A stretch of DNA of 64,000 bases from Chlorogloea sp. CCALA 695 (GTDB lineage: Bacteria > Cyanobacteriota > Cyanobacteriia > Cyanobacteriales > Chroococcidiopsidaceae), in contig NZ_PVWN01000005.1 of NCBI RefSeq assembly GCF_003003885.1, forward strand, positions 62,001 through 126,000, in the 5' to 3' direction. The notes under the pieces are model-generated. The model had not been told where the DNA came from. It worked only from the letters and a program-made list of their open reading frames with translations, and did not search any database. The translations under genes and the position numbers were made by a program. This document shows positions 1-64,000 of this stretch, one piece after another. Each line of letters opens with the position of its first letter. Position 1 is the stretch's first letter.

Positions 1-486
1 AAAATAACATTGGAATGGGTGGAAGAAGGTCGCAACCGTTCTCAAACCTTTTCTTTTGACAAACCAAACGAGCCACCAATCCGTATTGGTAGAGATGAAA
101 GTCAGTGCGATGTCATTGTCAAAGATCCAGCAAAAACTATTTCAGGCTTACACGTAGAAATAGTTTTTGACGTAGCAAGACATATTTTTTACCTGCGTAA
201 TCTTACTAAAAATAGGGACAAACCAAACCCTGCTTGGGTAAACGGGCAAAAAGTTGTGGGAAAAGACGTTGTTCTCTCTCGTCGCGCCATGATTCAACTG
301 GGCAAGATCACACTGACAGCAAATGTTACTTCCGATGCGCCGGAAGATGTACCTGTAAACGGATTAAAATGCCATGTCTGCAATCATATTTCTCCCCAGG
401 CAAGTTTGTCTCTAGTGTGTCAGTGGTGCGGAACTTCCTTAGCTTCAGCGCCAACGGCTGTTTACTTTCCCAACGAAAAACCCTAG
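1..486 (+). CDS. FHA domain protein with C-terminal zinc ribbon (5' end cut by window)
   Basis: The protein binds phosphothreonine peptides through an N-terminal FHA domain (IRIGRDESQCDVIV, then a GLHVEI strand and WVNGQKV), then ends in a CxxC...CxxC zinc ribbon (CHVCNH ... CQWCG). The frame is open to base 1. A TTG at base 10 could be called as a start, but the first codons read KITLEW, which lines up with MEIQLSW at the start of the next FHA protein. The true ATG therefore probably lies just outside the window. It lies 30 bases upstream of the second FHA gene and probably shares its operon. Its signalling partner is unknown; FHA proteins usually work with Ser/Thr kinases. Confidence 0.7.
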   Translation, partial: KITLEWVEEGRNRSQTFSFDKPNEPPIRIGRDESQCDVIVKDPAKTISGLHVEIVFDVARHIFYLRNLTKNRDKPNPAWVNGQKVVGKDVVLSRRAMIQLGKITLTANVTSDAPEDVPVNGLKCHVCNHISPQASLSLVCQWCGTSLASAPTAVYFPNEKP

Positions 487-516
487 TTAAATCTTTGCAC
501 TAAATACAGAAGCCTG

Positions 517-2520
517 ATGGAAATTCAATTAAGCTGGGAAGACCCCACTTCCGGGGAGTTATTTGAACCACGTTTATCTGCGCCGATCGCTTTTGGTAGA
601 GAAGCAGGTCAAATTCCGCCAACGATTAACGATGAGCAAGTCTCGCCGATTATTCTTGCTAGTAAGCAAGTTTCACGCTTTCATGCCTTAATTACCGTCA
701 ATAACGGGCAACTAACCATTGAAGATCGTAGCGCCAACGGTACTTTAATAAATGGACTTCGCATCACGCAATCAAGTCGTCCCCTAAATAGTGGCGATAC
801 CATTAAACTAGGCGCTTACGAAATTACCGTTACTATTGAGTCGATGGTAAATAATGTTGAGGCGACAGAAGTTGTCCTCACCGACCCTTCGGCAACAGAA
901 TTTATAGTTCCGTCTTCAACCATTGTCTTTAATCCAGAAACAGACATTTTAGAAGCTCAAGCTAGTATCCCGCAGGAAATAAGCATTCCTGGTCGTGCTT
1001 TTCCCCCAGCGTGTTTTGCTGCTGAGAGAGTATCTATTGCCGATATAAATGCCGCCGGATTGCCTATTGAAGAAAGCGACTATGTAGGCTTGGGCGCGGG
1101 GATGGGTAGTTTTACTTGGGCTGATACAATGCGCTGCTTCGGCGTAAAAGCCGAGCAAATTGTGATTTTAGGGATTGAGAAAAAGCCCTACGGTCGCTAT
1201 CAACGTTTATGCCAAAACTCGCAAATTCCCTCCCACGAACGGCTGCGCTCCGGTTCTGACTCTTGCCCAGACAATATTTGGGGTTGGCCGGGCTATGCTT
1301 GGCGAGAGTCGTTTAAAGAGTTTTTTAGAGGACAAGTTAGTTCGTCAATTAAGCATCTGTGGCAAGTATTTTCTGAGCCAGTGTTAGCCGATACTTATAC
1401 GCCCAAATCCGGCGATGTATTTGCCTCGGTAGACCGAGAAGCGGCGCGAATTGGCTGGGAAAAAATGTTACGTTACGGTCGCTTTCGGGCAATTCGTAAA
1501 ACTGAAGATGGGCGTTATGTTATTGCTTATTCTCGCACTCAAGGCGATCGCCAAGATCACCGCTTTTTAATTACTCGTTACATCCACATGGCTCCCGGCT
1601 ATCCAGCAATTAAGTTTTTACCAGACTTGCAAGCCTACCGGGAAAAGTACCGCGATTTTAAATCAGTAGTCAATGCTTACGAAGAACACGAACACGTCTA
1701 CAAGCAATTAATTAGCAAAGGTGGGAGCATTATTGTCAGAGGTAGAGGCATTGTTGCTTCTCGAATTATTCAGCGCGTATCAGAAATTCGCCGCCAAAAC
1801 CCTAAAGTAACAGTTTTGCATTTAATGCGATCTCCCAAACCTGAAGGTAACAAATTTGGAGTCGCCCAACGTAAAACCGAAAATCAGTGGGAATTTCAGC
1901 CCTACAACTGGCCCAAAGGTACGTGGGGGGGTGATATGAAGAAACGCTTAGAAGAAGGCAGTCCCGTCGAACGCCAGCGCTTGCTCACCGATTGGGGCGG
2001 CACTACTACCGCCGACCGCTCCGACTGGAAGCAAATTGTTAGTAAAGGATTACAAGAAGGGTGGTATGCGATCGCATTTGGGAAAGTAAATAGAGTCGAG
2101 CAAGACGATCAAGGGCGTTTAGTTACTTACTTAGAAAGCAGCAATATCAAGGGCGAAAGCAAGCTCAATGCCGACTTTATTATCGACTCTACAGGACTTG
2201 AAGCCAAACCCTCAGAAAGTCCTTTTCTCAACGATTTAGTTACTCATTACAGCTTACCGCTCAACCCCCTCGGACGGCTTTCCGTCGCTAATGACTTTGA
2301 GCTTGTAGAGATGCGAAACGATCGCGCGCGGATGTATGCAGCCGGGGTAATGACTCTCGGCGGCCCCTATGCTCCCGTAGATACATTTTTAGGGTTGCAG
2401 TACGCGGCGCAGTGCGCGGCGGATGGTTTAGCGAGAAATCGCGCGCCAAAAGCAAGCCGTCTCAATGGTTTGGGTTCTTTCATTCAATGGATCAAGTGGG
2501 CAACTAATCAAACACCATGA
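517..2520 (+). CDS. FHA domain fused to FAD/NAD(P)-binding oxidoreductase-like protein
   Basis: This is a 667-residue fusion. Residues about 20-110 form an FHA domain (FGRE, SRFHALI near residue 53, NGT near residue 74). From about residue 190 a dinucleotide-binding fold begins (GLGAGMGSF), with further Rossmann-type stretches (GGSIIVRGRGIVASRII; DFIIDSTGLE) and a flavoprotein-like end (MYAAGVMTLGGPYAP). It resembles flavin monooxygenase or amine-oxidase-type folds, but no substrate can be named. The phosphopeptide reader suggests that the enzyme is recruited or switched by Ser/Thr phosphorylation (inference). Its stop codon overlaps the start of the next gene by 4 bases (ATGA), indicating translational coupling. 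Confidence 0.7.
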   Translation: MEIQLSWEDPTSGELFEPRLSAPIAFGREAGQIPPTINDEQVSPIILASKQVSRFHALITVNNGQLTIEDRSANGTLINGLRITQSSRPLNSGDTIKLGAYEITVTIESMVNNVEATEVVLTDPSATEFIVPSSTIVFNPETDILEAQASIPQEISIPGRAFPPACFAAERVSIADINAAGLPIEESDYVGLGAGMGSFTWADTMRCFGVKAEQIVILGIEKKPYGRYQRLCQNSQIPSHERLRSGSDSCPDNIWGWPGYAWRESFKEFFRGQVSSSIKHLWQVFSEPVLADTYTPKSGDVFASVDREAARIGWEKMLRYGRFRAIRKTEDGRYVIAYSRTQGDRQDHRFLITRYIHMAPGYPAIKFLPDLQAYREKYRDFKSVVNAYEEHEHVYKQLISKGGSIIVRGRGIVASRIIQRVSEIRRQNPKVTVLHLMRSPKPEGNKFGVAQRKTENQWEFQPYNWPKGTWGGDMKKRLEEGSPVERQRLLTDWGGTTTADRSDWKQIVSKGLQEGWYAIAFGKVNRVEQDDQGRLVTYLESSNIKGESKLNADFIIDSTGLEAKPSESPFLNDLVTHYSLPLNPLGRLSVANDFELVEMRNDRARMYAAGVMTLGGPYAPVDTFLGLQYAAQCAADGLARNRAPKASRLNGLGSFIQWIKWATNQTP

Positions 2521-2957
2521 CACCTATTTTATTTGGACGTTGGCAAACTCGGATATTTCTCCTTGCTACAATTGGATTAATTGTCAGCTTACCTTTTGCT
2601 TTGGGCATTATTGGGCCCACTCCCGACGGTAATTTTCACCCGATTTTCTTTTGGGTAGTATTTTGGGTAGGGGTTTTAGGCTTGCTGTGGGACATCCTGT
2701 ACAACTATTTGCAACAGTATTTGTGGGATCACGATTGGCCCGGTGCGTTTCAATTTTTTGCCTGCATTGCCGAAGGTATTGTTTTAGGGTTGCTACTTAA
2801 GTTTGTTGGCTTACCTTTTGTAGTCCGCGATGTATTTAACCTGCCTTGGTTTATCGTTCATTATACGGCGGTTTCTATAGTCGCTTATTTCTTATCTTGG
2901 ACTGTTATGCGAATATTATTTCCCCGGTGGCGCTTTAGAGGCGGTAAATGGGTTTGA
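2517..2957 (+). CDS. Small polytopic membrane protein, unknown function
   Basis: This 146-residue protein has about four hydrophobic segments (around residues 10-32, 42-62, 78-100 and 110-132) and a basic tail (FPRWRFRGGKWV). I do not recognise the family. It overlaps the FHA-oxidoreductase gene by ATGA, so the two are made together, and it could be a membrane anchor or partner for that protein (inference). A perfect hairpin with a T-run follows 26 bases downstream and probably ends the operon. Confidence 0.6.
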   Translation: MTPILFGRWQTRIFLLATIGLIVSLPFALGIIGPTPDGNFHPIFFWVVFWVGVLGLLWDILYNYLQQYLWDHDWPGAFQFFACIAEGIVLGLLLKFVGLPFVVRDVFNLPWFIVHYTAVSIVAYFLSWTVMRILFPRWRFRGGKWV

Positions 2958-2983
2958 AAGTTTATTTTTGATCTTCTTTGTAG

Positions 2984-3010
2984 AGACGTTGCAGTGCAAC
3001 GTCTTTATTT
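2984..3010 (+). terminator. Rho-independent terminator made from a dispersed palindrome
   Basis: Arms AGACGTTGCA (2984-2993) and TGCAACGTCT (2995-3004) are perfect complements around one G, followed by TTATTTTTT. It sits just after the FHA operon. The same palindrome core recurs at 12376-12406, so this is also a copy of a dispersed repeat. Confidence 0.7.
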
Positions 3011-3126
3011 TTTCGCTGATATGTTAAGAAACCTTAACTATATTAAAGTTTTTAGACTTTTATGTGTAGAGCTGCAAGCAACCTGATAAATTTAATGTTA
3101 TCAGTACATTTACTTAAAAGTCTTTT

Positions 3127-3231
3127 ATGAAACCTACACAACAATCAACTAACTTAGGCTCCACAATAGCTATGGGCGTTGCAGTGGCTTTAACAAGTGT
3201 CAGTATTATTACAATCATGTCCGCTTTTTAG
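3127..3231 (+). CDS. 34-residue hydrophobic mini-protein, unknown
   Basis: An ATG-started frame encodes MKPTQQSTNLG followed by one hydrophobic stretch (GVAVALTSVSIITIM) ending SAF. The size and layout (short polar N-terminus, one membrane helix) fit small thylakoid or membrane subunits of cyanobacteria, but I do not recognise it as any named PetX, PsbX or Ndh small subunit. A strong hairpin terminator begins 38 bases after its stop, which supports it as an independent transcript. The ribosome site is weak. It could still be a chance ORF. Confidence 0.45.
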   Translation: MKPTQQSTNLGSTIAMGVAVALTSVSIITIMSAF

Positions 3232-3268
3232 GACTAAATCAATCTAATAGTTTTAATATTACTTTACA

Positions 3269-3301
3269 ATACCTTCTCATGAATGAGAAGGTATATTTTT
3301 T
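3269..3301 (+). terminator. Strong Rho-independent terminator
   Basis: Arms ATACCTTCTCAT (3269-3280) and ATGAGAAGGTAT (3283-3294) are perfect complements separated by GA, followed by an ATTTTTT run. It follows the 34-residue ORF and lies before the convergent PHP gene. Confidence 0.7.
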
Positions 3302-3319
3302 GGAGAAATCCAAGCATGA

Positions 3320-4012
3320 TTAAAGACGCTGAAGTAAGTTGCGTCCGTGAGTATCTGTTCCGCAGGTACTTAACAAATTATGAATAGCAGCAAGGTTTTG
3401 TACTTGTTGCGTTTCGGTGGGGCTAGGTTTCCAAGGATTGGGATTATTGTAGGCATAGTAAGTTTCTACCCCATCAATACCTAATTGGGCTACAGCCGGG
3501 ATCAAATCGAAGTGAGACTTCTTATAACGTGCTGGGTGAGCGAGGACTGCAAGCCCTCCCGCTTGGTGAATAGAATCAATAACATTCTCCGCTTGATAAC
3601 CCTCTCCTTTGACAGCGCCTCTTTGCAAATAAGGTTGTAAGCTAGGGTGTGATGGTTCAAAGCCATAGCCCAGAATATGTACTTCAACATTCAAAATCCG
3701 GGCATTAATTTCTACCCCACTCCAAAGTTGTGGCGCGGGTTTGTCGGTTTGGGGGTGACTCCATTTCCAATCTTCTAAATAACGTTGCGCCGTTTTATAG
3801 CCTAAAATAGTATGGTGATCGGTAATGGCTAAAGCTTGTAAACCAATAGCAATAGCGCGATCTATTAATTCTTCCGGCTGAAATTTGCCATCAGAATATA
3901 CCGTGTGCATATGAAAGTTAAACCTGTAAGGACAACTTTCAGCATCAATAGTTGTAAAAACTTGCTGCAAACATTGAATTGAAGTAGAAGTTCGGGCAAA
4001 ATTCACCGCCAT
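3320..4012 (-). CDS. PHP domain metal-dependent phosphoesterase
   Basis: This 230-residue protein carries the PHP metal-binding signature: FNFHMHTVYSDG near residue 31, ITDHHTILGY, VLAHPARYKK and the closing CGTDTHG. PHP proteins hydrolyse phosphoesters using two or three metals. The stand-alone short form resembles 3',5'-nucleotide bisphosphate phosphatases, but the substrate is not settled by sequence. It is transcribed divergently from acetate kinase across a 306-base spacer and convergent to the small ORF at 3127. The start chosen gives an unforced N-terminus; no signal peptide is seen. Confidence 0.8.
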   Translation of the reverse strand: MAVNFARTSTSIQCLQQVFTTIDAESCPYRFNFHMHTVYSDGKFQPEELIDRAIAIGLQALAITDHHTILGYKTAQRYLEDWKWSHPQTDKPAPQLWSGVEINARILNVEVHILGYGFEPSHPSLQPYLQRGAVKGEGYQAENVIDSIHQAGGLAVLAHPARYKKSHFDLIPAVAQLGIDGVETYYAYNNPNPWKPSPTETQQVQNLAAIHNLLSTCGTDTHGRNLLQRL

Positions 4013-4318
4013 AACCGCCTCTGAAGGAATAAATACCTCCCTCTACTAGCTCTAACACTCTGCTTTTGAGCAAAGATTGGTGGGGTAATTAGCCGCCACC
4101 CAACAAGTGCATTGCAAACCTTTGTGGCAAAGGCTAAATACAAATAACTAAGTTATCTGAAAACGCGAAGTCAAGTATTAGGGTAAAGGTTTATATATTT
4201 TAATAACTATATCTATTCTAAGAGGTTTCGTAAGCAACTTCTGAGGATAGATGCAAAAAATTGTCAGCCCCAATACTCTGCTCTCGTTATAGGGAGGAGT
4301 TTTAAGCTAAATAAAAAT
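4013..4318. other. Divergent promoter spacer, PHP gene / acetate kinase
   Basis: This 306-base AT-rich spacer lies between two divergent genes. No gene, RNA or clear repeat is seen. The end nearest acetate kinase has a purine-rich ribosome site (GGGAGGAG, about 4290-4297). Confidence 0.5.
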
Positions 4319-5527
4319 ATGAAAATATTAGTATTAAACGCAGGTTCTAGCAGTCAAAAAAGTTGTTTGTATCAAATAGACGATAATTTACCAGATTTGC
4401 CTTTAAAGCCATTATGGTCAGCAAAAATTGACTGGACTTACTCCAAAGGGATAGCAAAGCTTAAAGTTAAAAGTAATAAAGGAGAATTGATAGAAGAATT
4501 ATCAAGTAGCGATCGCATGGCGGTAATGTCTTGTCTGCTCGATAGTTTATACAAAGGCGAGACGCAAGTAATTGATAATTTATCAGAAATTAATATTGTC
4601 GGTCATCGGGTAGTACACGGCGGCGAACATTACCGAGAAGCTACGATAATTACACAAGCAGTAATTGATGCAATTTCTCGTCTTGCTAGTTTTGCACCTG
4701 TCCACAATCCGGTTAATTTAGAAGGAATTACCGCTATTGAACAAATATTACCCGATGTGCCGCAAGTAGCAGTATTTGATACAGCTTTTCATAGCCAATT
4801 ACCAGCAATGGCGGCGGTTTATCCAATACCTTATGTATTTTTTGAGCAAGGTATTCGCCGCTATGGGTTTCACGGGATTAATCATGAATATTGCGCCCAT
4901 CGTACTGCTCAATTGTTGAATAAAGATATAGAGTCATTGCGATTAATTACTTGTCATTTGGGTAATGGCTGCTCAATTGCGGCGATTCGCGGTGGAATTA
5001 GTATTGATACAACAATGGGGTTTACGCCTTTAGATGGGTTAATGATGGGTAGCCGCTCCGGTAGTGTCGATCCAGGGATTTTAATTCATCTACTGCGACA
5101 AGGTTATGACGCGGATAAGTTAGACGAAATGCTAAATATTGCTTCTGGATTAAAGGGTATTTCTGGTTTGTCTAACGATATGCGCCAGATTATTACAGCT
5201 AAAAAAGATAATTATCGCGCGGGGTTAGCTTTTGATATGTACGTGAAGTCGCTTTGTCAGCATATAGGCGCTATGTTAGTTACTTTAGGGGGCGTAGACG
5301 CGATCGCATTTACGGGCGGTGTGGGAGAATATCAGCCGCCGATAAGAGCCGCCGCTTGCGAAGCACTGGCATTTATGGGCATAAAAATTGACCCTGATAA
5401 AAATGCCGATTCGCCAATTGATACAGATATCGCTACCAATGATTCTAATGCAAGGGTTTTAGTTATTGAAGCTCAAGAAGATTGGGCGATCGCAAGTCAA
5501 TGTTGGCAACTAGCTAAAGGGCAATAA
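4319..5527 (+). CDS. ackA: Acetate kinase
   Basis: Acetate kinase interconverts acetate plus ATP and acetyl phosphate plus ADP in the cytosol. The 402-residue protein is full length and carries the family motifs in order: NAGSSSQKSC at the start, GHRVVHGGEHY, YGFHGINHEY, CHLGNGCSIAAI, DTTMGFTPLDGLMMGSRSG and AFTGGVGEY. It stands alone with no phosphotransacetylase next to it in this window. In cyanobacteria it supports fermentative acetate release in the dark. The upstream GGGAGGAG fits the ATG at 4319. Confidence 0.95.
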   Translation: MKILVLNAGSSSQKSCLYQIDDNLPDLPLKPLWSAKIDWTYSKGIAKLKVKSNKGELIEELSSSDRMAVMSCLLDSLYKGETQVIDNLSEINIVGHRVVHGGEHYREATIITQAVIDAISRLASFAPVHNPVNLEGITAIEQILPDVPQVAVFDTAFHSQLPAMAAVYPIPYVFFEQGIRRYGFHGINHEYCAHRTAQLLNKDIESLRLITCHLGNGCSIAAIRGGISIDTTMGFTPLDGLMMGSRSGSVDPGILIHLLRQGYDADKLDEMLNIASGLKGISGLSNDMRQIITAKKDNYRAGLAFDMYVKSLCQHIGAMLVTLGGVDAIAFTGGVGEYQPPIRAAACEALAFMGIKIDPDKNADSPIDTDIATNDSNARVLVIEAQEDWAIASQCWQLAKGQ

Positions 5528-5628
5528 ATTATAGTTATTACCGATGCTTTCATTGTTTCTAACCACTATCTAAGCAGCACGGAAAAGATAATTGCTAGGC
5601 TATTTACTAACGTTGCCAAAATAAACTC

Positions 5629-7017
5629 ATGTGTACTCAAGAGTTGTTAAAGCTAGAGTTGTTTCAAGTATTGCCCCCAGAACGGCTAAATTGGGTGTGC
5701 GATCACGCTGAAGCTATTGACTTGAAAGCGCAAGAAGTATTAGTCCGCGAAGGTGACGCAGCGCTAGGCTTTTTGATTTTGACCAAGGGACGAATTGGGG
5801 TAACTCGCTACAGTGACGGTGTGGAAATGCCCATCGGACAGCACGAAGCACCAGCATTTTTTGGCGAAACGCAGATTCTTACAGGTGAAGTTGTCCCTGT
5901 GACGCTGCGAAGTTTTACTGATTGTCGGTTGTATCGACTCAAAGAGGAGGATTTTTTAAGCTTATTGCACGAGTGTCGCGCCTTTGAAAAAATTATCTTT
6001 CAAACTGTAACAGTGAGATCGCGCGGTTTAGAATCTTTTATCCGCAGCCGAGAAAAAATGGCAGCATTGGGAACTTTGGCGGCGGGACTTGCTCACGAAC
6101 TCAACAACCCCGCCGCCGCCCTTGTCCGCGCCCTTAAAGACGTAACTCCGGCTTTGATCGAGTTGCAACGCATGAATTTGGTAACAGGACAAGCAGGGCT
6201 TAGGGAAGCAGAAATTGAGCAATGGATCGGGGAGCGCGATCGCGGTTATGAGGCAATTGTTAATAAGCTTGTCGATCCTGTAACAATAGGAGATCGTGAA
6301 GATGAGCTTTTAACTTGGCTTGAAGACTACGGGATTGAAGATGCTTGGAATTTGGCAACACCTTTAGCGGAGGCGGGAGTTGAGATTAAAACTTTAGAAC
6401 AATTAACTTCTCCTTGGCGCAACGACTCTGGCGAACTGCGAGAAATGGGCGTGCGTTGGTTGGGGTTATCCTTTGAAGTCATGTCAACAATTAAAGGCGG
6501 TTTACGCAGTGCAGAACGAATTTCTGAACTGGTGCAGTCGATGAAATCTTACTCTTATCTCGACCAAGGAGCGCAACAACTTGTAGATGTACATCAAGGA
6601 ATTGAAGATACAATTCGGCTGTTTTCCGGCAAGTTAAAACAAGGCATTACAGTAAAAAGGTCGTATGACGACACAGTTCCCCAAATTTTGGTGTATGGGA
6701 GTGAACTAAATCAAGTATGGACAAATCTAATTGATAATGCCATTGATGCTATGGATAACAAAGGTATTCTCGAACTAACAACCAAAAATAAAGGCGATCG
6801 CCTAGTTGTAACTATTACCGATTCAGGATCGGGAATTTCGGTGGAGATGCGATCGCGGATTTTTGAGCCATTTTTTACTACAAAACCCGTAGGTAAAGGT
6901 ACAGGACTAGGTTTAGATATGGTACGGCGCATTGTCGAAAATCGACATCATGGTTCAATTTCTCTAGACTCTAACCCTGGTAGAACTACCTTTAGCGTGT
7001 GTCTGCCTTTGCATTAA
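5629..7017 (+). CDS. Sensor histidine kinase with N-terminal cyclic-nucleotide-binding-type domain
   Basis: This 462-residue soluble kinase has a cNMP-binding/CRP-like beta barrel at about residues 10-125 (GDAALGFLILTKGRIGV ... FFGETQILTGE). The HisKA helix has phosphoaccepting His in LAAGLAHELNNPAAALV near residue 155. An insert follows, then the HATPase domain (WTNLIDNAIDAM, DSGSGI, FFTTKPVGKGTGLGLDMVRRI). It has no membrane segment and no receiver domain, so it passes phosphate to an unlinked response regulator. Whether it binds cAMP, cGMP or another ligand is unknown. The HELNNP form of the H-box is typical of the HisKA group that includes NtrB-like kinases. Confidence 0.85.
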   Translation: MCTQELLKLELFQVLPPERLNWVCDHAEAIDLKAQEVLVREGDAALGFLILTKGRIGVTRYSDGVEMPIGQHEAPAFFGETQILTGEVVPVTLRSFTDCRLYRLKEEDFLSLLHECRAFEKIIFQTVTVRSRGLESFIRSREKMAALGTLAAGLAHELNNPAAALVRALKDVTPALIELQRMNLVTGQAGLREAEIEQWIGERDRGYEAIVNKLVDPVTIGDREDELLTWLEDYGIEDAWNLATPLAEAGVEIKTLEQLTSPWRNDSGELREMGVRWLGLSFEVMSTIKGGLRSAERISELVQSMKSYSYLDQGAQQLVDVHQGIEDTIRLFSGKLKQGITVKRSYDDTVPQILVYGSELNQVWTNLIDNAIDAMDNKGILELTTKNKGDRLVVTITDSGSGISVEMRSRIFEPFFTTKPVGKGTGLGLDMVRRIVENRHHGSISLDSNPGRTTFSVCLPLH

Positions 7018-7061
7018 TAAATTTAGCTTGACACTTTTACTTAAAATTTATTAATATCAAG

Positions 7062-7077
7062 TTAACGTTAACGTCAA
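7062..7077. promoter_or_regulatory. Probable MerR operator in the merR promoter
   Basis: The 16-mer TTAACGTTAACGTCAA lies directly after a good promoter (TTGACA 7028-7033, 18-base gap, TAATAT 7052-7057). Its exact reverse complement occurs at 7502-7517 before the alcohol dehydrogenase gene. The inner GTTAACGTTAAC is itself a palindrome. The position at the likely start site suggests autorepression (inference). Confidence 0.6.
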
Positions 7078-7107
7078 TGTTGTTGACGAAGTAAAGTGAC
7101 TGACAAA

Positions 7108-7485
7108 ATGCGGATTGGAGAACTATCACAAATTGCTGGGGTAACTCCTCGAACAATTCGCTACTACGAAAACTTAGGGCTATTAAGTCCTAACGAGCGG
7201 GAAGGTAAGGGCTTTAGATATTACAGCCAAACTGAGCTTGCCAAACTGCAAAAAATTGATTGTTTAAAGTCATTAGGGCTGACACTAGAAGAAATTACCA
7301 CCTTTATTGACTTGTATTTTCAAGATTCTACAGATATAAGAGGTAAACAAAAGGTACTAGAAATCCTGCAATTTCATCTCAAAGAAACCGATGAAAAGAT
7401 TGCCGCCTTAGAAGATTTTCGCTCAGACTTAAAAGCAAATATCTTAAAAATTCAACAGCAAATTCAAGAACTTAGCAGCCAGTAA
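7108..7485 (+). CDS. MerR-family regulator, AdhR-like
   Basis: It has an N-terminal winged helix (MRIGELSQIAGVTPRTIRYY, then ENLGLLSP, RYYS) and a C-terminal dimer coiled coil (residues about 75-122). Counting from ATG 7108, Cys is residue 52 (KIDCLKSLG). From memory, AdhR-type MerR regulators sense aldehydes by alkylation of a single Cys at about this place; this is the only Cys in the protein. A GTG at 7096 is an alternative start that adds four residues. It heads an operon-like run with alcohol dehydrogenase, aldo/keto reductase and flavin oxidoreductase genes, the expected target set for a carbonyl-stress regulator. Confidence 0.8.
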   Translation: MRIGELSQIAGVTPRTIRYYENLGLLSPNEREGKGFRYYSQTELAKLQKIDCLKSLGLTLEEITTFIDLYFQDSTDIRGKQKVLEILQFHLKETDEKIAALEDFRSDLKANILKIQQQIQELSSQ

Positions 7486-7501
7486 TTTTTTTAAAAGCAA
7501 A

Positions 7502-7517
7502 TTGACGTTAACGTTAA
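7502..7517. promoter_or_regulatory. Second copy of the probable MerR operator
   Basis: TTGACGTTAACGTTAA is the exact reverse complement of the site at 7062-7077. It lies 23 bases upstream of the adh start and carries a -35-like TTGAC, as MerR-activated promoters often do. No convincing -10 box is seen. Confidence 0.6.
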
Positions 7518-7540
7518 GATTAACAAAAGGTAAAGGATCA

Positions 7541-8121
7541 ATGAAGGCATTTGAGATTCAAAATAGCTTTGGGTTAGATGCTCTAAAGCTAATAGAACGA
7601 CCCGATCCGAGTCCAAGATACGGACAAGTGTTAATTAAATTGCGGGTAGTTTCCTTAAATTACCGAGATTTGATGGTAGTAAAGGGTTTATACAATCCCA
7701 ACATACCTTTGCCTTTAATTTCTTTTTCGGACGAGGTAGGGGAAGTTGTAGCGCTGGGTGAAGGAGTAACGCGAAAAGTAGGCGATCGCGTAGCGGGGAT
7801 ATTTTTTCAGGAGAAGTGGGCGGCGCGGGAACTTTGAACGAGTCATTAAAAGCGGTTAATTATGGCGGACAAATTAGTTTAATTGGCGTTTTGACAAGTG
7901 GGAAAGGTGAAATTAGTACCGGAGCCATTTTGATGAAAAACGTGAGAGTGCAGGGCATTTATGTAGGCTCTAGAGAGATGTTTGAGGATATGAATAGAGC
8001 GATCGCCTTGCACAAAATTCGTCCAATATGCGACCGCGTATTTCCTTTAGAGTCTGTTAGATACGCCTTGAAATATATGGAAACTGGCGCGCACTTCGGC
8101 AAAATTTGTATTCAACTTTAA
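7541..8121 (+). pseudogene. NAD(P)-dependent zinc-type alcohol dehydrogenase, internal deletion plus frameshift
   Basis: The first part (ATG 7541 after AAAGGATC) reads as the N-terminal GroES-like domain of the MDR alcohol dehydrogenase family up to GDRVAGIFFQ. The reading frame then runs into a stop at 7835-7837. In a second frame from about 7813 it resumes as EVGGAGTLNESLKAV ... GKICIQL, the C-terminal end of the same family. Family members have about 335 residues; here about 160 central residues, including the dinucleotide-binding Rossmann core, are missing and the frame changes at the junction. The product cannot be a working enzyme. It lies between its MerR regulator and an intact aldo/keto reductase. 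Confidence 0.85.
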
Positions 8122-8134
8122 TAGGAGAAAATCA

Positions 8135-9115
8135 ATGCAACAACGTAAACTAGGCAACCAAGGATTAACCGTATCTGAACTAGGACTTGGATGTATGGGA
8201 ATGTCAGAGTTTTACGGAAAGGGAGACGAAACCGAATCAATAGCGACAATTCACCGGGCTTTGGAACTAGGAGTAACCTTTTTAGATACAGCAGATATGT
8301 ATGGAAGGGGTGAAAACGAGGAACTGGTAGGGAGAGCGATCGCGCAGCATCGAGAGCAAGTAATAATAGCAACAAAATTCGGCATCCAGCGCGGCGAAGA
8401 CAATAGTTTTAGGGGAATTAGCGGTAGTCCTGAGTACGTCCGCAGCGCTTGCGAAGCATCCTTGAAACGGTTGAATACTGATTATATAGACTTGTATTAC
8501 CAACACCGAGTAGATCCCAAAGTGCCGATAGAGGAAACCGTAGGGGCAATGGCGGAACTTGTACAGCAAGGAAAAGTACGTTACATCGGCTTATCGGAAG
8601 CCAGCGCCGCCACAATTAGACGGGCTGCAAAGGTACATCCAATTAGTGCATTGCAGTCTGAGTATTCGTTATGGAGTAGAGATATAGAAGATGAAATTAT
8701 CCCAACAATTGCGAAATTGGGAATTGGGTTAGTAGCTTATAGTCCGTTAGGGAGAGGATTCCTGTCAGGAACAGTTACGAAAGTGGATGATTTAGCCGCC
8801 GATGACTACCGGAGAAATTCGCCCAGATTTCAGGGAGAAAACTTCGACAAAAACTTGCAATTAGTAGAACGAGTAAAAGAGATAGCTAGTTCAAAAGGAG
8901 TAACCCCAGGACAACTAGCATTAGCGTGGTTGCTGGCAAAAAGTGATGAGATTATTCCCATTCCCGGAACAAAACGCCGAACTTATTTAGAAGAAAACGT
9001 AGCCACCACTGAAATTAAACTTACAGAAGGCGAGTTGCAGAATTTAGAAGAAGTAGCACCAAAAAATAGTGTAATGGGCGATCGCTACTCAGACATGAGC
9101 GCAGTAAACGGCTAA
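8135..9115 (+). CDS. Aldo/keto reductase
   Basis: This 326-residue NADPH-dependent carbonyl reductase of the AKR fold is complete. The catalytic tetrad is visible as Asp51 and Tyr56 (LDTADMYG), Lys81 (IIATKFG) and His124 (LYYQHRVDP). The C-terminal cofactor region IPIPGTKR is present. It starts 13 bases after the adh remnant with GGAG as ribosome site. It is the only intact enzyme in the MerR-controlled run. Likely substrates are reactive aldehydes or ketones, but the sequence does not define them. Confidence 0.9.
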
Positions 9116-9210
9116 ACCCTTAAAACCAGACTTACCAAAAACTTGTTGATGTACCGAGAAAGAGGTCTATTGCCGAAAGCTACCGTACCCCAAGAAAAGA
9201 CCCTTTTGCA

Positions 9211-9267
9211 GGGGGTTTGGGGGAGGTAAGCCGTCCCCCAATGGGGGGTCTGCCCCCCAAACCCCCC
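9211..9267. repeat. G/C-tract inverted repeat in the akr-OYE spacer
   Basis: Arms GGGGGTTTGGGGG (9211-9223) and CCCCCAAACCCCC (9254-9266) are perfect complements. An inner pair CCCCCA / TGGGGG lies at 9235-9247. This could fold into a very stable hairpin between two genes of one operon. Such G-tract palindromes occur as dispersed elements in cyanobacteria (memory). Confidence 0.6.
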
Positions 9268-9285
9268 ATATTCGGTTTTTCTTAA

Positions 9286-10398
<1,113 letters not shown>

Positions 10399-10593
10399 AG
10401 CCAGATTGTTGGCAATACAACCACTATTGCCAACAATTTTTTCCCTATAAATTCCATCTTGAGGAAGTATCTTGCATGAAAGGATGTTGAATTGCTAATT
10501 ATCTGTAAAGATCGTAGTGTGTGGCGCAAACTTAAAAATTGTCAATTTCTATCTTTTAAAATCTTCCTTCTCGCACCTACGAACTAAACTAAT

Positions 10594-11865
10594 ATGCACT
10601 CGAACTCCTTAAAAGTATTTGACAGTCTACCAATAACTTTAGAGCCAATACCAAAAGATCCTATTGACATCCAACCTAATACCGACTTTCTGCAACCTAC
10701 GCCCAGCGCCAATATTGAAAATGCTCCCTATTCAGGACAGCGTTGCATCCTATTACCTAGCCAGAAAATAGACGCTCTTAGACAAACCTTTGAAAAACAC
10801 CAACACCAGCGCCAGTTAGTAATTCTCCAAGATTTTCCCGATCCTGACGCTCTATCCTGCGCTTGGGCGTATCAACTAATCGCCGAGCAATACGATATTC
10901 AGTGCGATATTGTTTATGCAGGTACTTTGAGCCATCAAGAAAATATTGCCTTAGTAAAACTTACAGGTTTACCCGCCCAACGGTGGACGCTACAAAACGC
11001 TAAAAGCAAAGACTTATCGGTTTATAGTGGTTATGCGCTCATTGATAACCAGGGAACAACCAGCCAATTAATGCCCTTAGTGCAAGAAGCGCAAATTCCT
11101 TTAGTAGTATTAGTAGATCACCATAGTTTGCAAGGCGAACTAAAAGCAGAGTTTAGCGACTTGCGCCCCTCAATTAGAGCTACTGCAACGATTTTTACTC
11201 AATACTTACAAGCTGGATTGCTGACTTTAGACAATAGTATAAGCAATCATGTTAAATGTGCTACAGCTTTAATGCACGGTTTGCGCTCAGATACTAATCG
11301 ATTAATGCAAGCGCAAGAAGAAGATTTTTTAGCCGCAGGTTATTTAAGTAGGTTTTATGACTCTCAATTGCTTAACGCCGTACTCCAAGCAAATCGCTCT
11401 AAACGAGTAATGGATGTAATTGAGCGCAGTTTGAAAAATCGGATTGTGCAAAATAACTTTTCTATTGCTGGAGTTGGTTACTTACGCTACGAAGACCGCG
11501 ATGCAATTCCCCAAGCGGCGGACTTTTTAGTTACTGAAGAAAACGTCCACACGGCGGTAGTTTTTGGGATTGTTCACGATGAAGATGAGGAATTAGAAGT
11601 CGTAATTGGTTCTTTGCGAACTACTAAGCTAACCCTCGATCCTGATGAATTTATCAAAGAAGCTTTTGGACAAGACAGTCAAGGGCGCTTTTTTGGGGGT
11701 GGACGTACTGGCGCTGGCGGGTTTGAAATTCCGATGGGTTTTTTGTCCGGCTTTAATGAAAATTCTGCCTATGCCCGGATGAAGTGGGAAGTGTTTGACG
11801 CTCAAATTAAGCAAAAACTTTTGCGGTTAGTTAGTCCCAGAGATAACCCCATTCAAACCGAGTAA
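10594..11865 (+). CDS. DHH/DHHA1 phosphoesterase (NrnA-like)
   Basis: This 423-residue protein has the DHH motifs: DFPDPDALSCAWAYQLI near residue 88, LIDNQGTTSQ, VDHHSLQG near residue 180, and ALMHGLRSDTNRL. The DHHA1 substrate-binding end is GGGRTGAGGFEIPMGF. The family degrades nano-RNA, pAp or cyclic dinucleotide products with Mn2+. An unusual feature is a polar N-terminal extension of about 75 residues before the catalytic domain. The TAA is followed at once by the ATG of sixA, so the two genes form a tight pair. Confidence 0.8.
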   Translation: MHSNSLKVFDSLPITLEPIPKDPIDIQPNTDFLQPTPSANIENAPYSGQRCILLPSQKIDALRQTFEKHQHQRQLVILQDFPDPDALSCAWAYQLIAEQYDIQCDIVYAGTLSHQENIALVKLTGLPAQRWTLQNAKSKDLSVYSGYALIDNQGTTSQLMPLVQEAQIPLVVLVDHHSLQGELKAEFSDLRPSIRATATIFTQYLQAGLLTLDNSISNHVKCATALMHGLRSDTNRLMQAQEEDFLAAGYLSRFYDSQLLNAVLQANRSKRVMDVIERSLKNRIVQNNFSIAGVGYLRYEDRDAIPQAADFLVTEENVHTAVVFGIVHDEDEELEVVIGSLRTTKLTLDPDEFIKEAFGQDSQGRFFGGGRTGAGGFEIPMGFLSGFNENSAYARMKWEVFDAQIKQKLLRLVSPRDNPIQTE

Positions 11866-12360
11866 ATGGAACTGTACTTAATTCGTCATGGTATAGCCCA
11901 AGCAAGAGACTTGGCAATTACTGATGACGATCGCACTTTAACAAAAGTCGGGCAAGATAAAACAAAAGAAGTAGCTAAACGCTTGTATAACTTGGGTTTG
12001 CGCTTTGATCTAATTTTGACAAGTCCCCTTGTGCGATCGCATCAAACAGCAGAAATTTTCACAGTGCAACTATCTAGCCAATTGCAAGTATCTACCGAAC
12101 TTGCGCCTAATGGAAACATTCATGCTTGGCTCAATTGGCTAGAACAACAAAACTATCCACCTAATAGCAAATTAGCCCTAATTGGTCATCAACCAAACTT
12201 GGGAGAATGGGCATCAATGCTTGTTTGGGGTGAAGCTAAGGAAGCATTAATTTTAAAAAAAGCTGGAATTATTGGTATAAATTTACCAACTATGCGATCG
12301 CCTATCGGTCAAAGTCAAATGTTTTTGCTGATACCACCTAAATTTCTGGTTGCTAATTAA
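11866..12360 (+). CDS. sixA: Phosphohistidine phosphatase SixA
   Basis: SixA removes phosphate from phosphohistidine, classically on histidine-containing phosphotransfer domains. The 164-residue protein starts with the catalytic RHG motif (MELYLIRHGIAQ) and has the other conserved stretches LTSPLVRSHQTAEIF and LIGHQPNLGEWAS. It begins directly at the base after the stop of the DHH gene. A strong bidirectional hairpin follows at 12376. Confidence 0.85.
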   Translation: MELYLIRHGIAQARDLAITDDDRTLTKVGQDKTKEVAKRLYNLGLRFDLILTSPLVRSHQTAEIFTVQLSSQLQVSTELAPNGNIHAWLNWLEQQNYPPNSKLALIGHQPNLGEWASMLVWGEAKEALILKKAGIIGINLPTMRSPIGQSQMFLLIPPKFLVAN

Positions 12361-12375
12361 ATACAGGAATTTTAA

Positions 12376-12406
12376 TGTAGAGACGTTGCACTGCAACGTC
12401 TCTACA
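12376..12406. terminator. Bidirectional terminator, dispersed palindrome copy
   Basis: Arms TGTAGAGACGTTGCA (12376-12390) and TGCAACGTCTCTACA (12392-12406) are perfect around one C and are followed by GGTTTTT. It sits between convergent sixA and the secreted-protein gene. The core AGACGTTGCA arm is shared with 2984-3004. Confidence 0.75.
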
Positions 12407-12417
12407 GGTTTTTAAAC

Positions 12418-12801
12418 TCATTTATCTAAATTAATCTGCAACAACGGTGTAGTAGTTGTATTCTCTACTGTAGCCGCTTGACTGGGGGCTTGAGTACGCT
12501 GCTGTTGCTTTTTTCTAAACTCCGTCGCTGCATCATTTAAACTTTGATTTTTATCAGTGTTAAATTCCTCAGCGCTGCGAGAATTTCCTAGTTGAGCGCG
12601 ATGAATCAAGTCAAACAAGCTTCCTGTCGGATTATCATTTCTAGAGGAAAAAGGATCGCCCTGTTGGGGTTGAAAGTCTTGTAAAGGATTGACATCTGTA
12701 GATTGCGCTTTTGCTAATTGGGGAATTAGTAAGGAAAAAAGGCTCATAGAGGCTAAGGTTGTAAAAATGAACTTTTGGGGTGATTTAACTGTAATTTTCA
12801 T
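12418..12801 (-). CDS. Small secreted protein, unknown function
   Basis: This 127-residue protein starts with a signal peptide (MKITVKSPQKFIFTTLASMS, hydrophobic core to LLIPQLAKA, likely cleaved after AKA near residue 32). The mature part is polar and Gln/Asn-rich with no known domain. It lies 17 bases after the ABC permease on the same strand and is probably co-transcribed with the exporter. A role in that transport is only a guess. Confidence 0.65.
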   Translation of the reverse strand: MKITVKSPQKFIFTTLASMSLFSLLIPQLAKAQSTDVNPLQDFQPQQGDPFSSRNDNPTGSLFDLIHRAQLGNSRSAEEFNTDKNQSLNDAATEFRKKQQQRTQAPSQAATVENTTTTPLLQINLDK

Positions 12802-12818
12802 AGGTTTTTAGAAGGTTG

Positions 12819-13712
12819 TTAAGAAAGTGATTTCTTTAATAGAGGTTGAATGCTAATTAACGCTACAAAACTAAAGCCTAACAAAACTAGCATCGCCCCG
12901 CCAAAGCTAACCGCGCCCCAAGGAGCTTGCATTACTATACTAGCCAAAGACCAATCGCTATTTAGATATAAGTAACGAATCGGCTCAATGGCATAACTCA
13001 GGGGGTTCAAACTTGCGACTACCTGCAACCATTGAGGCATAAAGGATAAAGGCGCAAGGGCGGTACTGGCAAATAATAAAGGTAAATTCGTTACAAAAAT
13101 AACAGCAATTAGTTCAATATGTCCGGGTAAAGCAAAAGCTAACCCTAAGCTAATCGCCGTCACCCCTAGAGCTAGTAAAAAGACAATTAAGGCGATCGCA
13201 CTTAACCCAGCTATATTCGGCAAACCCGCCCCCAACAAGGCTGCTGCACCAACAATTACCGCCGCTTGTAATAAGCTTTGACTAACAATAAATAAAGCTG
13301 AAGCCAGAACAATTGAGTACCTAGAAGCAAGTGGCGCAACTAATAGACGGTTTAAAAAGCCAAATTCGCGGTCAAACATTATAGGCAAACCCGCGTTTAA
13401 AGCCCCTGCAAAAGCCGTAAACACAATTACCCCCGCACCGAGAAATTGCCCGTAACTGTGACTATTACCAAATAATCCCGATGGTGCGTTTTGAAATAGC
13501 GCCCCAAATAAAACCAGCCACATTACAGGCTGAATAATTCCAGCCACTAAAGTTGATGGGCGACGCTGCAATTGAATAAATAAGCGCCGAGTTAAAGCTA
13601 AAGTTTCTTGAACCAAATCCGCCAACCCGTTACGGCTAGAAGTGTCTATTTGATAAAATGCTCCTGGTTGAGCAATTGTTTGAGGTTTGGGAGGTGTAAT
13701 CGTACTACTCAT
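12819..13712 (-). CDS. ABC-2 type transporter permease (DrrB-like)
   Basis: This 297-residue membrane subunit has about six hydrophobic helices and the ABC-2 pattern (VMWLVLFGALFQ, then FDREFGFLNRLLVAPLASR, and a late SFMPQWLQVVASLNPLSYAIEPIRYL). It pairs with the ATPase gene 38 bases upstream to form a drug- or lipid-exporting ABC transporter of the daunorubicin-resistance type. The substrate is not known. The FDRE-N-LLVAP box is typical of the family. Confidence 0.85.
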   Translation of the reverse strand: MSSTITPPKPQTIAQPGAFYQIDTSSRNGLADLVQETLALTRRLFIQLQRRPSTLVAGIIQPVMWLVLFGALFQNAPSGLFGNSHSYGQFLGAGVIVFTAFAGALNAGLPIMFDREFGFLNRLLVAPLASRYSIVLASALFIVSQSLLQAAVIVGAAALLGAGLPNIAGLSAIALIVFLLALGVTAISLGLAFALPGHIELIAVIFVTNLPLLFASTALAPLSFMPQWLQVVASLNPLSYAIEPIRYLYLNSDWSLASIVMQAPWGAVSFGGAMLVLLGFSFVALISIQPLLKKSLS

Positions 13713-13750
13713 TTTTATTTATCTCTTTACGTTGGAAAAACTTTTATCAT

Positions 13751-14770
13751 CTACTTCATATTTTGCTTGCGCTCTGCCTTTAAATCCCGACTACCAGCCG
13801 CCGCAAGCTCTGCATCCATCAACGTGCGCCCCGTAGCAGCTAAGTAGACATCATCTAAACTTGGGCGCGACTGGGCAATGCCAAAAGTAGGTAAACCCGC
13901 CTCAATCAGCGATTTTTGAATGCTACTTAGCGCGTCCGATTGAGGTGTAACCACTAGGTTTAAGGAATTACCTTGAGCGCTATTAATTATTACTTCTTGC
14001 ACAAAAGGCAAAGCTTGCAATAAATCCTTAGCTTTTTCAGCTTCAGGATTTGAGGAAAACTCTCGGATGCGGAGGGTTATGCGATCGCCTCCTAATTTAT
14101 CTTTTAACTCTGTGGGCGTTCCTGCCGCAATCACTACACCGCGATCGATAATGGCTACTTTGTCGGCTAAAGCGTCAATTTCTTCTAAATAGTGACTGGT
14201 AATTAATACTGTAGTTCCGGCGGCTTTGAGTTGGCGCAAAAAGTCCCACACTACAAAACGGCTTTCAATATCTAATCCTACAGTGGGTTCATCCAATACT
14301 AAAACATCGGGGGCGTGAAGCAATCCGGCGGCTAAATCTATCCGCTTTTTTACTCCACCAGAATAAGTACCAGTACGTTTATCTGCCCATTCCGCTAAAC
14401 CTAATAAGCCAATTACGTCATTAATGCGCCCTTTGGCGGCATTATTGGGCAAATGATACAGCGATGCTTGCAACTGCAAGAGTTCTCGCCCTGTGAGTAC
14501 CTTATCTAAAGCTACTTCTTGAGCTACATAACCTAATTTTTGTCGGGCAATTCTCGGATAATCGACAACGGAAACACCTGATACTTCAACCTTTCCTGCG
14601 TCTGGGGTAGATAAAGTACACAATACGCGCAAAGTCGTCGTTTTTCCGGCTCCATTTGGCCCTAAAAGCCCAAATATTTCCCCTGGCTCAATTTGCAATG
14701 AAACATTTTTAACTGCTTCTACCGAGCCATAGCTTTTTTGTAAGTTTTCAATTAAAACGGCGGGAGCCAT
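13751..14770 (-). CDS. ABC transporter ATP-binding protein (DrrA-like)
   Basis: The ATPase subunit has Walker A (GLLGPNGAGKTTTLRVL), the signature TYSGGVKKRIDLAAGLLH, Walker B (VLVLDEPTVGLD) and a switch His (LITSHYLEE). The C-terminal regulatory region seen in DrrA-type ATPases ends DVYLAATGRTL. I start it at the ATG giving MAPAVLIENLQ because GGGGAGAAAAGCTG precedes it. An upstream ATG at 14794 would add eight residues without a ribosome site. The permease and a secreted protein follow on the same strand. Confidence 0.9.
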   Translation of the reverse strand: MAPAVLIENLQKSYGSVEAVKNVSLQIEPGEIFGLLGPNGAGKTTTLRVLCTLSTPDAGKVEVSGVSVVDYPRIARQKLGYVAQEVALDKVLTGRELLQLQASLYHLPNNAAKGRINDVIGLLGLAEWADKRTGTYSGGVKKRIDLAAGLLHAPDVLVLDEPTVGLDIESRFVVWDFLRQLKAAGTTVLITSHYLEEIDALADKVAIIDRGVVIAAGTPTELKDKLGGDRITLRIREFSSNPEAEKAKDLLQALPFVQEVIINSAQGNSLNLVVTPQSDALSSIQKSLIEAGLPTFGIAQSRPSLDDVYLAATGRTLMDAELAAAGSRDLKAERKQNMK

Positions 14771-14982
14771 CAGCTTTTCTCCCCAAATATACATTTCTAA
14801 ACAATTTCTATTTTAACGATCAAAGAGATTAGAGGTGCGACTTCTCATGACGAATTTAGATTTAGGATCGGGGCAACGGCATAAACAATTGGTGACTTAT
14901 TTGACTATTTTTACATTCTATTGATAGGTCTGTGGGCTATCTTAGTTTGGGTTAAAATGGAACGATTAGTAACATATCTCGA

Positions 14983-15453
14983 ATGAGTGAAACCGTCTAC
15001 ATCGAAACCAGTATAGTTGGTTACTTGACAGCTAGACCTAATAACAACTCGCGACTCATGGCAAACTTGGAGATTACCCAGGAATGGTGGAACACTCGCC
15101 GAGAACAATTTGCTCTTTACATCTCCCAAGTGGTGTTAGAAGAAGTGGCTAGAGGAGATGCGGAGATAGCAAGTAAGCGGATGGATATCTTGCGTGACTT
15201 TCCATTGCTTGAAGTCAACCAAAGCGTTCAAAGTCTAGCAACTCTGTTTCTTGGAAAAACTAATCTTCCTGCTAAAGCTAGTGATGATGCGCTTCATATT
15301 GCAGTAGCGACATTTTACGGGCTAGATTATCTTCTAACTTGGAACTGCAAACATATTGCTAACGCTCAAATTCAAAAGAAACTCGCTCAAATTAGTATTG
15401 AAGCAGGGTATGAGTTGCCGACTATTTGTACACCCTATGAACTAATGGGATAG
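14983..15453 (+). CDS. PIN domain protein, VapC-like toxin candidate
   Basis: The 156-residue PIN fold shows an early acidic residue in VYIETSIVGYLTARP, a mid Glu in VVLEEVARGD, and the late acidic patch KASDDALHIAVATFYGLDYL followed by LLTWNCKHIAN. PIN proteins are Mg2+-dependent RNases and most small ones are toxins. The gene is followed after 2 bases by a 63-residue ORF that may be the antitoxin, the reverse of the usual antitoxin-first order. The first position reads IETS rather than the usual DTS, so Asp is replaced by Glu. Confidence 0.75.
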   Translation: MSETVYIETSIVGYLTARPNNNSRLMANLEITQEWWNTRREQFALYISQVVLEEVARGDAEIASKRMDILRDFPLLEVNQSVQSLATLFLGKTNLPAKASDDALHIAVATFYGLDYLLTWNCKHIANAQIQKKLAQISIEAGYELPTICTPYELMG

Positions 15454-15455
15454 CT

Positions 15456-15647
15456 ATGTGGAAAGATGAAGTTCTTGAGGAAATTTACATAATTCGAGAA
15501 GAACACGCCAAGTTTTTTAACTATGATTTGCAGGCAATTTGCGATGATCTGCGGAAAAAGCAAGCGAATAACGGCAGACAGATGATTTCAGCGCCGCTCA
15601 AGTCTCGCGGTCAGTTGCATAACAAATCTTTGAAGCCGTCCTTGTAG
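15456..15647 (+). CDS. Small protein paired with PIN toxin, putative antitoxin
   Basis: This 63-residue protein starts MWKDEVLEEIYIIREEHAKF with a charged helical N-terminal half and a basic, disordered-looking tail. Similar short proteins are commonly found after PIN genes in cyanobacteria (memory). It starts 2 bases after the PIN stop, so the two are translated from one message. No DNA-binding motif is visible. Antitoxin function is inferred only from the pairing. Confidence 0.55.
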   Translation: MWKDEVLEEIYIIREEHAKFFNYDLQAICDDLRKKQANNGRQMISAPLKSRGQLHNKSLKPSL

Positions 15648-15782
15648 AGGTTATTGGGATTTCCCAAGTTTAATAGCTACGGTCAAAGCTGAACTAAAAT
15701 AGTTTTTGCTCCCCAATATTTGAAAGTTACATTTTGATTAAGCGATCGCACTTCTAAATTAAAAGCGCGATCGCATCTCTAC

Positions 15783-16736
15783 TTACAAACCCGTTGCTAC
15801 AGCGTTAACTATGGTTCGAGTAAAAGGTAATGAGTCAACAATCATCGCCGCGCAAAGAGCCATCATGTAGATAATTGAGTAAAAAAACAAACTTCTAGCT
15901 AATTCTTTACTATCTGGTTCACGCCCAAGCGCCCAAGCTTTTTTGATAAAAATAGTTGCCAAAAGTGCCGCCAAAGCGCCGTAAACTATCCCAGAAACAT
16001 TTAAGGGGTAGATAAGCAAAAACGTAGAAGGGATGAGAACTAAGGTATAAAGCCAAATTTGCTTAGTAGTAGCTTCATTACCCGCAACTACAGGAAGCAT
16101 TGGTACGCCCACTTTGGCATAGTCATCGCGAATCATTAAAGCCAGCGCCCAGAAATGGGGCGGAGTCCACAAAAACACGATCGCAAATATTACCCAAGCC
16201 GCCCAACTCAATGTGCCTGTAACCGCCGCCCAACCTACCAGTGCTGGTATTGCCCCCGCAGCGCCACCAATAACAATGTTTTGGCTGGTATGGCGTTTGA
16301 GCAAATGGGTGTAAATAGCCACATAGAAGACGATGCCAGACATCGCTAATAAAGCGCTCAGCAAGTTAGCAAAGACGGTTAATAGAGTGAAAGAGAGAAT
16401 GGTAAGAGCGATTGCAAATATCAACGCATCGCGCGGCTGTACTTTACCTGATGGCAAAGGACGATGGCGAGTACGTTCCATAGCATAATCAATATCGCGA
16501 TCGTAAATGCAATTAATTGTTTGGGCTGCCGCCGCAGCTAATGTACCACCACTAAGAGTTACTAACAGCAATAGAGGATCTACTTGTCCAGAGCTTGCAA
16601 TCCACATACTACTAGCGGTCGTAATTAACAATAGCGGGATAATTCTCGGCTTTGTCAACTGGTAGTAACTGCGAACAACTTCGGCAAAATTTTCATGGCG
16701 GCGAGAAATGCTAGTCCCGATCATGCTTACACTCAA
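15783..16736 (-). CDS. ctaB: Protoheme IX farnesyltransferase
   Basis: CtaB adds a farnesyl group to heme B to make heme O, the first step to heme A for cytochrome oxidase. The 317-residue UbiA-type membrane protein has the signature [20 protein letters not shown] (residues about 75-95), the second Asp-rich loop with [14 protein letters not shown], and about nine helices. It lies 31 bases after ctaA on the same strand, divergent from ctaCDE. Confidence 0.93.
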
Positions 16737-16767
16737 TCCTTAATCATTGAAACAACAAATATCTAAA

Positions 16768-17715
16768 TTAGCGTGCTGCTAAAAAAGCGCGAAGCCCGGT
16801 TATGGGCGCACTAGCGCTATCGCGCCATCCCAAAACTGTAAAAATAACAAGAGAGCCTAGTAATGCTGCTCCTACAGCTTGATGAGCTACAGTAAGCGGC
16901 TCTATTTGCAGGTGTAAGCGCAAGGTAGCAATCCCTAACAAAATTTGCAATAGTAATAACCCACCCGTCATATTAGCCAACAGCCGTAAAGTGGGGTGCA
17001 AAGCCGGAGTCCGCCAAGACATCCACACTACAGCAATAATTGCCAAACTAGGCAATACTACAAAGCCGATATGACTGTACATAACACTGCATAAAGCTTT
17101 AACTGTCAAACACTGATGCAGCGCCCACCGCGACGCAACCAACGCGCCAAGCAAGCTTTGCAAATACACCAAAATCGCCGCCGTTAAGCCCAGCCAAGGC
17201 AATTTACCCGCCGTTCCTGTTCCCTGATACGGAGTCAGCGCCGTACCCATAACTAACAGGGTGCTAAAAAATAATAATGCCGTGCCTAGATGAGCCGTTA
17301 CGATATCAAAACGTAGTAATTGCGTAACTGTTAAGCCACCGAGTACGCCTTGAAACATAATTAAACCTAAAGCAAAAGTAGCCGCCCAAGGTAGCCAACC
17401 GGGTAATTGACGGCGATTCCACCAACAAATAACGCTTAAAGAAAGCGCGCCAACTCCAATTAGCGCCGCATCTAAGCGATGAAACCACTCTAAAAATACT
17501 TGCAGATTCATTTGCGCTCTTGGTACGAGCGTACCGTAACACAACGGCCAATCAGGACAAGCCAAACCTGCATTCATCACGCGGGTAGTGCTACCAATTG
17601 CCATCAAAATTAGAGTAGCAATACACAGTTTCCATACCCAGCGCCGAATTCGATCTTGAGGCGCTGAATGTTTCTGCGCCTTAGCGCTGGTTTGCGGAAC
17701 AATAAATTCTGTCAT
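16768..17715 (-). CDS. ctaA: Heme A synthase (COX15/CtaA)
   Basis: CtaA oxidises heme O to heme A in the membrane. It has about eight helices with the conserved motifs STTRVMNAGLACPDWPLCYG, FLEWFHRLDA and a second heme-ligand pair (HQCLTVKALC; LTVAHQAVGAALLG). I place the start at the internal ATG giving MTEFIVPQ, preceded by AAGG and in line with homologues as I remember them. An ATG at 17748 would add 11 residues. It is divergent from ctaC, with a perfect palindrome in between. Confidence 0.9.
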   Translation of the reverse strand: MTEFIVPQTSAKAQKHSAPQDRIRRWVWKLCIATLILMAIGSTTRVMNAGLACPDWPLCYGTLVPRAQMNLQVFLEWFHRLDAALIGVGALSLSVICWWNRRQLPGWLPWAATFALGLIMFQGVLGGLTVTQLLRFDIVTAHLGTALLFFSTLLVMGTALTPYQGTGTAGKLPWLGLTAAILVYLQSLLGALVASRWALHQCLTVKALCSVMYSHIGFVVLPSLAIIAVVWMSWRTPALHPTLRLLANMTGGLLLLQILLGIATLRLHLQIEPLTVAHQAVGAALLGSLVIFTVLGWRDSASAPITGLRAFLAAR

Positions 17716-18086
17716 GGACGATACCTTATGCCCATCTGTATAAGCCATTAAAGTTTACGTTCTTGTGAGTGCTGGCTTTCTTCCACCCTAGCGCATAGTC
17801 TTTAGACAGAAAAATTTATTCCGGCTTAGACTAACTCCAAAGCTTTTCTTTACAACTATTGGGGATTTTTTTATTTGATGTTTACCTAGGTAAACATTAC
17901 AATATTTACGTTTCTTAACAATAGCTCAAAGCAAGAGTTAGTAGGAAGGGTAAAAAAAAAGAGCAGCGATCCTAAAGAAAATCAGGAGAAAGTATTGTAA
18001 CTAACTCATTAAGCCGATTAGCTGCATTAACGTGGTAGGTGAGTAAGACTAGAAATAGTAATAAATTCATAAACATAAACAGACCC
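17716..18086. other. Divergent ctaA/ctaC control region
   Basis: This spacer of about 370 bases holds the 20-base palindrome described separately and AT-rich promoter-like tracts. No gene or RNA is recognised. Confidence 0.5.
17878..17897. promoter_or_regulatory. Perfect 20-base palindrome, putative operator for oxidase genes
   Basis: ATGTTTACCTAGGTAAACAT is a perfect palindrome located about 160-190 bases from both divergent starts (ctaA and ctaC). It is AT-flanked and has no terminator tail. It may be a dimer-binding site coordinating heme A synthesis with oxidase expression (inference). Confidence 0.5.
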
Positions 18087-19175
18087 GTGAAAATCCCAGG
18101 TTCTATTTGGACTTTACTAATCGGTATCGTACTGACCTTATTCAGCCTTTGGTACGGTCAAAATCATGGACTACTGCCAGTTGCTGCCACCGATGAAGCT
18201 GTACTGGTAGACGGTTTGTTTAATACGATGATGACGGTATCCATCGGGCTATTTTTGCTAGTGGAAGGCATTTTAATTTATTCAGCGTTTAAGTTTCGCC
18301 ATCGTCAGGGTGACAACACCGACGCAGCACCAGTATTTGGCAACGTACCTTTAGAAATTCTCTGGACGGCTATACCAGCAATTGTTGTGCTAGGAATTTC
18401 AATTTATAGTTTTGATGTTTACAACTCTATTGGTGGGTTCGATCCTCACGATATGCACGGAGCGAATCCGCCTCAAGCGGTGAAAATGCCCGGAAGTGCG
18501 ATCGCAGCAACTTTGAGCGACAGCAATATTGCTCAAGCGCCGAACCTCAATCAGCAAAAGTCTGACGCGGCGATGCAAGACCCAGCAACGGCGGCTGTCC
18601 GCAATGCTGACCAAATTCCCCAAAAAAATGATGCCCCAGGTTTAGGGATTGTTTCGCCAACTCTTGGCGCAAGCAAGAATGCAGAAGGTAACTCACCAGA
18701 ATTTGCAGTAAACATTACTGCGATGCAATACGCTTGGATTTTTACTTATCCTGATACGGGAATTGTTGCTAGCGAACTGCACGTACCAACAGGGCGACAA
18801 GTAGTCGCCAACATGACCGCCAACGATGTAATTCATGCGTTTTGGGTTCCAGAATTTCGTTTAAAGCAAGATGTGATCCCCGGTCGTCAAACCACCGTTC
18901 GTTTTACTCCCCGGACTGAAGGCACTTATCCTTTAATTTGTGCGGAATTATGCGGCCCCTATCATGGTGCAATGAATACAAAAGTAATTGTAGAACCGCA
19001 ACAAGCTTTTGATCAGTGGGTACAAGAGCAACAAGTAGCCCAAGCTGATACATTGAATAGTGCGATCGCGCTTAGTCCTACAGACAAATCACCCAACGAC
19101 TTTCTAGCACCTTATACTAGCGACTTGGGTATCAATTCCCAGATGCTAAACCAAGTTTCTAGCCATCACCATTAA
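18087..19175 (+). CDS. ctaC: Cytochrome c oxidase subunit II
   Basis: Subunit II accepts electrons from cytochrome c or plastocyanin at the CuA centre. Two N-terminal helices are followed by a linker of about 90 residues rich in Ala/Gln/Asn, then a cupredoxin domain (NDVIHAFWVPEFRLKQDVIPG) with the CuA ligands in CAELCGPYHGAM. I start at GTG 18087 (MKIPGSIWTLL) because the family begins this way. A GTG at 18039 would add 16 polar residues. The tail ends SSHHH. It is first in the ctaCDE operon. Confidence 0.92.
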   Translation: MKIPGSIWTLLIGIVLTLFSLWYGQNHGLLPVAATDEAVLVDGLFNTMMTVSIGLFLLVEGILIYSAFKFRHRQGDNTDAAPVFGNVPLEILWTAIPAIVVLGISIYSFDVYNSIGGFDPHDMHGANPPQAVKMPGSAIAATLSDSNIAQAPNLNQQKSDAAMQDPATAAVRNADQIPQKNDAPGLGIVSPTLGASKNAEGNSPEFAVNITAMQYAWIFTYPDTGIVASELHVPTGRQVVANMTANDVIHAFWVPEFRLKQDVIPGRQTTVRFTPRTEGTYPLICAELCGPYHGAMNTKVIVEPQQAFDQWVQEQQVAQADTLNSAIALSPTDKSPNDFLAPYTSDLGINSQMLNQVSSHHH

Positions 19176-19210
19176 GAAAAATTTGCCCTAAATCTCTTTC
19201 CCTAATTTCT

Positions 19211-20953
19211 ATGACTCAAGCACAGTTACAAGAAAGAGCTAATATCCCCGCTCATAACGACGATCCCGCTAATAGAAATTGGCGCGTTTTCTTTACCTTC
19301 AATACCGACCACAAAGTAATTGGCATTCAGTACATTGTTACAACGTTTGTTTTTTACTGTATTGGTGGAGTTTTGGCGGATTTAGTTCGCACCGAACTAA
19401 AAACTCCAGACCTTGATTTTGTCAGCGCCGAAGTGTACAACAGCTTGTTTACACTCCACGCCACAGTAATGATTTTTCTGTGGATTGTTCCGGCGGGAGC
19501 AGGATTTGCCAACTACTTGATCCCGCTCATGATTGGGGCTAGAGATATGGCATTTCCAAAGTTAAACGCTGTAGCTTTTTGGATGATTCCTCCGGCGGGA
19601 TTATTGCTAATGGCGAGTTTAGCTATTGGCGATGCGCCCGACGCGGGTTGGACTTCTTACCCACCTTTGAGCCTAGTAACAGGACAAGTAGGCGAAGGCA
19701 TCTGGATTATGAGCTTGCTACTATTGGGGACATCCTCAATTTTGGGCGCGTTAAACTTCCTAGTTACTTTGCTGAAAATGCGGACACCAGGAATGGGAGT
19801 GTTTCAAATGCCCTTATTTTGTTGGGCAATGTTTTCTACTTCTGCCTTAGTTTTGGTGTCAACTCCGGTACTAGCAGGCGCTTTAATCTTGTTAGCCTTT
19901 GACTTGCTGGCGGGGACGATGTTTTTTAACCCGACTGGTGGCGGCGACCCGGTAGTATACCAACATATGTTTTGGTTCTACTCTCACCCCGCCGTTTACA
20001 TCATGATTTTGCCATTTTTTGGGGTAATTTCTGAAGTTATACCAGTACACGCGCGTAAACCCGTATTTGGCTACAAAGCGATCGCCTATTCTAGTTTAGC
20101 AATTAGCTTTTTGGGCTTAATTGTCTGGGCGCACCATATGTTTACTAGCGGTATCCCTGGCTGGTTGCGGATGTTTTTCATGATTACAACCATGGTTATC
20201 GCCGTACCTACAGGAATCAAAGTATTTAGCTGGTTAGCAACTCTATGGGGCGGCAAACTGCGCTTAAATAGTGCTTTATTGTTTGCAATGGGTTTTGTAG
20301 GAACCTTTGTAGTTGGTGGAATTAGTGGCGTAATGTTAGCGTCTGTACCGTTTGATATCCACGTCCACGATACTTATTTTGTAGTAGCTCACCTGCACTA
20401 TGTACTGTTTGGCGGTAGTGTACTAGGCATCTTTTCGGGCTATTACCACTGGTTTCCCAAGGTAACAGGGCGGATGATTAACGAATTTTGGGGTAAAGTT
20501 CATTTTGCCCTAACAATCGTCGGTCTTAACCTTGCCTTTTTACCGATGCACAAATTAGGCATGATGGGCATGAACCGCAGAATTGCCATGTACGATCCTA
20601 AGTTCGAGACGCTGAACTTTATTTGTACAATGGGCGCGTACTTGCTGGCAATTTCGACTTTCCCCTTCATAATCAATGCAATTTGGAGTTGGCATTACGG
20701 GCCAAAAGCTGGCGATAATCCTTGGGAAGCCTTAACCTTGGAATGGATGACAACTTCACCCCCGGCTATTGAAAATTTTGATAAATTGCCTGTATTAGCA
20801 ACCGGCCCTTACGACTACGGTATGAATAACAAAAAAGCCGTAGACGTACCGTTAGCCGATGAGCGAGAGCCAGTCTTAGCGGCGGGACCAACCTCCGTAC
20901 TACGAGCCGAGCCTGACCCCTCTGTTGCTGCAAATCCAGAAGACCGCAAATAA
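19211..20953 (+). CDS. ctaD: Cytochrome c oxidase subunit I
   Basis: This is the catalytic heme-copper subunit, 580 residues and 12 helices. Visible ligands are His in FTLHATVMIFLWIVP (low-spin heme), WFYSHPAVYIMILP (CuB His and cross-linked Tyr region), VWAHHMFTSG (CuB His pair) and VAHLHYVLFGG (heme ligands). The K-channel and D-channel regions look intact. It follows ctaC by 35 bases. Confidence 0.97.
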   Translation: MTQAQLQERANIPAHNDDPANRNWRVFFTFNTDHKVIGIQYIVTTFVFYCIGGVLADLVRTELKTPDLDFVSAEVYNSLFTLHATVMIFLWIVPAGAGFANYLIPLMIGARDMAFPKLNAVAFWMIPPAGLLLMASLAIGDAPDAGWTSYPPLSLVTGQVGEGIWIMSLLLLGTSSILGALNFLVTLLKMRTPGMGVFQMPLFCWAMFSTSALVLVSTPVLAGALILLAFDLLAGTMFFNPTGGGDPVVYQHMFWFYSHPAVYIMILPFFGVISEVIPVHARKPVFGYKAIAYSSLAISFLGLIVWAHHMFTSGIPGWLRMFFMITTMVIAVPTGIKVFSWLATLWGGKLRLNSALLFAMGFVGTFVVGGISGVMLASVPFDIHVHDTYFVVAHLHYVLFGGSVLGIFSGYYHWFPKVTGRMINEFWGKVHFALTIVGLNLAFLPMHKLGMMGMNRRIAMYDPKFETLNFICTMGAYLLAISTFPFIINAIWSWHYGPKAGDNPWEALTLEWMTTSPPAIENFDKLPVLATGPYDYGMNNKKAVDVPLADEREPVLAAGPTSVLRAEPDPSVAANPEDRK

Positions 20954-20959
20954 ATAAAG

Positions 20960-20998
20960 GCTAAAAGATGATGTTTCCTTAAAAACTCATCTTTTAGC
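20960..20998 (+). terminator. Hairpin between ctaD and ctaE
   Basis: Arms GCTAAAAGATGA (20960-20971) and TCATCTTTTAGC (20987-20998) are perfect complements with a 15-base loop, followed by only TTTTG. It may partly terminate, protect or process the operon mRNA between subunit I and III. Confidence 0.55.
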
Positions 20999-21032
20999 TT
21001 TTGACTTAATTACTTTATTCTGTAAAAGATTC

Positions 21033-21656
21033 ATGCAAACTCAAACTATAGATCCAGCTAAGACGGCGCTCAACCATCACCCTACGGCGGAAGTAGCAGG
21101 TCATCATGAAGAACATCCTGACCACCGCATTTTTGGCTTAATTGTATTTTTAGTCGCAGAAGGGATGATTTTTCTGGGAATGTTTGGCGCTTACCTAGCT
21201 TTTCGGTCTGTATTACCTAGTTGGCCACCGGAAGGAACACCCCGGCTAGAATTGTTGCTACCCGGAGTCAACACTGTCTTGCTAATTTCTAGCAGCTTTG
21301 TCATGCACAATGCTGATGTGGCGGTGAAGAAAAAAGACGTTAAAGGAATGCAAAAATGGTTGGCGATTACCGCCGCTATGGGAGCAATTTTCTTAGTTGG
21401 GCAACTTTACGAGTACAGCCATTTAGAATTTACTTTAACAACAAACTTGTTTGCTAGTGCCTTTTACGTGCTAACAGGTTTTCACGGATTGCACGTATTT
21501 ATCGGAGTTACAGCAATTGTTGCCGTATTGTGGCGCAGTCGCACTGCTGGACATTACAGCAGCGAAAAGCACTTTGGCGTAGAAGCTGCCGAAATTTACT
21601 GGCACTTTGTAGACATAGTTTGGATTATTTTGTTTGGGTTGTTGTACTTGCTTTAA
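21033..21656 (+). CDS. ctaE: Cytochrome c oxidase subunit III
   Basis: The 207-residue subunit III has five or so helices and the family motifs FLVAEGMIFLGMFGAYLAFR, YVLTGFHGLHVFIGV and EIYWHFVDIVWIILFGLLYL. The N-terminus carries a His-rich polar stretch (HHPTAEVAGHHEEHPDH). It ends the ctaCDE operon and is followed by a strong terminator. Confidence 0.95.
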   Translation: MQTQTIDPAKTALNHHPTAEVAGHHEEHPDHRIFGLIVFLVAEGMIFLGMFGAYLAFRSVLPSWPPEGTPRLELLLPGVNTVLLISSSFVMHNADVAVKKKDVKGMQKWLAITAAMGAIFLVGQLYEYSHLEFTLTTNLFASAFYVLTGFHGLHVFIGVTAIVAVLWRSRTAGHYSSEKHFGVEAAEIYWHFVDIVWIILFGLLYLL

Positions 21657-21675
21657 GTTTTTTACTAGCCATAAC

Positions 21676-21701
21676 AAAAGCCTCCAACTGGAGGCTTTTT
21701 T
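21676..21701 (+). terminator. Rho-independent terminator of the cta operon
   Basis: Arms AAAAGCCTCCA (21676-21686) and TGGAGGCTTTT (21689-21699) are perfect complements, and the T-run continues to 21701. It lies 20 bases after ctaE. Confidence 0.85.
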
Positions 21702-21741
21702 AAATGCGCGATTACTTTTTATAGTAATTATTAGGTTAAAG

Positions 21742-21787
21742 GCGATCGCTTGAATACTTCAAGGTCTATTAACGAATTTTTCCGTAT
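21742..21787. repeat. Left copy of a direct repeat flanking hicAB
   Basis: It starts with HIP1 (GCGATCGC), then TGAATACTTCAA and TTTTTCCGTATA. It matches 22352-22397 in the same direction with about six or seven differences over nearly 50 bases. The pair brackets the hicAB cassette. Confidence 0.6.
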
Positions 21788-21823
21788 AGTGAGAAAATAA
21801 GATGGAAAGCTAATATAATCTCC

Positions 21824-22045
21824 ATGCCCAGGAAGATTCGAGAGTTAAAATCTCAGATTGCGCGTGAAGGATTTATTTACTTGCCCAAACGTGGCAAAGG
21901 TAGCCATGAGCGTTGGCAGCATCCTCTACTAGGAAAAACACTGACAATCTCTGGCAAAGATGGAGATGATGTGCCACTCTACTTATAAAAACAAATAGCA
22001 AATTTACTTGCGGCACTGGAATTAAGGGAGGACGAGGATTTATGA
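21824..22045 (+). pseudogene. hicA: HicA-family toxin with in-frame nonsense codon
   Basis: The frame starts MPRKIRELKSQIAREGFIYL, keeps the catalytic His region (GKGSHERWQHP) and the strand LTISGKDGDD, then hits TAA at 21986-21988 (codon 55). Beyond the stop the same frame continues KQIANLLAALELREDEDL and ends TGA at 22043-22045, overlapping the hicB ATG as ATGA. That conserved coupling and the helix-like tail show that the original toxin was about 73 residues. The 54-residue product still has the catalytic His but lacks the C-terminal helix, so activity is doubtful. Confidence 0.65.
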
Positions 22046-22260
22046 ATCGGTACAGCATGATTGTTCAATGGTCTGATGAAGATCGGCTTTTCCTAGTTAC
22101 GATTCCAGAATTTGCCAATCTTGTTGTCATGCCTTGTACTCATGGTAAAAATCGTGAGGAGGCAATTCGTAATGGTGAAGAAATTATTGAAATGTATCTG
22201 GAAGCTTGGCAAGCAGAAGGCAAAACTGTTCCTGAACCTAGGACACTTCAGATTGCCTAA
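22042..22260 (+). CDS. hicB: HicB-family antitoxin
   Basis: This 72-residue protein has the partial RNase H-like HicB fold (YSMIVQWSDEDRLFLVTIPEF, HGKNREEAIRNGEEIIEMYL, then PEPRTLQIA). It neutralises HicA mRNA-interferase. It lacks the C-terminal DNA-binding domain found in longer HicB proteins. Its start overlaps the ancestral hicA stop. The toxin partner here is interrupted, so hicB may persist as an orphan antitoxin. Confidence 0.8.
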   Translation: MNRYSMIVQWSDEDRLFLVTIPEFANLVVMPCTHGKNREEAIRNGEEIIEMYLEAWQAEGKTVPEPRTLQIA

Positions 22261-22351
22261 TGGTTGCAGTTAATTTAATAAATATAGAAAAATTAGCAAT
22301 GCGCTGAGAGGAGAAGTGCAAAGTGTTTTTGTAATTGTGATTATTTGAAAA

Positions 22352-22397
22352 GCGATCGCCTGAACACTTCAAACTCTACTAAAGAATTTTTCCGTAT
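22352..22397. repeat. Right copy of the hicAB-flanking direct repeat
   Basis: It starts with HIP1 (GCGATCGC), then TGAACACTTCAA and TTTTTCCGTATA. It is the direct-orientation partner of 21742-21787, about 610 bases apart. Confidence 0.6.
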
Positions 22398-22452
22398 AAT
22401 ACCCTTTACAGGGTAGATACACAGAAAACTTCTGTATAGTTTCCAAATAATG

Positions 22453-23250
22453 TTATTCTCCCGTTTCACTAGCTTGATTAACGAAAAAGCGAGTCACTAT
22501 TTGGTTCAGCAGATCATGAGGATTGGAGTTAGTATTAGCTGCAACCTGTCTTAATCTAGAAATGTTATCTGAAGATAGACGCAGCGGAGCAAACTGTTCA
22601 GGAAAAGCCCAACTGCATATCTCGCACTCTAACTGGCATCCACGACATGATGTACTTTTGAAATTGTTGCACTCATCACAGAGAGGTTGCCAATTACTGA
22701 GTTCGTTCCCTCCACCTCTGGTACGCGGCACCTTATGATCCTGCTGAAATCGAACTTCTGGCTCCGATCTGCTACATACTGGACATCTATGCTGATAAGT
22801 TTCCAGGATTTGTAGCCAATCTGTATCAGAAAGCTTAATTCGTGGAACTCTTTTTTCACTCAAGGATAGGCTCACGAGTTGGTATGTTTTACCTTCTCTG
22901 CCAATCCCAGTGATGCCTTCCTCGCCTTGCAATTCTCGCAAACGCCGAAAAACGTCTACATAGGGTTTATAGGGTTTGCTGCCTGAGTATTGATTTTTTC
23001 TAAAGCGTTCAATCGCTTCTCTTAGTTCATCCTCTTTTACACGAGGTCCTGGAATACCATGACCTGCAGGCCACAGTTCTTCCAAAAGAACTCGATAGTA
23101 AGACTTATTGGCTTCACTGGGACATACAAATTCTTGGCAAACTTCTTCAAGCCAGACTTCTCGGATAATGTTTCCTAGAACGTCCTGCTCACTAACAGGT
23201 GCAAGGGACAAAAACTTTTGCCTCCCACGGCTTTTCCGCTCAGTTGCCAT
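22453..23250 (-). CDS. HNH restriction endonuclease candidate
   Basis: This 265-residue protein ends in a zinc-bound HNH nuclease module. It starts HRCPVCSRSE with a first CxxC, continues as FQQDHKVPRTRGG (HNH His) and NWQPLCDECNNFK (Asn and second CxxC), and is followed by more Cys pairs (CRGCQLECEIC). The N-terminal 130 residues look like a DNA-recognition region of unknown type. It overlaps the upstream HTH gene by one base (TAATG) and is divergent from a C5 methyltransferase. Together these form a type II restriction-modification layout. Target sequence unknown. No HIP1 octamer is seen in this gene. Confidence 0.75.
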   Translation of the reverse strand: MATERKSRGRQKFLSLAPVSEQDVLGNIIREVWLEEVCQEFVCPSEANKSYYRVLLEELWPAGHGIPGPRVKEDELREAIERFRKNQYSGSKPYKPYVDVFRRLRELQGEEGITGIGREGKTYQLVSLSLSEKRVPRIKLSDTDWLQILETYQHRCPVCSRSEPEVRFQQDHKVPRTRGGGNELSNWQPLCDECNNFKSTSCRGCQLECEICSWAFPEQFAPLRLSSDNISRLRQVAANTNSNPHDLLNQIVTRFFVNQASETGE

Positions 23251-23483
23251 TAGTTATCTCCTCGTAGTAACCAGATGGGGTCAATATCCAGCACTTTTGA
23301 GATGGCCTCAAGTTCATAATCTTTCAGAGATCTGACTTGACGCTCAATCTCTGAAATATCGGACTGTTCTAACTTGATTCCATAATCAACGTTGAGAGCC
23401 GCCGCTAATTCAACCTGGTCTAAATTGTTTTGCAGCCTGACCTGACGAATTCTTGCTCCACTAATATTCTGCTTTTCTCCCAC
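23250..23483 (-). CDS. XRE-type HTH regulator (controller-protein candidate)
   Basis: The 77-residue single-domain helix-turn-helix protein reads IRQVRLQNNLDQVELAAALN, then IKLEQSDISEIERQVRSLKDYELEAISKVLDIDP. Size and fold match C proteins that time restriction-modification expression. Its stop and the HNH start share a base, so nuclease translation is coupled to it. A perfect dyad lies 51-73 bases upstream of its start, in the promoter shared with the methyltransferase. Confidence 0.75.
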   Translation of the reverse strand: MGEKQNISGARIRQVRLQNNLDQVELAAALNVDYGIKLEQSDISEIERQVRSLKDYELEAISKVLDIDPIWLLRGDN

Positions 23484-23533
23484 GGTTAAAGCCTCAACCT
23501 CATAGCGAAATGTTATCTAGAAAGAAGCTTGCC

Positions 23534-23556
23534 GTGTAGACGAAAATCGTCTACAC
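23534..23556. promoter_or_regulatory. Perfect dyad in the R-M divergent promoter (C-box candidate)
   Basis: Arms GTGTAGACGA (23534-23543) and TCGTCTACAC (23547-23556) are perfect complements with a 3-base AAA spacer. The dyad lies in the 137-base gap between the HTH gene and the methyltransferase, without a T-run. Best explained as the regulator's operator (inference). Confidence 0.6.
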
Positions 23557-23620
23557 TAGCTTTTAATAATGAAATCACCTATGATTAGCTCCATCATTAG
23601 ACCCTATATCTAGTTTTGAT

Positions 23621-24514
23621 ATGCGTGTCTCCTCCTTCTTCGCTGGCATTGGCGGTTTTTATCTTGGCTTTGAAAGAGCAGGGATGAACGTCGTGTTTCA
23701 ATGTGAAATAGATCCTTTTTGTCAAAAGATCCTTAAGCGCCACTGGCCACATATTCCCTTACATGAAGACATTACGACCCTCAACCCAACAACTATCCCT
23801 GCCTCTGACTTGTGGTGTGCCGGATGGCCTTGCCAAGACCTCAGCACTGCCAACACGGATCGAACAGGACTTGCAGGAAAGCGAAGTGGTCTCTTCTTCG
23901 CGTTTATGGATTTGGTTAGAGAAATTCATCCAGCGTGGTTGGTCATGGAAAACGTGCCCGGCGTGCTCTCCGCAGAACAAGGAACCGCTCTTGAGACAGT
24001 TATCGACACGCTCGAAGAGAATGGGTATTTGGGAGGATGGGTATCGTGTAACGCTATCCATTCGGGCTTACCCCACAATCGAGACAGAGTGTTCTTTGTC
24101 GCAAGTTTTAGATCGGAACGTGCCTATCACTTCTTTGCTGACAGTAGCGAATTGTCTAGGGATACTTCGTCGAGAGAATCGAGCAAAACGCAAGCTAGAT
24201 CCGATTTTCGTCAAGGCACTCTCGGAGACAATCCGCTTGTGGTACAACGTCGCGGTGGCTTCGGGTATACCATGGCAAAAAGCATCTGCCCCACGTTACG
24301 TGCCCAAACTGGAGGACATCAAGGAGGCCATTCAGACAGACCAATACTCTGTGGCGAGAAACTTGACGTGGACAGAGTGGGAGAGGCTTATGGGTTTTCC
24401 TCCCGGATGGACGGTCGTAGAGGGAGACTCCTTGGCAACGCCGTCGTCCCTGCAATCAGCGAATGGATCGGAAGACGAATCTTAGAAATTGAAATGATGT
24501 CAGATGCCAGCTAG
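23621..24514 (+). CDS. DNA (cytosine-5) methyltransferase
   Basis: This 297-residue enzyme transfers methyl from SAM to C5 of cytosine. Motif I is FFAGIGGFYLGFERAG (residues 6-20), motif IV GWPCQDLS with catalytic Cys71, motif VI MENVPG (110-114), motif VIII HSGLPHNRDRVFF (148-159) and motif X LLGNAVVPAISEWIG (270-284). The target-recognition region is short and includes PTLRAQTGGHQGG. It is divergent from the HTH-HNH pair and protects against that nuclease (inference). Motif IX is not evident in this frame, while a 240-codon +1 frame inside the gene (23763-24485) carries methyltransferase-like strings. See findings. Confidence 0.85.
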   Translation: MRVSSFFAGIGGFYLGFERAGMNVVFQCEIDPFCQKILKRHWPHIPLHEDITTLNPTTIPASDLWCAGWPCQDLSTANTDRTGLAGKRSGLFFAFMDLVREIHPAWLVMENVPGVLSAEQGTALETVIDTLEENGYLGGWVSCNAIHSGLPHNRDRVFFVASFRSERAYHFFADSSELSRDTSSRESSKTQARSDFRQGTLGDNPLVVQRRGGFGYTMAKSICPTLRAQTGGHQGGHSDRPILCGEKLDVDRVGEAYGFSSRMDGRRGRLLGNAVVPAISEWIGRRILEIEMMSDAS

Positions 24515-24641
24515 CTAACAAGTCGATGAAACGGACGGTCGATAGATCTCGGTGAAGATGCAAAGGTTATCTGCCGCCGCTTATATTAGTCGTTAGTGTA
24601 AATACTTTCTAGGAAGAAGTGCGATCACACAACACCCCAAT

Positions 24642-25517
24642 CTAAGGAACGCCTTTATCCCACACCCACACCCTTCCCGCCCCTACAACTTCTGCCAAAA
24701 TACTAATTAGACGGTACAAAGCAACAACACTCAAAATAAGTCCTGGAGAAAATAAAGATCCAAGTAGAGCGGTAGCTGTGGCTTCAAATACGCCAATTCC
24801 TCCCGGCGCTCCTGGTACAACTAAGCCAAGCAGCCAAGCTAGGCTAAAACTACTAATTAAAATCGGAATTTGATTGAAATTTACGGGATGTAGCGCCCAA
24901 AAAGTCAACACAAATCCCGCGCCGCGCAATCCTAAAAAACCTAGTTCGCCTAATAAGGGTAAAAAAGGATAATGCTCGATCTTTTTGACATCATTACCTT
25001 TATTTTTGAGCTTGCTAACGAGCTTAAGCCCTTGGTTGAGAATTAGGGGATGAATAGTGATCGCAACTACGGCTAAACTAAAAACTTGCAACAATCTATT
25101 TTGCGATGTTCCTAGTAAAGCCACAAGTAAAGCGGCGGCGGCTAGTAAAAGTGGTTCTAGCAAAACGCTCAAAGTAGCGATACTGGTGGGAATATTTGCA
25201 TCCGTTGCTAAACGTATCCGCCCGTAATAATGCCAAATATTGCCGGGAATATATTTAGCAATATTTGTTTTTAGGTAAACTCGGATTGCCCAAAAACCGC
25301 TAACTTTTTGATTGAGAGTCTGAAAAATCCAACTCCATACCCACCCCGTCCAAATATGCGCCAGTAAAGTTACTCCTAAAGCGCTACCCAGGTAAACCCA
25401 GCCTTGATTGCTAATTTTGATTTGTACTACTTCTTGCCAATTGTCTTTAAGAGCTTTAGCTAGAAAAAAGAGCATCCCCCCTAAAATTAGCGATCGCACT
25501 AAAAATTTCAGCTTCAT
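24642..25517 (-). CDS. UPF0104 / lysylphosphatidylglycerol-synthase-like membrane protein
   Basis: This 291-residue integral membrane protein has about seven to eight helices. Conserved blocks are KTNIAKYIPGNIWHYYGR and the late PGAPGGIGVFEATATALLG followed by ALYRLISILAEVVGA. It is like the membrane half of MprF without the aminoacyl-transferase domain. Flippase or lipid-transfer function is assumed for the family, not shown. It overlaps the trpE stop by 4 bases (ATGA). Confidence 0.8.
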   Translation of the reverse strand: MKLKFLVRSLILGGMLFFLAKALKDNWQEVVQIKISNQGWVYLGSALGVTLLAHIWTGWVWSWIFQTLNQKVSGFWAIRVYLKTNIAKYIPGNIWHYYGRIRLATDANIPTSIATLSVLLEPLLLAAAALLVALLGTSQNRLLQVFSLAVVAITIHPLILNQGLKLVSKLKNKGNDVKKIEHYPFLPLLGELGFLGLRGAGFVLTFWALHPVNFNQIPILISSFSLAWLLGLVVPGAPGGIGVFEATATALLGSLFSPGLILSVVALYRLISILAEVVGAGRVWVWDKGVP

Positions 25518-27031
25518 TTATTGCTTTGAAGACAGCGAATTGCGTCTATTAAACCTCTAGCTTTATTTAAGGTTTCTACATACTCTTTTTGGGGGTCGGA
25601 ATCTGCTACTATACCTGCCCCTGCTTGGACGCTGACGGCGAGATCGCGTAGTACCATAGTCCGTATTGCGATCGCGCTATTTAACTGTCCTTCAAAGTCG
25701 TAGTAGCCGTAAACTCCCGAATAGACACCCCGTCTACTTGTTTCAAGTTCGTTAATAATTTCCATGGCTCTAATTTTGGGTGCGCCGCTCACTGTACCCG
25801 CCGGAAAACAAGCTTTAAGTAAATCCCACGCAGTTTTATCAGGCGCTAATTGTCCGACAACATTGCTAACAATGTGCATAACGTGAGAATAGCGCTCGAT
25901 AACCATTAATTCGTCAACTTTTACTGTTCCATAAATGCAGGCTCTACCTAGGTCATTGCGCCCTAAGTCAACTAACATAACGTGTTCGGCAATTTCTTTA
26001 GGATCTTGCAGCAATTCTTTAGCAAGCAAAGCATCTTCTTGGGGAGTTTTGCCACGCGGACGAGTACCAGCAATCGGGCGCAAAGTGGCTAAAGTTCCTC
26101 CCATGGGGTCGATTTCTGCTTTTACCATCACTTCAGGACTAGAGCCGATAATTTGCCAAGATTGGAAATTAAAATAAGCCATGTAAGGCGAAGGATTAAT
26201 TAGTCGTAAGGAGCGATAAAGCGCAAAAGCTTCGCCCGTATACTGTGCCTTTAGTTGCTGAGATAAGACAACTTGAAAAATATCCCCAGCTTTAATGTAG
26301 TCTTTGGCAGTTTGGACATTCGCACAAAAATCTGCTTGAGAAATGTTGCTAGTGTATTCTAGAGGCTGAGAAGAACTTTGCGGCGGAGTCCAGTCTAAAA
26401 CCGTGTTTTTACTATCAAGGGGCGATTGTAGCTTGCTAATTAAGGCTGTAACGCGACTTGCTGCTTGCCCGTAAGCCTGCTGTAAATCAACAGTTGGATC
26501 TCTTAAATCTGCGTAAGAAATTGCCCAAATTTTACGCTTTACCTGGTCAAAAATCAGTAATTGATCGATTTGCATCCATAAACCATCCGGCAAATCGGTT
26601 TCTGTCGCCGGATGAATGGGAACGCGCTTTTCCATCCATTGGATTAACTCGTAACCCCAAAAGCCAAACAAACCGCCAATTCCGGGCGGTAATTGGGGTA
26701 ACTTAACTGGGTGAAAAGATTTGATACATTGGGTCAAAGTTACAAACGGATCGCCCGTAAAGGTTTCAGTAGAGCCATCTCTATGAGTTTGGGTCGTGAA
26801 GTCGCCTTTATTTTCTAAAATCCACAACGGATCGCAGCCTAAAAAACTGTAGCGCCCGATATTTTCCCCACCTTCTACCGATTCCAACAAAAAACTATAA
26901 GGCTGCTCCGCGCAAACTTTATACCAAGCCGAAACCGGGGTATCTAAGTCAGCGACCCATTCTTGATAAACGGGTACAAAATTGCCCAGCGTCGCTAGTT
27001 CTGAAAATTGAGAAAAATCCGGGAAAATCAT
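25514..27031 (-). CDS. trpE: Anthranilate synthase component I
   Basis: TrpE makes anthranilate from chorismate with ammonia from TrpG, the first step to tryptophan. The 505-residue protein has the tryptophan-inhibition region (SFLLESVEGGENIGRYSFLG), the core GDIFQVVLSQQL, PSPYMAYFNF, GTRPRGKTPQEDALL and the C-terminal PAGTVSGAPKIRAMEII with GYYDFEGQLNSAIAIRT. It is not fused to TrpG. It lies downstream of psaD behind psaD's terminator. Confidence 0.95.
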   Translation of the reverse strand: MIFPDFSQFSELATLGNFVPVYQEWVADLDTPVSAWYKVCAEQPYSFLLESVEGGENIGRYSFLGCDPLWILENKGDFTTQTHRDGSTETFTGDPFVTLTQCIKSFHPVKLPQLPPGIGGLFGFWGYELIQWMEKRVPIHPATETDLPDGLWMQIDQLLIFDQVKRKIWAISYADLRDPTVDLQQAYGQAASRVTALISKLQSPLDSKNTVLDWTPPQSSSQPLEYTSNISQADFCANVQTAKDYIKAGDIFQVVLSQQLKAQYTGEAFALYRSLRLINPSPYMAYFNFQSWQIIGSSPEVMVKAEIDPMGGTLATLRPIAGTRPRGKTPQEDALLAKELLQDPKEIAEHVMLVDLGRNDLGRACIYGTVKVDELMVIERYSHVMHIVSNVVGQLAPDKTAWDLLKACFPAGTVSGAPKIRAMEIINELETSRRGVYSGVYGYYDFEGQLNSAIAIRTMVLRDLAVSVQAGAGIVADSDPQKEYVETLNKARGLIDAIRCLQSNK

Positions 27032-27061
27032 GACGGTTTTTTGAGTGCAAAGAGAGCCAAT

Positions 27062-27104
27062 ATAAAAAAAATTAGCCTCGGTAATACTAAACCACCGAGA
27101 CTAA
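27062..27104 (-). terminator. Rho-independent terminator of psaD
   Basis: On the minus strand the stem is formed by 27094-27104 with 27072-27082 (11 pairs, one mismatch), followed by a long T-run (complement of the A-run 27063-27071). It separates psaD from trpE. Confidence 0.8.
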
Positions 27105-27135
27105 TTTAAACAATGTAAGTATTTACCAAAAAGCT

Positions 27136-27600
27136 TTAGGAACCAGCTTTTTTAGCTTCTGGTGATTTTGGTAATTCTACGTCATAGTTATATATCCCGC
27201 TAAACTTCAATTTGGCTGGATCGGGGTTTCTGCCAATATTACGGTCTACATAACGGACTTTTTCACGTCCTGGATTTACTTTCTCAGGGAATACGCCATC
27301 TTTGGGATGCAAGTATTCCACTTCGCCGCTAGGATAAATCCGGTAGATTTTGTAGTCGGTAATTTTGAACTTTGTCCGCAATTGCTGACCACCTATTGCA
27401 ATTCCATACTCCTTACGAGCCAAGTATAAAAGGTTTTTGCCTTGCCGCATGATGGCTGAACCACCTGTTGGCATTTCAAATACTTGCTCTTTGGGGCTAG
27501 TCCAGGTGATAGCGTACTTTTCTTCTCTATCCGCTTTAGTTAGCAAGCCGCCAGTGCTGCCGCCAAATATCGGAGTTTGTCCAGAAAGTTCTTCGGTCAT
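27136..27600 (-). CDS. psaD: Photosystem I subunit II
   Basis: PsaD is the stromal-side docking subunit for ferredoxin on photosystem I. The sequence shows the family core: [69 protein letters not shown] and [19 protein letters not shown]. It is 154 residues; typical cyanobacterial PsaD has about 140, and the extra length is a charged C-terminal tail ([14 protein letters not shown]). Single-gene transcript with its own terminator. Confidence 0.97.
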
Positions 27601-27682
27601 AAATTACTCTCGCAAACCGTTTTAGGGCATCGTATCACTGCGATCGCCCATCTATTACGACTATGTTAGGAACTGTAACAGT

Positions 27683-29734
27683 TCACTTCTGCACTTTTTT
27701 GTAATTACGTGGCTCTACCGGTGTGATCGCAATTGGAATTGTAAAATGAAATTGACTGCCGCGATCTTTTCCCTCTGACTCTGCCCAAATTTGACCGCCC
27801 CAACCATTAACAATTTGACGACAAATTGCAAGTCCTAGCCCTGTACCGCCCACTGTACGACGCAAAGATGCTTCCTCTTGATAAAAACGATCAAATACAA
27901 GTTCTAGGCGCTGAGGTTCAATCCCTCGCCCGGTATCTGTCACCGTAACTTCGAGTGTGCGATCGTCTAGGCAAGCAGCATTAATAATAATTTTTCCTTG
28001 AGGGGGAGTAAATTTACTAGAATTATCAAGCAACTTTGATATTACTTCTACTAGCCAATCGCCATCGGCTCTAACTAAAGGCAACTGCTCGGATACTTGA
28101 GTAGTAATTTGGGGACGATCTTCTATTAAAGCACGGCTACGAGTCCGGCTCAAAGCTAGGGTAACGCATTCTTCTAAAGATAACGATTCGGGATGCCATT
28201 GTACTTGTCCGCTTTCTAAAGAGGAAAGAGTTAAAAAGTCTTGCACCAGTTTTCGCATCCGCTCGGAATCTGATAAAGCGGTACTAAGCATAATTTCGCG
28301 CAATTCCCCAGGCATATCTGGCTCGGTGGCTAGGCTTTCGAGGCAAACTTGAATTGTCGATAAAGGTGTCCGTAATTCGTGACCTGTAATGGCGATTAAA
28401 TTGCTACGAGTACGATCTAGAGCTTCTAATTGTTGATTGAGGTCTTCTAAGTTAGCATAAGCCTCGGCTTGAATTAGTGCTGCTCCCACTTGGGTTGCAA
28501 CTTCTTCTATTAATGACACTTCATTTTCTTGCCAAGGGTGAGGCAATTCGCCGCAATGATGCAACTCTATTGTGCCTAGAAAGCGCCTTTGGTACAGTAC
28601 AGGAACCATTAGCCAAGAACGAAGACTAAAGCGCGTTACAAGCGCTTGCAACGCTACAGAATTTGTAATACGAGCGTCGGCTTGGGTGTCTGTAATGGCA
28701 ATACTTTCTTGTTGCTGTACTACTTCTTGAAATAAAGGGTGCTGTTGCAGTTGTAAATCTTGTCCAGCAACCGATGATACGGACCCTTTTAAAAACTCGT
28801 TAGTAATAGTTGCGGTGGTTTCGGTTGCTCCCGCTCGGTAGATTAAGCAGCGACACACCGACAGCGCTTGTCCTAATTCTTCCACCGCTACCAAGAGAAT
28901 TTCTTGGGGGTGTAAAGGTTGACCTGTGTTACTTCCGCGCCGAATAGCTGCTGTAATTGAGTTGACGAGCCGCTCTTTGCGTTCTTGCTCGGCGATCGCA
29001 CCGTAAGCTTTTAATAGTTTATATTGCCCTGCTTGCAAATAAGTAACCAAACGCTGCACAAATGGATCAGGATCGATGTTTGAAAAGCCAAGTTCTGGAG
29101 CAGTTTGGGCGATCGCTAATTTTTTAGGCTTTTTTGGCGATTTACGCTTGCTAGGACTTGCTAAACCAAAATTTTCTCGTGCTTGCTCAATTTTGGCGCT
29201 TAATTCTGGTCTGTAGCCAAGGATTCTTGTTAATAATAATTCTGCGGCTTTAAAACTAACAGTGCGATCTCTTGTCCATATCCCTTCAAATTGGCGCGAC
29301 GAGTCGATGTCAAAAGTATTAGGCATTTGCGACTTTTTACTTAGATTCATAAACCGCTCTCTACATACCAAGCAAGTAGCGTATTGTTGCCCAATTATCA
29401 CCAAATGCCACTCTTGACTCAAAGCATCCTTTAAATCAAAGGCGATCGTTTCATAAAACCCCGAAGCATTAGTGAAATCTGTTTCTAAAGCTGATAGTAC
29501 ATAAACTTGGTCTGTCCTTTGGGCAATTCGCTTGTAACGATGAGCTTCTTGGCGATAGTAGCGTTCCCGTTGAAAACTAGCAATTAGCAAAGGTTGCTCA
29601 GTATTAGCAGCTAATACTTGATCTTCCATCGCGTGAGAAAGCGCGGTTAAAGAAGCCTTGAAATAAAGCTGAGATCGAAGTTGGGGTATGGCGTTTAGCA
29701 GATCACTCAACATGGAAACCGTAGAAATGCTCAT
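27683..29734 (-). CDS. DICT-GAF sensor histidine kinase
   Basis: This 683-residue soluble kinase has an N-terminal DICT-type sensory region (about residues 1-170, ISTVSMLSDLLNAIPQLRSQ), then a GAF domain (about 265-425), HisKA with LIAITGHELRTPLSTIQV near residue 450, and an HATPase (DNSSKFTPPQGKI, TDTGRGIE, GGTGLGLAICRQIV). DICT domains accompany light- or ligand-sensing GAF proteins in cyanobacteria. The GAF region has no obvious bilin-binding Cys, so chromophore binding is not supported. The partner regulator is not adjacent. Confidence 0.85.
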   Translation of the reverse strand: MSISTVSMLSDLLNAIPQLRSQLYFKASLTALSHAMEDQVLAANTEQPLLIASFQRERYYRQEAHRYKRIAQRTDQVYVLSALETDFTNASGFYETIAFDLKDALSQEWHLVIIGQQYATCLVCRERFMNLSKKSQMPNTFDIDSSRQFEGIWTRDRTVSFKAAELLLTRILGYRPELSAKIEQARENFGLASPSKRKSPKKPKKLAIAQTAPELGFSNIDPDPFVQRLVTYLQAGQYKLLKAYGAIAEQERKERLVNSITAAIRRGSNTGQPLHPQEILLVAVEELGQALSVCRCLIYRAGATETTATITNEFLKGSVSSVAGQDLQLQQHPLFQEVVQQQESIAITDTQADARITNSVALQALVTRFSLRSWLMVPVLYQRRFLGTIELHHCGELPHPWQENEVSLIEEVATQVGAALIQAEAYANLEDLNQQLEALDRTRSNLIAITGHELRTPLSTIQVCLESLATEPDMPGELREIMLSTALSDSERMRKLVQDFLTLSSLESGQVQWHPESLSLEECVTLALSRTRSRALIEDRPQITTQVSEQLPLVRADGDWLVEVISKLLDNSSKFTPPQGKIIINAACLDDRTLEVTVTDTGRGIEPQRLELVFDRFYQEEASLRRTVGGTGLGLAICRQIVNGWGGQIWAESEGKDRGSQFHFTIPIAITPVEPRNYKKVQK

Positions 29735-30098
29735 AGCTTGTCTTTCTTTATGTCTAACTACTTTCCCGTTGCCTGCCGCGCCAAGAAGTAGAGCAAAAAA
29801 CTTACTTTGCTTGTTGTCGCTGTCTGGAATTGGAAATTGTGGCGGTTGCTGGAACCCTTAGACCACCACTAATAATCTTCTTTACTTATCTTACCGAAGA
29901 AGCGTTAAGTCTTTTGCTTTATTAAGTCGGCTAAAGTTTCTCAAATTTGATATAAATTCTACATTTGCCGTACCTGTCAATGTTATATCTTCTTTAAGGA
30001 AGTGCTTTATTAAAGATGTTTTTCCTATACCTGCTTTTGTGCGATCGCAAGCGAGGATTTTTACCCTGCGTTTTGCTACTTTTTGCCGCTATTAAAAT
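29735..30098. other. 364-base spacer with a possible ParA-type relic
   Basis: The spacer lies between divergent genes. Apart from the minus-strand fragment at 29891-30079, nothing is recognised. A GCGATCGC lies within the relic. Confidence 0.45.
29891..30079 (-). pseudogene. Possible relic of a ParA/MinD-type P-loop NTPase
   Basis: A stop-to-stop minus-strand frame of about 62 codons reads VKILACDRTKAGIGKTSLIK, close to the deviant Walker A start of ParA/MinD proteins (KGGxGKT). It continues HFLKEDITLTGTANVEFIS and ends at TAA 29891-29893. There is no start codon, only an upstream stop, so it would be a fragment. It could be chance. Confidence 0.3.
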
Positions 30099-31145
30099 AT
30101 GAAAATTGCTCAAATTGCTCCATTGTGGGAGCGCGTTCCCCCTTTCCGCTACGGCGGTATAGAACTAATTGTCAGCTTACTTAGCGATGAATTAGTCCGC
30201 CGAGGTCATGAAGTTACTTTGTTTGCTTCTGGTGACTCTATTACTACAGCCAAACTCAAATCAGTACACAACCAAGCTCTTAGGCTCGATCCTAGTATCA
30301 AAGAGCCAGGGCTTTACGAACAAATGATGCTGCATGATGTTTACAGACAAGCACATCATTTTGATATTATTCATTCTCATGTTGGCTGTGCGGGGCTTCC
30401 TTATAGCAGCTTGGTTAAAACTCCCACCGTTCACACCATGCACGGAATTTTTACCCCCGACAACGAAAAAATGTTTCGTCAGTTTGCATGGCAGCCTTAC
30501 ATTAGTATTAGCGAGGCACAAAGAGAACCCCGCCTAGGCTTAAACTATATCCATACGGTTTACAACGGTATTGATACTAAGGCTTATCCTTTTTGTGCTA
30601 CCCCTACCCAACCTACTTATCTTGCTTTTGTTGGTCGGCTTTCTCCAGAAAAAGGGCCGTTGCAAGCAATTGAAATTGCTCGTGCTAGTGGATTGCCGTT
30701 GAAAATGGCTGGTAAAATTGATGCTGTGGATCGTGCTTTTTACTCAGAGCAGTTAGAATCGCACATTGATGGGGAGCAAATTCAGTATTTGGGCGAAGTT
30801 TCCCACGATGAAAAAGTTGCGCTTTTAAGCGGTGCTACGGCAACTTTGTTTCCGATTACTTGGCGCGAACCTTTTGGGCTAGTAATGATTGAATCTATGG
30901 CGACAGGAACTCCTGTAATTGGGATGGCGTTGGGTTCTGTTCCTGAAGTTATTGCCCATGAAAAGACAGGTTTTGTCTGTCATTCTATCGAAAAGATGGT
31001 TGAAGCTGTCCCTTTAGCTGGTAAGCTAGATCGCCAAACTTGTCGAGACTATGTAGTCAACAATTTTAGTGTTGAATCGATGACCGATCAGTATCTCAGA
31101 GCTTATGACATGGCGCTAATTGCCTCTAAACGCGATAAAAACTAA
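30099..31145 (+). CDS. Family 4 (GT4) glycosyltransferase
   Basis: This 348-residue GT-B enzyme transfers a sugar from a nucleotide sugar. The N-terminal domain starts MKIAQIAPLWERVPP and YGGIELIVSLLSDELVRRGH. The C-terminal domain has LAFVGRLSPEKGPLQAIEIA and the GT4 donor-site block WREPFGLVMIESMATGTPVI. No membrane segment is present. It is followed by a hairpin and then by two alpha-glucan enzymes on the same strand, suggesting a link to glycogen, trehalose or kojibiose-type sugars, but acceptor and product are unknown. Confidence 0.85.
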   Translation: MKIAQIAPLWERVPPFRYGGIELIVSLLSDELVRRGHEVTLFASGDSITTAKLKSVHNQALRLDPSIKEPGLYEQMMLHDVYRQAHHFDIIHSHVGCAGLPYSSLVKTPTVHTMHGIFTPDNEKMFRQFAWQPYISISEAQREPRLGLNYIHTVYNGIDTKAYPFCATPTQPTYLAFVGRLSPEKGPLQAIEIARASGLPLKMAGKIDAVDRAFYSEQLESHIDGEQIQYLGEVSHDEKVALLSGATATLFPITWREPFGLVMIESMATGTPVIGMALGSVPEVIAHEKTGFVCHSIEKMVEAVPLAGKLDRQTCRDYVVNNFSVESMTDQYLRAYDMALIASKRDKN

Positions 31146-31548
31146 CGTTTGCGTGTATTTCTACAAGGATTTTGCGATCGCCCAAAATCCTTGTAATCCT
31201 TCTAATTTCAATAGAAAAAAATTTAACGGGTTGTGTATAAATATTAAAGATATTTACAATAGTTTATGAGCCTTAATTTAGCAACAGGGATTAAAGTAGA
31301 GTAAAAACCTGAGTACATAGTAAAAATTAAGTCAGAACCCGCAGACCAGACTCAAAGACTTAAACTTTCGTCATGAACAAAAATATAGATTTATCACTTT
31401 ATATTTAAAAAGTAACTATCCTTTAACTTGGCACTTGTCAGGAAAAACAAGTATTTTTACTTATAGTCAAGCGGTTAATAATGTACAGCGAAGATCCATC
31501 TTTGGCAGCAAGAAAACAAACTAACCCTAGAAAGCAGAAATCTTGACA
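31146..31548. other. 403-base spacer before the debranching-type gene
   Basis: It contains the hairpin at 31163-31194 and an AT-rich leader. No gene or riboswitch is recognised. The ribosome site near the next ATG is weak. Confidence 0.45.
31163..31194 (+). terminator. Hairpin after the glycosyltransferase, HIP1 in the loop
   Basis: Arms ACAAGGATTTTG (31163-31174) and CAAAATCCTTGT (31183-31194) are perfect complements. The GCGATCGC octamer occupies the loop (31174-31181). There is no T-run after it, so it may act as a weak terminator or a 3' end stabiliser. Confidence 0.55.
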
Positions 31549-33798
31549 ATGACAGCAGAAACGATCGCAACACCAGACAAAATTATTGTTGATGGCATCG
31601 CCTTTATCCCGGCTCAAGACGCACCAATTACCGAGTGGCCTTGTGTAATCAGCGAACGACCGCAGCCAACACTGACAATTAAAGATGACGATATATTTTT
31701 AGTTACAGATACTCTAGGTAATATTTCGGGCTGTTTGATGGACGATCGCACCGCTAGTATGGGGCTATTTTGCAACGATACTAGATTTTTAAGTCGGTTA
31801 GAGTTGCAAATAGAAGGAAGAAGTCCGGTATTACTCAGCAGTACCGCCGAAAAAGGATTTTTGCTATCAATTCTCTGTACAAATCCGCACATCGAAGATC
31901 GTTTAAAACCAGACACTCTAGGAATTCGCCGCGAAATTGCTGTTAGTGGAGCGTTGTTTGAAGAAATAGAAGTTTCAAATTACAGTACAATCCCTGTCAG
32001 CTTTGAAATTAGTATTAGTTTCAACTCTGATTTTGTTGATTTATTTGAAATTAGAGGCACTCACCGGGAAAAACAAGGAAAATTATTAAGAGAATTTGCC
32101 TCAAACACTGAAGAAGACACGCCGCGCCACCCAGAATCGTTAAGGCTTGCTTACCAAGGGTTAGACAAATCTTTGATGCAATCAGTTATTGAGTTTCAGC
32201 ATCGCACCCCAGATAAATTTAAAGGTTATACAGCGTTGTGGCAAATTGAGCTAGGTTCCCACGAAACGCAAAAGTTGGGTTATCGATTGCAAGTGCTGCT
32301 AAATAATGGCTCCGCATCGACAATTACCAACGCTCCTTCGACTCTAAAACAAGCTAAAGCGGCGGAATGTTCAGAAGAACAGCACTGGGGCGAACAAATT
32401 ACGCAAATACGCTCCGATAAAGCAACTTTTAACCGCGTAATTGACAGAGCCGAACAAGACTTATATTTGTTGCGTCAAACCTTTGGCAAACATAAAACTG
32501 TAGCTGCCGGAGTACCTTGGTATTCAACATTGTTTGGCAGAGATTCGTTGATTACTGCTTCTCAGACTTTGATGCTGAACCCGCAAATTGCCAAAGAAAC
32601 TTTAACCCTGTTAGCACTCTACCAAGGCAAAGTAGAAGATGAGTGGCGCGAAGAAGAACCTGGTAAAATTCTTCACGAGTTGCGCCAAGGAGAAATGGCG
32701 CGTTGTCAAGAAATTCCCCATACCCCTTACTACGGAACTATTGATGCTACTCCTTTGTGGTTGATGCTGTACGCCGAGTATTACGCCTGGACTTACGACA
32801 AAGAAACCTTAGATAGGTTATGGGTAAATGCAATTGCCGCAATGGATTGGATTGATCGCAATAGTAAGGCAACTGGCTATCTTGGCTATATCTGCAAATC
32901 GCGGCGCGGACTTGCTAATCAAGGCTGGAAAGATTCTGGAGACTGTATTGTCAACCGTAAAGGCGAACTTGCAACTGGGCCAATTATCCTATCTGAGGTG
33001 CAAGGTTATACCTATGCTGCCAAAATTAGGTTAGCAGAAATTGCCCGCATGAAAAAGCGGATTGACTTAAGCGATCGCTGGTTAGAAGAAGCTAGAGAAC
33101 TTAAATCCCGATTTAACCGTGACTTCTGGATGGAAGATCAACATTTTTGTGCTTTGGCTTTAGATGGCGAAGGAAATCAAGTAGATAGTATTACATCAAA
33201 TCCCGGTCACTGTTTACATTTGGGTATTCTTACTACTGAGCGCGCAAGTAGTGTCGCCGAAAGACTCCGAGCGCCGGATATGTTCAACGGCTGGGGGATT
33301 CGGACATTAAGTAGTTTGTCTCCAGCCTACAACCCGATGGGCTATCATATCGGATCTGTCTGGCCCCACGATAATTCTATAATTGCGATGGGATTGCGAA
33401 GTTTGGGACTTGCCGAACAAGCTTTAGAAGTATCTCAAGGCTTGCTAGACATGACTTTGACCCAATCTTACCAGCGTCCCCCAGAATTGTTTTGCGGCTA
33501 CCAGCGTAATGGCAACAATACCCCCGTACAGTACCCTGTTGCCTGTACTCCGCAAGCGTGGGCAACTGGAAGTATCTTTCAGTTGTTGCATATGATGGTA
33601 AATTTAGTGCCGGATGCTGCAAATAACTGTTTGCGAATTATCGATCCGGCGCTACCAGAATCGATTAATCAGTTGTCGTTACATAACTTGCGCGTTGGGA
33701 ATACAATCCTTGACTTAGAATTTGAACGTTCTGGTCGCACTACCGCTTGTCGGGTTGCGAGAAAACGCGGAAATCTGCGCGTAGTCATTGAAGCATAG
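31549..33798 (+). CDS. Amylo-alpha-1,6-glucosidase / glycogen debranching-type protein
   Basis: This 749-residue soluble enzyme has an N-terminal beta domain of the glycogen-debranching family (DTLGNISGCLMDDRTASMGLF, CNDTRFLSRLELQIEG) and an alpha/alpha six-barrel catalytic half. Conserved catalytic stretches are GVPWYSTLFGRDSLITA, GTIDATPLWLMLYAEY, GWKDSGDCIVNRKG and YHIGSVWPHDNSIIAMGLR. The ATG at 31549 is preferred over the TTG at 31543. It is followed by the GH65-phosphoglucomutase fusion. Function as alpha-1,6-glucosidase or a relative acting on oligosaccharides; specificity not provable here. Confidence 0.85.
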   Translation: MTAETIATPDKIIVDGIAFIPAQDAPITEWPCVISERPQPTLTIKDDDIFLVTDTLGNISGCLMDDRTASMGLFCNDTRFLSRLELQIEGRSPVLLSSTAEKGFLLSILCTNPHIEDRLKPDTLGIRREIAVSGALFEEIEVSNYSTIPVSFEISISFNSDFVDLFEIRGTHREKQGKLLREFASNTEEDTPRHPESLRLAYQGLDKSLMQSVIEFQHRTPDKFKGYTALWQIELGSHETQKLGYRLQVLLNNGSASTITNAPSTLKQAKAAECSEEQHWGEQITQIRSDKATFNRVIDRAEQDLYLLRQTFGKHKTVAAGVPWYSTLFGRDSLITASQTLMLNPQIAKETLTLLALYQGKVEDEWREEEPGKILHELRQGEMARCQEIPHTPYYGTIDATPLWLMLYAEYYAWTYDKETLDRLWVNAIAAMDWIDRNSKATGYLGYICKSRRGLANQGWKDSGDCIVNRKGELATGPIILSEVQGYTYAAKIRLAEIARMKKRIDLSDRWLEEARELKSRFNRDFWMEDQHFCALALDGEGNQVDSITSNPGHCLHLGILTTERASSVAERLRAPDMFNGWGIRTLSSLSPAYNPMGYHIGSVWPHDNSIIAMGLRSLGLAEQALEVSQGLLDMTLTQSYQRPPELFCGYQRNGNNTPVQYPVACTPQAWATGSIFQLLHMMVNLVPDAANNCLRIIDPALPESINQLSLHNLRVGNTILDLEFERSGRTTACRVARKRGNLRVVIEA

Positions 33799-33938
33799 GT
33801 ATAGGTGAAAATCTTAAAACCTACTTTGCTGCGTTTTGTAAAGTTTTCGCAACAATAGCCAAATAGTTTAGCTTCGAGGGAATGCTAGGTAAAGCAATTC
33901 ACGCACTAAAAAAATTACGGTTGTGAGATAAGCAAGTG

Positions 33939-36866
33939 ATGGATAGAAACGCTTGGAACGTCATTGAAACAGAATTTTTGCCTGCCGAATTACACCATAA
34001 AGAAACGCTGTTTACGATTGGGAATGGCTACTTAGCAACTCGCGGCACTTTTGAAGAAGGCTATCCCGGCGCAAACGCTACAACATTTATTCATGGCGTG
34101 TATGATGATGTTCCGGTAGTTTATACAGAATTAGTAAATTGTCCTGACTGGCTACAATTACAAATTGCGATCGCTGGGGAAGTTTTTAGCCTAGCTCAAG
34201 GCGAAGTATTGGAATACTCCCGCAAATTAGACTTGCATTGGGGCATATTAAGCCGTTACGTGCTGTGGCGTAGTCCCGCAGGCAATACAGTCAAGTTGCA
34301 CTTTGAACGCCTAGCAAGCATGGCAGACGAGCATTTGTTGATACTGCGATGCTCTGTTACGCCCATAGATTTTACTGGGATAATCGAAGTAAATGCTAGT
34401 CTCAGCACTTACCCTGACAACCAAGGCGTAAAACACTGGGAGTTATTAAAGGTCGGAGTCGTGCGTAATAGTGATTGGGTACAACTGCGCTGTTTAAAGT
34501 CTGGGATTGAACTAGGTATAGCGACAAAACTAATTTGCGAAGCTAATACAGAGATAGCAGCCAACTTACAAGCCAAATTTACCGCCCAAAAAGGACAAAC
34601 TACTACTTTAGAAAAGATAGTTACAGTCTTTACTTCAAGGCAGGTTTCGGAGCCTGCTCTAATAGCTTCGCAGCATTTAGCAAGTTTTAAGAGCTATGCA
34701 ACCCTTCTAGCTGCTCATGGAGCAGTATGGGATGAATTATGGCACGATTGCGATGTTGTAATTGAAGGCGACTTCACGGCTCAATTAGCTATTCGTTACA
34801 ACTTATTTCAACTTTTAATCGCTGCACCCCGACACGATGACAGAGTAAGTATTCCAGCTAAAACTCTATCTGGCTACGCTTATCGCGGTCACGTATTTTG
34901 GGATACAGAAATATTCCTTGTCCCTTTCCTAACTTTTACTCAACCCCAAGTAGCGAAAAACTTGCTATCTTACCGTTACCACAACTTAGATGGCGCAAGA
35001 CGTAAAGCTACTGAAGCTGGGTACGAAGGCGCGATGTATCCTTGGGAAAGTGCCAGTACAGGGGATGAAGTAACCCCCCGATGGGTAACAGGCCCCGATG
35101 GCAACCTAGTACGGATTTGGTGCGGTGATATTGAATTGCACATTACAACCGATGTCGCTTACGGAGTTTGGCAGTATTGGCAAGCAACAGGCGATCGCGA
35201 TTGGATGCAACAACAAGGAGCCGAAATTATCCTTGATACTGCGGTATTTTGGAGTAGCCGGGTTGAATGGAATGAGCTTCGCAATTGTTACGAAATTAGC
35301 GATGTGATTGGCCCCGATGAAAACCACGAACACGTAGACAATAATGCCTTTACTAACCGTATGGTTCAGTGGCATATGGAAACTGCTGTAGCTGTATTAG
35401 ATTGGCTGCAAACAAACTATCCATCCAAAGCAACAGAACTTGAGCTAAAACTAAATCTTACTCCCCAACGCTTAGAAAGATGGCATCACGTAGCGCAACA
35501 TTTGCTTGTACCGCACAATCCTGAAACTGGATTAATTGAACAATGCGATGGATTCTTTGATTTAATCGATGTAGATTTGTCCCAGTATGAAGGGCGAAAT
35601 ACCTCAATGCAAGCACTTTTGGGAATTGAAGCTACGGGTCAACGGCAAATTCTCAAGCAGCCCGATGTGTTGATGTTGTTGTACTTACTGCGCCAACTGC
35701 CTTTAAAAACTCCATTGGCAAATCGAGAAGACCTTGCCCTACTGCGGACTAATTGGGATTATTACAGCGATCGCACCGATCATACCTATGGATCTTCGTT
35801 GGGCCCCGCAATTCACGCTATTTTAGCTTGTGACTTAGACCTGTGCGCCGAAGCCTACGAGCATTTTATGCGTGCAGCATTGGTAGACCTTAAAGATGTG
35901 CGTGGCAACGCTGACGAAGGGATTCACGCCGCGTCTACGGGTGGTACTTGGCAGGCGGTAATCTTTGGTTTTGCGGGAGTGCGTTTAACTGAAACTGGGC
36001 CAATTATCGATACTCCCCATTTACCCCCTAGTTGGACACGCTTAAATTTTAAGCTGCACTGGCAACAACAATGTTATGAGTTTGACTTAACAAGTACCGA
36101 CGGAATTACAGAGGTAAAAGTGACAAACATTAATAACAGTGAAGAATCGAGCCTAATTGATGTAGCGGTAACTGTTGCAAAATTACCAATTAAAGGTGTG
36201 ATTTTTGACTTGGATGGAGTGTTAACAGACACTTCTGAGTATCACTACCGAGGTTGGAAACAGTTGGCGGATGAGGAAGGGATTGCTTTTGATCGCCAAG
36301 CTAATGAGGCAATGCGCGGTTTGGCAAGGCGTGATTCTTTACTGCATTTACTGGGCGATGTTTCTATTCCTGAAGCTGACATTCAAGCAATGATGGCACG
36401 GAAAAATAGCTATTATGAAGCCTTTATTCAAGATTTGAGTCCGGCGGATTTATTGCCTGGAGTATTGCCTTTGTTAGAGGAATTACAAGCAGCAGGGATT
36501 AAAATAGCGATCGGATCGTCTAGCAAAAATGCTCATTTAGTAACAAAATTATTGGGGATAAGCGATCGCATTGCCGCTATTAGTGATGGTTACAGTGTTG
36601 ATCGCCACAAACCCGCCCCTGATGTGTTTCTTCATGCTGCAATGCAGTTAGGATTAGACTCCTCAGAATGCGTAGTAGTAGAAGATGCGGCGGCGGGTGT
36701 TGAAGCTGGTTTAGCGGCGGGAATGTGGGTTGTAGGACTGGGCCCTGTAGAAAGATTTGCCGCCGCCCACGTTATCCGCGATAGCTTGGCTAACTCCTCT
36801 TGGAGTGATTTATTAGCGGCGATTGAAAAAACTAAAATTATTTGCTTACCAATGGCGGTTAGCTAA
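33939..36866 (+). CDS. GH65 glycoside phosphorylase fused to beta-phosphoglucomutase
   Basis: This is a two-enzyme fusion of 975 residues. Residues about 1-745 are a GH65 disaccharide phosphorylase (NAWNVIETEF, YRGHVFWDTEIFLVPFL, EVTPRW, and SDVIGPDENHEHVDNNAF with the general-acid Glu). Residues about 755-975 are a HAD beta-phosphoglucomutase (GVIFDLDGVLTDTSEYH with the Asp nucleophile pair, MRGLARRDSLLHLLG, IGSSSKNA, VVEDAAAGVEAG). The first domain would release beta-glucose-1-phosphate from trehalose, kojibiose or nigerose; the second turns it into glucose-6-phosphate. GTG 33936 is an alternative start one codon upstream. Confidence 0.92.
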   Translation: MDRNAWNVIETEFLPAELHHKETLFTIGNGYLATRGTFEEGYPGANATTFIHGVYDDVPVVYTELVNCPDWLQLQIAIAGEVFSLAQGEVLEYSRKLDLHWGILSRYVLWRSPAGNTVKLHFERLASMADEHLLILRCSVTPIDFTGIIEVNASLSTYPDNQGVKHWELLKVGVVRNSDWVQLRCLKSGIELGIATKLICEANTEIAANLQAKFTAQKGQTTTLEKIVTVFTSRQVSEPALIASQHLASFKSYATLLAAHGAVWDELWHDCDVVIEGDFTAQLAIRYNLFQLLIAAPRHDDRVSIPAKTLSGYAYRGHVFWDTEIFLVPFLTFTQPQVAKNLLSYRYHNLDGARRKATEAGYEGAMYPWESASTGDEVTPRWVTGPDGNLVRIWCGDIELHITTDVAYGVWQYWQATGDRDWMQQQGAEIILDTAVFWSSRVEWNELRNCYEISDVIGPDENHEHVDNNAFTNRMVQWHMETAVAVLDWLQTNYPSKATELELKLNLTPQRLERWHHVAQHLLVPHNPETGLIEQCDGFFDLIDVDLSQYEGRNTSMQALLGIEATGQRQILKQPDVLMLLYLLRQLPLKTPLANREDLALLRTNWDYYSDRTDHTYGSSLGPAIHAILACDLDLCAEAYEHFMRAALVDLKDVRGNADEGIHAASTGGTWQAVIFGFAGVRLTETGPIIDTPHLPPSWTRLNFKLHWQQQCYEFDLTSTDGITEVKVTNINNSEESSLIDVAVTVAKLPIKGVIFDLDGVLTDTSEYHYRGWKQLADEEGIAFDRQANEAMRGLARRDSLLHLLGDVSIPEADIQAMMARKNSYYEAFIQDLSPADLLPGVLPLLEELQAAGIKIAIGSSSKNAHLVTKLLGISDRIAAISDGYSVDRHKPAPDVFLHAAMQLGLDSSECVVVEDAAAGVEAGLAAGMWVVGLGPVERFAAAHVIRDSLANSSWSDLLAAIEKTKIICLPMAVS

Positions 36867-36878
36867 TAATAATAGTGA

Positions 36879-36915
36879 AATACCCACCAAAACTACTAAG
36901 GTCTTGGTGGGTATT
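36879..36915. terminator. Hairpin between convergent genes
   Basis: Arms AATACCCACCAA (36879-36890) and TTGGTGGGTATT (36904-36915) are perfect complements with a 13-base loop. It lies just after the GH65 fusion and before the end of the PEP-CTERM gene. No T-run follows on the plus strand, so it is probably a bidirectional boundary structure. Confidence 0.55.
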
Positions 36916-36928
36916 GCGAGATCGAAGC

Positions 36929-37987
36929 TTATTTTTGCAATAAATTTAGTTGTTTGCGGCGGTTTGCCTTACGCTGCAAAGCACTACATACAAATAAACC
37001 ACCAAGTGCTGCTATACCTAACACAGAAGAAGGTTCGGGAACAGGAACATTGGCAGTGGTGAGGTAAGTAGGACTAGATAAACCGCCACTACCAGATGTA
37101 ACAAAATCTCCCAAATAATTCCCAGTATCACCATCGTACTTTTTGATACTGTTAGTTAAAGAATTACTAACGTATAGATTACCATCCTCTCCAACAGTCA
37201 AGCCGATTGCAGAGTTTAAACCGCCGCTACTTGTGTCAACAAAAAAGGAATCGCTCGTATTAGTTGTCAAGTCGATTAAACCAACTTCTCTCCCGTTAGT
37301 AAAAAAGAGTTTGTTGTCTTCTAAGGCAAGACCTTGTGGCTTAAAGGGTAGGGTACTCAATGGATGAGGACTAACACTCAATTGCGTGAAATCGCTTATT
37401 GTTGGATCGTACTCTCGAATCCCACCAGGATTAAAACGATTGGTACTTTCACTGAAAAATATATTGTTACTTGACCCCCCTACAGCTACATCAATAGGTG
37501 CTGGGTTAAAAGCTGGGACACCAGTATAGATGCTACTAAGCAATTCCCCTGTATTTCCGTCGTACTGCAAAATGCCGCTTGTCTGGAAGTTGTCTATTTC
37601 AAAGCCAGGAATACGATTGGTAGTTATAAACAAGCTACCATCGGCGGCAAAGCTCAAGCCAGTAAGAGAACTAGGTTGCTCGAAAGACACAAAATTGCCA
37701 ATATATTCCCCTGTTGTGCCGCTATACTCTTTAACAGTAGAGTCTCCACCGCTAACAACAAATAGATTACCATTTAGCCCTAAAGCTAAGTCTTGAGGAG
37801 CCAACAACCCACCACTACCAGCCGTGACAAAATCTCGGATATATACACCTGTTATTTCGTCATACTGTTTGATGGAGTTATCACCACTGCTACTTACAAG
37901 CAATGCTGCTTGAGCAGGTATAGTAGCTGCGCTAATTGCGGCAAAAATAGTCATCGCCAGGGAATATTTAGCAATATTACTGTGCAT
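36929..37987 (-). CDS. PEP-CTERM sorted beta-propeller protein
   Basis: The 352-residue exported protein has a signal peptide (ending IPAQAA near residue 27) and repeated propeller-like blades (ITGVYIRDFVTAGSGGLLAP ... NGNLFVVSGGDSTVKEYSG; the same phrase recurs at the end as GNYLGDFVTSGSGGLSSP). At the C-terminus is VPVPEPSSVLG plus a hydrophobic helix and the basic tail RKANRRKQ. The PEP-CTERM tail is recognised by an exosortase and used for surface or EPS-linked proteins. No exosortase gene is in this window. Blades resemble NHL/SMP-30-like propellers; ligand unknown. Confidence 0.8.
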   Translation of the reverse strand: MHSNIAKYSLAMTIFAAISAATIPAQAALLVSSSGDNSIKQYDEITGVYIRDFVTAGSGGLLAPQDLALGLNGNLFVVSGGDSTVKEYSGTTGEYIGNFVSFEQPSSLTGLSFAADGSLFITTNRIPGFEIDNFQTSGILQYDGNTGELLSSIYTGVPAFNPAPIDVAVGGSSNNIFFSESTNRFNPGGIREYDPTISDFTQLSVSPHPLSTLPFKPQGLALEDNKLFFTNGREVGLIDLTTNTSDSFFVDTSSGGLNSAIGLTVGEDGNLYVSNSLTNSIKKYDGDTGNYLGDFVTSGSGGLSSPTYLTTANVPVPEPSSVLGIAALGGLFVCSALQRKANRRKQLNLLQK

Positions 37988-38121
37988 TTGAATGTTCCTA
38001 AAATTGATGGTTAAAGTCTATACCTGTCAAATTATTTTCTGAATTAAAATGATGCACTCTTAGAGAAATTATCATCGTTAAATATTTTTGTAAATGAACT
38101 TGAAAATAGATATTTTTAAAA

Positions 38122-40074
38122 TCAATAATTAGCAGTAAGCCCAGTTAATTGACTAATAGCTAAGGCTAACTTGTGGGGTTCAATGGGTTTAGATAGGTGC
38201 ATTTGAAAACCATTAGAAATCGCGCGCTGACGGTCTTCATCTCTAGCGTAAGCTGTGAGCGCGATCGCCCCTATTGGTTTTAGTCCTTGGCTAATTTCCC
38301 AATCTCTAATTTTTTTAATTAATTTATACCCGTCTTCGTCAGGCATTCCAATATCACTAATGATCGCATCTAAATTCTCTTGGGTAACTATTTCCATCGC
38401 CGCCTTTGCACAATTGGCAGTTATTACTTTAACGTTGTACTTTTGCAATGCCAAAGCAATAATTTCGCGATTATCGTCTTCATCATCGACTACCAAAACT
38501 TGCAGCCTCTGAAGCTGAGGTAAGTTATCTAAAGGTAAGTAATTAGAGTTAATTTCCTGACTTGTCTGCGCGATTGGGTTTTCTATATTTTCTAATTGCT
38601 CACTTATCAAAGGTATTTCGATTGTAAAAGTCGATCCTTGTCCTTCCCCTTTACTTTGAGCTTGCAACGTCCCGCCGTGCAGTTCTACTAATTGACGGGC
38701 GATCGCAAGCCCTAATCCTAAACCGCCATAAGAGCGCGTCATTGAAGCATCAGCTTGACGAAAGCGGTCAAATACATGGGGCAGAAATTCGGCACTAATC
38801 CCGCAGCCTGTATCAATTATCTGAATTTGGGCGACGGGAGGAATCACCGATAATCGCACTTCGATAGTGCCACCAGAAGGGGTAAACTTGATGGCATTTG
38901 ATAGCAAATTCCAAATTACTTGTTGAGTGCGATCGCTATCTGCCGATACCATACCAATTGTTGGCTCAAAATTGGTTACTATTTGAATTTTTTTTGCTTG
39001 TGCCGCTAGTAATACTGTTTCAATTGCTGCTTCAATCGGAACTTTTAATTGAATGGGACGAGCAGTTAATCGAATTGTCCCGCGAATAATTCGGGAAATA
39101 TCTAGCAAATCCTCAATCATTTGGACTTGCAACAAAGCATTACGCTCGATAGTTTCTATTGCCCGATCTCGTACCGAATCTTCTAGTTTTCGTGTCCGCA
39201 TGAGCCTAGCCCAGCCCAGGATCGCATTTAAGGGCGATCGCAGTTCGTGGGACACAATCGCCAAAAATTCGTCTTTCATGCGGCTATTAGCCTCAGCTTG
39301 TTCGCGGGCGGCTTGTTCGCGTTGCAATAGCTCGGTACGCTCGGTAATATCGGTAAAAATTTGGACTGTACCTGTAACGCCACTTTTACTTAAAATTGGA
39401 TCAACTTTGACTTCAAACCAGCGTTGATTGATTTTGATTTCTTGACTTTGGCGACGGGTAAGACCGAGGCGATCGCCCAAAAACTCGCCCATCGCTTCAT
39501 TGCCCACATCTTGCCATAACTCGCTGCAGCTACAACCAATAATTTCTTGAGCCGACTTCCCTAAAATATTTGCCATTGCTTGATTGCAACGGACTATTTT
39601 GGCTTGATCGAGCAAGCAAACCCCGTCAGAAATAGAGTCAAAGGTTATTTGCCATTGCGTCGCCGAACAAATCGCCGTTTCCTCCGCTTGACGCATCCGT
39701 AGCAAAGCATTAACTGTAGCAATCAATTCCCGCGATTCTACAGGTTGAGTTAGATAGCCGTCTGCGCCACCTTCTAAAGCTTCGGCTTTATCTTCCATTT
39801 GGATAAAACTAGCGGATAAATGCAGCACGGGAATTGAAGCGGTAGCGGGATCGTTTTTAATTTTTCGGCACACTTCAAACCCATGAATATCAGGAAGTTT
39901 GACATCTAGCACAATTAAATCTGGCTTAATTTCTGCGACTAGCTGCAAGGCTTGCGCCCCTGTACTTGCTTCAATAACATTAAATCCTGCCCTTTGAAGC
40001 ATCCGCGTATGAACGTAACGATTAGCCTCATCATCGTCTACGTGCAAAATACTTATTGGTTGCTGCTTAGGCAT
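38122..40074 (-). CDS. Hybrid histidine kinase REC-PAS-HisKA-HATPase-REC
   Basis: The 650-residue soluble signal protein has an N-terminal receiver (DLIVLDVKLPD with the phospho-Asp), a PAS domain (about 130-245), HisKA (EFLAIVSHELRSPLNAILGW), HATPase (NLLSNAIKFTPSGG, GLGLGLAIARQLVELHGG) and a second receiver (LVVDDEDDNRE, IISDIGMPDEDGYKLI). It is the last gene of the stressosome operon, 12 bases after the ATPase-kinase gene. Two receivers flanking the kinase core suggest a phosphorelay that takes input from the upstream switch proteins. Confidence 0.9.
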   Translation of the reverse strand: MPKQQPISILHVDDDEANRYVHTRMLQRAGFNVIEASTGAQALQLVAEIKPDLIVLDVKLPDIHGFEVCRKIKNDPATASIPVLHLSASFIQMEDKAEALEGGADGYLTQPVESRELIATVNALLRMRQAEETAICSATQWQITFDSISDGVCLLDQAKIVRCNQAMANILGKSAQEIIGCSCSELWQDVGNEAMGEFLGDRLGLTRRQSQEIKINQRWFEVKVDPILSKSGVTGTVQIFTDITERTELLQREQAAREQAEANSRMKDEFLAIVSHELRSPLNAILGWARLMRTRKLEDSVRDRAIETIERNALLQVQMIEDLLDISRIIRGTIRLTARPIQLKVPIEAAIETVLLAAQAKKIQIVTNFEPTIGMVSADSDRTQQVIWNLLSNAIKFTPSGGTIEVRLSVIPPVAQIQIIDTGCGISAEFLPHVFDRFRQADASMTRSYGGLGLGLAIARQLVELHGGTLQAQSKGEGQGSTFTIEIPLISEQLENIENPIAQTSQEINSNYLPLDNLPQLQRLQVLVVDDEDDNREIIALALQKYNVKVITANCAKAAMEIVTQENLDAIISDIGMPDEDGYKLIKKIRDWEISQGLKPIGAIALTAYARDEDRQRAISNGFQMHLSKPIEPHKLALAISQLTGLTANY

Positions 40075-40086
40075 AGTTGCTTGTGC

Positions 40087-41820
40087 TTATATATTTAAAT
40101 GGAGTCCGGCTTTAAGCAATACTTGACGGATTATTGCCTCAGCATCCGGGCGCTCTAGGTCTTTAGATAATATTGCCACGACCTGAGCATTAATTAAGCG
40201 ATCGCGTTCTTCTGGCTCTAGTTGCTTTGAAGTATGAATAATTACCGGAATGTGCTTAGTTGTGGGATTAGCTTTTAATTGCTCTAAAACCTCAAATCCG
40301 CTCAATTCGGGCATCACTAAATCTAAAAAGATTACCTGCGGCTGCTCTAAGATAGCTTTAATCACGCCTTCACTACCATTAATTGCTTCCGTCACCTTGA
40401 TAGTGAGACTTTTTAGTAGTTCTTTGAGCAAATAGCGAGAGATTTGCTCATCATCAATTATCAAAACTTTAATCGGCGTTTGTGGTGATACGGTTTCCTT
40501 TTCTTCCGCATAAACGCAGGGCAAAGTAACTGTAAAAATAGAGCCTACTTCTAATTTACTCTCTACAGAGATATTACCTCCGAGTAACTGCGCTAGTTGA
40601 CGGCAAAGTGGCAAACCTAAACCCGTTCCTTTAAATTGACTTTGCAAGGGGTTTTCAATTTGGACAAATTCTTCAAAAATAAGTTCTAGATTGTTAGGTG
40701 CAATGCCAATTCCCGTATCAGCAACAGTAAAAACTATCGTGCGCTCTTGTTTCAAAGCACTAACACGTATTTCGCCTTTAGGAGTAAATTTTAGGGCATT
40801 AGAAATCAAATTTCTTAAAATTTGCGAAACTTTACCTTCATCAGTATACATCGGCAAGTTTTGGGGTTGATCAAAAACTAGATTAACCTCCGATTGATTA
40901 AGTATGGGGCGTAGTATGCCTTTTAAAGCATTAAATAAATCGCTGACTTCAAATTGCTGGGGACGAATAGTTACTTTACCCGCTTCAACTTTGGCTATAT
41001 CTAATAAATCGTTGACTAATTCCGAAAGCCCTAGCGCCGAAGTGCGAATAAAATTTACTTGTTTTTCTTGCTCCGAATTTAACTCCCCATCTAACCGCTC
41101 TAAAAGTAGCTGAGAAAGGCTGAGAATTGCATTTAAAGGAGTACGAAATTCATGACTCATGTTTGATAAAAAACGAGTTTTCATTTCGCTGGCTTTTTGC
41201 CAAGACTCCGCGCGATCATCTAATTCGGCATAAAGAGTTACTACACCGCGATTTGTATCTTCTAGTTGACTATTTAGACGCGCAAGTTCACTTGACCTGC
41301 TTTGCAACTCCTCCATAGTGCGTAAAAGCTCTTGATTTTGCTGCTGTACTTCTTGGTATAAATTTTCTGGAGTTTTCTGGGCTAATTCTTGAGCAATTTT
41401 CTGTAAAATTTCTGGAGTTATCGGTGTTTGTTTGGGTAGGAATTTGGTTAGCGTTACCGTAGTTTCATTAACGACGGATTCAATTACAAACTTATCCATC
41501 AATCGTTTTGCGCCGACAATCCCTAATCCCATCCCTGTCGTAGAAGTATAGCGCCCAGCTAAAATTGCCTCCACATCTTTAATTCCCCCACCTTTGTCGC
41601 TAACTTTAATTAGTAACGCCGCATCTTGAACTATAAATTCAACTCTCCCACCACCGCCATACTGAAAGGCATTGCGAGAAATTTCTGATACCGCCGTAGC
41701 TATGCGCGTTTGAGATTGCAAGTCAAAACCGAGCAAACTAGCAATTTGACGCGATCGCCCTCTTGCCAATACTACATCTTGTTCAAAGCGCACCTCCACT
41801 GTTAAAAGCCTAATATCCAT
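40087..41820 (-). CDS. RsbT-like ATPase fused to hybrid histidine kinase with receiver
   Basis: Residues about 1-130 form a GHKL ATPase of the anti-sigma/RsbT group (IATAVSEISRNAFQYGGGG, DKGGGI, GMGLGIVGAKRLMD). A coiled coil (about 145-205) follows. The rest is a canonical kinase: HisKA SNMSHEFRTPLNAILSLSQL, HATPase (RNLISNALKFTPKG, FKGTGLGLPLCRQLAQLLGG) and a C-terminal receiver (VIFLDLVMPELSGFEVL). Such a fusion of a stressosome-type kinase to a two-component kinase gives a direct physical route from RsbT-like release to phosphorelay (inference). It is separated by 4 bases from the PP2C gene upstream. Confidence 0.88.
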   Translation of the reverse strand: MDIRLLTVEVRFEQDVVLARGRSRQIASLLGFDLQSQTRIATAVSEISRNAFQYGGGGRVEFIVQDAALLIKVSDKGGGIKDVEAILAGRYTSTTGMGLGIVGAKRLMDKFVIESVVNETTVTLTKFLPKQTPITPEILQKIAQELAQKTPENLYQEVQQQNQELLRTMEELQSRSSELARLNSQLEDTNRGVVTLYAELDDRAESWQKASEMKTRFLSNMSHEFRTPLNAILSLSQLLLERLDGELNSEQEKQVNFIRTSALGLSELVNDLLDIAKVEAGKVTIRPQQFEVSDLFNALKGILRPILNQSEVNLVFDQPQNLPMYTDEGKVSQILRNLISNALKFTPKGEIRVSALKQERTIVFTVADTGIGIAPNNLELIFEEFVQIENPLQSQFKGTGLGLPLCRQLAQLLGGNISVESKLEVGSIFTVTLPCVYAEEKETVSPQTPIKVLIIDDEQISRYLLKELLKSLTIKVTEAINGSEGVIKAILEQPQVIFLDLVMPELSGFEVLEQLKANPTTKHIPVIIHTSKQLEPEERDRLINAQVVAILSKDLERPDAEAIIRQVLLKAGLHLNI

Positions 41821-41824
41821 AACA

Positions 41825-42817
41825 TTATTGCCTAACTACTACGACGCTAACATCATCTCGTAGGCGCTTAAAATCTCGATATAATACTCCAGCAATCAAG
41901 CTTGGATGTTTGACAATTAAACCGTTATAGCGATCTATTCTCCACCCCGTAGCCAAGCCATCGGAGCTTAAAATTAGCGTTGCGCCGGGGGGAAAAGGAT
42001 AGGTAAATTCTTTGATTTTGTGAATTTGATAACCCACAATACCATTGTAAGAAACCATGCTGCGACTTTCGGGGGCGATGATACTTGCGGCAATATTGCC
42101 TACCCCCGCAAAAAGGACAGATTGTTGATTAAAGTCAAGTTGAGCGATCGCTACTGCCGCACCGCGCGTACTTCGCATTGAACCGTGCATCAATTCTAAA
42201 ATCTCTTTAGGAGAACATTGAGAATTTTCTTGAGCGACTCTAATCGCCGCAGAAGATGCCTCAAAAGCTAGTTCACCATGTCCTAACCCATCAGCAACAA
42301 CTACCAACTGTCGCCCAGTATCGGTTTCAATTACTGCCCAAGCGTCGCCACAAGTTTGCTCACTAGCTAAGGGAATATTCACCGCACCGATTTTTAAACT
42401 GACTAAATTTTTCGGCGGTGGAGTTGCCCAAAGGTGCGCCATTACTGCTGTACCTACAGGGATAGAATAAATGTCAAAAAAATCTGCCAACCTAGAAATC
42501 GATCCTAAGCCTGTCCCAGGAGTTCCACCCGTCGAAAAGCCGTCGCGGAGACACTCGCCCACATTCTCCATCCCCGCACCTTTATCTAAAGCCAAAATTT
42601 CTAAGCCGTTAAGATCGCCAACGTGGAGGGAGCGTAGCAGCAATTCACCGTCTTGGGCGTGTTTAATTAAATTTCCGGCAATTTCTGTAACAACAATACC
42701 CGCTCTACCGCGCTCGGTTTCTTTAAAATTTAATTGAGAGGCGAAGTCCATAGCCTTGCGGCGCGCTTCTCCAACTTGGCTACTTTCTACCACAGGAATA
42801 AGGATATTTTGGATCAT
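41825..42817 (-). CDS. GHKL ATPase fused to PP2C/SpoIIE-type phosphatase (RsbX-like)
   Basis: This 330-residue protein starts with an anti-sigma-type ATPase domain (VVTEIAGNLIKHAQDGE, LDKGAGM, GTGLGSISRLAD, about 1-130). It continues with a PP2C domain (VVVADGLGHGELAFEAS with the metal-binding Asp-Gly, GAAVAIAQLDF, GVGNIAASI, LSSDGLATGWR). In the Bacillus stressosome RsbX dephosphorylates RsbS and RsbR; here the same function is likely, combined with a second RsbT-like domain. It lies 26 bases after rsbT. Confidence 0.82.
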   Translation of the reverse strand: MIQNILIPVVESSQVGEARRKAMDFASQLNFKETERGRAGIVVTEIAGNLIKHAQDGELLLRSLHVGDLNGLEILALDKGAGMENVGECLRDGFSTGGTPGTGLGSISRLADFFDIYSIPVGTAVMAHLWATPPPKNLVSLKIGAVNIPLASEQTCGDAWAVIETDTGRQLVVVADGLGHGELAFEASSAAIRVAQENSQCSPKEILELMHGSMRSTRGAAVAIAQLDFNQQSVLFAGVGNIAASIIAPESRSMVSYNGIVGYQIHKIKEFTYPFPPGATLILSSDGLATGWRIDRYNGLIVKHPSLIAGVLYRDFKRLRDDVSVVVVRQ

Positions 42818-42843
42818 TTAGCTATTTCGCGCTATCCCTGGTT

Positions 42844-43254
42844 TTACTTCCATTTGATAATTTTAACTTGAGTTCCTTCGCCCACACGAGAACTAATCTC
42901 AAACTCGCTCATCAACCGTTTTGTGCCGCTTAAACCCATTCCTAAGCCTCCCCCGGTTGTATAGCCATCTTTGAGCGCCAATTCAATATCGCTAATTCCT
43001 GCTCCTTGATCGCTAAAAATTAAGCGTAGACCTTGACGATAGCCGACTTCAATTACTTCTAGCGTTAATGTTCCCCCACCGCCATAAGTTAAGGTATTAC
43101 GAGCAAGTTCGCTAGAAGCGGTAATAATTTTAGTTTGATCTACCAAACTAAAACCTAATTCCACCGCCCAAGTGCGGACAATTTTTCTGACTAAGACAAT
43201 ATCACTAGAAGAATAAATGTCTATTTCCTGCTTTTGTCCTTCGGGGGCTGCCAT
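42844..43254 (-). CDS. rsbT: Stressosome switch kinase RsbT
   Basis: RsbT is a small GHKL kinase of 136 residues that phosphorylates RsbS and RsbR and then leaves the complex to activate its target. The motifs are clear: ITASSELARNTLTYGGGG (N-box), FSDQGAGISDIELAL (G1) and TGGGLGMGLSGTKRLMSEFEI (G2). It lies 10 bases after rsbS. Downstream targets here are not RsbU-type but the kinase fusions in the same operon (inference). Confidence 0.9.
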   Translation of the reverse strand: MAAPEGQKQEIDIYSSSDIVLVRKIVRTWAVELGFSLVDQTKIITASSELARNTLTYGGGGTLTLEVIEVGYRQGLRLIFSDQGAGISDIELALKDGYTTGGGLGMGLSGTKRLMSEFEISSRVGEGTQVKIIKWK

Positions 43255-43264
43255 TTGCCTCCTT

Positions 43265-43627
43265 TCAGGCGCGATTTACTAGCAAATAAAGCAAATCCAT
43301 ACCTTTTTCGACATTCAAAGCAGTGCGTACACCTTCCAGAGATAGCCCAAGTTCTACTAGCGTAATTGCTACTGCTGGTTGCATTCCTACTACTACCGTT
43401 TCCGCATCAAGTAGGCGCGACATAGAGGCAATGTTACTGAGTATGCGCCCGATAAATGAGTCCACAATTTCTAATGATGAAATGTCAATTAATACGCCTT
43501 TGGCATTCAATTCAACGATCCGGTTTGTCAAATCGTCTTGCAAAGTCATCGCCAAGCGATCGTGCATATCTACTTGGATTGTCACCAAAAGAAACCCGCC
43601 CATTTGCAATATAGGTATGCGTTCCAC
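43265..43627 (-). CDS. rsbS: Stressosome STAS protein RsbS
   Basis: This 120-residue single STAS domain starts IPILQMGGFLLVTIQVDMHD and has the phosphorylation site region ISSLEIVDSFIGRILSNIA with the conserved Ser after Asp. It is followed by VVVGMQPAVAITLVELGLSL. It forms the stressosome core with RsbR. It lies 16 bases after rsbR and 10 before rsbT, the standard R-S-T order. Confidence 0.9.
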   Translation of the reverse strand: MERIPILQMGGFLLVTIQVDMHDRLAMTLQDDLTNRIVELNAKGVLIDISSLEIVDSFIGRILSNIASMSRLLDAETVVVGMQPAVAITLVELGLSLEGVRTALNVEKGMDLLYLLVNRA

Positions 43628-43643
43628 CTTTAGTCTCCAAGGG

Positions 43644-44522
43644 TTACAAAGGATTTTGAGGGCGCGAATCGGCAGACGTTACCGCATACCCACTACGTTT
43701 TAGAGCAACTTCAAAAGCATCTGCCATTGTCGCTTTAGTAATTACAGCCGTCAAATCTACGCCCAAATGAACGATAGTTTGAGCAATTTGGGGTCTAATA
43801 CCGCTAATGATGCAGTCTGCACCCATCAAGCGGGTAGCGGCGACAGTTTTAAGTAAGTGCTGGGCCACTAAAGTATCAACCGTTGGTACGCCCGTAATAT
43901 CAATAATTGCGATCGCGCTTCCCGTTTCGACTATTCGCTGCAACAAGTTTTCCATCACTACTTGAGTACGAGCGCTGTCCAGAGTGCCAATAAGGGGTAA
44001 AGCTAATATCCCCTCCCACAACTTAACAACAGGGGTTGATAATTCCAACATCTCTTGCTGCTGGCGGATAATAATTTCTTCACGAGCTTTTTGAAACGCC
44101 TCCGTTGTCAGCAAACCTAATCTGTCTATTAAGTCATTGGCGGACATAATTTCTGCGGCTATTTCGCCATCGCTTCCGCATTCTTGGCGCAGAAGGCTAA
44201 ACAAAGGTTTTTTTAAAGAAAAAATAAATAAGGCTACTTGAGAAGGGCTAAAGCCTTGTTGGACGCGAGTACGGGTTATGCTAGCTAGCAGAGCTTTAAT
44301 ATTATTCCATTCGGAAGCTTGAAAATTAGTTAAATTACCACCTTGGCTGGCATCTCGCAACAAGCGCAGAAATTCTCCAGATTGATCGCGCATTTCGCTT
44401 TCGCGCATCAAATCATCGCGCCGGATTCCCGCCGATAGTTGTTCCTTTAACCATTCACTTAACAGCATAGTTTCATGCTTGGCGAGAATCTCTGGAAGAT
44501 GGCGATCGCCATTTTTGCTCAT
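43644..44522 (-). CDS. rsbR: Stressosome co-antagonist RsbR with RsbRD-type N-terminus
   Basis: This 292-residue protein has an N-terminal helical domain (residues about 1-160, LLSEWLKEQLSAGIRRDDLM ... SPSQVALFIFSLKKPLFSLL) and a C-terminal STAS domain (LPLIGTLDSARTQVVMENLL, ITGVPTVDTLVAQHLL, GIRPQIAQTIVHLGVDL). The VDT and IAQT threonines correspond to the two phosphorylated Thr of Bacillus RsbR. The N-terminus is the RsbRD-type helical sensor, not a PAS, LOV or bilin domain, so the signal is unknown. It is the first gene of the six-gene operon. Confidence 0.87.
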   Translation of the reverse strand: MSKNGDRHLPEILAKHETMLLSEWLKEQLSAGIRRDDLMRESEMRDQSGEFLRLLRDASQGGNLTNFQASEWNNIKALLASITRTRVQQGFSPSQVALFIFSLKKPLFSLLRQECGSDGEIAAEIMSANDLIDRLGLLTTEAFQKAREEIIIRQQQEMLELSTPVVKLWEGILALPLIGTLDSARTQVVMENLLQRIVETGSAIAIIDITGVPTVDTLVAQHLLKTVAATRLMGADCIISGIRPQIAQTIVHLGVDLTAVITKATMADAFEVALKRSGYAVTSADSRPQNPL

Positions 44523-44576
44523 ACCTGCTCCTACCTTTGCCGCAAATTCCCCAGCTTAAGTGTAGAGGATATTGCG

Positions 44577-44709
44577 GCGTTGCTGAATTGGTAATGGGTA
44601 ATGGGTAATTGGTAATTGGTAATAATTTTAATGAACAATTCCCAATGCGGTATGAATGAGGAAGAGACAGGATTGCAGAAAGGAGAAATCATCATAATTT
44701 CAGCAACGC
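44577..44709. mobile_element. Candidate MITE-like repeat element with terminal inverted repeats
   Basis: GCGTTGCTGAATT (44577-44589) and AATTTCAGCAACGC (44696-44709) are near-perfect inverted ends about 133 bases apart. The left part contains the heptamer array. The spacer between rsbR and the molybdopterin gene has no real ORF. A nearby 100-codon frame (44531-44833) is built from this repeat and is not a gene. Confidence 0.45.
44589..44623. repeat. STRR-type heptamer tandem repeat
   Basis: Five tandem copies of a heptamer TGGTAAT/GGGTAAT run without a break. Short tandem heptamer repeats of this kind are known from filamentous cyanobacteria (STRR sequences). Confidence 0.75.
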
Positions 44710-44836
44710 TGATATTGCCTAGTTGACTGACAAAACTAATAATTAGGGGAAATACCTCCAAGCGGAAGTCAGCTACTTTTGCGACACCCGTTAAAAGTAC
44801 AAAGACACAAACTCTCGTCTGTGTCTGTTGCAACTA

Positions 44837-45427
44837 TCAACTATAACGTTCTTCTGCCCAAGGTTCGCCGCGACTGTTGTAGCCATTGCGTTCCCAAAAA
44901 CCTAATTCTTCTTTATCCAAAAACTCTAAACCATTAATCCATTTAGCGCTTTTCCAGGCATAAATGTGTGGAACTACTAGCCGCATTGGGCCGCCGTGTT
45001 CGGCGCTTAGAGGTTCGTCAAATACTGTATGGGCAAAAAAGTTTTCTTCCCTCAAGAAGTCAGACATCGCAATATTGGTAGTATAACCGCCGTAACAGTG
45101 TTCCATCACATGAACGGCTTTCGAGTCTACCTCAATCAATTTCATGAACTCAGTAACTTTAATACCTGTCCACTTGACATCAAGTTTAGACCAGCGCGTG
45201 ACGCAGTGAAAATCGGCGGTAAACTGCTGTTGGGGTAAAGCCATAAAGTCAGCCCAGCTAAACGTTACCTCTTTTGCCAAACCCCAAACTTTAAATTGCC
45301 AAGTTTCTATACTGACTTGGGGAGTTTGCCCGTAAGTAAGTACCGGAAACCCCTTAGTTAAGTATTGACCGGGAGGAACGCGATCGCTCTGTTCCTCATT
45401 AGGTTTTTTAAAAAATTTTCCTAGCAT
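44837..45427 (-). CDS. Sulfite-oxidase-like molybdopterin oxidoreductase
   Basis: The 196-residue protein belongs to the small sulfite oxidase/YedY-type molybdenum enzymes: VTFSWADFMALPQQQF, DFHCVTRWSKLDVKWTGI with the Mo-ligand Cys, HCYGGYTTNIAM, and GGPMRLVVPHIYAWKSAKWI. No signal peptide or Tat motif is seen, unlike MsrP. Electron partner and substrate are unknown. It stands alone with no neighbouring heme or cofactor gene. Confidence 0.82.
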   Translation of the reverse strand: MLGKFFKKPNEEQSDRVPPGQYLTKGFPVLTYGQTPQVSIETWQFKVWGLAKEVTFSWADFMALPQQQFTADFHCVTRWSKLDVKWTGIKVTEFMKLIEVDSKAVHVMEHCYGGYTTNIAMSDFLREENFFAHTVFDEPLSAEHGGPMRLVVPHIYAWKSAKWINGLEFLDKEELGFWERNGYNSRGEPWAEERYS

Positions 45428-45486
45428 TATTTCAGTTGCTTCAGCTTCCTACTTTATTGTGGAATAAAATCTTTTAAAGACAAAGT

Positions 45487-45660
45487 TTATTCTTCTGTCT
45501 CGTCTTCTTCCTTAGTTGGGTATACAAACTTAGAGCGTCCGCTCAAAATTGATTTCCCTAAAGACAGAGCTTTTCTCGCTTCTACTACTGCTTTATGTTT
45601 CCAGGTTGCTTTGCGCTTATCTCGTTTTGACTTTGATGTTTTCTTCTTAGGAACTGCCAT
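45487..45660 (-). CDS. rpmF: 50S ribosomal protein L32
   Basis: The 57-residue protein starts [20 protein letters not shown], the conserved L32 start, so the ATG at 45660 is used although the frame is open further upstream. It has the bacterial L32 basic N-half and an acidic tail KEEDETEE. The zinc Cys pairs are absent, as in many cyanobacterial copies. Confidence 0.93.
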
Positions 45661-45748
45661 AATAGCTAATACAATTTTTGACAACCTTTCTAGTATAAGC
45701 CCTTCCACAAAAAATGTTGCCCCAGCAAGTCTGCTAAGGGTAAAAATA

Positions 45749-46603
45749 TCAAGGTTGATTGGGGGTAGTATTGGCTGGATTTATTTGAGGTAAGCTTTGC
45801 GGCGTGGGAGTAGTTACCGGAGTTTCAGGGATTGGTGCAGTATTAAAATTATTCCCAGGAGAAGTTACAGGGGTTATTCCGGGCGATTGAGGGCGCGGCG
45901 TAGGATTAGTTACCGGAGTCCCCGAGGATGGAGCAGCATTAAAATTATCTCCAGGAGAAGTTACAGGGGTTATTCCGGGCGATTGAGGGCGCGGAACTAA
46001 AGCCGGACTCCCAGGAAGTGGAGCCGTGCTAGGGAAAGGATTTACTGGTTGAACAGGGGCATTATTCATAATTTCTCTCGCACTACCCGCAGGATTGTTT
46101 GGTCTTTGTCCGGGGGGTGGTGGTGGGGTTCCTTCTCCCCCTTCAGTAGACTCCACAGCTAAGGGTTGTTCCTCTAAACGTAATAGGCTGCGCGCACTAT
46201 TGAAATAGGTGAATTTATCACTACCGCCACTCCATTGCGGGCGACTTAAGCCTATAGCCAAAACTGGGGCAATTACACCCTGATTTTGACCTAAAATAAC
46301 TACCGAAACGTCAGTTATTTGCGAATTGCGGTTAAATCCTTGTAAAAGGGCAGTTCGGGCGGCAGTTTCTGCCCGTTGAATTAGGCTATCGTAGGTTTCA
46401 TCGGGTTGGCGGTCGATAGTAATGTCATCAATTCGAGCCGTTTCAGCTTGCGCCGTGGGTTGAAAAAGAAAACCAACTCCTATAAGTGTTAAAGATAAGG
46501 CAGTTAGTTTAGTTACCTCCGTCAGCCATTGTCCAAAAGTAGGTTTAACCTTACTTTGGTGCTGCTTGGTTTTTGAGGCTTGCAGGCAAAAAATCACCCT
46601 CAT
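45749..46603 (-). CDS. Secreted Pro-rich protein with a 32-residue tandem repeat
   Basis: This 284-residue protein has an N-terminal hydrophobic segment (about residues 28-53, [15 protein letters not shown] then AQAE) that is probably a signal peptide or anchor. A folded-looking region to about residue 150 ([20 protein letters not shown]) follows. The Pro/Thr/Ser-rich tail contains two copies of a unit starting [15 protein letters not shown]. Function unknown. The low-complexity tail suggests a cell-wall-spanning linker. Confidence 0.65.
45811..46002. repeat. 96-base tandem repeat inside the Pro-rich gene
   Basis: Units 45811-45906 and 45907-46002 are near-identical (96 bases, 32 codons each, in frame). 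This is consistent with in-frame expansion and contraction of the tail. Confidence 0.75.
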
Positions 46604-46883
46604 TACTGCAATTGCTCCTTAAATTGGTGACTTGAAATTAATTGCTTATGTCTAACTGTATTAACATTACTTTGTTAGTTATTGTTAACTATAGATAGAT
46701 TTTTTAAAAATATTTATCAGATTAAAAGCTCAAAAAGCGGTTATTTTGGCTGGAAATTTTATATTTAACCTATTTTGTTAATTAGCTCGTAGAGAAAACA
46801 GGATTTTATACTAAAAAAATCAATAATATTTGAGAACCCAGTCAGGGCATAATTTGGCAAGAGTGAGGAGCAAATAAAAGTTT

Positions 46884-47207
46884 TTAGCAGTAAGGTGTAA
46901 CATCTTCGCCGCATTCGTCAGCCAAAAAGCATAGCGCCCGAAAACGTAAAGCGACAACTTCCTCGTACAGTGGGTTGAGTTTGCACATGGGGGGAATGTG
47001 AAATTTGCGCCCAAAAACTGTAATATCGCGTTCAAAGGGGCATTGAGCAGGAATTAGTTGACATAAACGGTGAGCTAGTTTTGGGCTGGATACTTGAATT
47101 CGGTCTAGGCGTTGACGTAAAGCTAAGAAAATATCAAAATTTACTTTTTCGCCTAGCATCCAGTTGTTGAGAAGGAAGTCTTGGGTTGTGTGTTGTGATA
47201 AGTTCAT
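46884..47207 (-). CDS. Mo-dependent nitrogenase C-terminal-like family protein
   Basis: The 107-residue protein ends with the recognisable block CKLNPLYEEVVALRFRALCF and LADECGEDVTPYC, typical of the Mo-nitrogenase C-terminal-like family (PF06967 by memory) found in cyanobacteria. The middle holds the Cys-rich stretch LCQLIPAQCPFERDI. Biochemical role is unknown. The name comes from a nif-linked domain and does not prove nitrogenase activity. No nif genes are in this window. Confidence 0.75.
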   Translation of the reverse strand: MNLSQHTTQDFLLNNWMLGEKVNFDIFLALRQRLDRIQVSSPKLAHRLCQLIPAQCPFERDITVFGRKFHIPPMCKLNPLYEEVVALRFRALCFLADECGEDVTPYC

Positions 47208-47402
47208 AACGTCTCTACTTTAGTTGGGTAAGGTGGGTGTTCTAAAAGTATCTACAGTTTGCAAACGAGTTTTTCGCAAGAAAGAGGAAAAGTTGATTCT
47301 TTATCATCTTGCCTAAAATCTCCTAGATTCGGAATTAGAGACATCACTGAACTTTTTAGCTATACATTTTTAATTTCCGTAAATGCACTCAGGAAAGTCA
47401 GC

Positions 47403-47446
47403 AAAAAATCAGGGTGGGAAGAAGCTGATAACTTCTTCCCACCCTG
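47403..47446 (-). terminator. Rho-independent terminator of the RNase J gene
   Basis: Arms CAGGGTGGGAAGAAG (47410-47424) and CTTCTTCCCACCCTG (47432-47446) are perfect 15-base complements. On the minus strand a T-run follows (complement of the A-run 47403-47408). Confidence 0.85.
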
Positions 47447-47470
47447 CCTAACTAATAGGAGTCGCCTATA

Positions 47471-49240
47471 TTAAGAGGCGGCAATTTGTGGCGCTGTCGT
47501 GCGTCGTCGTCTTCTCCCATCTAAAGCTTTAACGGGTTCGTCAGGAGATTGTAGCAATAAAGTAACTGTCGGTTGGGTTTGCAGTTCTCGACGAATTTGG
47601 CGTTGTAGTTCTCTCTCTAGCTGTACTTGTACCCCTATCCAGTCTACTTCTACAAGTTCTCCATTGACCGATTGCGTAAAGCTCGACCAGCGATCGCCTA
47701 ATACCCTTTCCATCCGCTCTTGCACCCATTGTTGTAGCATCGGGCGCTCCATAGACGAAACTACACCGCGCAGGTGAATTTCTGGTTTCATCATTAGTTT
47801 GCCTTGCCAGTCTACCGCCGCCGCAATGGTAATAATTCCTTCTCCTGCCAATTGCTGCCGCTCCTTGAGGATGCGATCGCTCACTATTCCCGTGCGTGAC
47901 ATATCCACAAGTTCAATTCCCGCAGGCACTTTCCCAGTGACGCGCATTGCCTCTTGTGATACTTCGATCACGTCGCCGTTTTGGATAATCAACATATTTT
48001 CGGCGGGAATGCCTGTACTTTGAGCGGTTTGGGCGTGTTTAAGTAGCATCCGATGTTCGCCATGAACAGGCAAGAAAAACTTAGGCTTAGTTAGTCCGAT
48101 CATCAATTTTTGGTCTTCTTGGCAACCATGACCAGATACGTGCAATCCTTTGTCTTTGCCGTAAATAACGTTCGCACCCTGCATCATTAAGCGGTCAATA
48201 GTATTCATAACAGCAATGGTGTTTCCCGGAATCGGGTTAGCCGAAAATACCACCGTATCGCCGGGACGAATTTTTATTTGCTGGTGTTCGCCGTTAGAAA
48301 TCCGGGTCATGGCTGACAATGGTTCGCCTTGAGAACCAGTTGTCAAAATCAATACTTTTTCTTCCGGTAAGTTCCGCAAGGCTTGCAATGGTTGCAGTAA
48401 GTTGTCTTCGCACTTGATATAACCCAAGTTACGGGCGTGAGCAATCAAGTTTAGCATTGAGCGCCCTACTATCCCTACCACGCGATTTTGTTTTCTGGCT
48501 ATATCCAAAATCATGTTGATGCGGTGGACAGAAGACGCAAAGGTTGTAATTAAAATTCGTCCTTTAGCTTGACTAAATACCCGTTCTAGGTTTGGATATA
48601 CCGATCTCTCCGAGGCGGTATATCCTGGTACTTCAGAATTTGTCGAATCGCTAAGGAGACAAAGTACACCTTTTTCGCCGTGTTCTGCTAATCTCTGGAT
48701 GTCAAAAAATTCGCCATCAACAGGAGTATGGTCAAACTTGAAGTCTCCAGTATGGACAATTACCCCGGCGGGTGTGTGCAAAGCAATGGTATAACTATCG
48801 GCAATAGAGTGAGTATTGCGGATAAATTCGACAATAAATTGCGAACCTAGCCTTACTGTCTCACGAGGTCTAACACTGCGTAATTCTGTGCGATCGCGCA
48901 TTCCAGCTTCTTCAAGTTTACCTTCTAGCATTGCTAGTGCTAACCTTGGCCCATAAATTACCGGAATTTCTAGCTGTCTAAGGTGAAAAGCTATCCCGCC
49001 AATATGATCCTCATGTCCGTGAGTCACAATCATGCCTTTTATTTTATGGCGATTGTCGCGCAGATAAGTCATATCAGGAAGCACAATATTTACTCCGTGC
49101 ATTCCATCAGTGGGAAAAGCTAATCCCGCATCTAATAAAATTATTTCGTCATTGCACTCAAATACGCAGGTATTTTTACCAATTTCATGCAAGCCGCCAA
49201 GGGGAATAATTTTTACTACTGGTGATGTATTTTTTGCCAT
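47471..49240 (-). CDS. rnj: Ribonuclease J
   Basis: RNase J is a beta-CASP metallo-beta-lactamase with endonuclease and 5'-3' exonuclease activity. The 589-residue protein shows the zinc motif VTHGHEDHIGG, the following IVHTGDFKFDH and the beta-CASP motifs (LLSDSTNSEVPGYTASE, ILTTGSQGEPLSAM, HVSGHGCQED, FLPVHGEHRMLLKHA). The C-terminal tail is basic (RRRRRTTAPQ). It is downstream of dapA and asd on the same strand, a conserved cyanobacterial gene order. Confidence 0.94.
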   Translation of the reverse strand: MAKNTSPVVKIIPLGGLHEIGKNTCVFECNDEIILLDAGLAFPTDGMHGVNIVLPDMTYLRDNRHKIKGMIVTHGHEDHIGGIAFHLRQLEIPVIYGPRLALAMLEGKLEEAGMRDRTELRSVRPRETVRLGSQFIVEFIRNTHSIADSYTIALHTPAGVIVHTGDFKFDHTPVDGEFFDIQRLAEHGEKGVLCLLSDSTNSEVPGYTASERSVYPNLERVFSQAKGRILITTFASSVHRINMILDIARKQNRVVGIVGRSMLNLIAHARNLGYIKCEDNLLQPLQALRNLPEEKVLILTTGSQGEPLSAMTRISNGEHQQIKIRPGDTVVFSANPIPGNTIAVMNTIDRLMMQGANVIYGKDKGLHVSGHGCQEDQKLMIGLTKPKFFLPVHGEHRMLLKHAQTAQSTGIPAENMLIIQNGDVIEVSQEAMRVTGKVPAGIELVDMSRTGIVSDRILKERQQLAGEGIITIAAAVDWQGKLMMKPEIHLRGVVSSMERPMLQQWVQERMERVLGDRWSSFTQSVNGELVEVDWIGVQVQLERELQRQIRRELQTQPTVTLLLQSPDEPVKALDGRRRRRTTAPQIAAS

Positions 49241-49408
49241 GTTAATCCTTTGAACGATAGGTTAATTGTGTTTAATATAAAAACTGTAGAACTTTTCATT
49301 TTTCCCATAAGGAGCTAAGTTTCTAGCAAATTTTTTATGTAAATATTCTGCAATTAAAGGGTGATTAAAACCTTCATTGTATTTATATCTGCCTTGATTA
49401 AAAGGTAG

Positions 49409-50314
49409 TTAATAAGCCAAATCTTTAGTTTTGGTATCAATATCTTGCAAAACTTTTTCTAAAGTTTTAATTATCTTGTCTTCTTCTTCGCATTGCAATG
49501 GTAAACGAGTCGAACCCACATCCCAACCTTTGAGTTTAAGCGCCATCTTTACAGGTATTGGATTAGCAGTAATAAACAAAGCCTTAAATAAGGGAAATAA
49601 TCGTAAATGAATGTCAGTTGCCAGCCCAACTTTGCCTGTTTCAAAAGCTTCAATCATTTGCTGCAACTGTGCGCCTACTAAATGACTTGCAACACTAACT
49701 ACCCCTTTAGCACCCACCGCTAACATTGGCAGAGTTAGAGAGTCATCACCAGAATAAATTTGAAATTCTCTAGGTGTCAATCGGCTAATTTCACTTGTTT
49801 GGTCTAAGCTTCCCGCCGCTTCTTTGATACCTACAATATTATCAATTTCCGCTAGACGAGCTACCGTCTCAGGAAGGAGATTTTGGCTGGTACGACTGGG
49901 GACGTTATACAACACTATAGGTAAATCGGGGCAAGCAGAAGCAATTTCCCGAAAGTGATGGTATAGTCCGGCTTGGGGTGGCTTGTTATAGTAAGGAACA
50001 ACTTGTAAAGCTCCATGTACTCCTATTCTAGCTGCTTTTTGGGTTGCAGCGACAGCTTCAGTAGTCGAATTTGACCCCGTACCTGCCATTACCAGAGCTT
50101 TTCCCGCTACCGCCTGCAACACTACTTGAAATAGCTGATATTCTTCATCCCAAGTTAGGGTTGGCGATTCTCCGGTTGTCCCACACACAACAATTGTATC
50201 GCTGCCATTGGCGGCTAAATGTGCTGCTAATTGTTCGGTTACAGCATAATTTACGCTCCCGTCGGCTTTAAACGGCGTAATCATTGCTGTAATTACTCTG
50301 CCAAAATCTACCAC
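49409..50314 (-). CDS. dapA: 4-hydroxy-tetrahydrodipicolinate synthase
   Basis: DapA condenses pyruvate with aspartate semialdehyde in lysine and diaminopimelate synthesis. The 301-residue TIM-barrel protein has [17 protein letters not shown], the catalytic Tyr region ([16 protein letters not shown]), the Schiff-base Lys ([14 protein letters not shown]) and [19 protein letters not shown]. It lies 6 bases after asd, the enzyme that makes its substrate. Confidence 0.95.
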
Positions 50315-50320
50315 CCGTTT

Positions 50321-51379
50321 TTACTCCTCACCGTAGCTCTTTGCTGTTTGATATTCTTTTGCTGACAGTAGATTTTTTTCTACTAATAATTCTGCAATTT
50401 GTACGGCGTTGAGGGCTGCACCTTTACGAATTTGGTCGCCACACAACCATAGTTCTAAACCACACTCGTGGGATAGGTCTTGACGGATGCGACCTACTAA
50501 TACTTCATCAATGCCTGTAGCGTCTATAGGCATGGGAAAATAGTTTGCTTGCCAATCTTCCACAACTCGCACGCCGGGAGATGTGCTTAATATTTCTTTC
50601 GCTTCCCTGGCACTTAAAGGCGATGCAAATTCTATGTTAATTGCTTCAGAATGCGCTCGAAGTACGGGAACCCGAACACAGGTAGCACTAATTTTTAGTT
50701 CTGCGGCGTTAAAGATTTTCCGAGTTTCATTAACCATTTTCATTTCTTCTTCACAGTACCCATTAGCAGTCATGGGAGAGTTGTGAGGAAATAAATTAAA
50801 AGCTAAGGGATAAGGGAAAATTTCTGGCGTGGGGGATTTTCCTGCTAAAATTTCTTTGGTTTGGTTTAATACTTCTGTCATTGCCATCGCTCCCGCACCA
50901 CTAGCCGATTGGTAGGTTGCGGCAATAATTCGCTTAATTTTTCTAACTTTATACAATGGATACACCGCCACCGCCATCAATATTGTTGTGCAGTTGGGGT
51001 TTGCTATTATCCCTTGATGGTTTCTTACTGCGTCAGGATTGACTTCTGGGACTACTAAAGGAACGTGAGGGTCTAAACGAAAAGCACTAGAATTATCTAT
51101 TACTATTGCTCCTTGAGCTACAGCTACAGGAGCGAAGGTTTTGGAGATAGAACCGCCAGCCGAGGCTAGTACCAGGTCTATGTTATCAAAAGAGCGATCG
51201 CCTGCTGACTCAATTACTAAGTCTTCCCCCTTAAACTTCATAGTTTTTCCCGCACTGCGAGGAGAAGCTAATAGCTTTAGTTCGGCTACCGGAAAGTTAC
51301 GGCTTGCTAATAATTCTAGTAATTCTGTGCCTACAGCCCCGGTTGCGCCTAAAATTGCTACGCGATAGGATTTTGTCAA
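50321..51379 (-). CDS. asd: Aspartate-semialdehyde dehydrogenase
   Basis: Asd reduces aspartyl phosphate to aspartate semialdehyde for Lys, Thr and Met synthesis. The 352-residue protein has the NADP-binding start VAILGATGAVGTELLELL, the substrate region VVPEVNPDAV, the catalytic Cys in IIANPNCTTILMAVAV, and the late RVPVLRAHSEAINIEF. It is the first gene of asd-dapA and is divergent from tig. Confidence 0.95.
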   Translation of the reverse strand: MTKSYRVAILGATGAVGTELLELLASRNFPVAELKLLASPRSAGKTMKFKGEDLVIESAGDRSFDNIDLVLASAGGSISKTFAPVAVAQGAIVIDNSSAFRLDPHVPLVVPEVNPDAVRNHQGIIANPNCTTILMAVAVYPLYKVRKIKRIIAATYQSASGAGAMAMTEVLNQTKEILAGKSPTPEIFPYPLAFNLFPHNSPMTANGYCEEEMKMVNETRKIFNAAELKISATCVRVPVLRAHSEAINIEFASPLSAREAKEILSTSPGVRVVEDWQANYFPMPIDATGIDEVLVGRIRQDLSHECGLELWLCGDQIRKGAALNAVQIAELLVEKNLLSAKEYQTAKSYGEE

Positions 51380-51797
51380 GTTTTGCTCCTAGTCAATGTA
51401 TTGATTTTCTTTCTTTAAAACAGATAACCAGCTTAAATAATTTTTGATAATAGTAGATTATATTAGTTAAAAAATTAAACTTTTAATAGTGATAATGCTT
51501 TGACTAAAGACTTTGGTTACTAGCCCAGCAGATGGTTTGTTAAGTCAAGACTAGAGGTACAGGTAGTATAGAACAAAAGTGGTAAAGATTAGGCGATCGC
51601 GTCAAATTATCGCTAAACTAAGAACTGCTCTAAACGCCACAAAATTTATCTACTCAACTAAGATATCACGGTGTCGTTGAACCTGCCCTGCCAAAAACAG
51701 AGCTAAGGAAGGCAAAAAATTAGTTGCTAACGCCATACAGCTTTGGTTGTCAGCAATTTAGTTCCCTTTAGTCAAATTGTCAGATAAAACTCTAAAC
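51380..51797. other. Divergent promoter spacer asd / tig
   Basis: This 418-base AT-rich region contains one GCGATCGC and no recognised gene, RNA or operator. It must hold promoters for both the amino-acid operon and the chaperone-protease operon. Confidence 0.5.
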
Positions 51798-53177
51798 ATG
51801 AAAGTCACCCAGGAAAAACTCCCCGCAAGTCAAATAGGTTTGGAAATAGAAATTCCCCCCGAAAAGTCCAAACAGGCTTACGAGCAGGTAATTGCGAACT
51901 TTGCTCGCTCTGCCAATATTCCTGGGTTTCGTAAAGGCAAAGTTCCGCGCCAAGTATTGATTCAACGGCTAGGAGTAGTCAGAATTAAAGCCGCCGCCTT
52001 AGAAGACCTCATCGAAAGCGGTTTAACTGAAGCCCTCAAGCAAGAAGAAGTTAAAGCCATCGGTCAACCCCAGCTACGCACCTCCTTTGACGAATTAATC
52101 GACCAGTACCAACCCGGCAACCCATTGACTTTTAAAGCGGCGGTAGATGTACAGCCAGAGCTAAATCTGAGTCAATACACGGGCTTACAAGTGCAAGCTG
52201 AGGAGGTTAAATATGACCCCGCCAGCGTCGAAAAAGTTATCGAAGAAAATCGTCAAGAATTAGCAACATCGATTCCTGTAGAAGGACGCGCGGCTCAAAT
52301 GAATGATGTCGCGGTAGTAGATTTTAAGGGTGTTTTGGTCAACGACGACCCGGAAGCCGAAGTAGAGGAAATTCCTGGAGGGGAAGGGACAGATTTTCAA
52401 GTAGAACTACATGAAGGTAAGTTTATTGAAGGTTTCGTTGATGGGATTGTTGGGATGAACATTGGCGAAACTAAAGAAGTTGATGCTAAATTTCCTTCCG
52501 AGTATCCGCAGCCAGAATTTGCTGACCGCAAAGCAAAGTTTACAATAACTTTGAAGGAACTAAAAGAAAAAGAACTTCCAGAAGTTAATGATGAGTTTGC
52601 TCAAGAAGTTAGCGAATTTGAAACCTTAGAAGAATTAAGAGTGTCCTTAGAAAAAAGGTTTAATGAAGAAGCTGACAACAAAACCAAAGCCAACCAGCAA
52701 CAGGCTTTAACGAAGGAATTGGTAAAAAATGTAGAGGTCGATTTACCCGAAACATTAATTAACCAAGAAATAGATACAATGATTACCCAGACTGCCATGC
52801 AGTTAAGCAGACAGGGAATTGATGTCAAGAAATTATTTACCCAAGATACTATACCTCAACTAAGAGAGCGATCGCGCCCCGAAGCTATCGATAGCATCAA
52901 ACGAACTTTGGCATTGCAAGAAGTAGCAAAACGCGAATCGATTGAAGTAGAAAGCGCGGCGATTGAAACGCGGTTTACTGAAGTGATAGCACAGTACGCT
53001 GATAAAGATGTAGACCAAGAAAGACTGCGCGAAGTTATCGCTGATGAATTGCTCACTGAGAAAATTCTTGATTGGCTGCAAGCAAACGCTAGTATTGAAC
53101 TTGTCGCCGAAGGTAGTTTAAACAAGCCAGAAGCGGAGATTGAAGACGATACCGCCGAAGAAACTAGCGCCGAATAA
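51798..53177 (+). CDS. tig: Trigger factor
   Basis: This ribosome-bound chaperone and prolyl isomerase has 459 residues. The ribosome-binding N-domain includes the GFRKGKVPRQVL signature near residue 45. The FKBP-type domain is around residues 155-240 (NDVAVVDFKG, GFVDGIVGMNIGETKEVD). The helical arms follow (EFETLEELRVSLEKRF). I use the ATG giving MKVTQEKLPASQIGLEIEI; a TTG at 51777 would add seven residues. It is first in the tig-clpP-clpX group. Confidence 0.95.
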   Translation: MKVTQEKLPASQIGLEIEIPPEKSKQAYEQVIANFARSANIPGFRKGKVPRQVLIQRLGVVRIKAAALEDLIESGLTEALKQEEVKAIGQPQLRTSFDELIDQYQPGNPLTFKAAVDVQPELNLSQYTGLQVQAEEVKYDPASVEKVIEENRQELATSIPVEGRAAQMNDVAVVDFKGVLVNDDPEAEVEEIPGGEGTDFQVELHEGKFIEGFVDGIVGMNIGETKEVDAKFPSEYPQPEFADRKAKFTITLKELKEKELPEVNDEFAQEVSEFETLEELRVSLEKRFNEEADNKTKANQQQALTKELVKNVEVDLPETLINQEIDTMITQTAMQLSRQGIDVKKLFTQDTIPQLRERSRPEAIDSIKRTLALQEVAKRESIEVESAAIETRFTEVIAQYADKDVDQERLREVIADELLTEKILDWLQANASIELVAEGSLNKPEAEIEDDTAEETSAE

Positions 53178-53185
53178 ATACTAAA

Positions 53186-53211
53186 GAAGTCACCCTAATT
53201 AGGGTGACTTC
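53186..53211 (+). terminator. Perfect palindrome after tig
   Basis: Arms GAAGTCACCCTAA (53186-53198) and TTAGGGTGACTTC (53199-53211) form a 26-base perfect palindrome 8 bases after the tig stop. No T-run follows, so it may lower readthrough into clpP or serve as a processing or stability site. Confidence 0.55.
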
Positions 53212-53321
53212 TCCATCTGTAAATAGATAAGCCATAATAGGTTACAGATAGGTTATCTAGAGTTGTAGCCTACTACGTGCTAACAGCACTGTGTCGGTTC
53301 TATTTTTTAAGTTTGTGATTT

Positions 53322-53999
53322 ATGCTTGAATCAAAATCTATGTATCCTCCCATTAGCAGCGCCAACTACCTAGAGATTAATAACATCGTTCCTACCGTTG
53401 TAGAACAGTCGGGCATGGGAGAACGGGCTTTTGATATCTACTCCCGGCTGTTAAGAGAGCGGATTGTATTTTTGGGTACACAAGTAGATGATGCTGTCGC
53501 CGACTCAATTGTGGCTCAGTTATTATTTTTAGATGCTGAAGACCCAGAAAAAGACATCCAGTTATATATCAATTCGCCTGGTGGCTCGGTAACTGCTGGC
53601 ATGGCAATTTACGATACAATTCAGCAAATTCGCCCAGATGTTGCTACTATTTGTTTTGGATTGGCTGCAAGTATGGGAGCATTTTTACTAACTGCTGGCT
53701 CGAAGGGTAAAAGGATGTCATTGCCTAGCGCTCGAATTATGATTCACCAACCATTGGGAGGCGCTCAAGGTCAAGCTGTGGATATCGAAATTCAAGCCAA
53801 AGAAATTCTTTATCACAAAAGTAGACTAAACGAGTTGTTAGCTCATCACACTGGTAAGCCCCTAGAAAGAATTGAAGCTGATACAGAGCGAGACTTTTTT
53901 ATGTCCGCCGAAGAAGCAAAAAACTATGGCTTAATCGACAGCGTGATTTCTCGGCAAAATATCCCCCAAGTAGGCGCTACAGTTACTCCAGTTAACTAA
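53322..53999 (+). CDS. clpP: ATP-dependent Clp protease proteolytic subunit
   Basis: ClpP is the serine protease barrel that works with ClpX. The 225-residue protein carries the catalytic Ser in [20 protein letters not shown], the His in [16 protein letters not shown], and the Asp in the [18 protein letters not shown] region. The N-terminus is about 25 residues longer than E. coli mature ClpP and is likely a propeptide. It is followed by clpX 13 bases on. Confidence 0.95.
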
Positions 54000-54012
54000 T
54001 TTGAGGCTTTTT

Positions 54013-55356
54013 ATGGTAAAGTACGACTCCCATCTTAAATGTTCATTTTGCGGCAAGTCTCAAGAACAGGTACGCAAGTTGATTGCCGGGCCGGGAGTCT
54101 ACATTTGCGATGAGTGCGTTGATTTGTGCAATGAAATTCTTGATGAAGAATTAATCGAACACAACACAAGTAGCGCCGCCACCGCTCCCGCATCTCGTCC
54201 CGAACCTCCTCAAAAGCGCCGCCCTCGTTCGGCAAACCTATCTTTTAGCCAAATACCCAAGCCAAGAGAGATTAAAAATCACTTGGACGAACACGTAATT
54301 GGTCAAGAGGAAGCTAAAAAAGTCTTATCAGTAGCAGTATACAACCATTACAAGCGCCTGAGCATACTACAAAATAAAACCAATAGTAAAGGCTCGGAAG
54401 AGGTAGTAGAACTGCAAAAATCAAATATTTTGTTAGTTGGGCCCACAGGTTGCGGTAAAACTTTGTTAGCTCAAACTTTAGCAAAAATATTAGACGTGCC
54501 TTTTGCGGTAGCTGATGCTACAACCCTAACAGAGGCGGGGTATGTGGGAGAAGATGTGGAAAATATCTTGCTGCGCTTACTCCAAGTTGCGGATTTGGAT
54601 GTAGAAGAAGCGCAACGAGGAATTATTTACATTGATGAAATCGATAAAATTGCCCGGAAAAGTGAAAATACTTCTATTACCCGCGATGTGTCTGGAGAAG
54701 GAGTACAGCAAGCTTTATTGAAGATGTTGGAAGGCACAATTGCTAATGTACCACCCCAAGGAGGGCGCAAGCATCCTTATCAAGACTGCATTCAAATAGA
54801 CACTAGCAATATTTTGTTTATTTGTGGCGGTGCTTTTGTTGGTTTAGACAAAGTTGTCGAACAGCGCATTGGTAAAAAATCAATGGGCTTTATTCAACCA
54901 GGGGAAGGGCAATCGAAAGAAAAACGCGCGGCGGACGTACTGAAGAACCTAGAACCGGGGGATTTAGTCAAGTTTGGCATGATTCCCGAATTTATCGGAC
55001 GTATACCTGTAGCGGCGGTAGTAGAGCCGTTAGATGAAGATACTTTAGTGGCAATTTTGACTCAGCCGCGTAGTGCTTTAGTTAAGCAGTACCAAAAGCT
55101 GCTAAATATGGACAATGTGCAGCTAGAATTTAAACCAGATGCTTTAAAAGCGATCGCTATTGAAGCTTATCGCAGAAAAACTGGTGCTAGAGCCTTACGT
55201 GCCATTGTCGAAGAATTGATGCTAGAAGTAATGTACGAATTGCCCTCAAGAAAAGATGTTACTTGCTGTACAATTACGCGAGAGATGGTAGAAAAACGCT
55301 CTACTGCGGAATTGCTCGTACATCCATCTTCTTTACCCAAGCCAGAATCTGCTTAA
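54013..55356 (+). CDS. clpX: ATP-dependent Clp protease ATP-binding subunit ClpX
   Basis: This AAA+ unfoldase feeds ClpP. It has a zinc-binding N-domain ([23 protein letters not shown]), Walker [13 protein letters not shown], Walker [15 protein letters not shown] and the ClpP-binding loop region RIGKKSMGF. Sensor regions follow ([24 protein letters not shown]). The ATG at 54013 has GAGG upstream and is used instead of TTG at 54001. 447 residues. Confidence 0.95.
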
Positions 55357-55359
55357 ATC

Positions 55360-56253
55360 ATGCCTTACATTTGCGTTCGTGGTGTTGATCATTATTACGA
55401 ATGGGTCAAAGTCGAAGAAGATACTAAAGTCAAGCCAGTAATGGTGTTTATTCATGGTTGGGCTGGCTCGGCTCGTTATTGGGAAAGTACAGCTATTGCG
55501 CTGAGTAGAGACTTTGACTGTCTGCTGTACGATATGCGGGGCTTTGGGCGCTCGAATGGCAAAATACCTGTGCTGTCGGTCTTAGAGGCAGTGGAAGAGT
55601 CGCCAGCGTCCGCAGATAAAGCTATAGAGGAGTTAACCTATGAGCTTGATGAGTATGCGCGAGATTTGGCAGCTTTATTAGATGGATTAGAGCTAAAAAA
55701 AGTTTATCTCAACGCTCATTCAACGGGTGCATCGGTGGCGACAATATTTCTCAACTTGTATCCAGAGCGAGTAGAAAAAGCCATCTTGACTTGTAGCGGT
55801 GTTTTTGAGTACGACGAGAAAGCCTTCGCTGCTTTTCATAAGTTTGGCGGTTATGTAGTCAAATTTCGCCCTAAGTGGTTGGCAAAAATTCCCTTTGTTG
55901 ATCGGATGTTTATGGCGCGATTTTTGAAACGTTCAATTCCAAAGAGCGATCGCCAAGCGTTTTTAGATGACTTTTTAATGGCAGATTACGCCGCCGCAAT
56001 TGGTACAATGGTTACGGCGGTAAGTGAAAATGCTGCCAAATTTATGCCACAGGAATTTACAAATTTAACTGTATCCACACTTTTAGTTGCAGGAGAATAC
56101 GACCAAATTATTCCGCCTGCTATGGGTCGTCAAGCTGCATCTTTGAGCGATAAAGTAGAATTTGTTTTGATGCCAAATACGGCTCATTTTCCCATGCTGG
56201 AAGATCCGATTACTTATTTAAAGTCGGTACGGCAATTCTTACAAGTAGCTTAG
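55360..56253 (+). CDS. Alpha/beta hydrolase
   Basis: The 297-residue alpha/beta-hydrolase fold protein has the oxyanion region VFIHGWAGSARYW, the nucleophile elbow LNAHSTGASVA (Ser), an Asp in VAGEYDQIIPP and a His in NTAHFPMLEDP. It starts 3 bases after clpX and is probably co-transcribed. Substrate unknown. Not a recognised named enzyme. Confidence 0.8.
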   Translation: MPYICVRGVDHYYEWVKVEEDTKVKPVMVFIHGWAGSARYWESTAIALSRDFDCLLYDMRGFGRSNGKIPVLSVLEAVEESPASADKAIEELTYELDEYARDLAALLDGLELKKVYLNAHSTGASVATIFLNLYPERVEKAILTCSGVFEYDEKAFAAFHKFGGYVVKFRPKWLAKIPFVDRMFMARFLKRSIPKSDRQAFLDDFLMADYAAAIGTMVTAVSENAAKFMPQEFTNLTVSTLLVAGEYDQIIPPAMGRQAASLSDKVEFVLMPNTAHFPMLEDPITYLKSVRQFLQVA

Positions 56254-56256
56254 GTG

Positions 56257-56286
56257 AATCAGCACTCGCGATCGCCAGTGCTGATT
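56257..56286. terminator. Bidirectional hairpin, HIP1 in loop
   Basis: Arms AATCAGCACT (56257-56266) and AGTGCTGATT (56277-56286) with loop CGCGATCGCC lie between the convergent hydrolase and superoxide dismutase genes. A short T-run follows on the plus strand (TTTT). Confidence 0.65.
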
Positions 56287-56292
56287 TTGCAA

Positions 56293-57027
56293 TTAAACTT
56301 TGCTTGCTCGTGCTAAACGATTATTGACTTCATCCCAATTAATTACATTCCACCAAGCTGTCAAATAGTCAGCACGACGGTATTGGTACTTAAGATAATA
56401 AGCGTGTTCCCAAACATCATTACCCATAATTGGATAGTTACCATCCATTAAAGGGCTATCTTGGTTGGGTGTAGTAGTAATTTTTAGTTTGCCATCAGCA
56501 CTTACTAGCCACACCCAGCCACTACCAAAACGTTTAGTTCCAGCTTCGTTAAACTGCTTTTTGAAGGTAGCAAAATCGTTGAAGTTTGCCTTAATCGCCA
56601 AGGCGATCGCCCCTGTTGGCTCTCCGCCACCTTGGGGCTTCATTATATTCCAAAACATAGTATGGTTGACATGACCCCCGCCATTGTTGCGGACAGTGCT
56701 GCGAATCGCCTCTGGTACGCTTTTGAGATTGGTTAGCAACTGTTCTACACTTTGGGCTTTTAGGTTGGGGTATTTTTCTAAAGCAGCATTCAAGTTTTTG
56801 ACATAGGTTGCATGGTGGTTATCGTGATGAAACCGCATGGTTTGAGCATCAATGTGTGGCTCTAAAGCATTGTAGTCATAGGGTAGAGGTGGTAAAGAAA
56901 TATTACCTTTAGGAGCCGATTGAGCTAACACTACATCCATTAATTCTGATGAGCGCCAAGAATTTAGGGCGACAATTCCCCCCGTTGCTCCAAGTAAAAA
57001 TAATACTTTGCGTCGATTTAAGGTCAT
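56293..57027 (-). CDS. sodA: Fe/Mn superoxide dismutase with N-terminal export or anchor segment
   Basis: The enzyme converts superoxide to peroxide and oxygen. It is 244 residues from the internal ATG ([17 protein letters not shown]). The double Arg followed by a hydrophobic stretch looks like a Tat or lipid-type export signal; the mature enzyme starts near [19 protein letters not shown]. Metal ligands are in [25 protein letters not shown] and the [11 protein letters not shown] Asp/His pair. GGGEPTG and FGSGWVWLV favour a manganese form, not proof. An upstream ATG (57099) would add 24 residues and bury the signal. Confidence 0.88.
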
Positions 57028-57309
57028 ATTTTTAGGAAAAAGTGCGATCGCTTTTGACAATAGCAGAGGAACTGCCACAGTCTCCATGCTACGCCACAAA
57101 CTAGTTGAAAATATACATTTTTTCCGATAAATTGGGTTTTAACTTTCTGCACTCTGGCGTAGTGCGATCGCAAAAATTTAATCTTTTTGTCTAGTAACTG
57201 TTAGTTTGCGGTTTTGATGGGGAATACTATCAGCAAAGATTTATAGCGCGATATATTCCATAAATAGAAATAATCGCTCAAAAAAAACGATTATTTTTTC
57301 AGCTAAAAG

Positions 57310-58352
57310 CCTCAAAGCCATCGCTATGAATTTGGAGCGCAGGTTGTTCTACAGGGGAAGAAATTTATTCTATAGTTATTGTTATTAAGGAATTAATTCC
57401 TGGCTTACATAATTGGCATATTTTAATTTTAGGCACAGATATCAACTTAGAATCTATAGCCAAAGCTCAACAAGGAGTTTACGATTCTTGGTCTTTTCGC
57501 ATGGTAGAACCAGAACTTATTAAACGTTACTTTAAACTGCATCTGCAAAGTTATAGAGCAAATTCGATCTATAGTTCAATTTCGAGCGGGTAATTTAATT
57601 AAAGATAACTTCCCCCAACCCTTTGTCGATCTTCATAGTAGGAATATTGTTATTTGTTGTAATGTTTTTATTTATTTTGATTCTAAGGCAATTGTAATGA
57701 CCTTAGACAAATTTTATTATATCCTGAATTTTGGAGGCTATTTAATTACTGGACACGCCGAACTGCACCGTCAAAAACTGGGTAGATTGCAAACAAAAGT
57801 GTTTCCCGAATCTTTAATTTATCAACGGCAGGATTTGCCTGTAAAAAAGTATATAGTTGCTGAAAAACTATTAACTACTGTAATTAATATAAACCAGAGC
57901 AAGATAGTTTAGTTAAACTGCAAAAATTGCCATCAAAACTAGAATTATCAAATTTTCAACCCCTAAGCAAAGCTAAGTTACAAGCCAATATAACTAAAGC
58001 AGAAATACTATTTTATCAAGGAGCTTATACTGTCGCCATTCAAGAAGCGGAGCAATTAATTGAGCAGAAACAGCTTCATTTTGATGCGTGTTATCTTCTT
58101 GCTCAAGCTTGGGCAAATTTAGGGAAAGCTGACCAAGCTACTTTTTTACTGTAAACAAGCAATAGAAATAGATTCTTTGTCTACATCACCTTACTATTTG
58201 TTAGCGTATATTGCTGAAGAAAATGGCGATATAAATTCGGCTAAAAAGCTATTTAAAAAAATTACTTACTTGCGCCTATTTCTATTAATGCCTACTTAGA
58301 ACTGGAAGATATTTATTAACGGGAAGGCGACAAGAGCAGAGCAAAAAAGTAG
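57310..58352 (+). pseudogene. cheR: Decayed CheR-type chemotaxis methyltransferase with TPR tail
   Basis: Recognisable CheR pieces lie in order but in shifting frames. IWSAGCSTGEE (57330-57362) comes directly after an in-frame TGA. LGTDINLESIAKAQQGVYD and WSFRMVEPELIKRYF follow. After a frameshift near 57550 come FRAGNLIKDNFPQPFVDL and NVFIYFDSKAIVMTLDKF, then GGYLITGHAELHRQKLG and VFPESLIYQRQDLPVK. A TPR segment in another frame (57927-58154, AILFYQGAYTVAIQEAEQLI) follows with more breaks to about 58352. The N-terminal helical domain is gone. No active product is possible. Confidence 0.75.
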
Positions 58353-58535
58353 TTATTTTTTAAAGAAATAAAATTTTCAGTAATAATACAGATAACAAAT
58401 TAGATAGTTTTAAACTTCAGTAATTTTATGTATAAACTTACAAACTCGTTTTAATATACTAATAAACTTAGGGTAAGGAGTTGGGGAAAAGCAATTATAA
58501 AAAAGTTTTAAATAAATAAACTACTGCCAAGGATT

Positions 58536-58793
58536 ATGATTTCAATTTTCTATCAAGAGCGGGAACTAGCCAATATTTTAAAAACCTTTCAAACCAATCG
58601 ATCCAGTGGGTTTTTATATTTAGATGCTGAGGTAAATTTTCAAAACAAAAAAAAGTCGCGTGTCTTAGTTTTGCAAAATGGTCAAATTGTCTACGGCGAT
58701 ATAATCTTGCCTACAAATAAAAAAAATGCCCAAACTCAAGGACAAAAATTAAATCGGGAATGGTCAGAAAGTGCGATCGCACTTACAACTTGA
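58536..58793 (+). pseudogene. Truncated DUF4388 / PatA-N-type gene
   Basis: This 85-codon frame (MISIFYQERELANILKTFQ, SSGFLYLDAEVNFQNKKKSR, VLVLQNGQIVYGDIILPTN) matches the N-terminus of DUF4388/PatA-like response regulators as I remember them. Such proteins normally have about 400 residues with a receiver at the end. It stops at TGA after IALTT and no receiver follows. It sits between the cheR and MCP remnants, so it is probably the broken regulator of the same operon. Confidence 0.6.
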
Positions 58794-58819
58794 AAAGCAG
58801 TAAATAAAACTTCTATTCG

Positions 58820-59413
58820 GGTGCTTTTAGACTTACTGATAAAAATGTAATTGCGCCGCCAAGGAAGTCTAAGCTGAACAACAAATATTATGTTTTTCTT
58901 GCCGCACCAATTGTTAACATCAACACTAACAAGATAACTGGTGTAGTACGAACCCGAATTTCTGTAGATAGCTTAGATCCTATTGTAAAAGCTAGCGCTT
59001 TTACTTCGTCAGAGAACAAACAGGCCGCCGCAGAGTACCACCTAGTTGATGCTGAAGGTCAATTCTTCGCTGCTGCTGCAAAAAATCAAATAGGTCGAGA
59101 TGCGAAAAAAGATTCTAAAAAGTTTGCTACTTTGCAGAAAAATAACCAGGTAGCAAGTACCGTAGATACAGACCAAATTGACAACAAGTAACAACTTATA
59201 TCTTATCCCATCACTAAAGTCTAGGGAACGCCCAATCTTAACTGGGGTGTGATTTTAGCTGAAGATACAGCAATAGTTTATGCAGGGGAAGGTTGATTAC
59301 TGCTAAATCTAATTTTGGGTATGGGATTAACAGCGTTAATTGCGAGTGGACTTGCGGTATTGTTTGCCAATCGGACTACTAAATTAATTCAAGGAATTGC
59401 AAGTAAGAAATAG
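58820..59413 (+). pseudogene. Decayed methyl-accepting chemotaxis protein
   Basis: A periplasmic-sensor fragment reads KYYVFLAAPIVNINTNKITG ... STVDTDQIDNK and stops near 59190. In a further frame after a break comes NWGVILAEDTAIVYAGEG, then a stop, then LLLNLILGMGLTALIASGLA with VLFANRTTKLIQ, the exit helix typically followed by HAMP. The signalling domain is absent. With cheR and the DUF4388 relic this shows loss of a whole chemotaxis/phototaxis operon; CheW, CheA and CheY are not seen. Confidence 0.7.
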
Positions 59414-59502
59414 AGTGACCATTGCTCAACCTTCTTGCTGGTAATCTGTAATTGGAGCGTAAGTCCGCTCTACTCAACAAGAACGCACTAACTCATACTA
59501 CG

Positions 59503-60450
59503 ATGTGTATCATGTCTACAACACGCGATCGCATTACTCAAATTTACCACCAGCCCTTGCCAAACTTGCTCTTCAATGCACAACAAACTCATCGGTTACA
59601 TCACGATCCCTGTGCTGTACAGCTATGCACACTCAGCAACATCAAGACAGGTCTTTGCCCAGAAGACTGCGCCTACTGCTCCCAAAGTGTTCATAATAAA
59701 ACGGGACTTATCCCTCAAGAACTGATGAGTGCTGAGGCGGTTGTGGCTGAAGCGCAAGCAGCTAAAGCCAATGGTTCAACCCGCTTTTGTATGGGTGCGG
59801 CTTGGCGAGAAGTTAAAGATAATTCCCAGTTTGAGCGGGTTCTAGAAATGGTGCGCCAAGTGGCTGCCCTGGGGATGGAAACCTGTTGTACTCTCGGTAT
59901 GCTGAAGCCGCACCAGGCTATGCGTCTCAAAGAAGCTGGGTTGACTGCCTACAATCATAACCTCGATACCTCACCTGCCTACTATGGAAAGATCATCACA
60001 ACACGCACCTACCAAGAGCGTCTGGATACAATCCGCGCTGTTAGTGCTGCTGGTATATCTGTCTGCTGCGGTGGCATCTTAGGAGTGGGCGAGTCAGTTG
60101 AAGACCGTCTGGAATTACTAGAAGCTCTATACCACCTCGATCCGGTTCCAGAATCAATTCCGATTAACTGCTTAAATCATGTAGCAGGAACCCCATTACA
60201 GGACGTTCCTGCTGTTGAGCCAATAGAACTGGTGCGGATGATTGCAACTACACGCATCCTCTTTCCTCAATCGACGGTGCGCCTTTCAGCAGGTCGAGTG
60301 AAGATGAGTGACGAGCTACAGGCACTTTGTCTACTTGCAGGTGCTAACTCGATCTTCACTGGCTCAATTTTGTTGACTACACCCAACCCGGAGCGATCGC
60401 ATGACGAGCAAATACTAGAGCGCTTAGGAATGATTCCCAAACCTCTCTAG
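59503..60450 (+). CDS. bioB: Biotin synthase
   Basis: BioB inserts sulfur into dethiobiotin using SAM and iron-sulfur clusters. The radical-SAM CxxxCxxC motif is GLCPEDCAYCSQS near residue 55. YNHNLDTSPAYYGKIITTRT, CCGGILGVGES and INCLNHVAGTPL (INPL-type block) follow. 315 residues from ATG 59503; ATG 59512 is possible (MSTTRDRITQIY) and a TTG at 59452 gives a longer frame. It stands alone, away from other bio genes, just after the decayed chemotaxis region and convergent to guaA. Confidence 0.92.
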   Translation: MCIMSTTRDRITQIYHQPLPNLLFNAQQTHRLHHDPCAVQLCTLSNIKTGLCPEDCAYCSQSVHNKTGLIPQELMSAEAVVAEAQAAKANGSTRFCMGAAWREVKDNSQFERVLEMVRQVAALGMETCCTLGMLKPHQAMRLKEAGLTAYNHNLDTSPAYYGKIITTRTYQERLDTIRAVSAAGISVCCGGILGVGESVEDRLELLEALYHLDPVPESIPINCLNHVAGTPLQDVPAVEPIELVRMIATTRILFPQSTVRLSAGRVKMSDELQALCLLAGANSIFTGSILLTTPNPERSHDEQILERLGMIPKPL

Positions 60451-60461
60451 GCTTGATTAAA

Positions 60462-62066
60462 TTACTCCCATTCAATTGTTCCAGGCGGCTTAGAAGTAAT
60501 ATCGTAAACGACCCGATTTACTCCCGCAACTTCGTTGACAATCCGGTTAGATATTGCCTCTAATACATCGTAAGGAACTCGCGCCCAATCTGCGGTCATC
60601 CCATCTTCACTTGCTACTAAGCGTAAAACTATCGGGTAAGCGTAGGTACGCTGATCGCCCATTACGCCTACAGTGCGGACAGGTAATAGTACGGCAAAAG
60701 CTTGCCAAAAGTCGTGATAAATTCCTCGACGGTTGATTTCTTGACGAACAATAAAATCGGCTTCGCGCAATATTTCTAAGCGTTCGGCGGTAATTTCTCC
60801 CAATATCCGAATCGCTAAACCTGGCCCTGGAAAAGGCTGGCGCAAGACTATTTCTTCGGGTAAACCAATTTGTCGCCCAACTTTGCGGACTTCATCTTTA
60901 AATAGCTTACGTAAGGGTTCGACGAGCTTAAAGCGTAAGTCTTTGGGTAAACCACCTACATTGTGATGGCTCTTGATTTTTACTGCGACTCGTTCGCCAC
61001 TTTTGGGATCGACGTTTGTATCGGCGGATTCAATTACATCGGGGTAAAGCGTCCCTTGCGCTAAGTAATCAAAGGGGCCGAGATTTTTGGATGCTTCTTC
61101 AAATACTTGGATAAATTCGTGTCCAATGCGGCGGCGCTTTTCTTCAGGATCGGTTACTCCCGCGACTAAAGCCAAAAAGCGATCGCGCGCGTCTACATAC
61201 TCAACTGGGATATGAAACTGCTCTTGAAACAGCTTAACTAACCGCTCTGGCTCTAATTTCCGCATGAAGCCTTGATCGATAAATACACAAGTTAAGCGAC
61301 TTCCGATGGCTTTATGGAGTAAAAACGCTAAAGTTGACGAATCTACACCCCCAGATAAGGCTAATAGCACTCGTTTTTCGCCTACTTGACCGCGAATTTC
61401 TCTAATTGCTGCTTCGACAAAAGCGGCGGTTGTCCAAGTAGGTTCGCATTCGCAAATGTGGTAAACAAAGTTGCGAATTAAAGCAAGTCCCCCCACCGAA
61501 TGTACTACTTCGGGGTGGAATTGCACGCCGTAGAGTTTTTGATCGTAATTGGCGATCGCCGCACAAGAGGTATTTTCTGTATGCGCCAGGATTTCAAAGC
61601 CTGTAGGCAACTGGGCGCAAGAGTCTCCGTGACTCATCCACATGGTTGTACCGTCTTCAACATTGGTCAGCAAGTCTGTAGGGTCGTCAATTAATAAGGA
61701 GGCTTTGCCGTACTCTTTACGGTCGGCTGGTAGAACGTTTCCCCCTAGTTGCTTGACCATGAGTTGCATTCCATAACATACCCCTAAGACTGGGATACCT
61801 AAGCTCCAGATTTCAGGATCGCATTCTGGAGCGCCGGGAGCATATACCGAACTTGGGCCGCCAGAAAAAATAATTCCTTTAGGATTAAGTTGGCGCAACT
61901 GTTCGGCGGTGGTGCGATAAGACAAAACCTCAGAATACACTTGAGTTTCTCTAATTCTACGGGCAATTAGCTCCGAATACTGAGAACCAAAGTCAAGGAT
62001 CGCAATCATTTGGCGATTCAACTGGGACAATTCTGCATTTGGCGGCAAAGTTTCGGTCTGTACCAC
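60462..62066 (-). CDS. guaA: GMP synthase (glutamine-hydrolysing)
   Basis: GuaA makes GMP from XMP, ATP and glutamine. The N-terminal class I amidotransferase ([34 protein letters not shown] with the Cys nucleophile, [11 protein letters not shown]) is joined to the PP-loop synthetase ([40 protein letters not shown]) and the dimerisation end ([13 protein letters not shown]). 534 residues; full length. Confidence 0.96.
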
Positions 62067-62200
62067 TTAATTTCTTCCTATTAATTGCAAGTAGTGGATG
62101 AAAAATAGAGACATTTTCGGGTAAAGCGATCGGCAGTTGCTCACCCTATAGATAGAGACTTAAAAATTTATTTATTGGTAAGACAATTATGATTCCTAAG

Positions 62201-63298
62201 TTAACACAACCTAGAGAGCAAGGCGATGGCTGTGGGGCTTTTAACAATGATTGTGCGATCGCCGTCAAAGAGAACCGAACCAATACTAACATGGCGATTT
62301 GTCAGCTTGAATATATATTCGGTGGAACGAAAATCAATAGCTTGGGCGATCGCATTGTAGAGCTGATTTACCCAGTTACTCCCGGTTAGAGCGTCGTAAG
62401 AACGAAGATATTGTAAGGCGGCTTCGGTGGTCGAACTATTAAAAATGCTTTGTAATACAGGCGTTGGTAGACCTAACTGAGCAGCATGAGCGGTAAAAAT
62501 TTCTAAGCGTCCATCAGCTAAATGATGGTGAGTATGAAAAATTCCCCCGGCAAGTTTGACGAGTTTACCATGATAGCCAAACAATAAAATTGATTTAACT
62601 TCTTGACTTGCGGCTTCTACTAACAACGAGCCTAACCAATTCGCAGTTTTAACTAATTGCTGCGAATTAATCCCTAACTTTTGAGCTAGATCCAAGCCAT
62701 TTTCGCCGATACAAAACACTACTGAATCGGTAGATTTAGCTTTTAGTCGTACTTGTTCTAAACAAGCATCTAATTGTCCAGGGGCGCTTAATGGTTGAGA
62801 AATCCCGGTTGTACCGAGGAGGGAAAGCCCTTCAACTACACCAAAAGCAGCGTTGGAAGTCCGCTCGGCTAAGGCTCTACCTTCAGGAAGAATTATTGTT
62901 AATTTAATATGTTCGTTTGGTTGCAGTAGCTTTAGTAAATTAACCTGTAGTAATTGTTGGGCGTAACCATACACCGCCGGATCGCCATTTAACTTGTGTC
63001 CTAAACCTTCACCGCCAACAATTGTAATTGGTTGGGGAGAATCCAGCCATTCTACCAACGCCCAAATCGGCGTATTGCGTGTCAAATCTAAGTTATCACC
63101 AGGATCACTACGAGTTATTGCTAGAGCCATATTTGGCTGCAATCCAGCTACTTGTTCGATCTCAATCTCTACAGTTTGATCGGGGGTAATTAGATCGACA
63201 GATACAGTTTGGCAAGAAGTACGGGTTTGCAACCATTGCACTGCTGCGATCGCACTGGCGCAGGCAAAAACAGGTAAAGTATAACCAGAACGAGGCAT
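62201..63298 (-). CDS. cbiD: Cobalt-precorrin-5B C1-methyltransferase CbiD
   Basis: CbiD methylates C1 during anaerobic cobalamin synthesis. The 365-residue protein starts SGYTLPVFACASAIAAVQWL and has GGEGLGHKLNGDPAVYGYAQ, GTTGISQPLSAP, LLFGYHGKLVKLAGGIFHTH and ADGRLEIFTAHAAQLGL, all typical. ATG 63298 (MPRSGY) is preferred; GTG 63310 would add MSSL. No other cob/cbi gene and no cobalamin riboswitch is seen here. Confidence 0.92.
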   Translation of the reverse strand: MPRSGYTLPVFACASAIAAVQWLQTRTSCQTVSVDLITPDQTVEIEIEQVAGLQPNMALAITRSDPGDNLDLTRNTPIWALVEWLDSPQPITIVGGEGLGHKLNGDPAVYGYAQQLLQVNLLKLLQPNEHIKLTIILPEGRALAERTSNAAFGVVEGLSLLGTTGISQPLSAPGQLDACLEQVRLKAKSTDSVVFCIGENGLDLAQKLGINSQQLVKTANWLGSLLVEAASQEVKSILLFGYHGKLVKLAGGIFHTHHHLADGRLEIFTAHAAQLGLPTPVLQSIFNSSTTEAALQYLRSYDALTGSNWVNQLYNAIAQAIDFRSTEYIFKLTNRHVSIGSVLFDGDRTIIVKSPTAIALLSRLC

Positions 63299-63490
63299 TA
63301 GGGACGACACATTGCACCAGTAAGAGTTAAATCAATCTTTGGTTTGAATAGATAAAGCAACTATTCTCTTTCTGCTGACTGTTGTTTGGGGCAGCATTTT
63401 TAGCCTATCCTCCAAGATTATAGAAGCAAACCAGATTTGCCTAAATACTGACCTTTTTTTTAACATCAACATTTATTGGACTAGGCTTTG

Positions 63491-64000
63491 GTGGAAACCA
63501 TTACTCAACCAGTTTTAGATTCAACAGAAAACCCTGGGACATCATCGGTAATTTTACCTGATAGCCAAAACCAGAACGGTAATAAACCATCAATTCGTAC
63601 TAGTCTCAAAGCTTCTACTATTGACGGTGTATTTGCGGCTATTTTTATTAGTATTACAGGCGGCGTATTGCTGACTAATTTCTTACTCCAGGTAGGAGCA
63701 AGCCCGATAGAAATTGGCATGGTGTCGTCAATTCCGATGCTATTAAATTTATTACAACCATTAGGGGCTTACATAGGCGATCGCACAAATAGCCGTCATT
63801 ACTATTGTTTGTGGATTTTTGGCACAGCGCGGTTATTGTGGTTGATTTTAGTTGCAGCGATTGGGTTTATTAGTTGGTCGGGTGGCGATCTCCATCAGCT
63901 AATAATTTGGACTTTGGGGATAGTTTTAGTTACCCATATATTAGAGTCTTTGGGTGGCTCGGCGTGGCTAAGTTGGATGGCGGTACTTGTTCCCCATCGC
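63491..64000 (+). CDS. MFS-type membrane transporter, 3' end cut by window
   Basis: From GTG 63491 the frame stays open to the window end (170 codons). It has a polar N-terminal tail of about 45 residues, then the first helices (STIDGVFAAIFISITGGVLL, a later SSIPMLLNLLQPLG, GTARLLWLILVAAIGFI, ILESLGGSAWLSWMAVLVP). The pattern and the GDRTNSRHYYC cytoplasmic loop (loop 2-3 type) fit a major facilitator transporter. Substrate unknown. It is divergent from cbiD. Confidence 0.65.
   Translation, partial: METITQPVLDSTENPGTSSVILPDSQNQNGNKPSIRTSLKASTIDGVFAAIFISITGGVLLTNFLLQVGASPIEIGMVSSIPMLLNLLQPLGAYIGDRTNSRHYYCLWIFGTARLLWLILVAAIGFISWSGGDLHQLIIWTLGIVLVTHILESLGGSAWLSWMAVLVPHR

Follow-up and report, generated by a model that had tools for sequence, protein, structure and literature searches.

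The locus examined here raises the question of how a predicted C5 cytosine methyltransferase from which motif IX is missing could act in a restriction-modification (R-M) unit. It is located in a stretch of 64,000 nucleotides from Chlorogloea sp. CCALA 695 (contig NZ_PVWN01000005.1, positions 62,001 to 126,000), which is called the window in the following and to which all coordinates refer. We will argue that the missing motif is encoded in a second reading frame within the same gene, and that the locus is quite probably a regulated Type II R-M system, whose methyltransferase would be a pair of polypeptides, alpha and beta, made from overlapping frames with an internal ATG as the second start.

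The original prediction described an HTH-regulated HNH and C5-methyltransferase R-M unit, and an ORF check finds its three genes where they were placed: an HNH nuclease gene (22453..23250, minus strand), an HTH gene (23250..23483, minus strand) and a methyltransferase gene (23621..24514, plus strand) that is divergent from the other two. The predicted TAATG junction is also present, with base 23250 common to the TAA stop of the HTH gene and the ATG start of the HNH gene. The unit as such is well supported by the sequence comparisons, since the arrangement recurs, with the HNH gene adjoining alpha in 15 of 17 readable loci, the window included. The methyltransferase, on the other hand, was taken there for one ordinary protein, and it is very probably an obligate alpha/beta pair in overlapping frames.

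We consider first the product of the methyltransferase gene, alpha (297 aa), which Pfam, PADLOC and an alignment of 16 rows (A2) identify as a predicted C5 methyltransferase large subunit. It carries motifs I-VIII and X and a candidate target-recognition region, while motif IX is missing. The Pfam DNA_methylase profile matches residues 1-175 only (E 3.8e-47), and the PADLOC MTase_II model matches residues 2-289 (6.3e-53). The cysteine codon of the PCQ motif is found at 23831..23833 (plus strand); this residue, C71, is invariant in A2, and it is predicted, as in the C5-methyltransferase family, to be the catalytic cysteine. The motif X stretch (GNAVV...) lies at 24434..24481 (plus strand), with G272, N273 and A274 invariant in the same alignment.

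Wholly inside the alpha ORF there is a second ORF in the +1 frame, beta (23763..24485, plus strand; 240 aa), and it is this frame that carries motif IX, as indicated by a Pfam profile, an alignment of 19 rows (A1) and the constraint described below. Positions 255-299 of the DNA_methylase profile match beta residues 183-222, with an E of 0.022 that is below the curated cut-off. Residues 200-217 (24360..24413, plus strand) make up mostly invariant columns in A1; the name motif IX for this stretch agrees with the profile position, 255-299 being the motif IX region. The order along the DNA is thus I-VIII (alpha), IX (beta) and X (alpha), with motif X downstream of motif IX in the other frame. According to patterns and alignments, the motifs are partitioned in the same way in the family of the window, in the acidobacterial locus L021 and in the viral contig L042. 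Of 18 cyanobacterial sequences, 17 have the ATG of beta, and the remaining one (L015) has an ATG four codons upstream instead. No obvious Shine-Dalgarno sequence is seen by eye before this ATG. The structure prediction for beta was poor (mean pLDDT 47) and was not used.

It is important to note that neither this nested +1 ORF nor the conserved palindrome treated further below was part of the original prediction.

We now turn our attention to the selective constraint on the two frames. Among 18 cyanobacterial sequences, the divergence at alpha codon positions 1/2/3 is 0.13/0.05/0.47 over the 47 codons before beta and 0.19/0.06/0.18 within the overlap. At fourfold sites it is 0.62 upstream of beta (1451 of 2351 comparisons, 24 codons) and 0.20 inside it (2958 of 14670 comparisons, 150 codons), a difference that was reached by none of 5000 codon permutations. 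In blocks of 11-12 codons the fourfold divergence is 0.57-0.65 up to codon 47, 0.17 right after it and 0.05-0.42 to codon 144. The change from 0.57 to 0.17 falls at the beta ATG, and the drop right after alpha codon 47 shows that the constraint starts there. Within beta, the constraint is weaker in the N-terminal half than in the remainder, with fourfold divergence of up to 0.42.

The frames can also be compared with each other. In each of the 18 comparisons with the window, conservation inside the overlap is higher for the +1 frame than for the +2 frame, by up to 0.19 (0.76 vs 0.57 for L014; 0.52 vs 0.36 for L021), while before the overlap the two are about equal. In 18 of 19 sequences no stop interrupts the +1 frame within the overlap, whereas the +2 frame has 4-15 stops in all of them; the sole exception is L021, whose beta terminates just past motif IX. 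A control comparison of the +1 and +2 frames comprised 99 pairs, and the figures taken from it are from among the pairs listed. It should be pointed out that some pairs with the non-nested L047 also favour the +1 frame (0.48 vs 0.34 for L037/L047); in L047 motif IX is on a separate downstream ORF. A null model based on synonymous shuffling was discarded as too liberal, because it gave high z values for the +2 frame of related monomers as well. As it overstates significance, we place the weight on the within-gene and the +1 versus +2 controls. On this comparative evidence, both frames of alpha/beta seem to be preserved by evolution.

One option considered was that alpha is a decayed monomer, in which two indels have put motif IX out of frame and the +1 ORF is a functionless relic. 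The motif order on the DNA is indeed that of a monomer, and some monomeric methyltransferases likewise have an open +1 frame, of 160-290 aa, that resembles beta residues 27-153. However, beta has kept its start, and very nearly its length, among widely diverged sequences, the fourfold sites are strongly constrained, and in the monomeric enzymes L037-L041 the lead of the +1 over the +2 frame amounts to just 0.01-0.04 when the whole ORF is taken (nine pairs among those listed), to be compared with up to 0.19 here inside the overlap. We therefore regard this scenario as extremely improbable.

Another option was that ribosomes translating alpha shift into the frame of beta and make an alpha-beta fusion, with no internal initiation. 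As motifs IX and X are in different frames, the product of such a shift would have motifs I-VIII linked to motif IX, which fits this proposal, as does the lack of a clear ribosome-binding site for beta. In the viral locus L054, moreover, the motif I part is in the frame of motif IX, which is what one would expect from a shift or from a sequencing error. A late shift does not fit, however, with a +1 constraint whose onset coincides with the conserved beta ATG (alpha codon 47), upstream of motifs IV-VIII, and the product would be without motif X unless the ribosome shifted back. Frameshifting is thus, in our assessment, very unlikely, and internal initiation at the beta ATG is the reading that we retain.

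Scanning genome contigs with beta gave 20 loci (L003-L022), from 19 cyanobacterial records and one Terriglobia bin. In 18 of them (L003-L018, L020 and L021), a full or near-full alpha is found by tblastn together with beta at one fixed +1 offset, and the identity of alpha minus that of beta lies between -2 and +8 points. Among these, L010 comes from Calothrix sp. PCC 7103 and L018 from Laspinema olomoucense D3b. Of the two loci left, L019 is cut at a contig end, with an alpha that stops early, and L022 has an internal gap in both frames. Both frames thus persist at similar identity in cyanobacteria, in one acidobacterium and in a viral contig. The occurrence is patchy: among 386 sampled genomes of the phylum of the window, beta is present in two, the window's own and G278, and 199 genomes of the phylum of L021 gave one full beta and four weak partial matches, the latter being monomeric methyltransferases with motif IX in the main frame.

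Next, we discuss the partners of the methyltransferase. The HNH protein (265 aa) is a putative cognate restriction endonuclease, matched by Pfam HNH (3.9e-9; residues 156-199, at 22654..22785, minus strand) and by PADLOC REase_II (1e-10). In an alignment of 14 rows (A3), the HNH proteins have invariant zinc-type cysteines, a D-H pair and an asparagine, and a conserved cysteine-rich C-terminal tail (C-x2-C...C-x2-C...WAFPE). In the AlphaFold2 model (mean pLDDT 74) the N-terminal half is predicted to be mainly helical, and a Foldseek search of the PDB with this model gave nothing at E <=0.001, the best match having an E of 0.085. The HTH protein (77 aa, GTG start) is a predicted XRE-type regulator according to Pfam HTH_3 (2.3e-7), a weak match to PADLOC Control_protein (4e-5) and alignment A4. 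The TAATG junction between the two genes is found in 7 of 13 relatives in which the end of the HTH gene was found (L003-L006, L008, L010 and L020).

The 17 readable loci are the window, L003-L011, L013, L015-L018, L020 and L021; L002/L012, L014 and L019, with ends too near alpha, L022, with a decayed methyltransferase, and the viral L042 were left out. In 13 of the 15 loci with HNH, an intact HTH gene precedes the HNH gene, divergent from alpha; the HNH gene of L004 is cut by the contig end. In L009 most of the HTH gene, its 5' part included, is lost and the palindrome is gone, and L021 has no HTH gene, its HNH gene being downstream of alpha on the same strand.

This linkage bears on the role of the nuclease, which could instead be a homing-type or modification-dependent enzyme travelling with an orphan methyltransferase. 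Alpha and beta do occur without an intact HNH gene, in L015, where it is absent, in L017, where a 70-aa remnant is left, and in the viral L042, where neither HNH nor HTH is found in the 4.9 kb covered. The third-ranked Foldseek match, moreover, is the modification-dependent EcoKMcrA, at a non-significant E of 0.2. The recurring arrangement of HNH, HTH and alpha and the REase_II match nevertheless argue for a cognate enzyme, and loss of the endonuclease before the methyltransferase is the ordinary direction of decay. We consider a non-cognate nuclease unlikely. Orphan C5 methyltransferases are common, and regulatory methylation with no restriction function was also considered; here the linked and conserved HNH and regulator genes speak against it, which makes it a highly improbable alternative. 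The locus has two features of a Type II R-M system, namely a DNA methyltransferase gene and a linked gene for a putative restriction endonuclease, and we proceed with the assignment of the HNH protein as the probable cognate enzyme.

Between the divergent genes there is a perfect palindrome of 23 bp (23534..23556, no strand assigned), which is probably the operator of the HTH protein, judging from its conservation and position. The conserved core of 17 bp, TAGACGA-NNN-TCGTCTA from 23537, is present in all 13 loci with intact HTH and alpha, exactly in 12 and with one change in L006, and the intergenic DNA around it diverges among these loci. It is also found in L002/L012 and L017, and is absent from L009, L014, L015, L019, L021, L022 and L042. 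The core occurs once in the 5.23-Mb genome of the host. A single palindrome is seen and not a tandem C-box, in a search that required perfect arms of at least 6, so that an imperfect second site could escape it. A promoter scan gave one match, which is below the shuffled mean of 3.1. The palindrome scores as terminator-like, but this reading was rejected because it lies between divergent genes.

The original prediction also took the lack of HIP1 octamers as a mark of recent transfer. The HIP1-free block from about 22360 to about 25490 does exist (zero GCGATCGC in 22360-25489), and measured from start to start its gap is 3138 bases long, which no other of the 67 gaps in the window attains. In a sample of 259,047 bases taken outside the window, however, there are 227 gaps, and 10 of them reach 3131 bases or more; the genome as a whole has 5122 sites in 5.23 Mb, or about one per 1020 bases. 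The block also spans the host gene 24642-25517, which is beside trpE in five of five same-genus relatives. Gaps of about 3 kb are thus common in this genome, the HIP1 density scan shows no depletion beyond its norm, and the gap is no evidence of transfer.

We next consider the five same-genus genomes. Within the DNA covered beside trpE and the 24642-25517 gene (12.6 kb in G308, which is the longest, and less in the others, some at contig ends), no match was found to HNH, HTH or alpha. In G308 the cytochrome oxidase gene, here a neighbour of the island, is about 1.4 Mb away on the same contig. Among the genomes seen, only this one thus has the junction at which the island sits, which does not give the date of its arrival. 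Horizontal spread is better supported by the patchy occurrence and by the absence beside the same host gene in these five genomes, as far as the DNA covered reaches, than by HIP1, and neither dates a transfer.

We have also examined motif avoidance in 323,047 sampled bases as a route to the recognition site. GGCC, CYCGRG and YGGCCR occur at 0.15, 0.05 and 0.62 of expectation, respectively, and several 6-mers at zero. As many palindromes are strongly avoided in this genome, no site can be assigned to this system.

How widespread the nesting is was assessed with viral sequences. The viral contig L042 has alpha at 60% identity together with a nested beta, and it was found with the alpha alignment, although the beta alignment gave no match against viral contigs. 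There was likewise no match for beta in tblastn against phage and plasmid records or against phrog_1008 at E 1, and none in a scan with the +1 ORF of L036; at the DNA level, plasmids gave no more than one match of 50 bases, close to the 3' end of the query. With the alpha alignment 27 viral loci were obtained, which form a biased sample because they were picked by two short peptide patterns. In 13 of these motif IX is in the +1 frame inside the methyltransferase ORF, in 7 in the main frame and in 2 downstream, while in 5 it was not found; it is never in the +2 frame. The first motif IX patterns were too strict (2 of 27 nested) and were loosened after the translations had been read, and the count of 13 is therefore not a blind one. 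It also includes L054, which is not simple nesting.

The viral +1 ORFs match phrog_1008, 'DNA methyltransferase', in five of six cases tested; the sixth, that of L054, matches phrog_116 and phrog_363, both through its motif I part, and phrog_16143. For phage ABMM1 the match is within a single annotated methyltransferase CDS, and in phages Euratis and Scottish one methylase gene is instead followed by another. Among the pairs listed, L063/L064 has a conservation of 0.70 in the +1 frame and 0.59 in the +2 frame, with a position divergence of 0.26/0.19/0.22, and L043/L046 has 0.19 and 0.17. This suggests a double-frame constraint in at least one viral pair. As it is not seen in every pair, the case for general nesting is weaker than that for the family of the window, and we lean only slightly towards the view that a large but hidden share of the C5 methyltransferases of phages and bacteria has a nested, out-of-frame motif IX subunit. 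If this is true, the annotation of many supposedly monomeric methyltransferases would describe an inactive enzyme, which would need an overprinted, often unannotated, partner.

The frames, the motif partition, the constraint on both frames, the conserved palindrome and the gene linkage are seen in the sequence itself, and from them we infer the following mechanism. Beta would be translated from the internal ATG in the +1 frame of the alpha gene and would associate with alpha, supplying the small-domain motif missing from the latter. The pair would methylate a cytosine in its recognition site, and the HNH protein would cut the same site when unmodified. The HTH protein would bind the palindrome between the divergent genes and set the balance, probably by repressing the HTH-HNH operon to which its own gene belongs. 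If this is true, alpha alone, which is what a gene caller gives as the methyltransferase, would be inactive, with consequences for methylome prediction and cloning. The locus would also offer a methyltransferase that is split by nature and has its two halves within 0.9 kb, a clean system for studying how an overprinted gene becomes indispensable, and a sequence rule, motif IX in the +1 frame, for finding more such enzymes.

It remains to compare the system with known ones. M.AquI and M.EcoHK31I each consist of two polypeptides; the small one of M.EcoHK31I carries motif IX only, and the large one motifs I-VIII and X and the target-recognition domain (PMC3404938). M.EcoHK31I is described as naturally split, methylating the inner cytosine of YGGCCR (PMC3439449), and EcoHK31I is listed among the Type II systems of E. 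coli (PMC6456624). The present system has two features of this type, a large subunit without motif IX and motif IX on a second, conserved reading frame, and the likeness to M.EcoHK31I rests on the same motif partition, with IX alone on the small polypeptide. The gene for the small subunit of M.EcoHK31I reportedly lies within that for the large one, in an alternative frame (Lee, Kam and Shaw 1995). A DNA search with the alpha gene of the window against 20,395 E. coli records gave no match.

M.AquI (CYCGRG) has motifs IX and X both on the small subunit, with half of the variable region, and comes from Agmenellum quadruplicatum by the title of a paper cited there (PMC3404938). Common to both systems is that the catalytic part and motif IX are on separate polypeptides; unlike in M.AquI, motif X here stays on alpha and beta is nested, so that the split is not of the M.AquI type. 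Agmenellum quadruplicatum is a cyanobacterium.

Among phages, the Paenibacillus phage Diva has DIVA_50 ('g49 internal gene') inside the methyltransferase gene DIVA_49 in the +1 frame, as here, and the Diva/phrog_1008 methylases are distant in sequence from the beta of the window. The out-of-frame HNH genes inside phage-methylase insertions are a different phenomenon (PMC11855218). Among the open-licence papers listed, and judging by title and the start of the abstract, none beyond those named deals with nested methyltransferase subunits as a wider class. To our knowledge, near-full-length dual coding on the same strand of two conserved proteins, probably forming one enzyme, has rarely been documented in bacteria.

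In R-M systems with a C protein, of the PvuII and Esp1396I type, a short HTH gene lies just upstream of the nuclease gene and the methyltransferase gene is divergent; classical C proteins act on a two-site C-box, with tandem operators upstream of the C gene. The present system resembles these in the short HTH gene that precedes the nuclease gene and in the weak Control_protein match; in place of the double C-box, one conserved palindrome is seen here among sites with perfect arms of at least 6. The kind of system is thus already known, an EcoHK31I-like alpha/beta methyltransferase in an HTH-controlled HNH/C5 R-M unit. Beyond M.EcoHK31I, the locus adds a cyanobacterial host, an HNH nuclease, an HTH regulator and a conserved palindrome, and what is new is this regulated cyanobacterial system, the strength of the evidence for dual coding, and a hint that such nesting may be common among viral relatives.

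We now turn to the surroundings of the island. The two genes that flank it in the window (21033-25517), a cytochrome oxidase subunit gene and a trpE-linked gene, lie approximately 1.4 Mb apart in G308, a genome of the same genus, which indicates that a rearrangement took place here, either in this genome or in G308. Directly past the 3' end of the HNH nuclease gene there are also two ORFs on the forward strand (21824-22260), for which Pfam gives HicA (1.2e-7) and HicB-like (8.6e-6, slightly below its cut-off) matches, and which probably constitute a toxin-antitoxin pair.

The palindrome located between the divergent HTH regulator and methyltransferase genes, TAGACGANNNTCGTCTA, was also found in many copies in the 90 kb viral contig IMGVR_UViG_3300028797_000140 (loci L122, L123, L126, L138 and L148), with 36 strand-wise matches in L122 alone, whereas the other contigs among the matches listed have one site each.

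As to relatives of the methyltransferase, the one in Microcoleus sp. CAWBG506 (L022, 3964-4456) has an internal gap of some 80-90 residues in both frames and is apparently a decayed copy. In the viral C5 methyltransferase L054 (1839-2857), the part with motif I and the motif IX ORF lie in one frame and the middle of the enzyme lies in another; this could reflect a programmed shift, a sequencing error or decay. Finally, the monomeric C5 methyltransferases L036-L041 carry motif IX in the main frame, and their +1 frame is open over 160-290 amino acids and similar to part of the nested ORF beta, within residues 23-157. Such open, beta-like frames are a possible starting point for nested genes.
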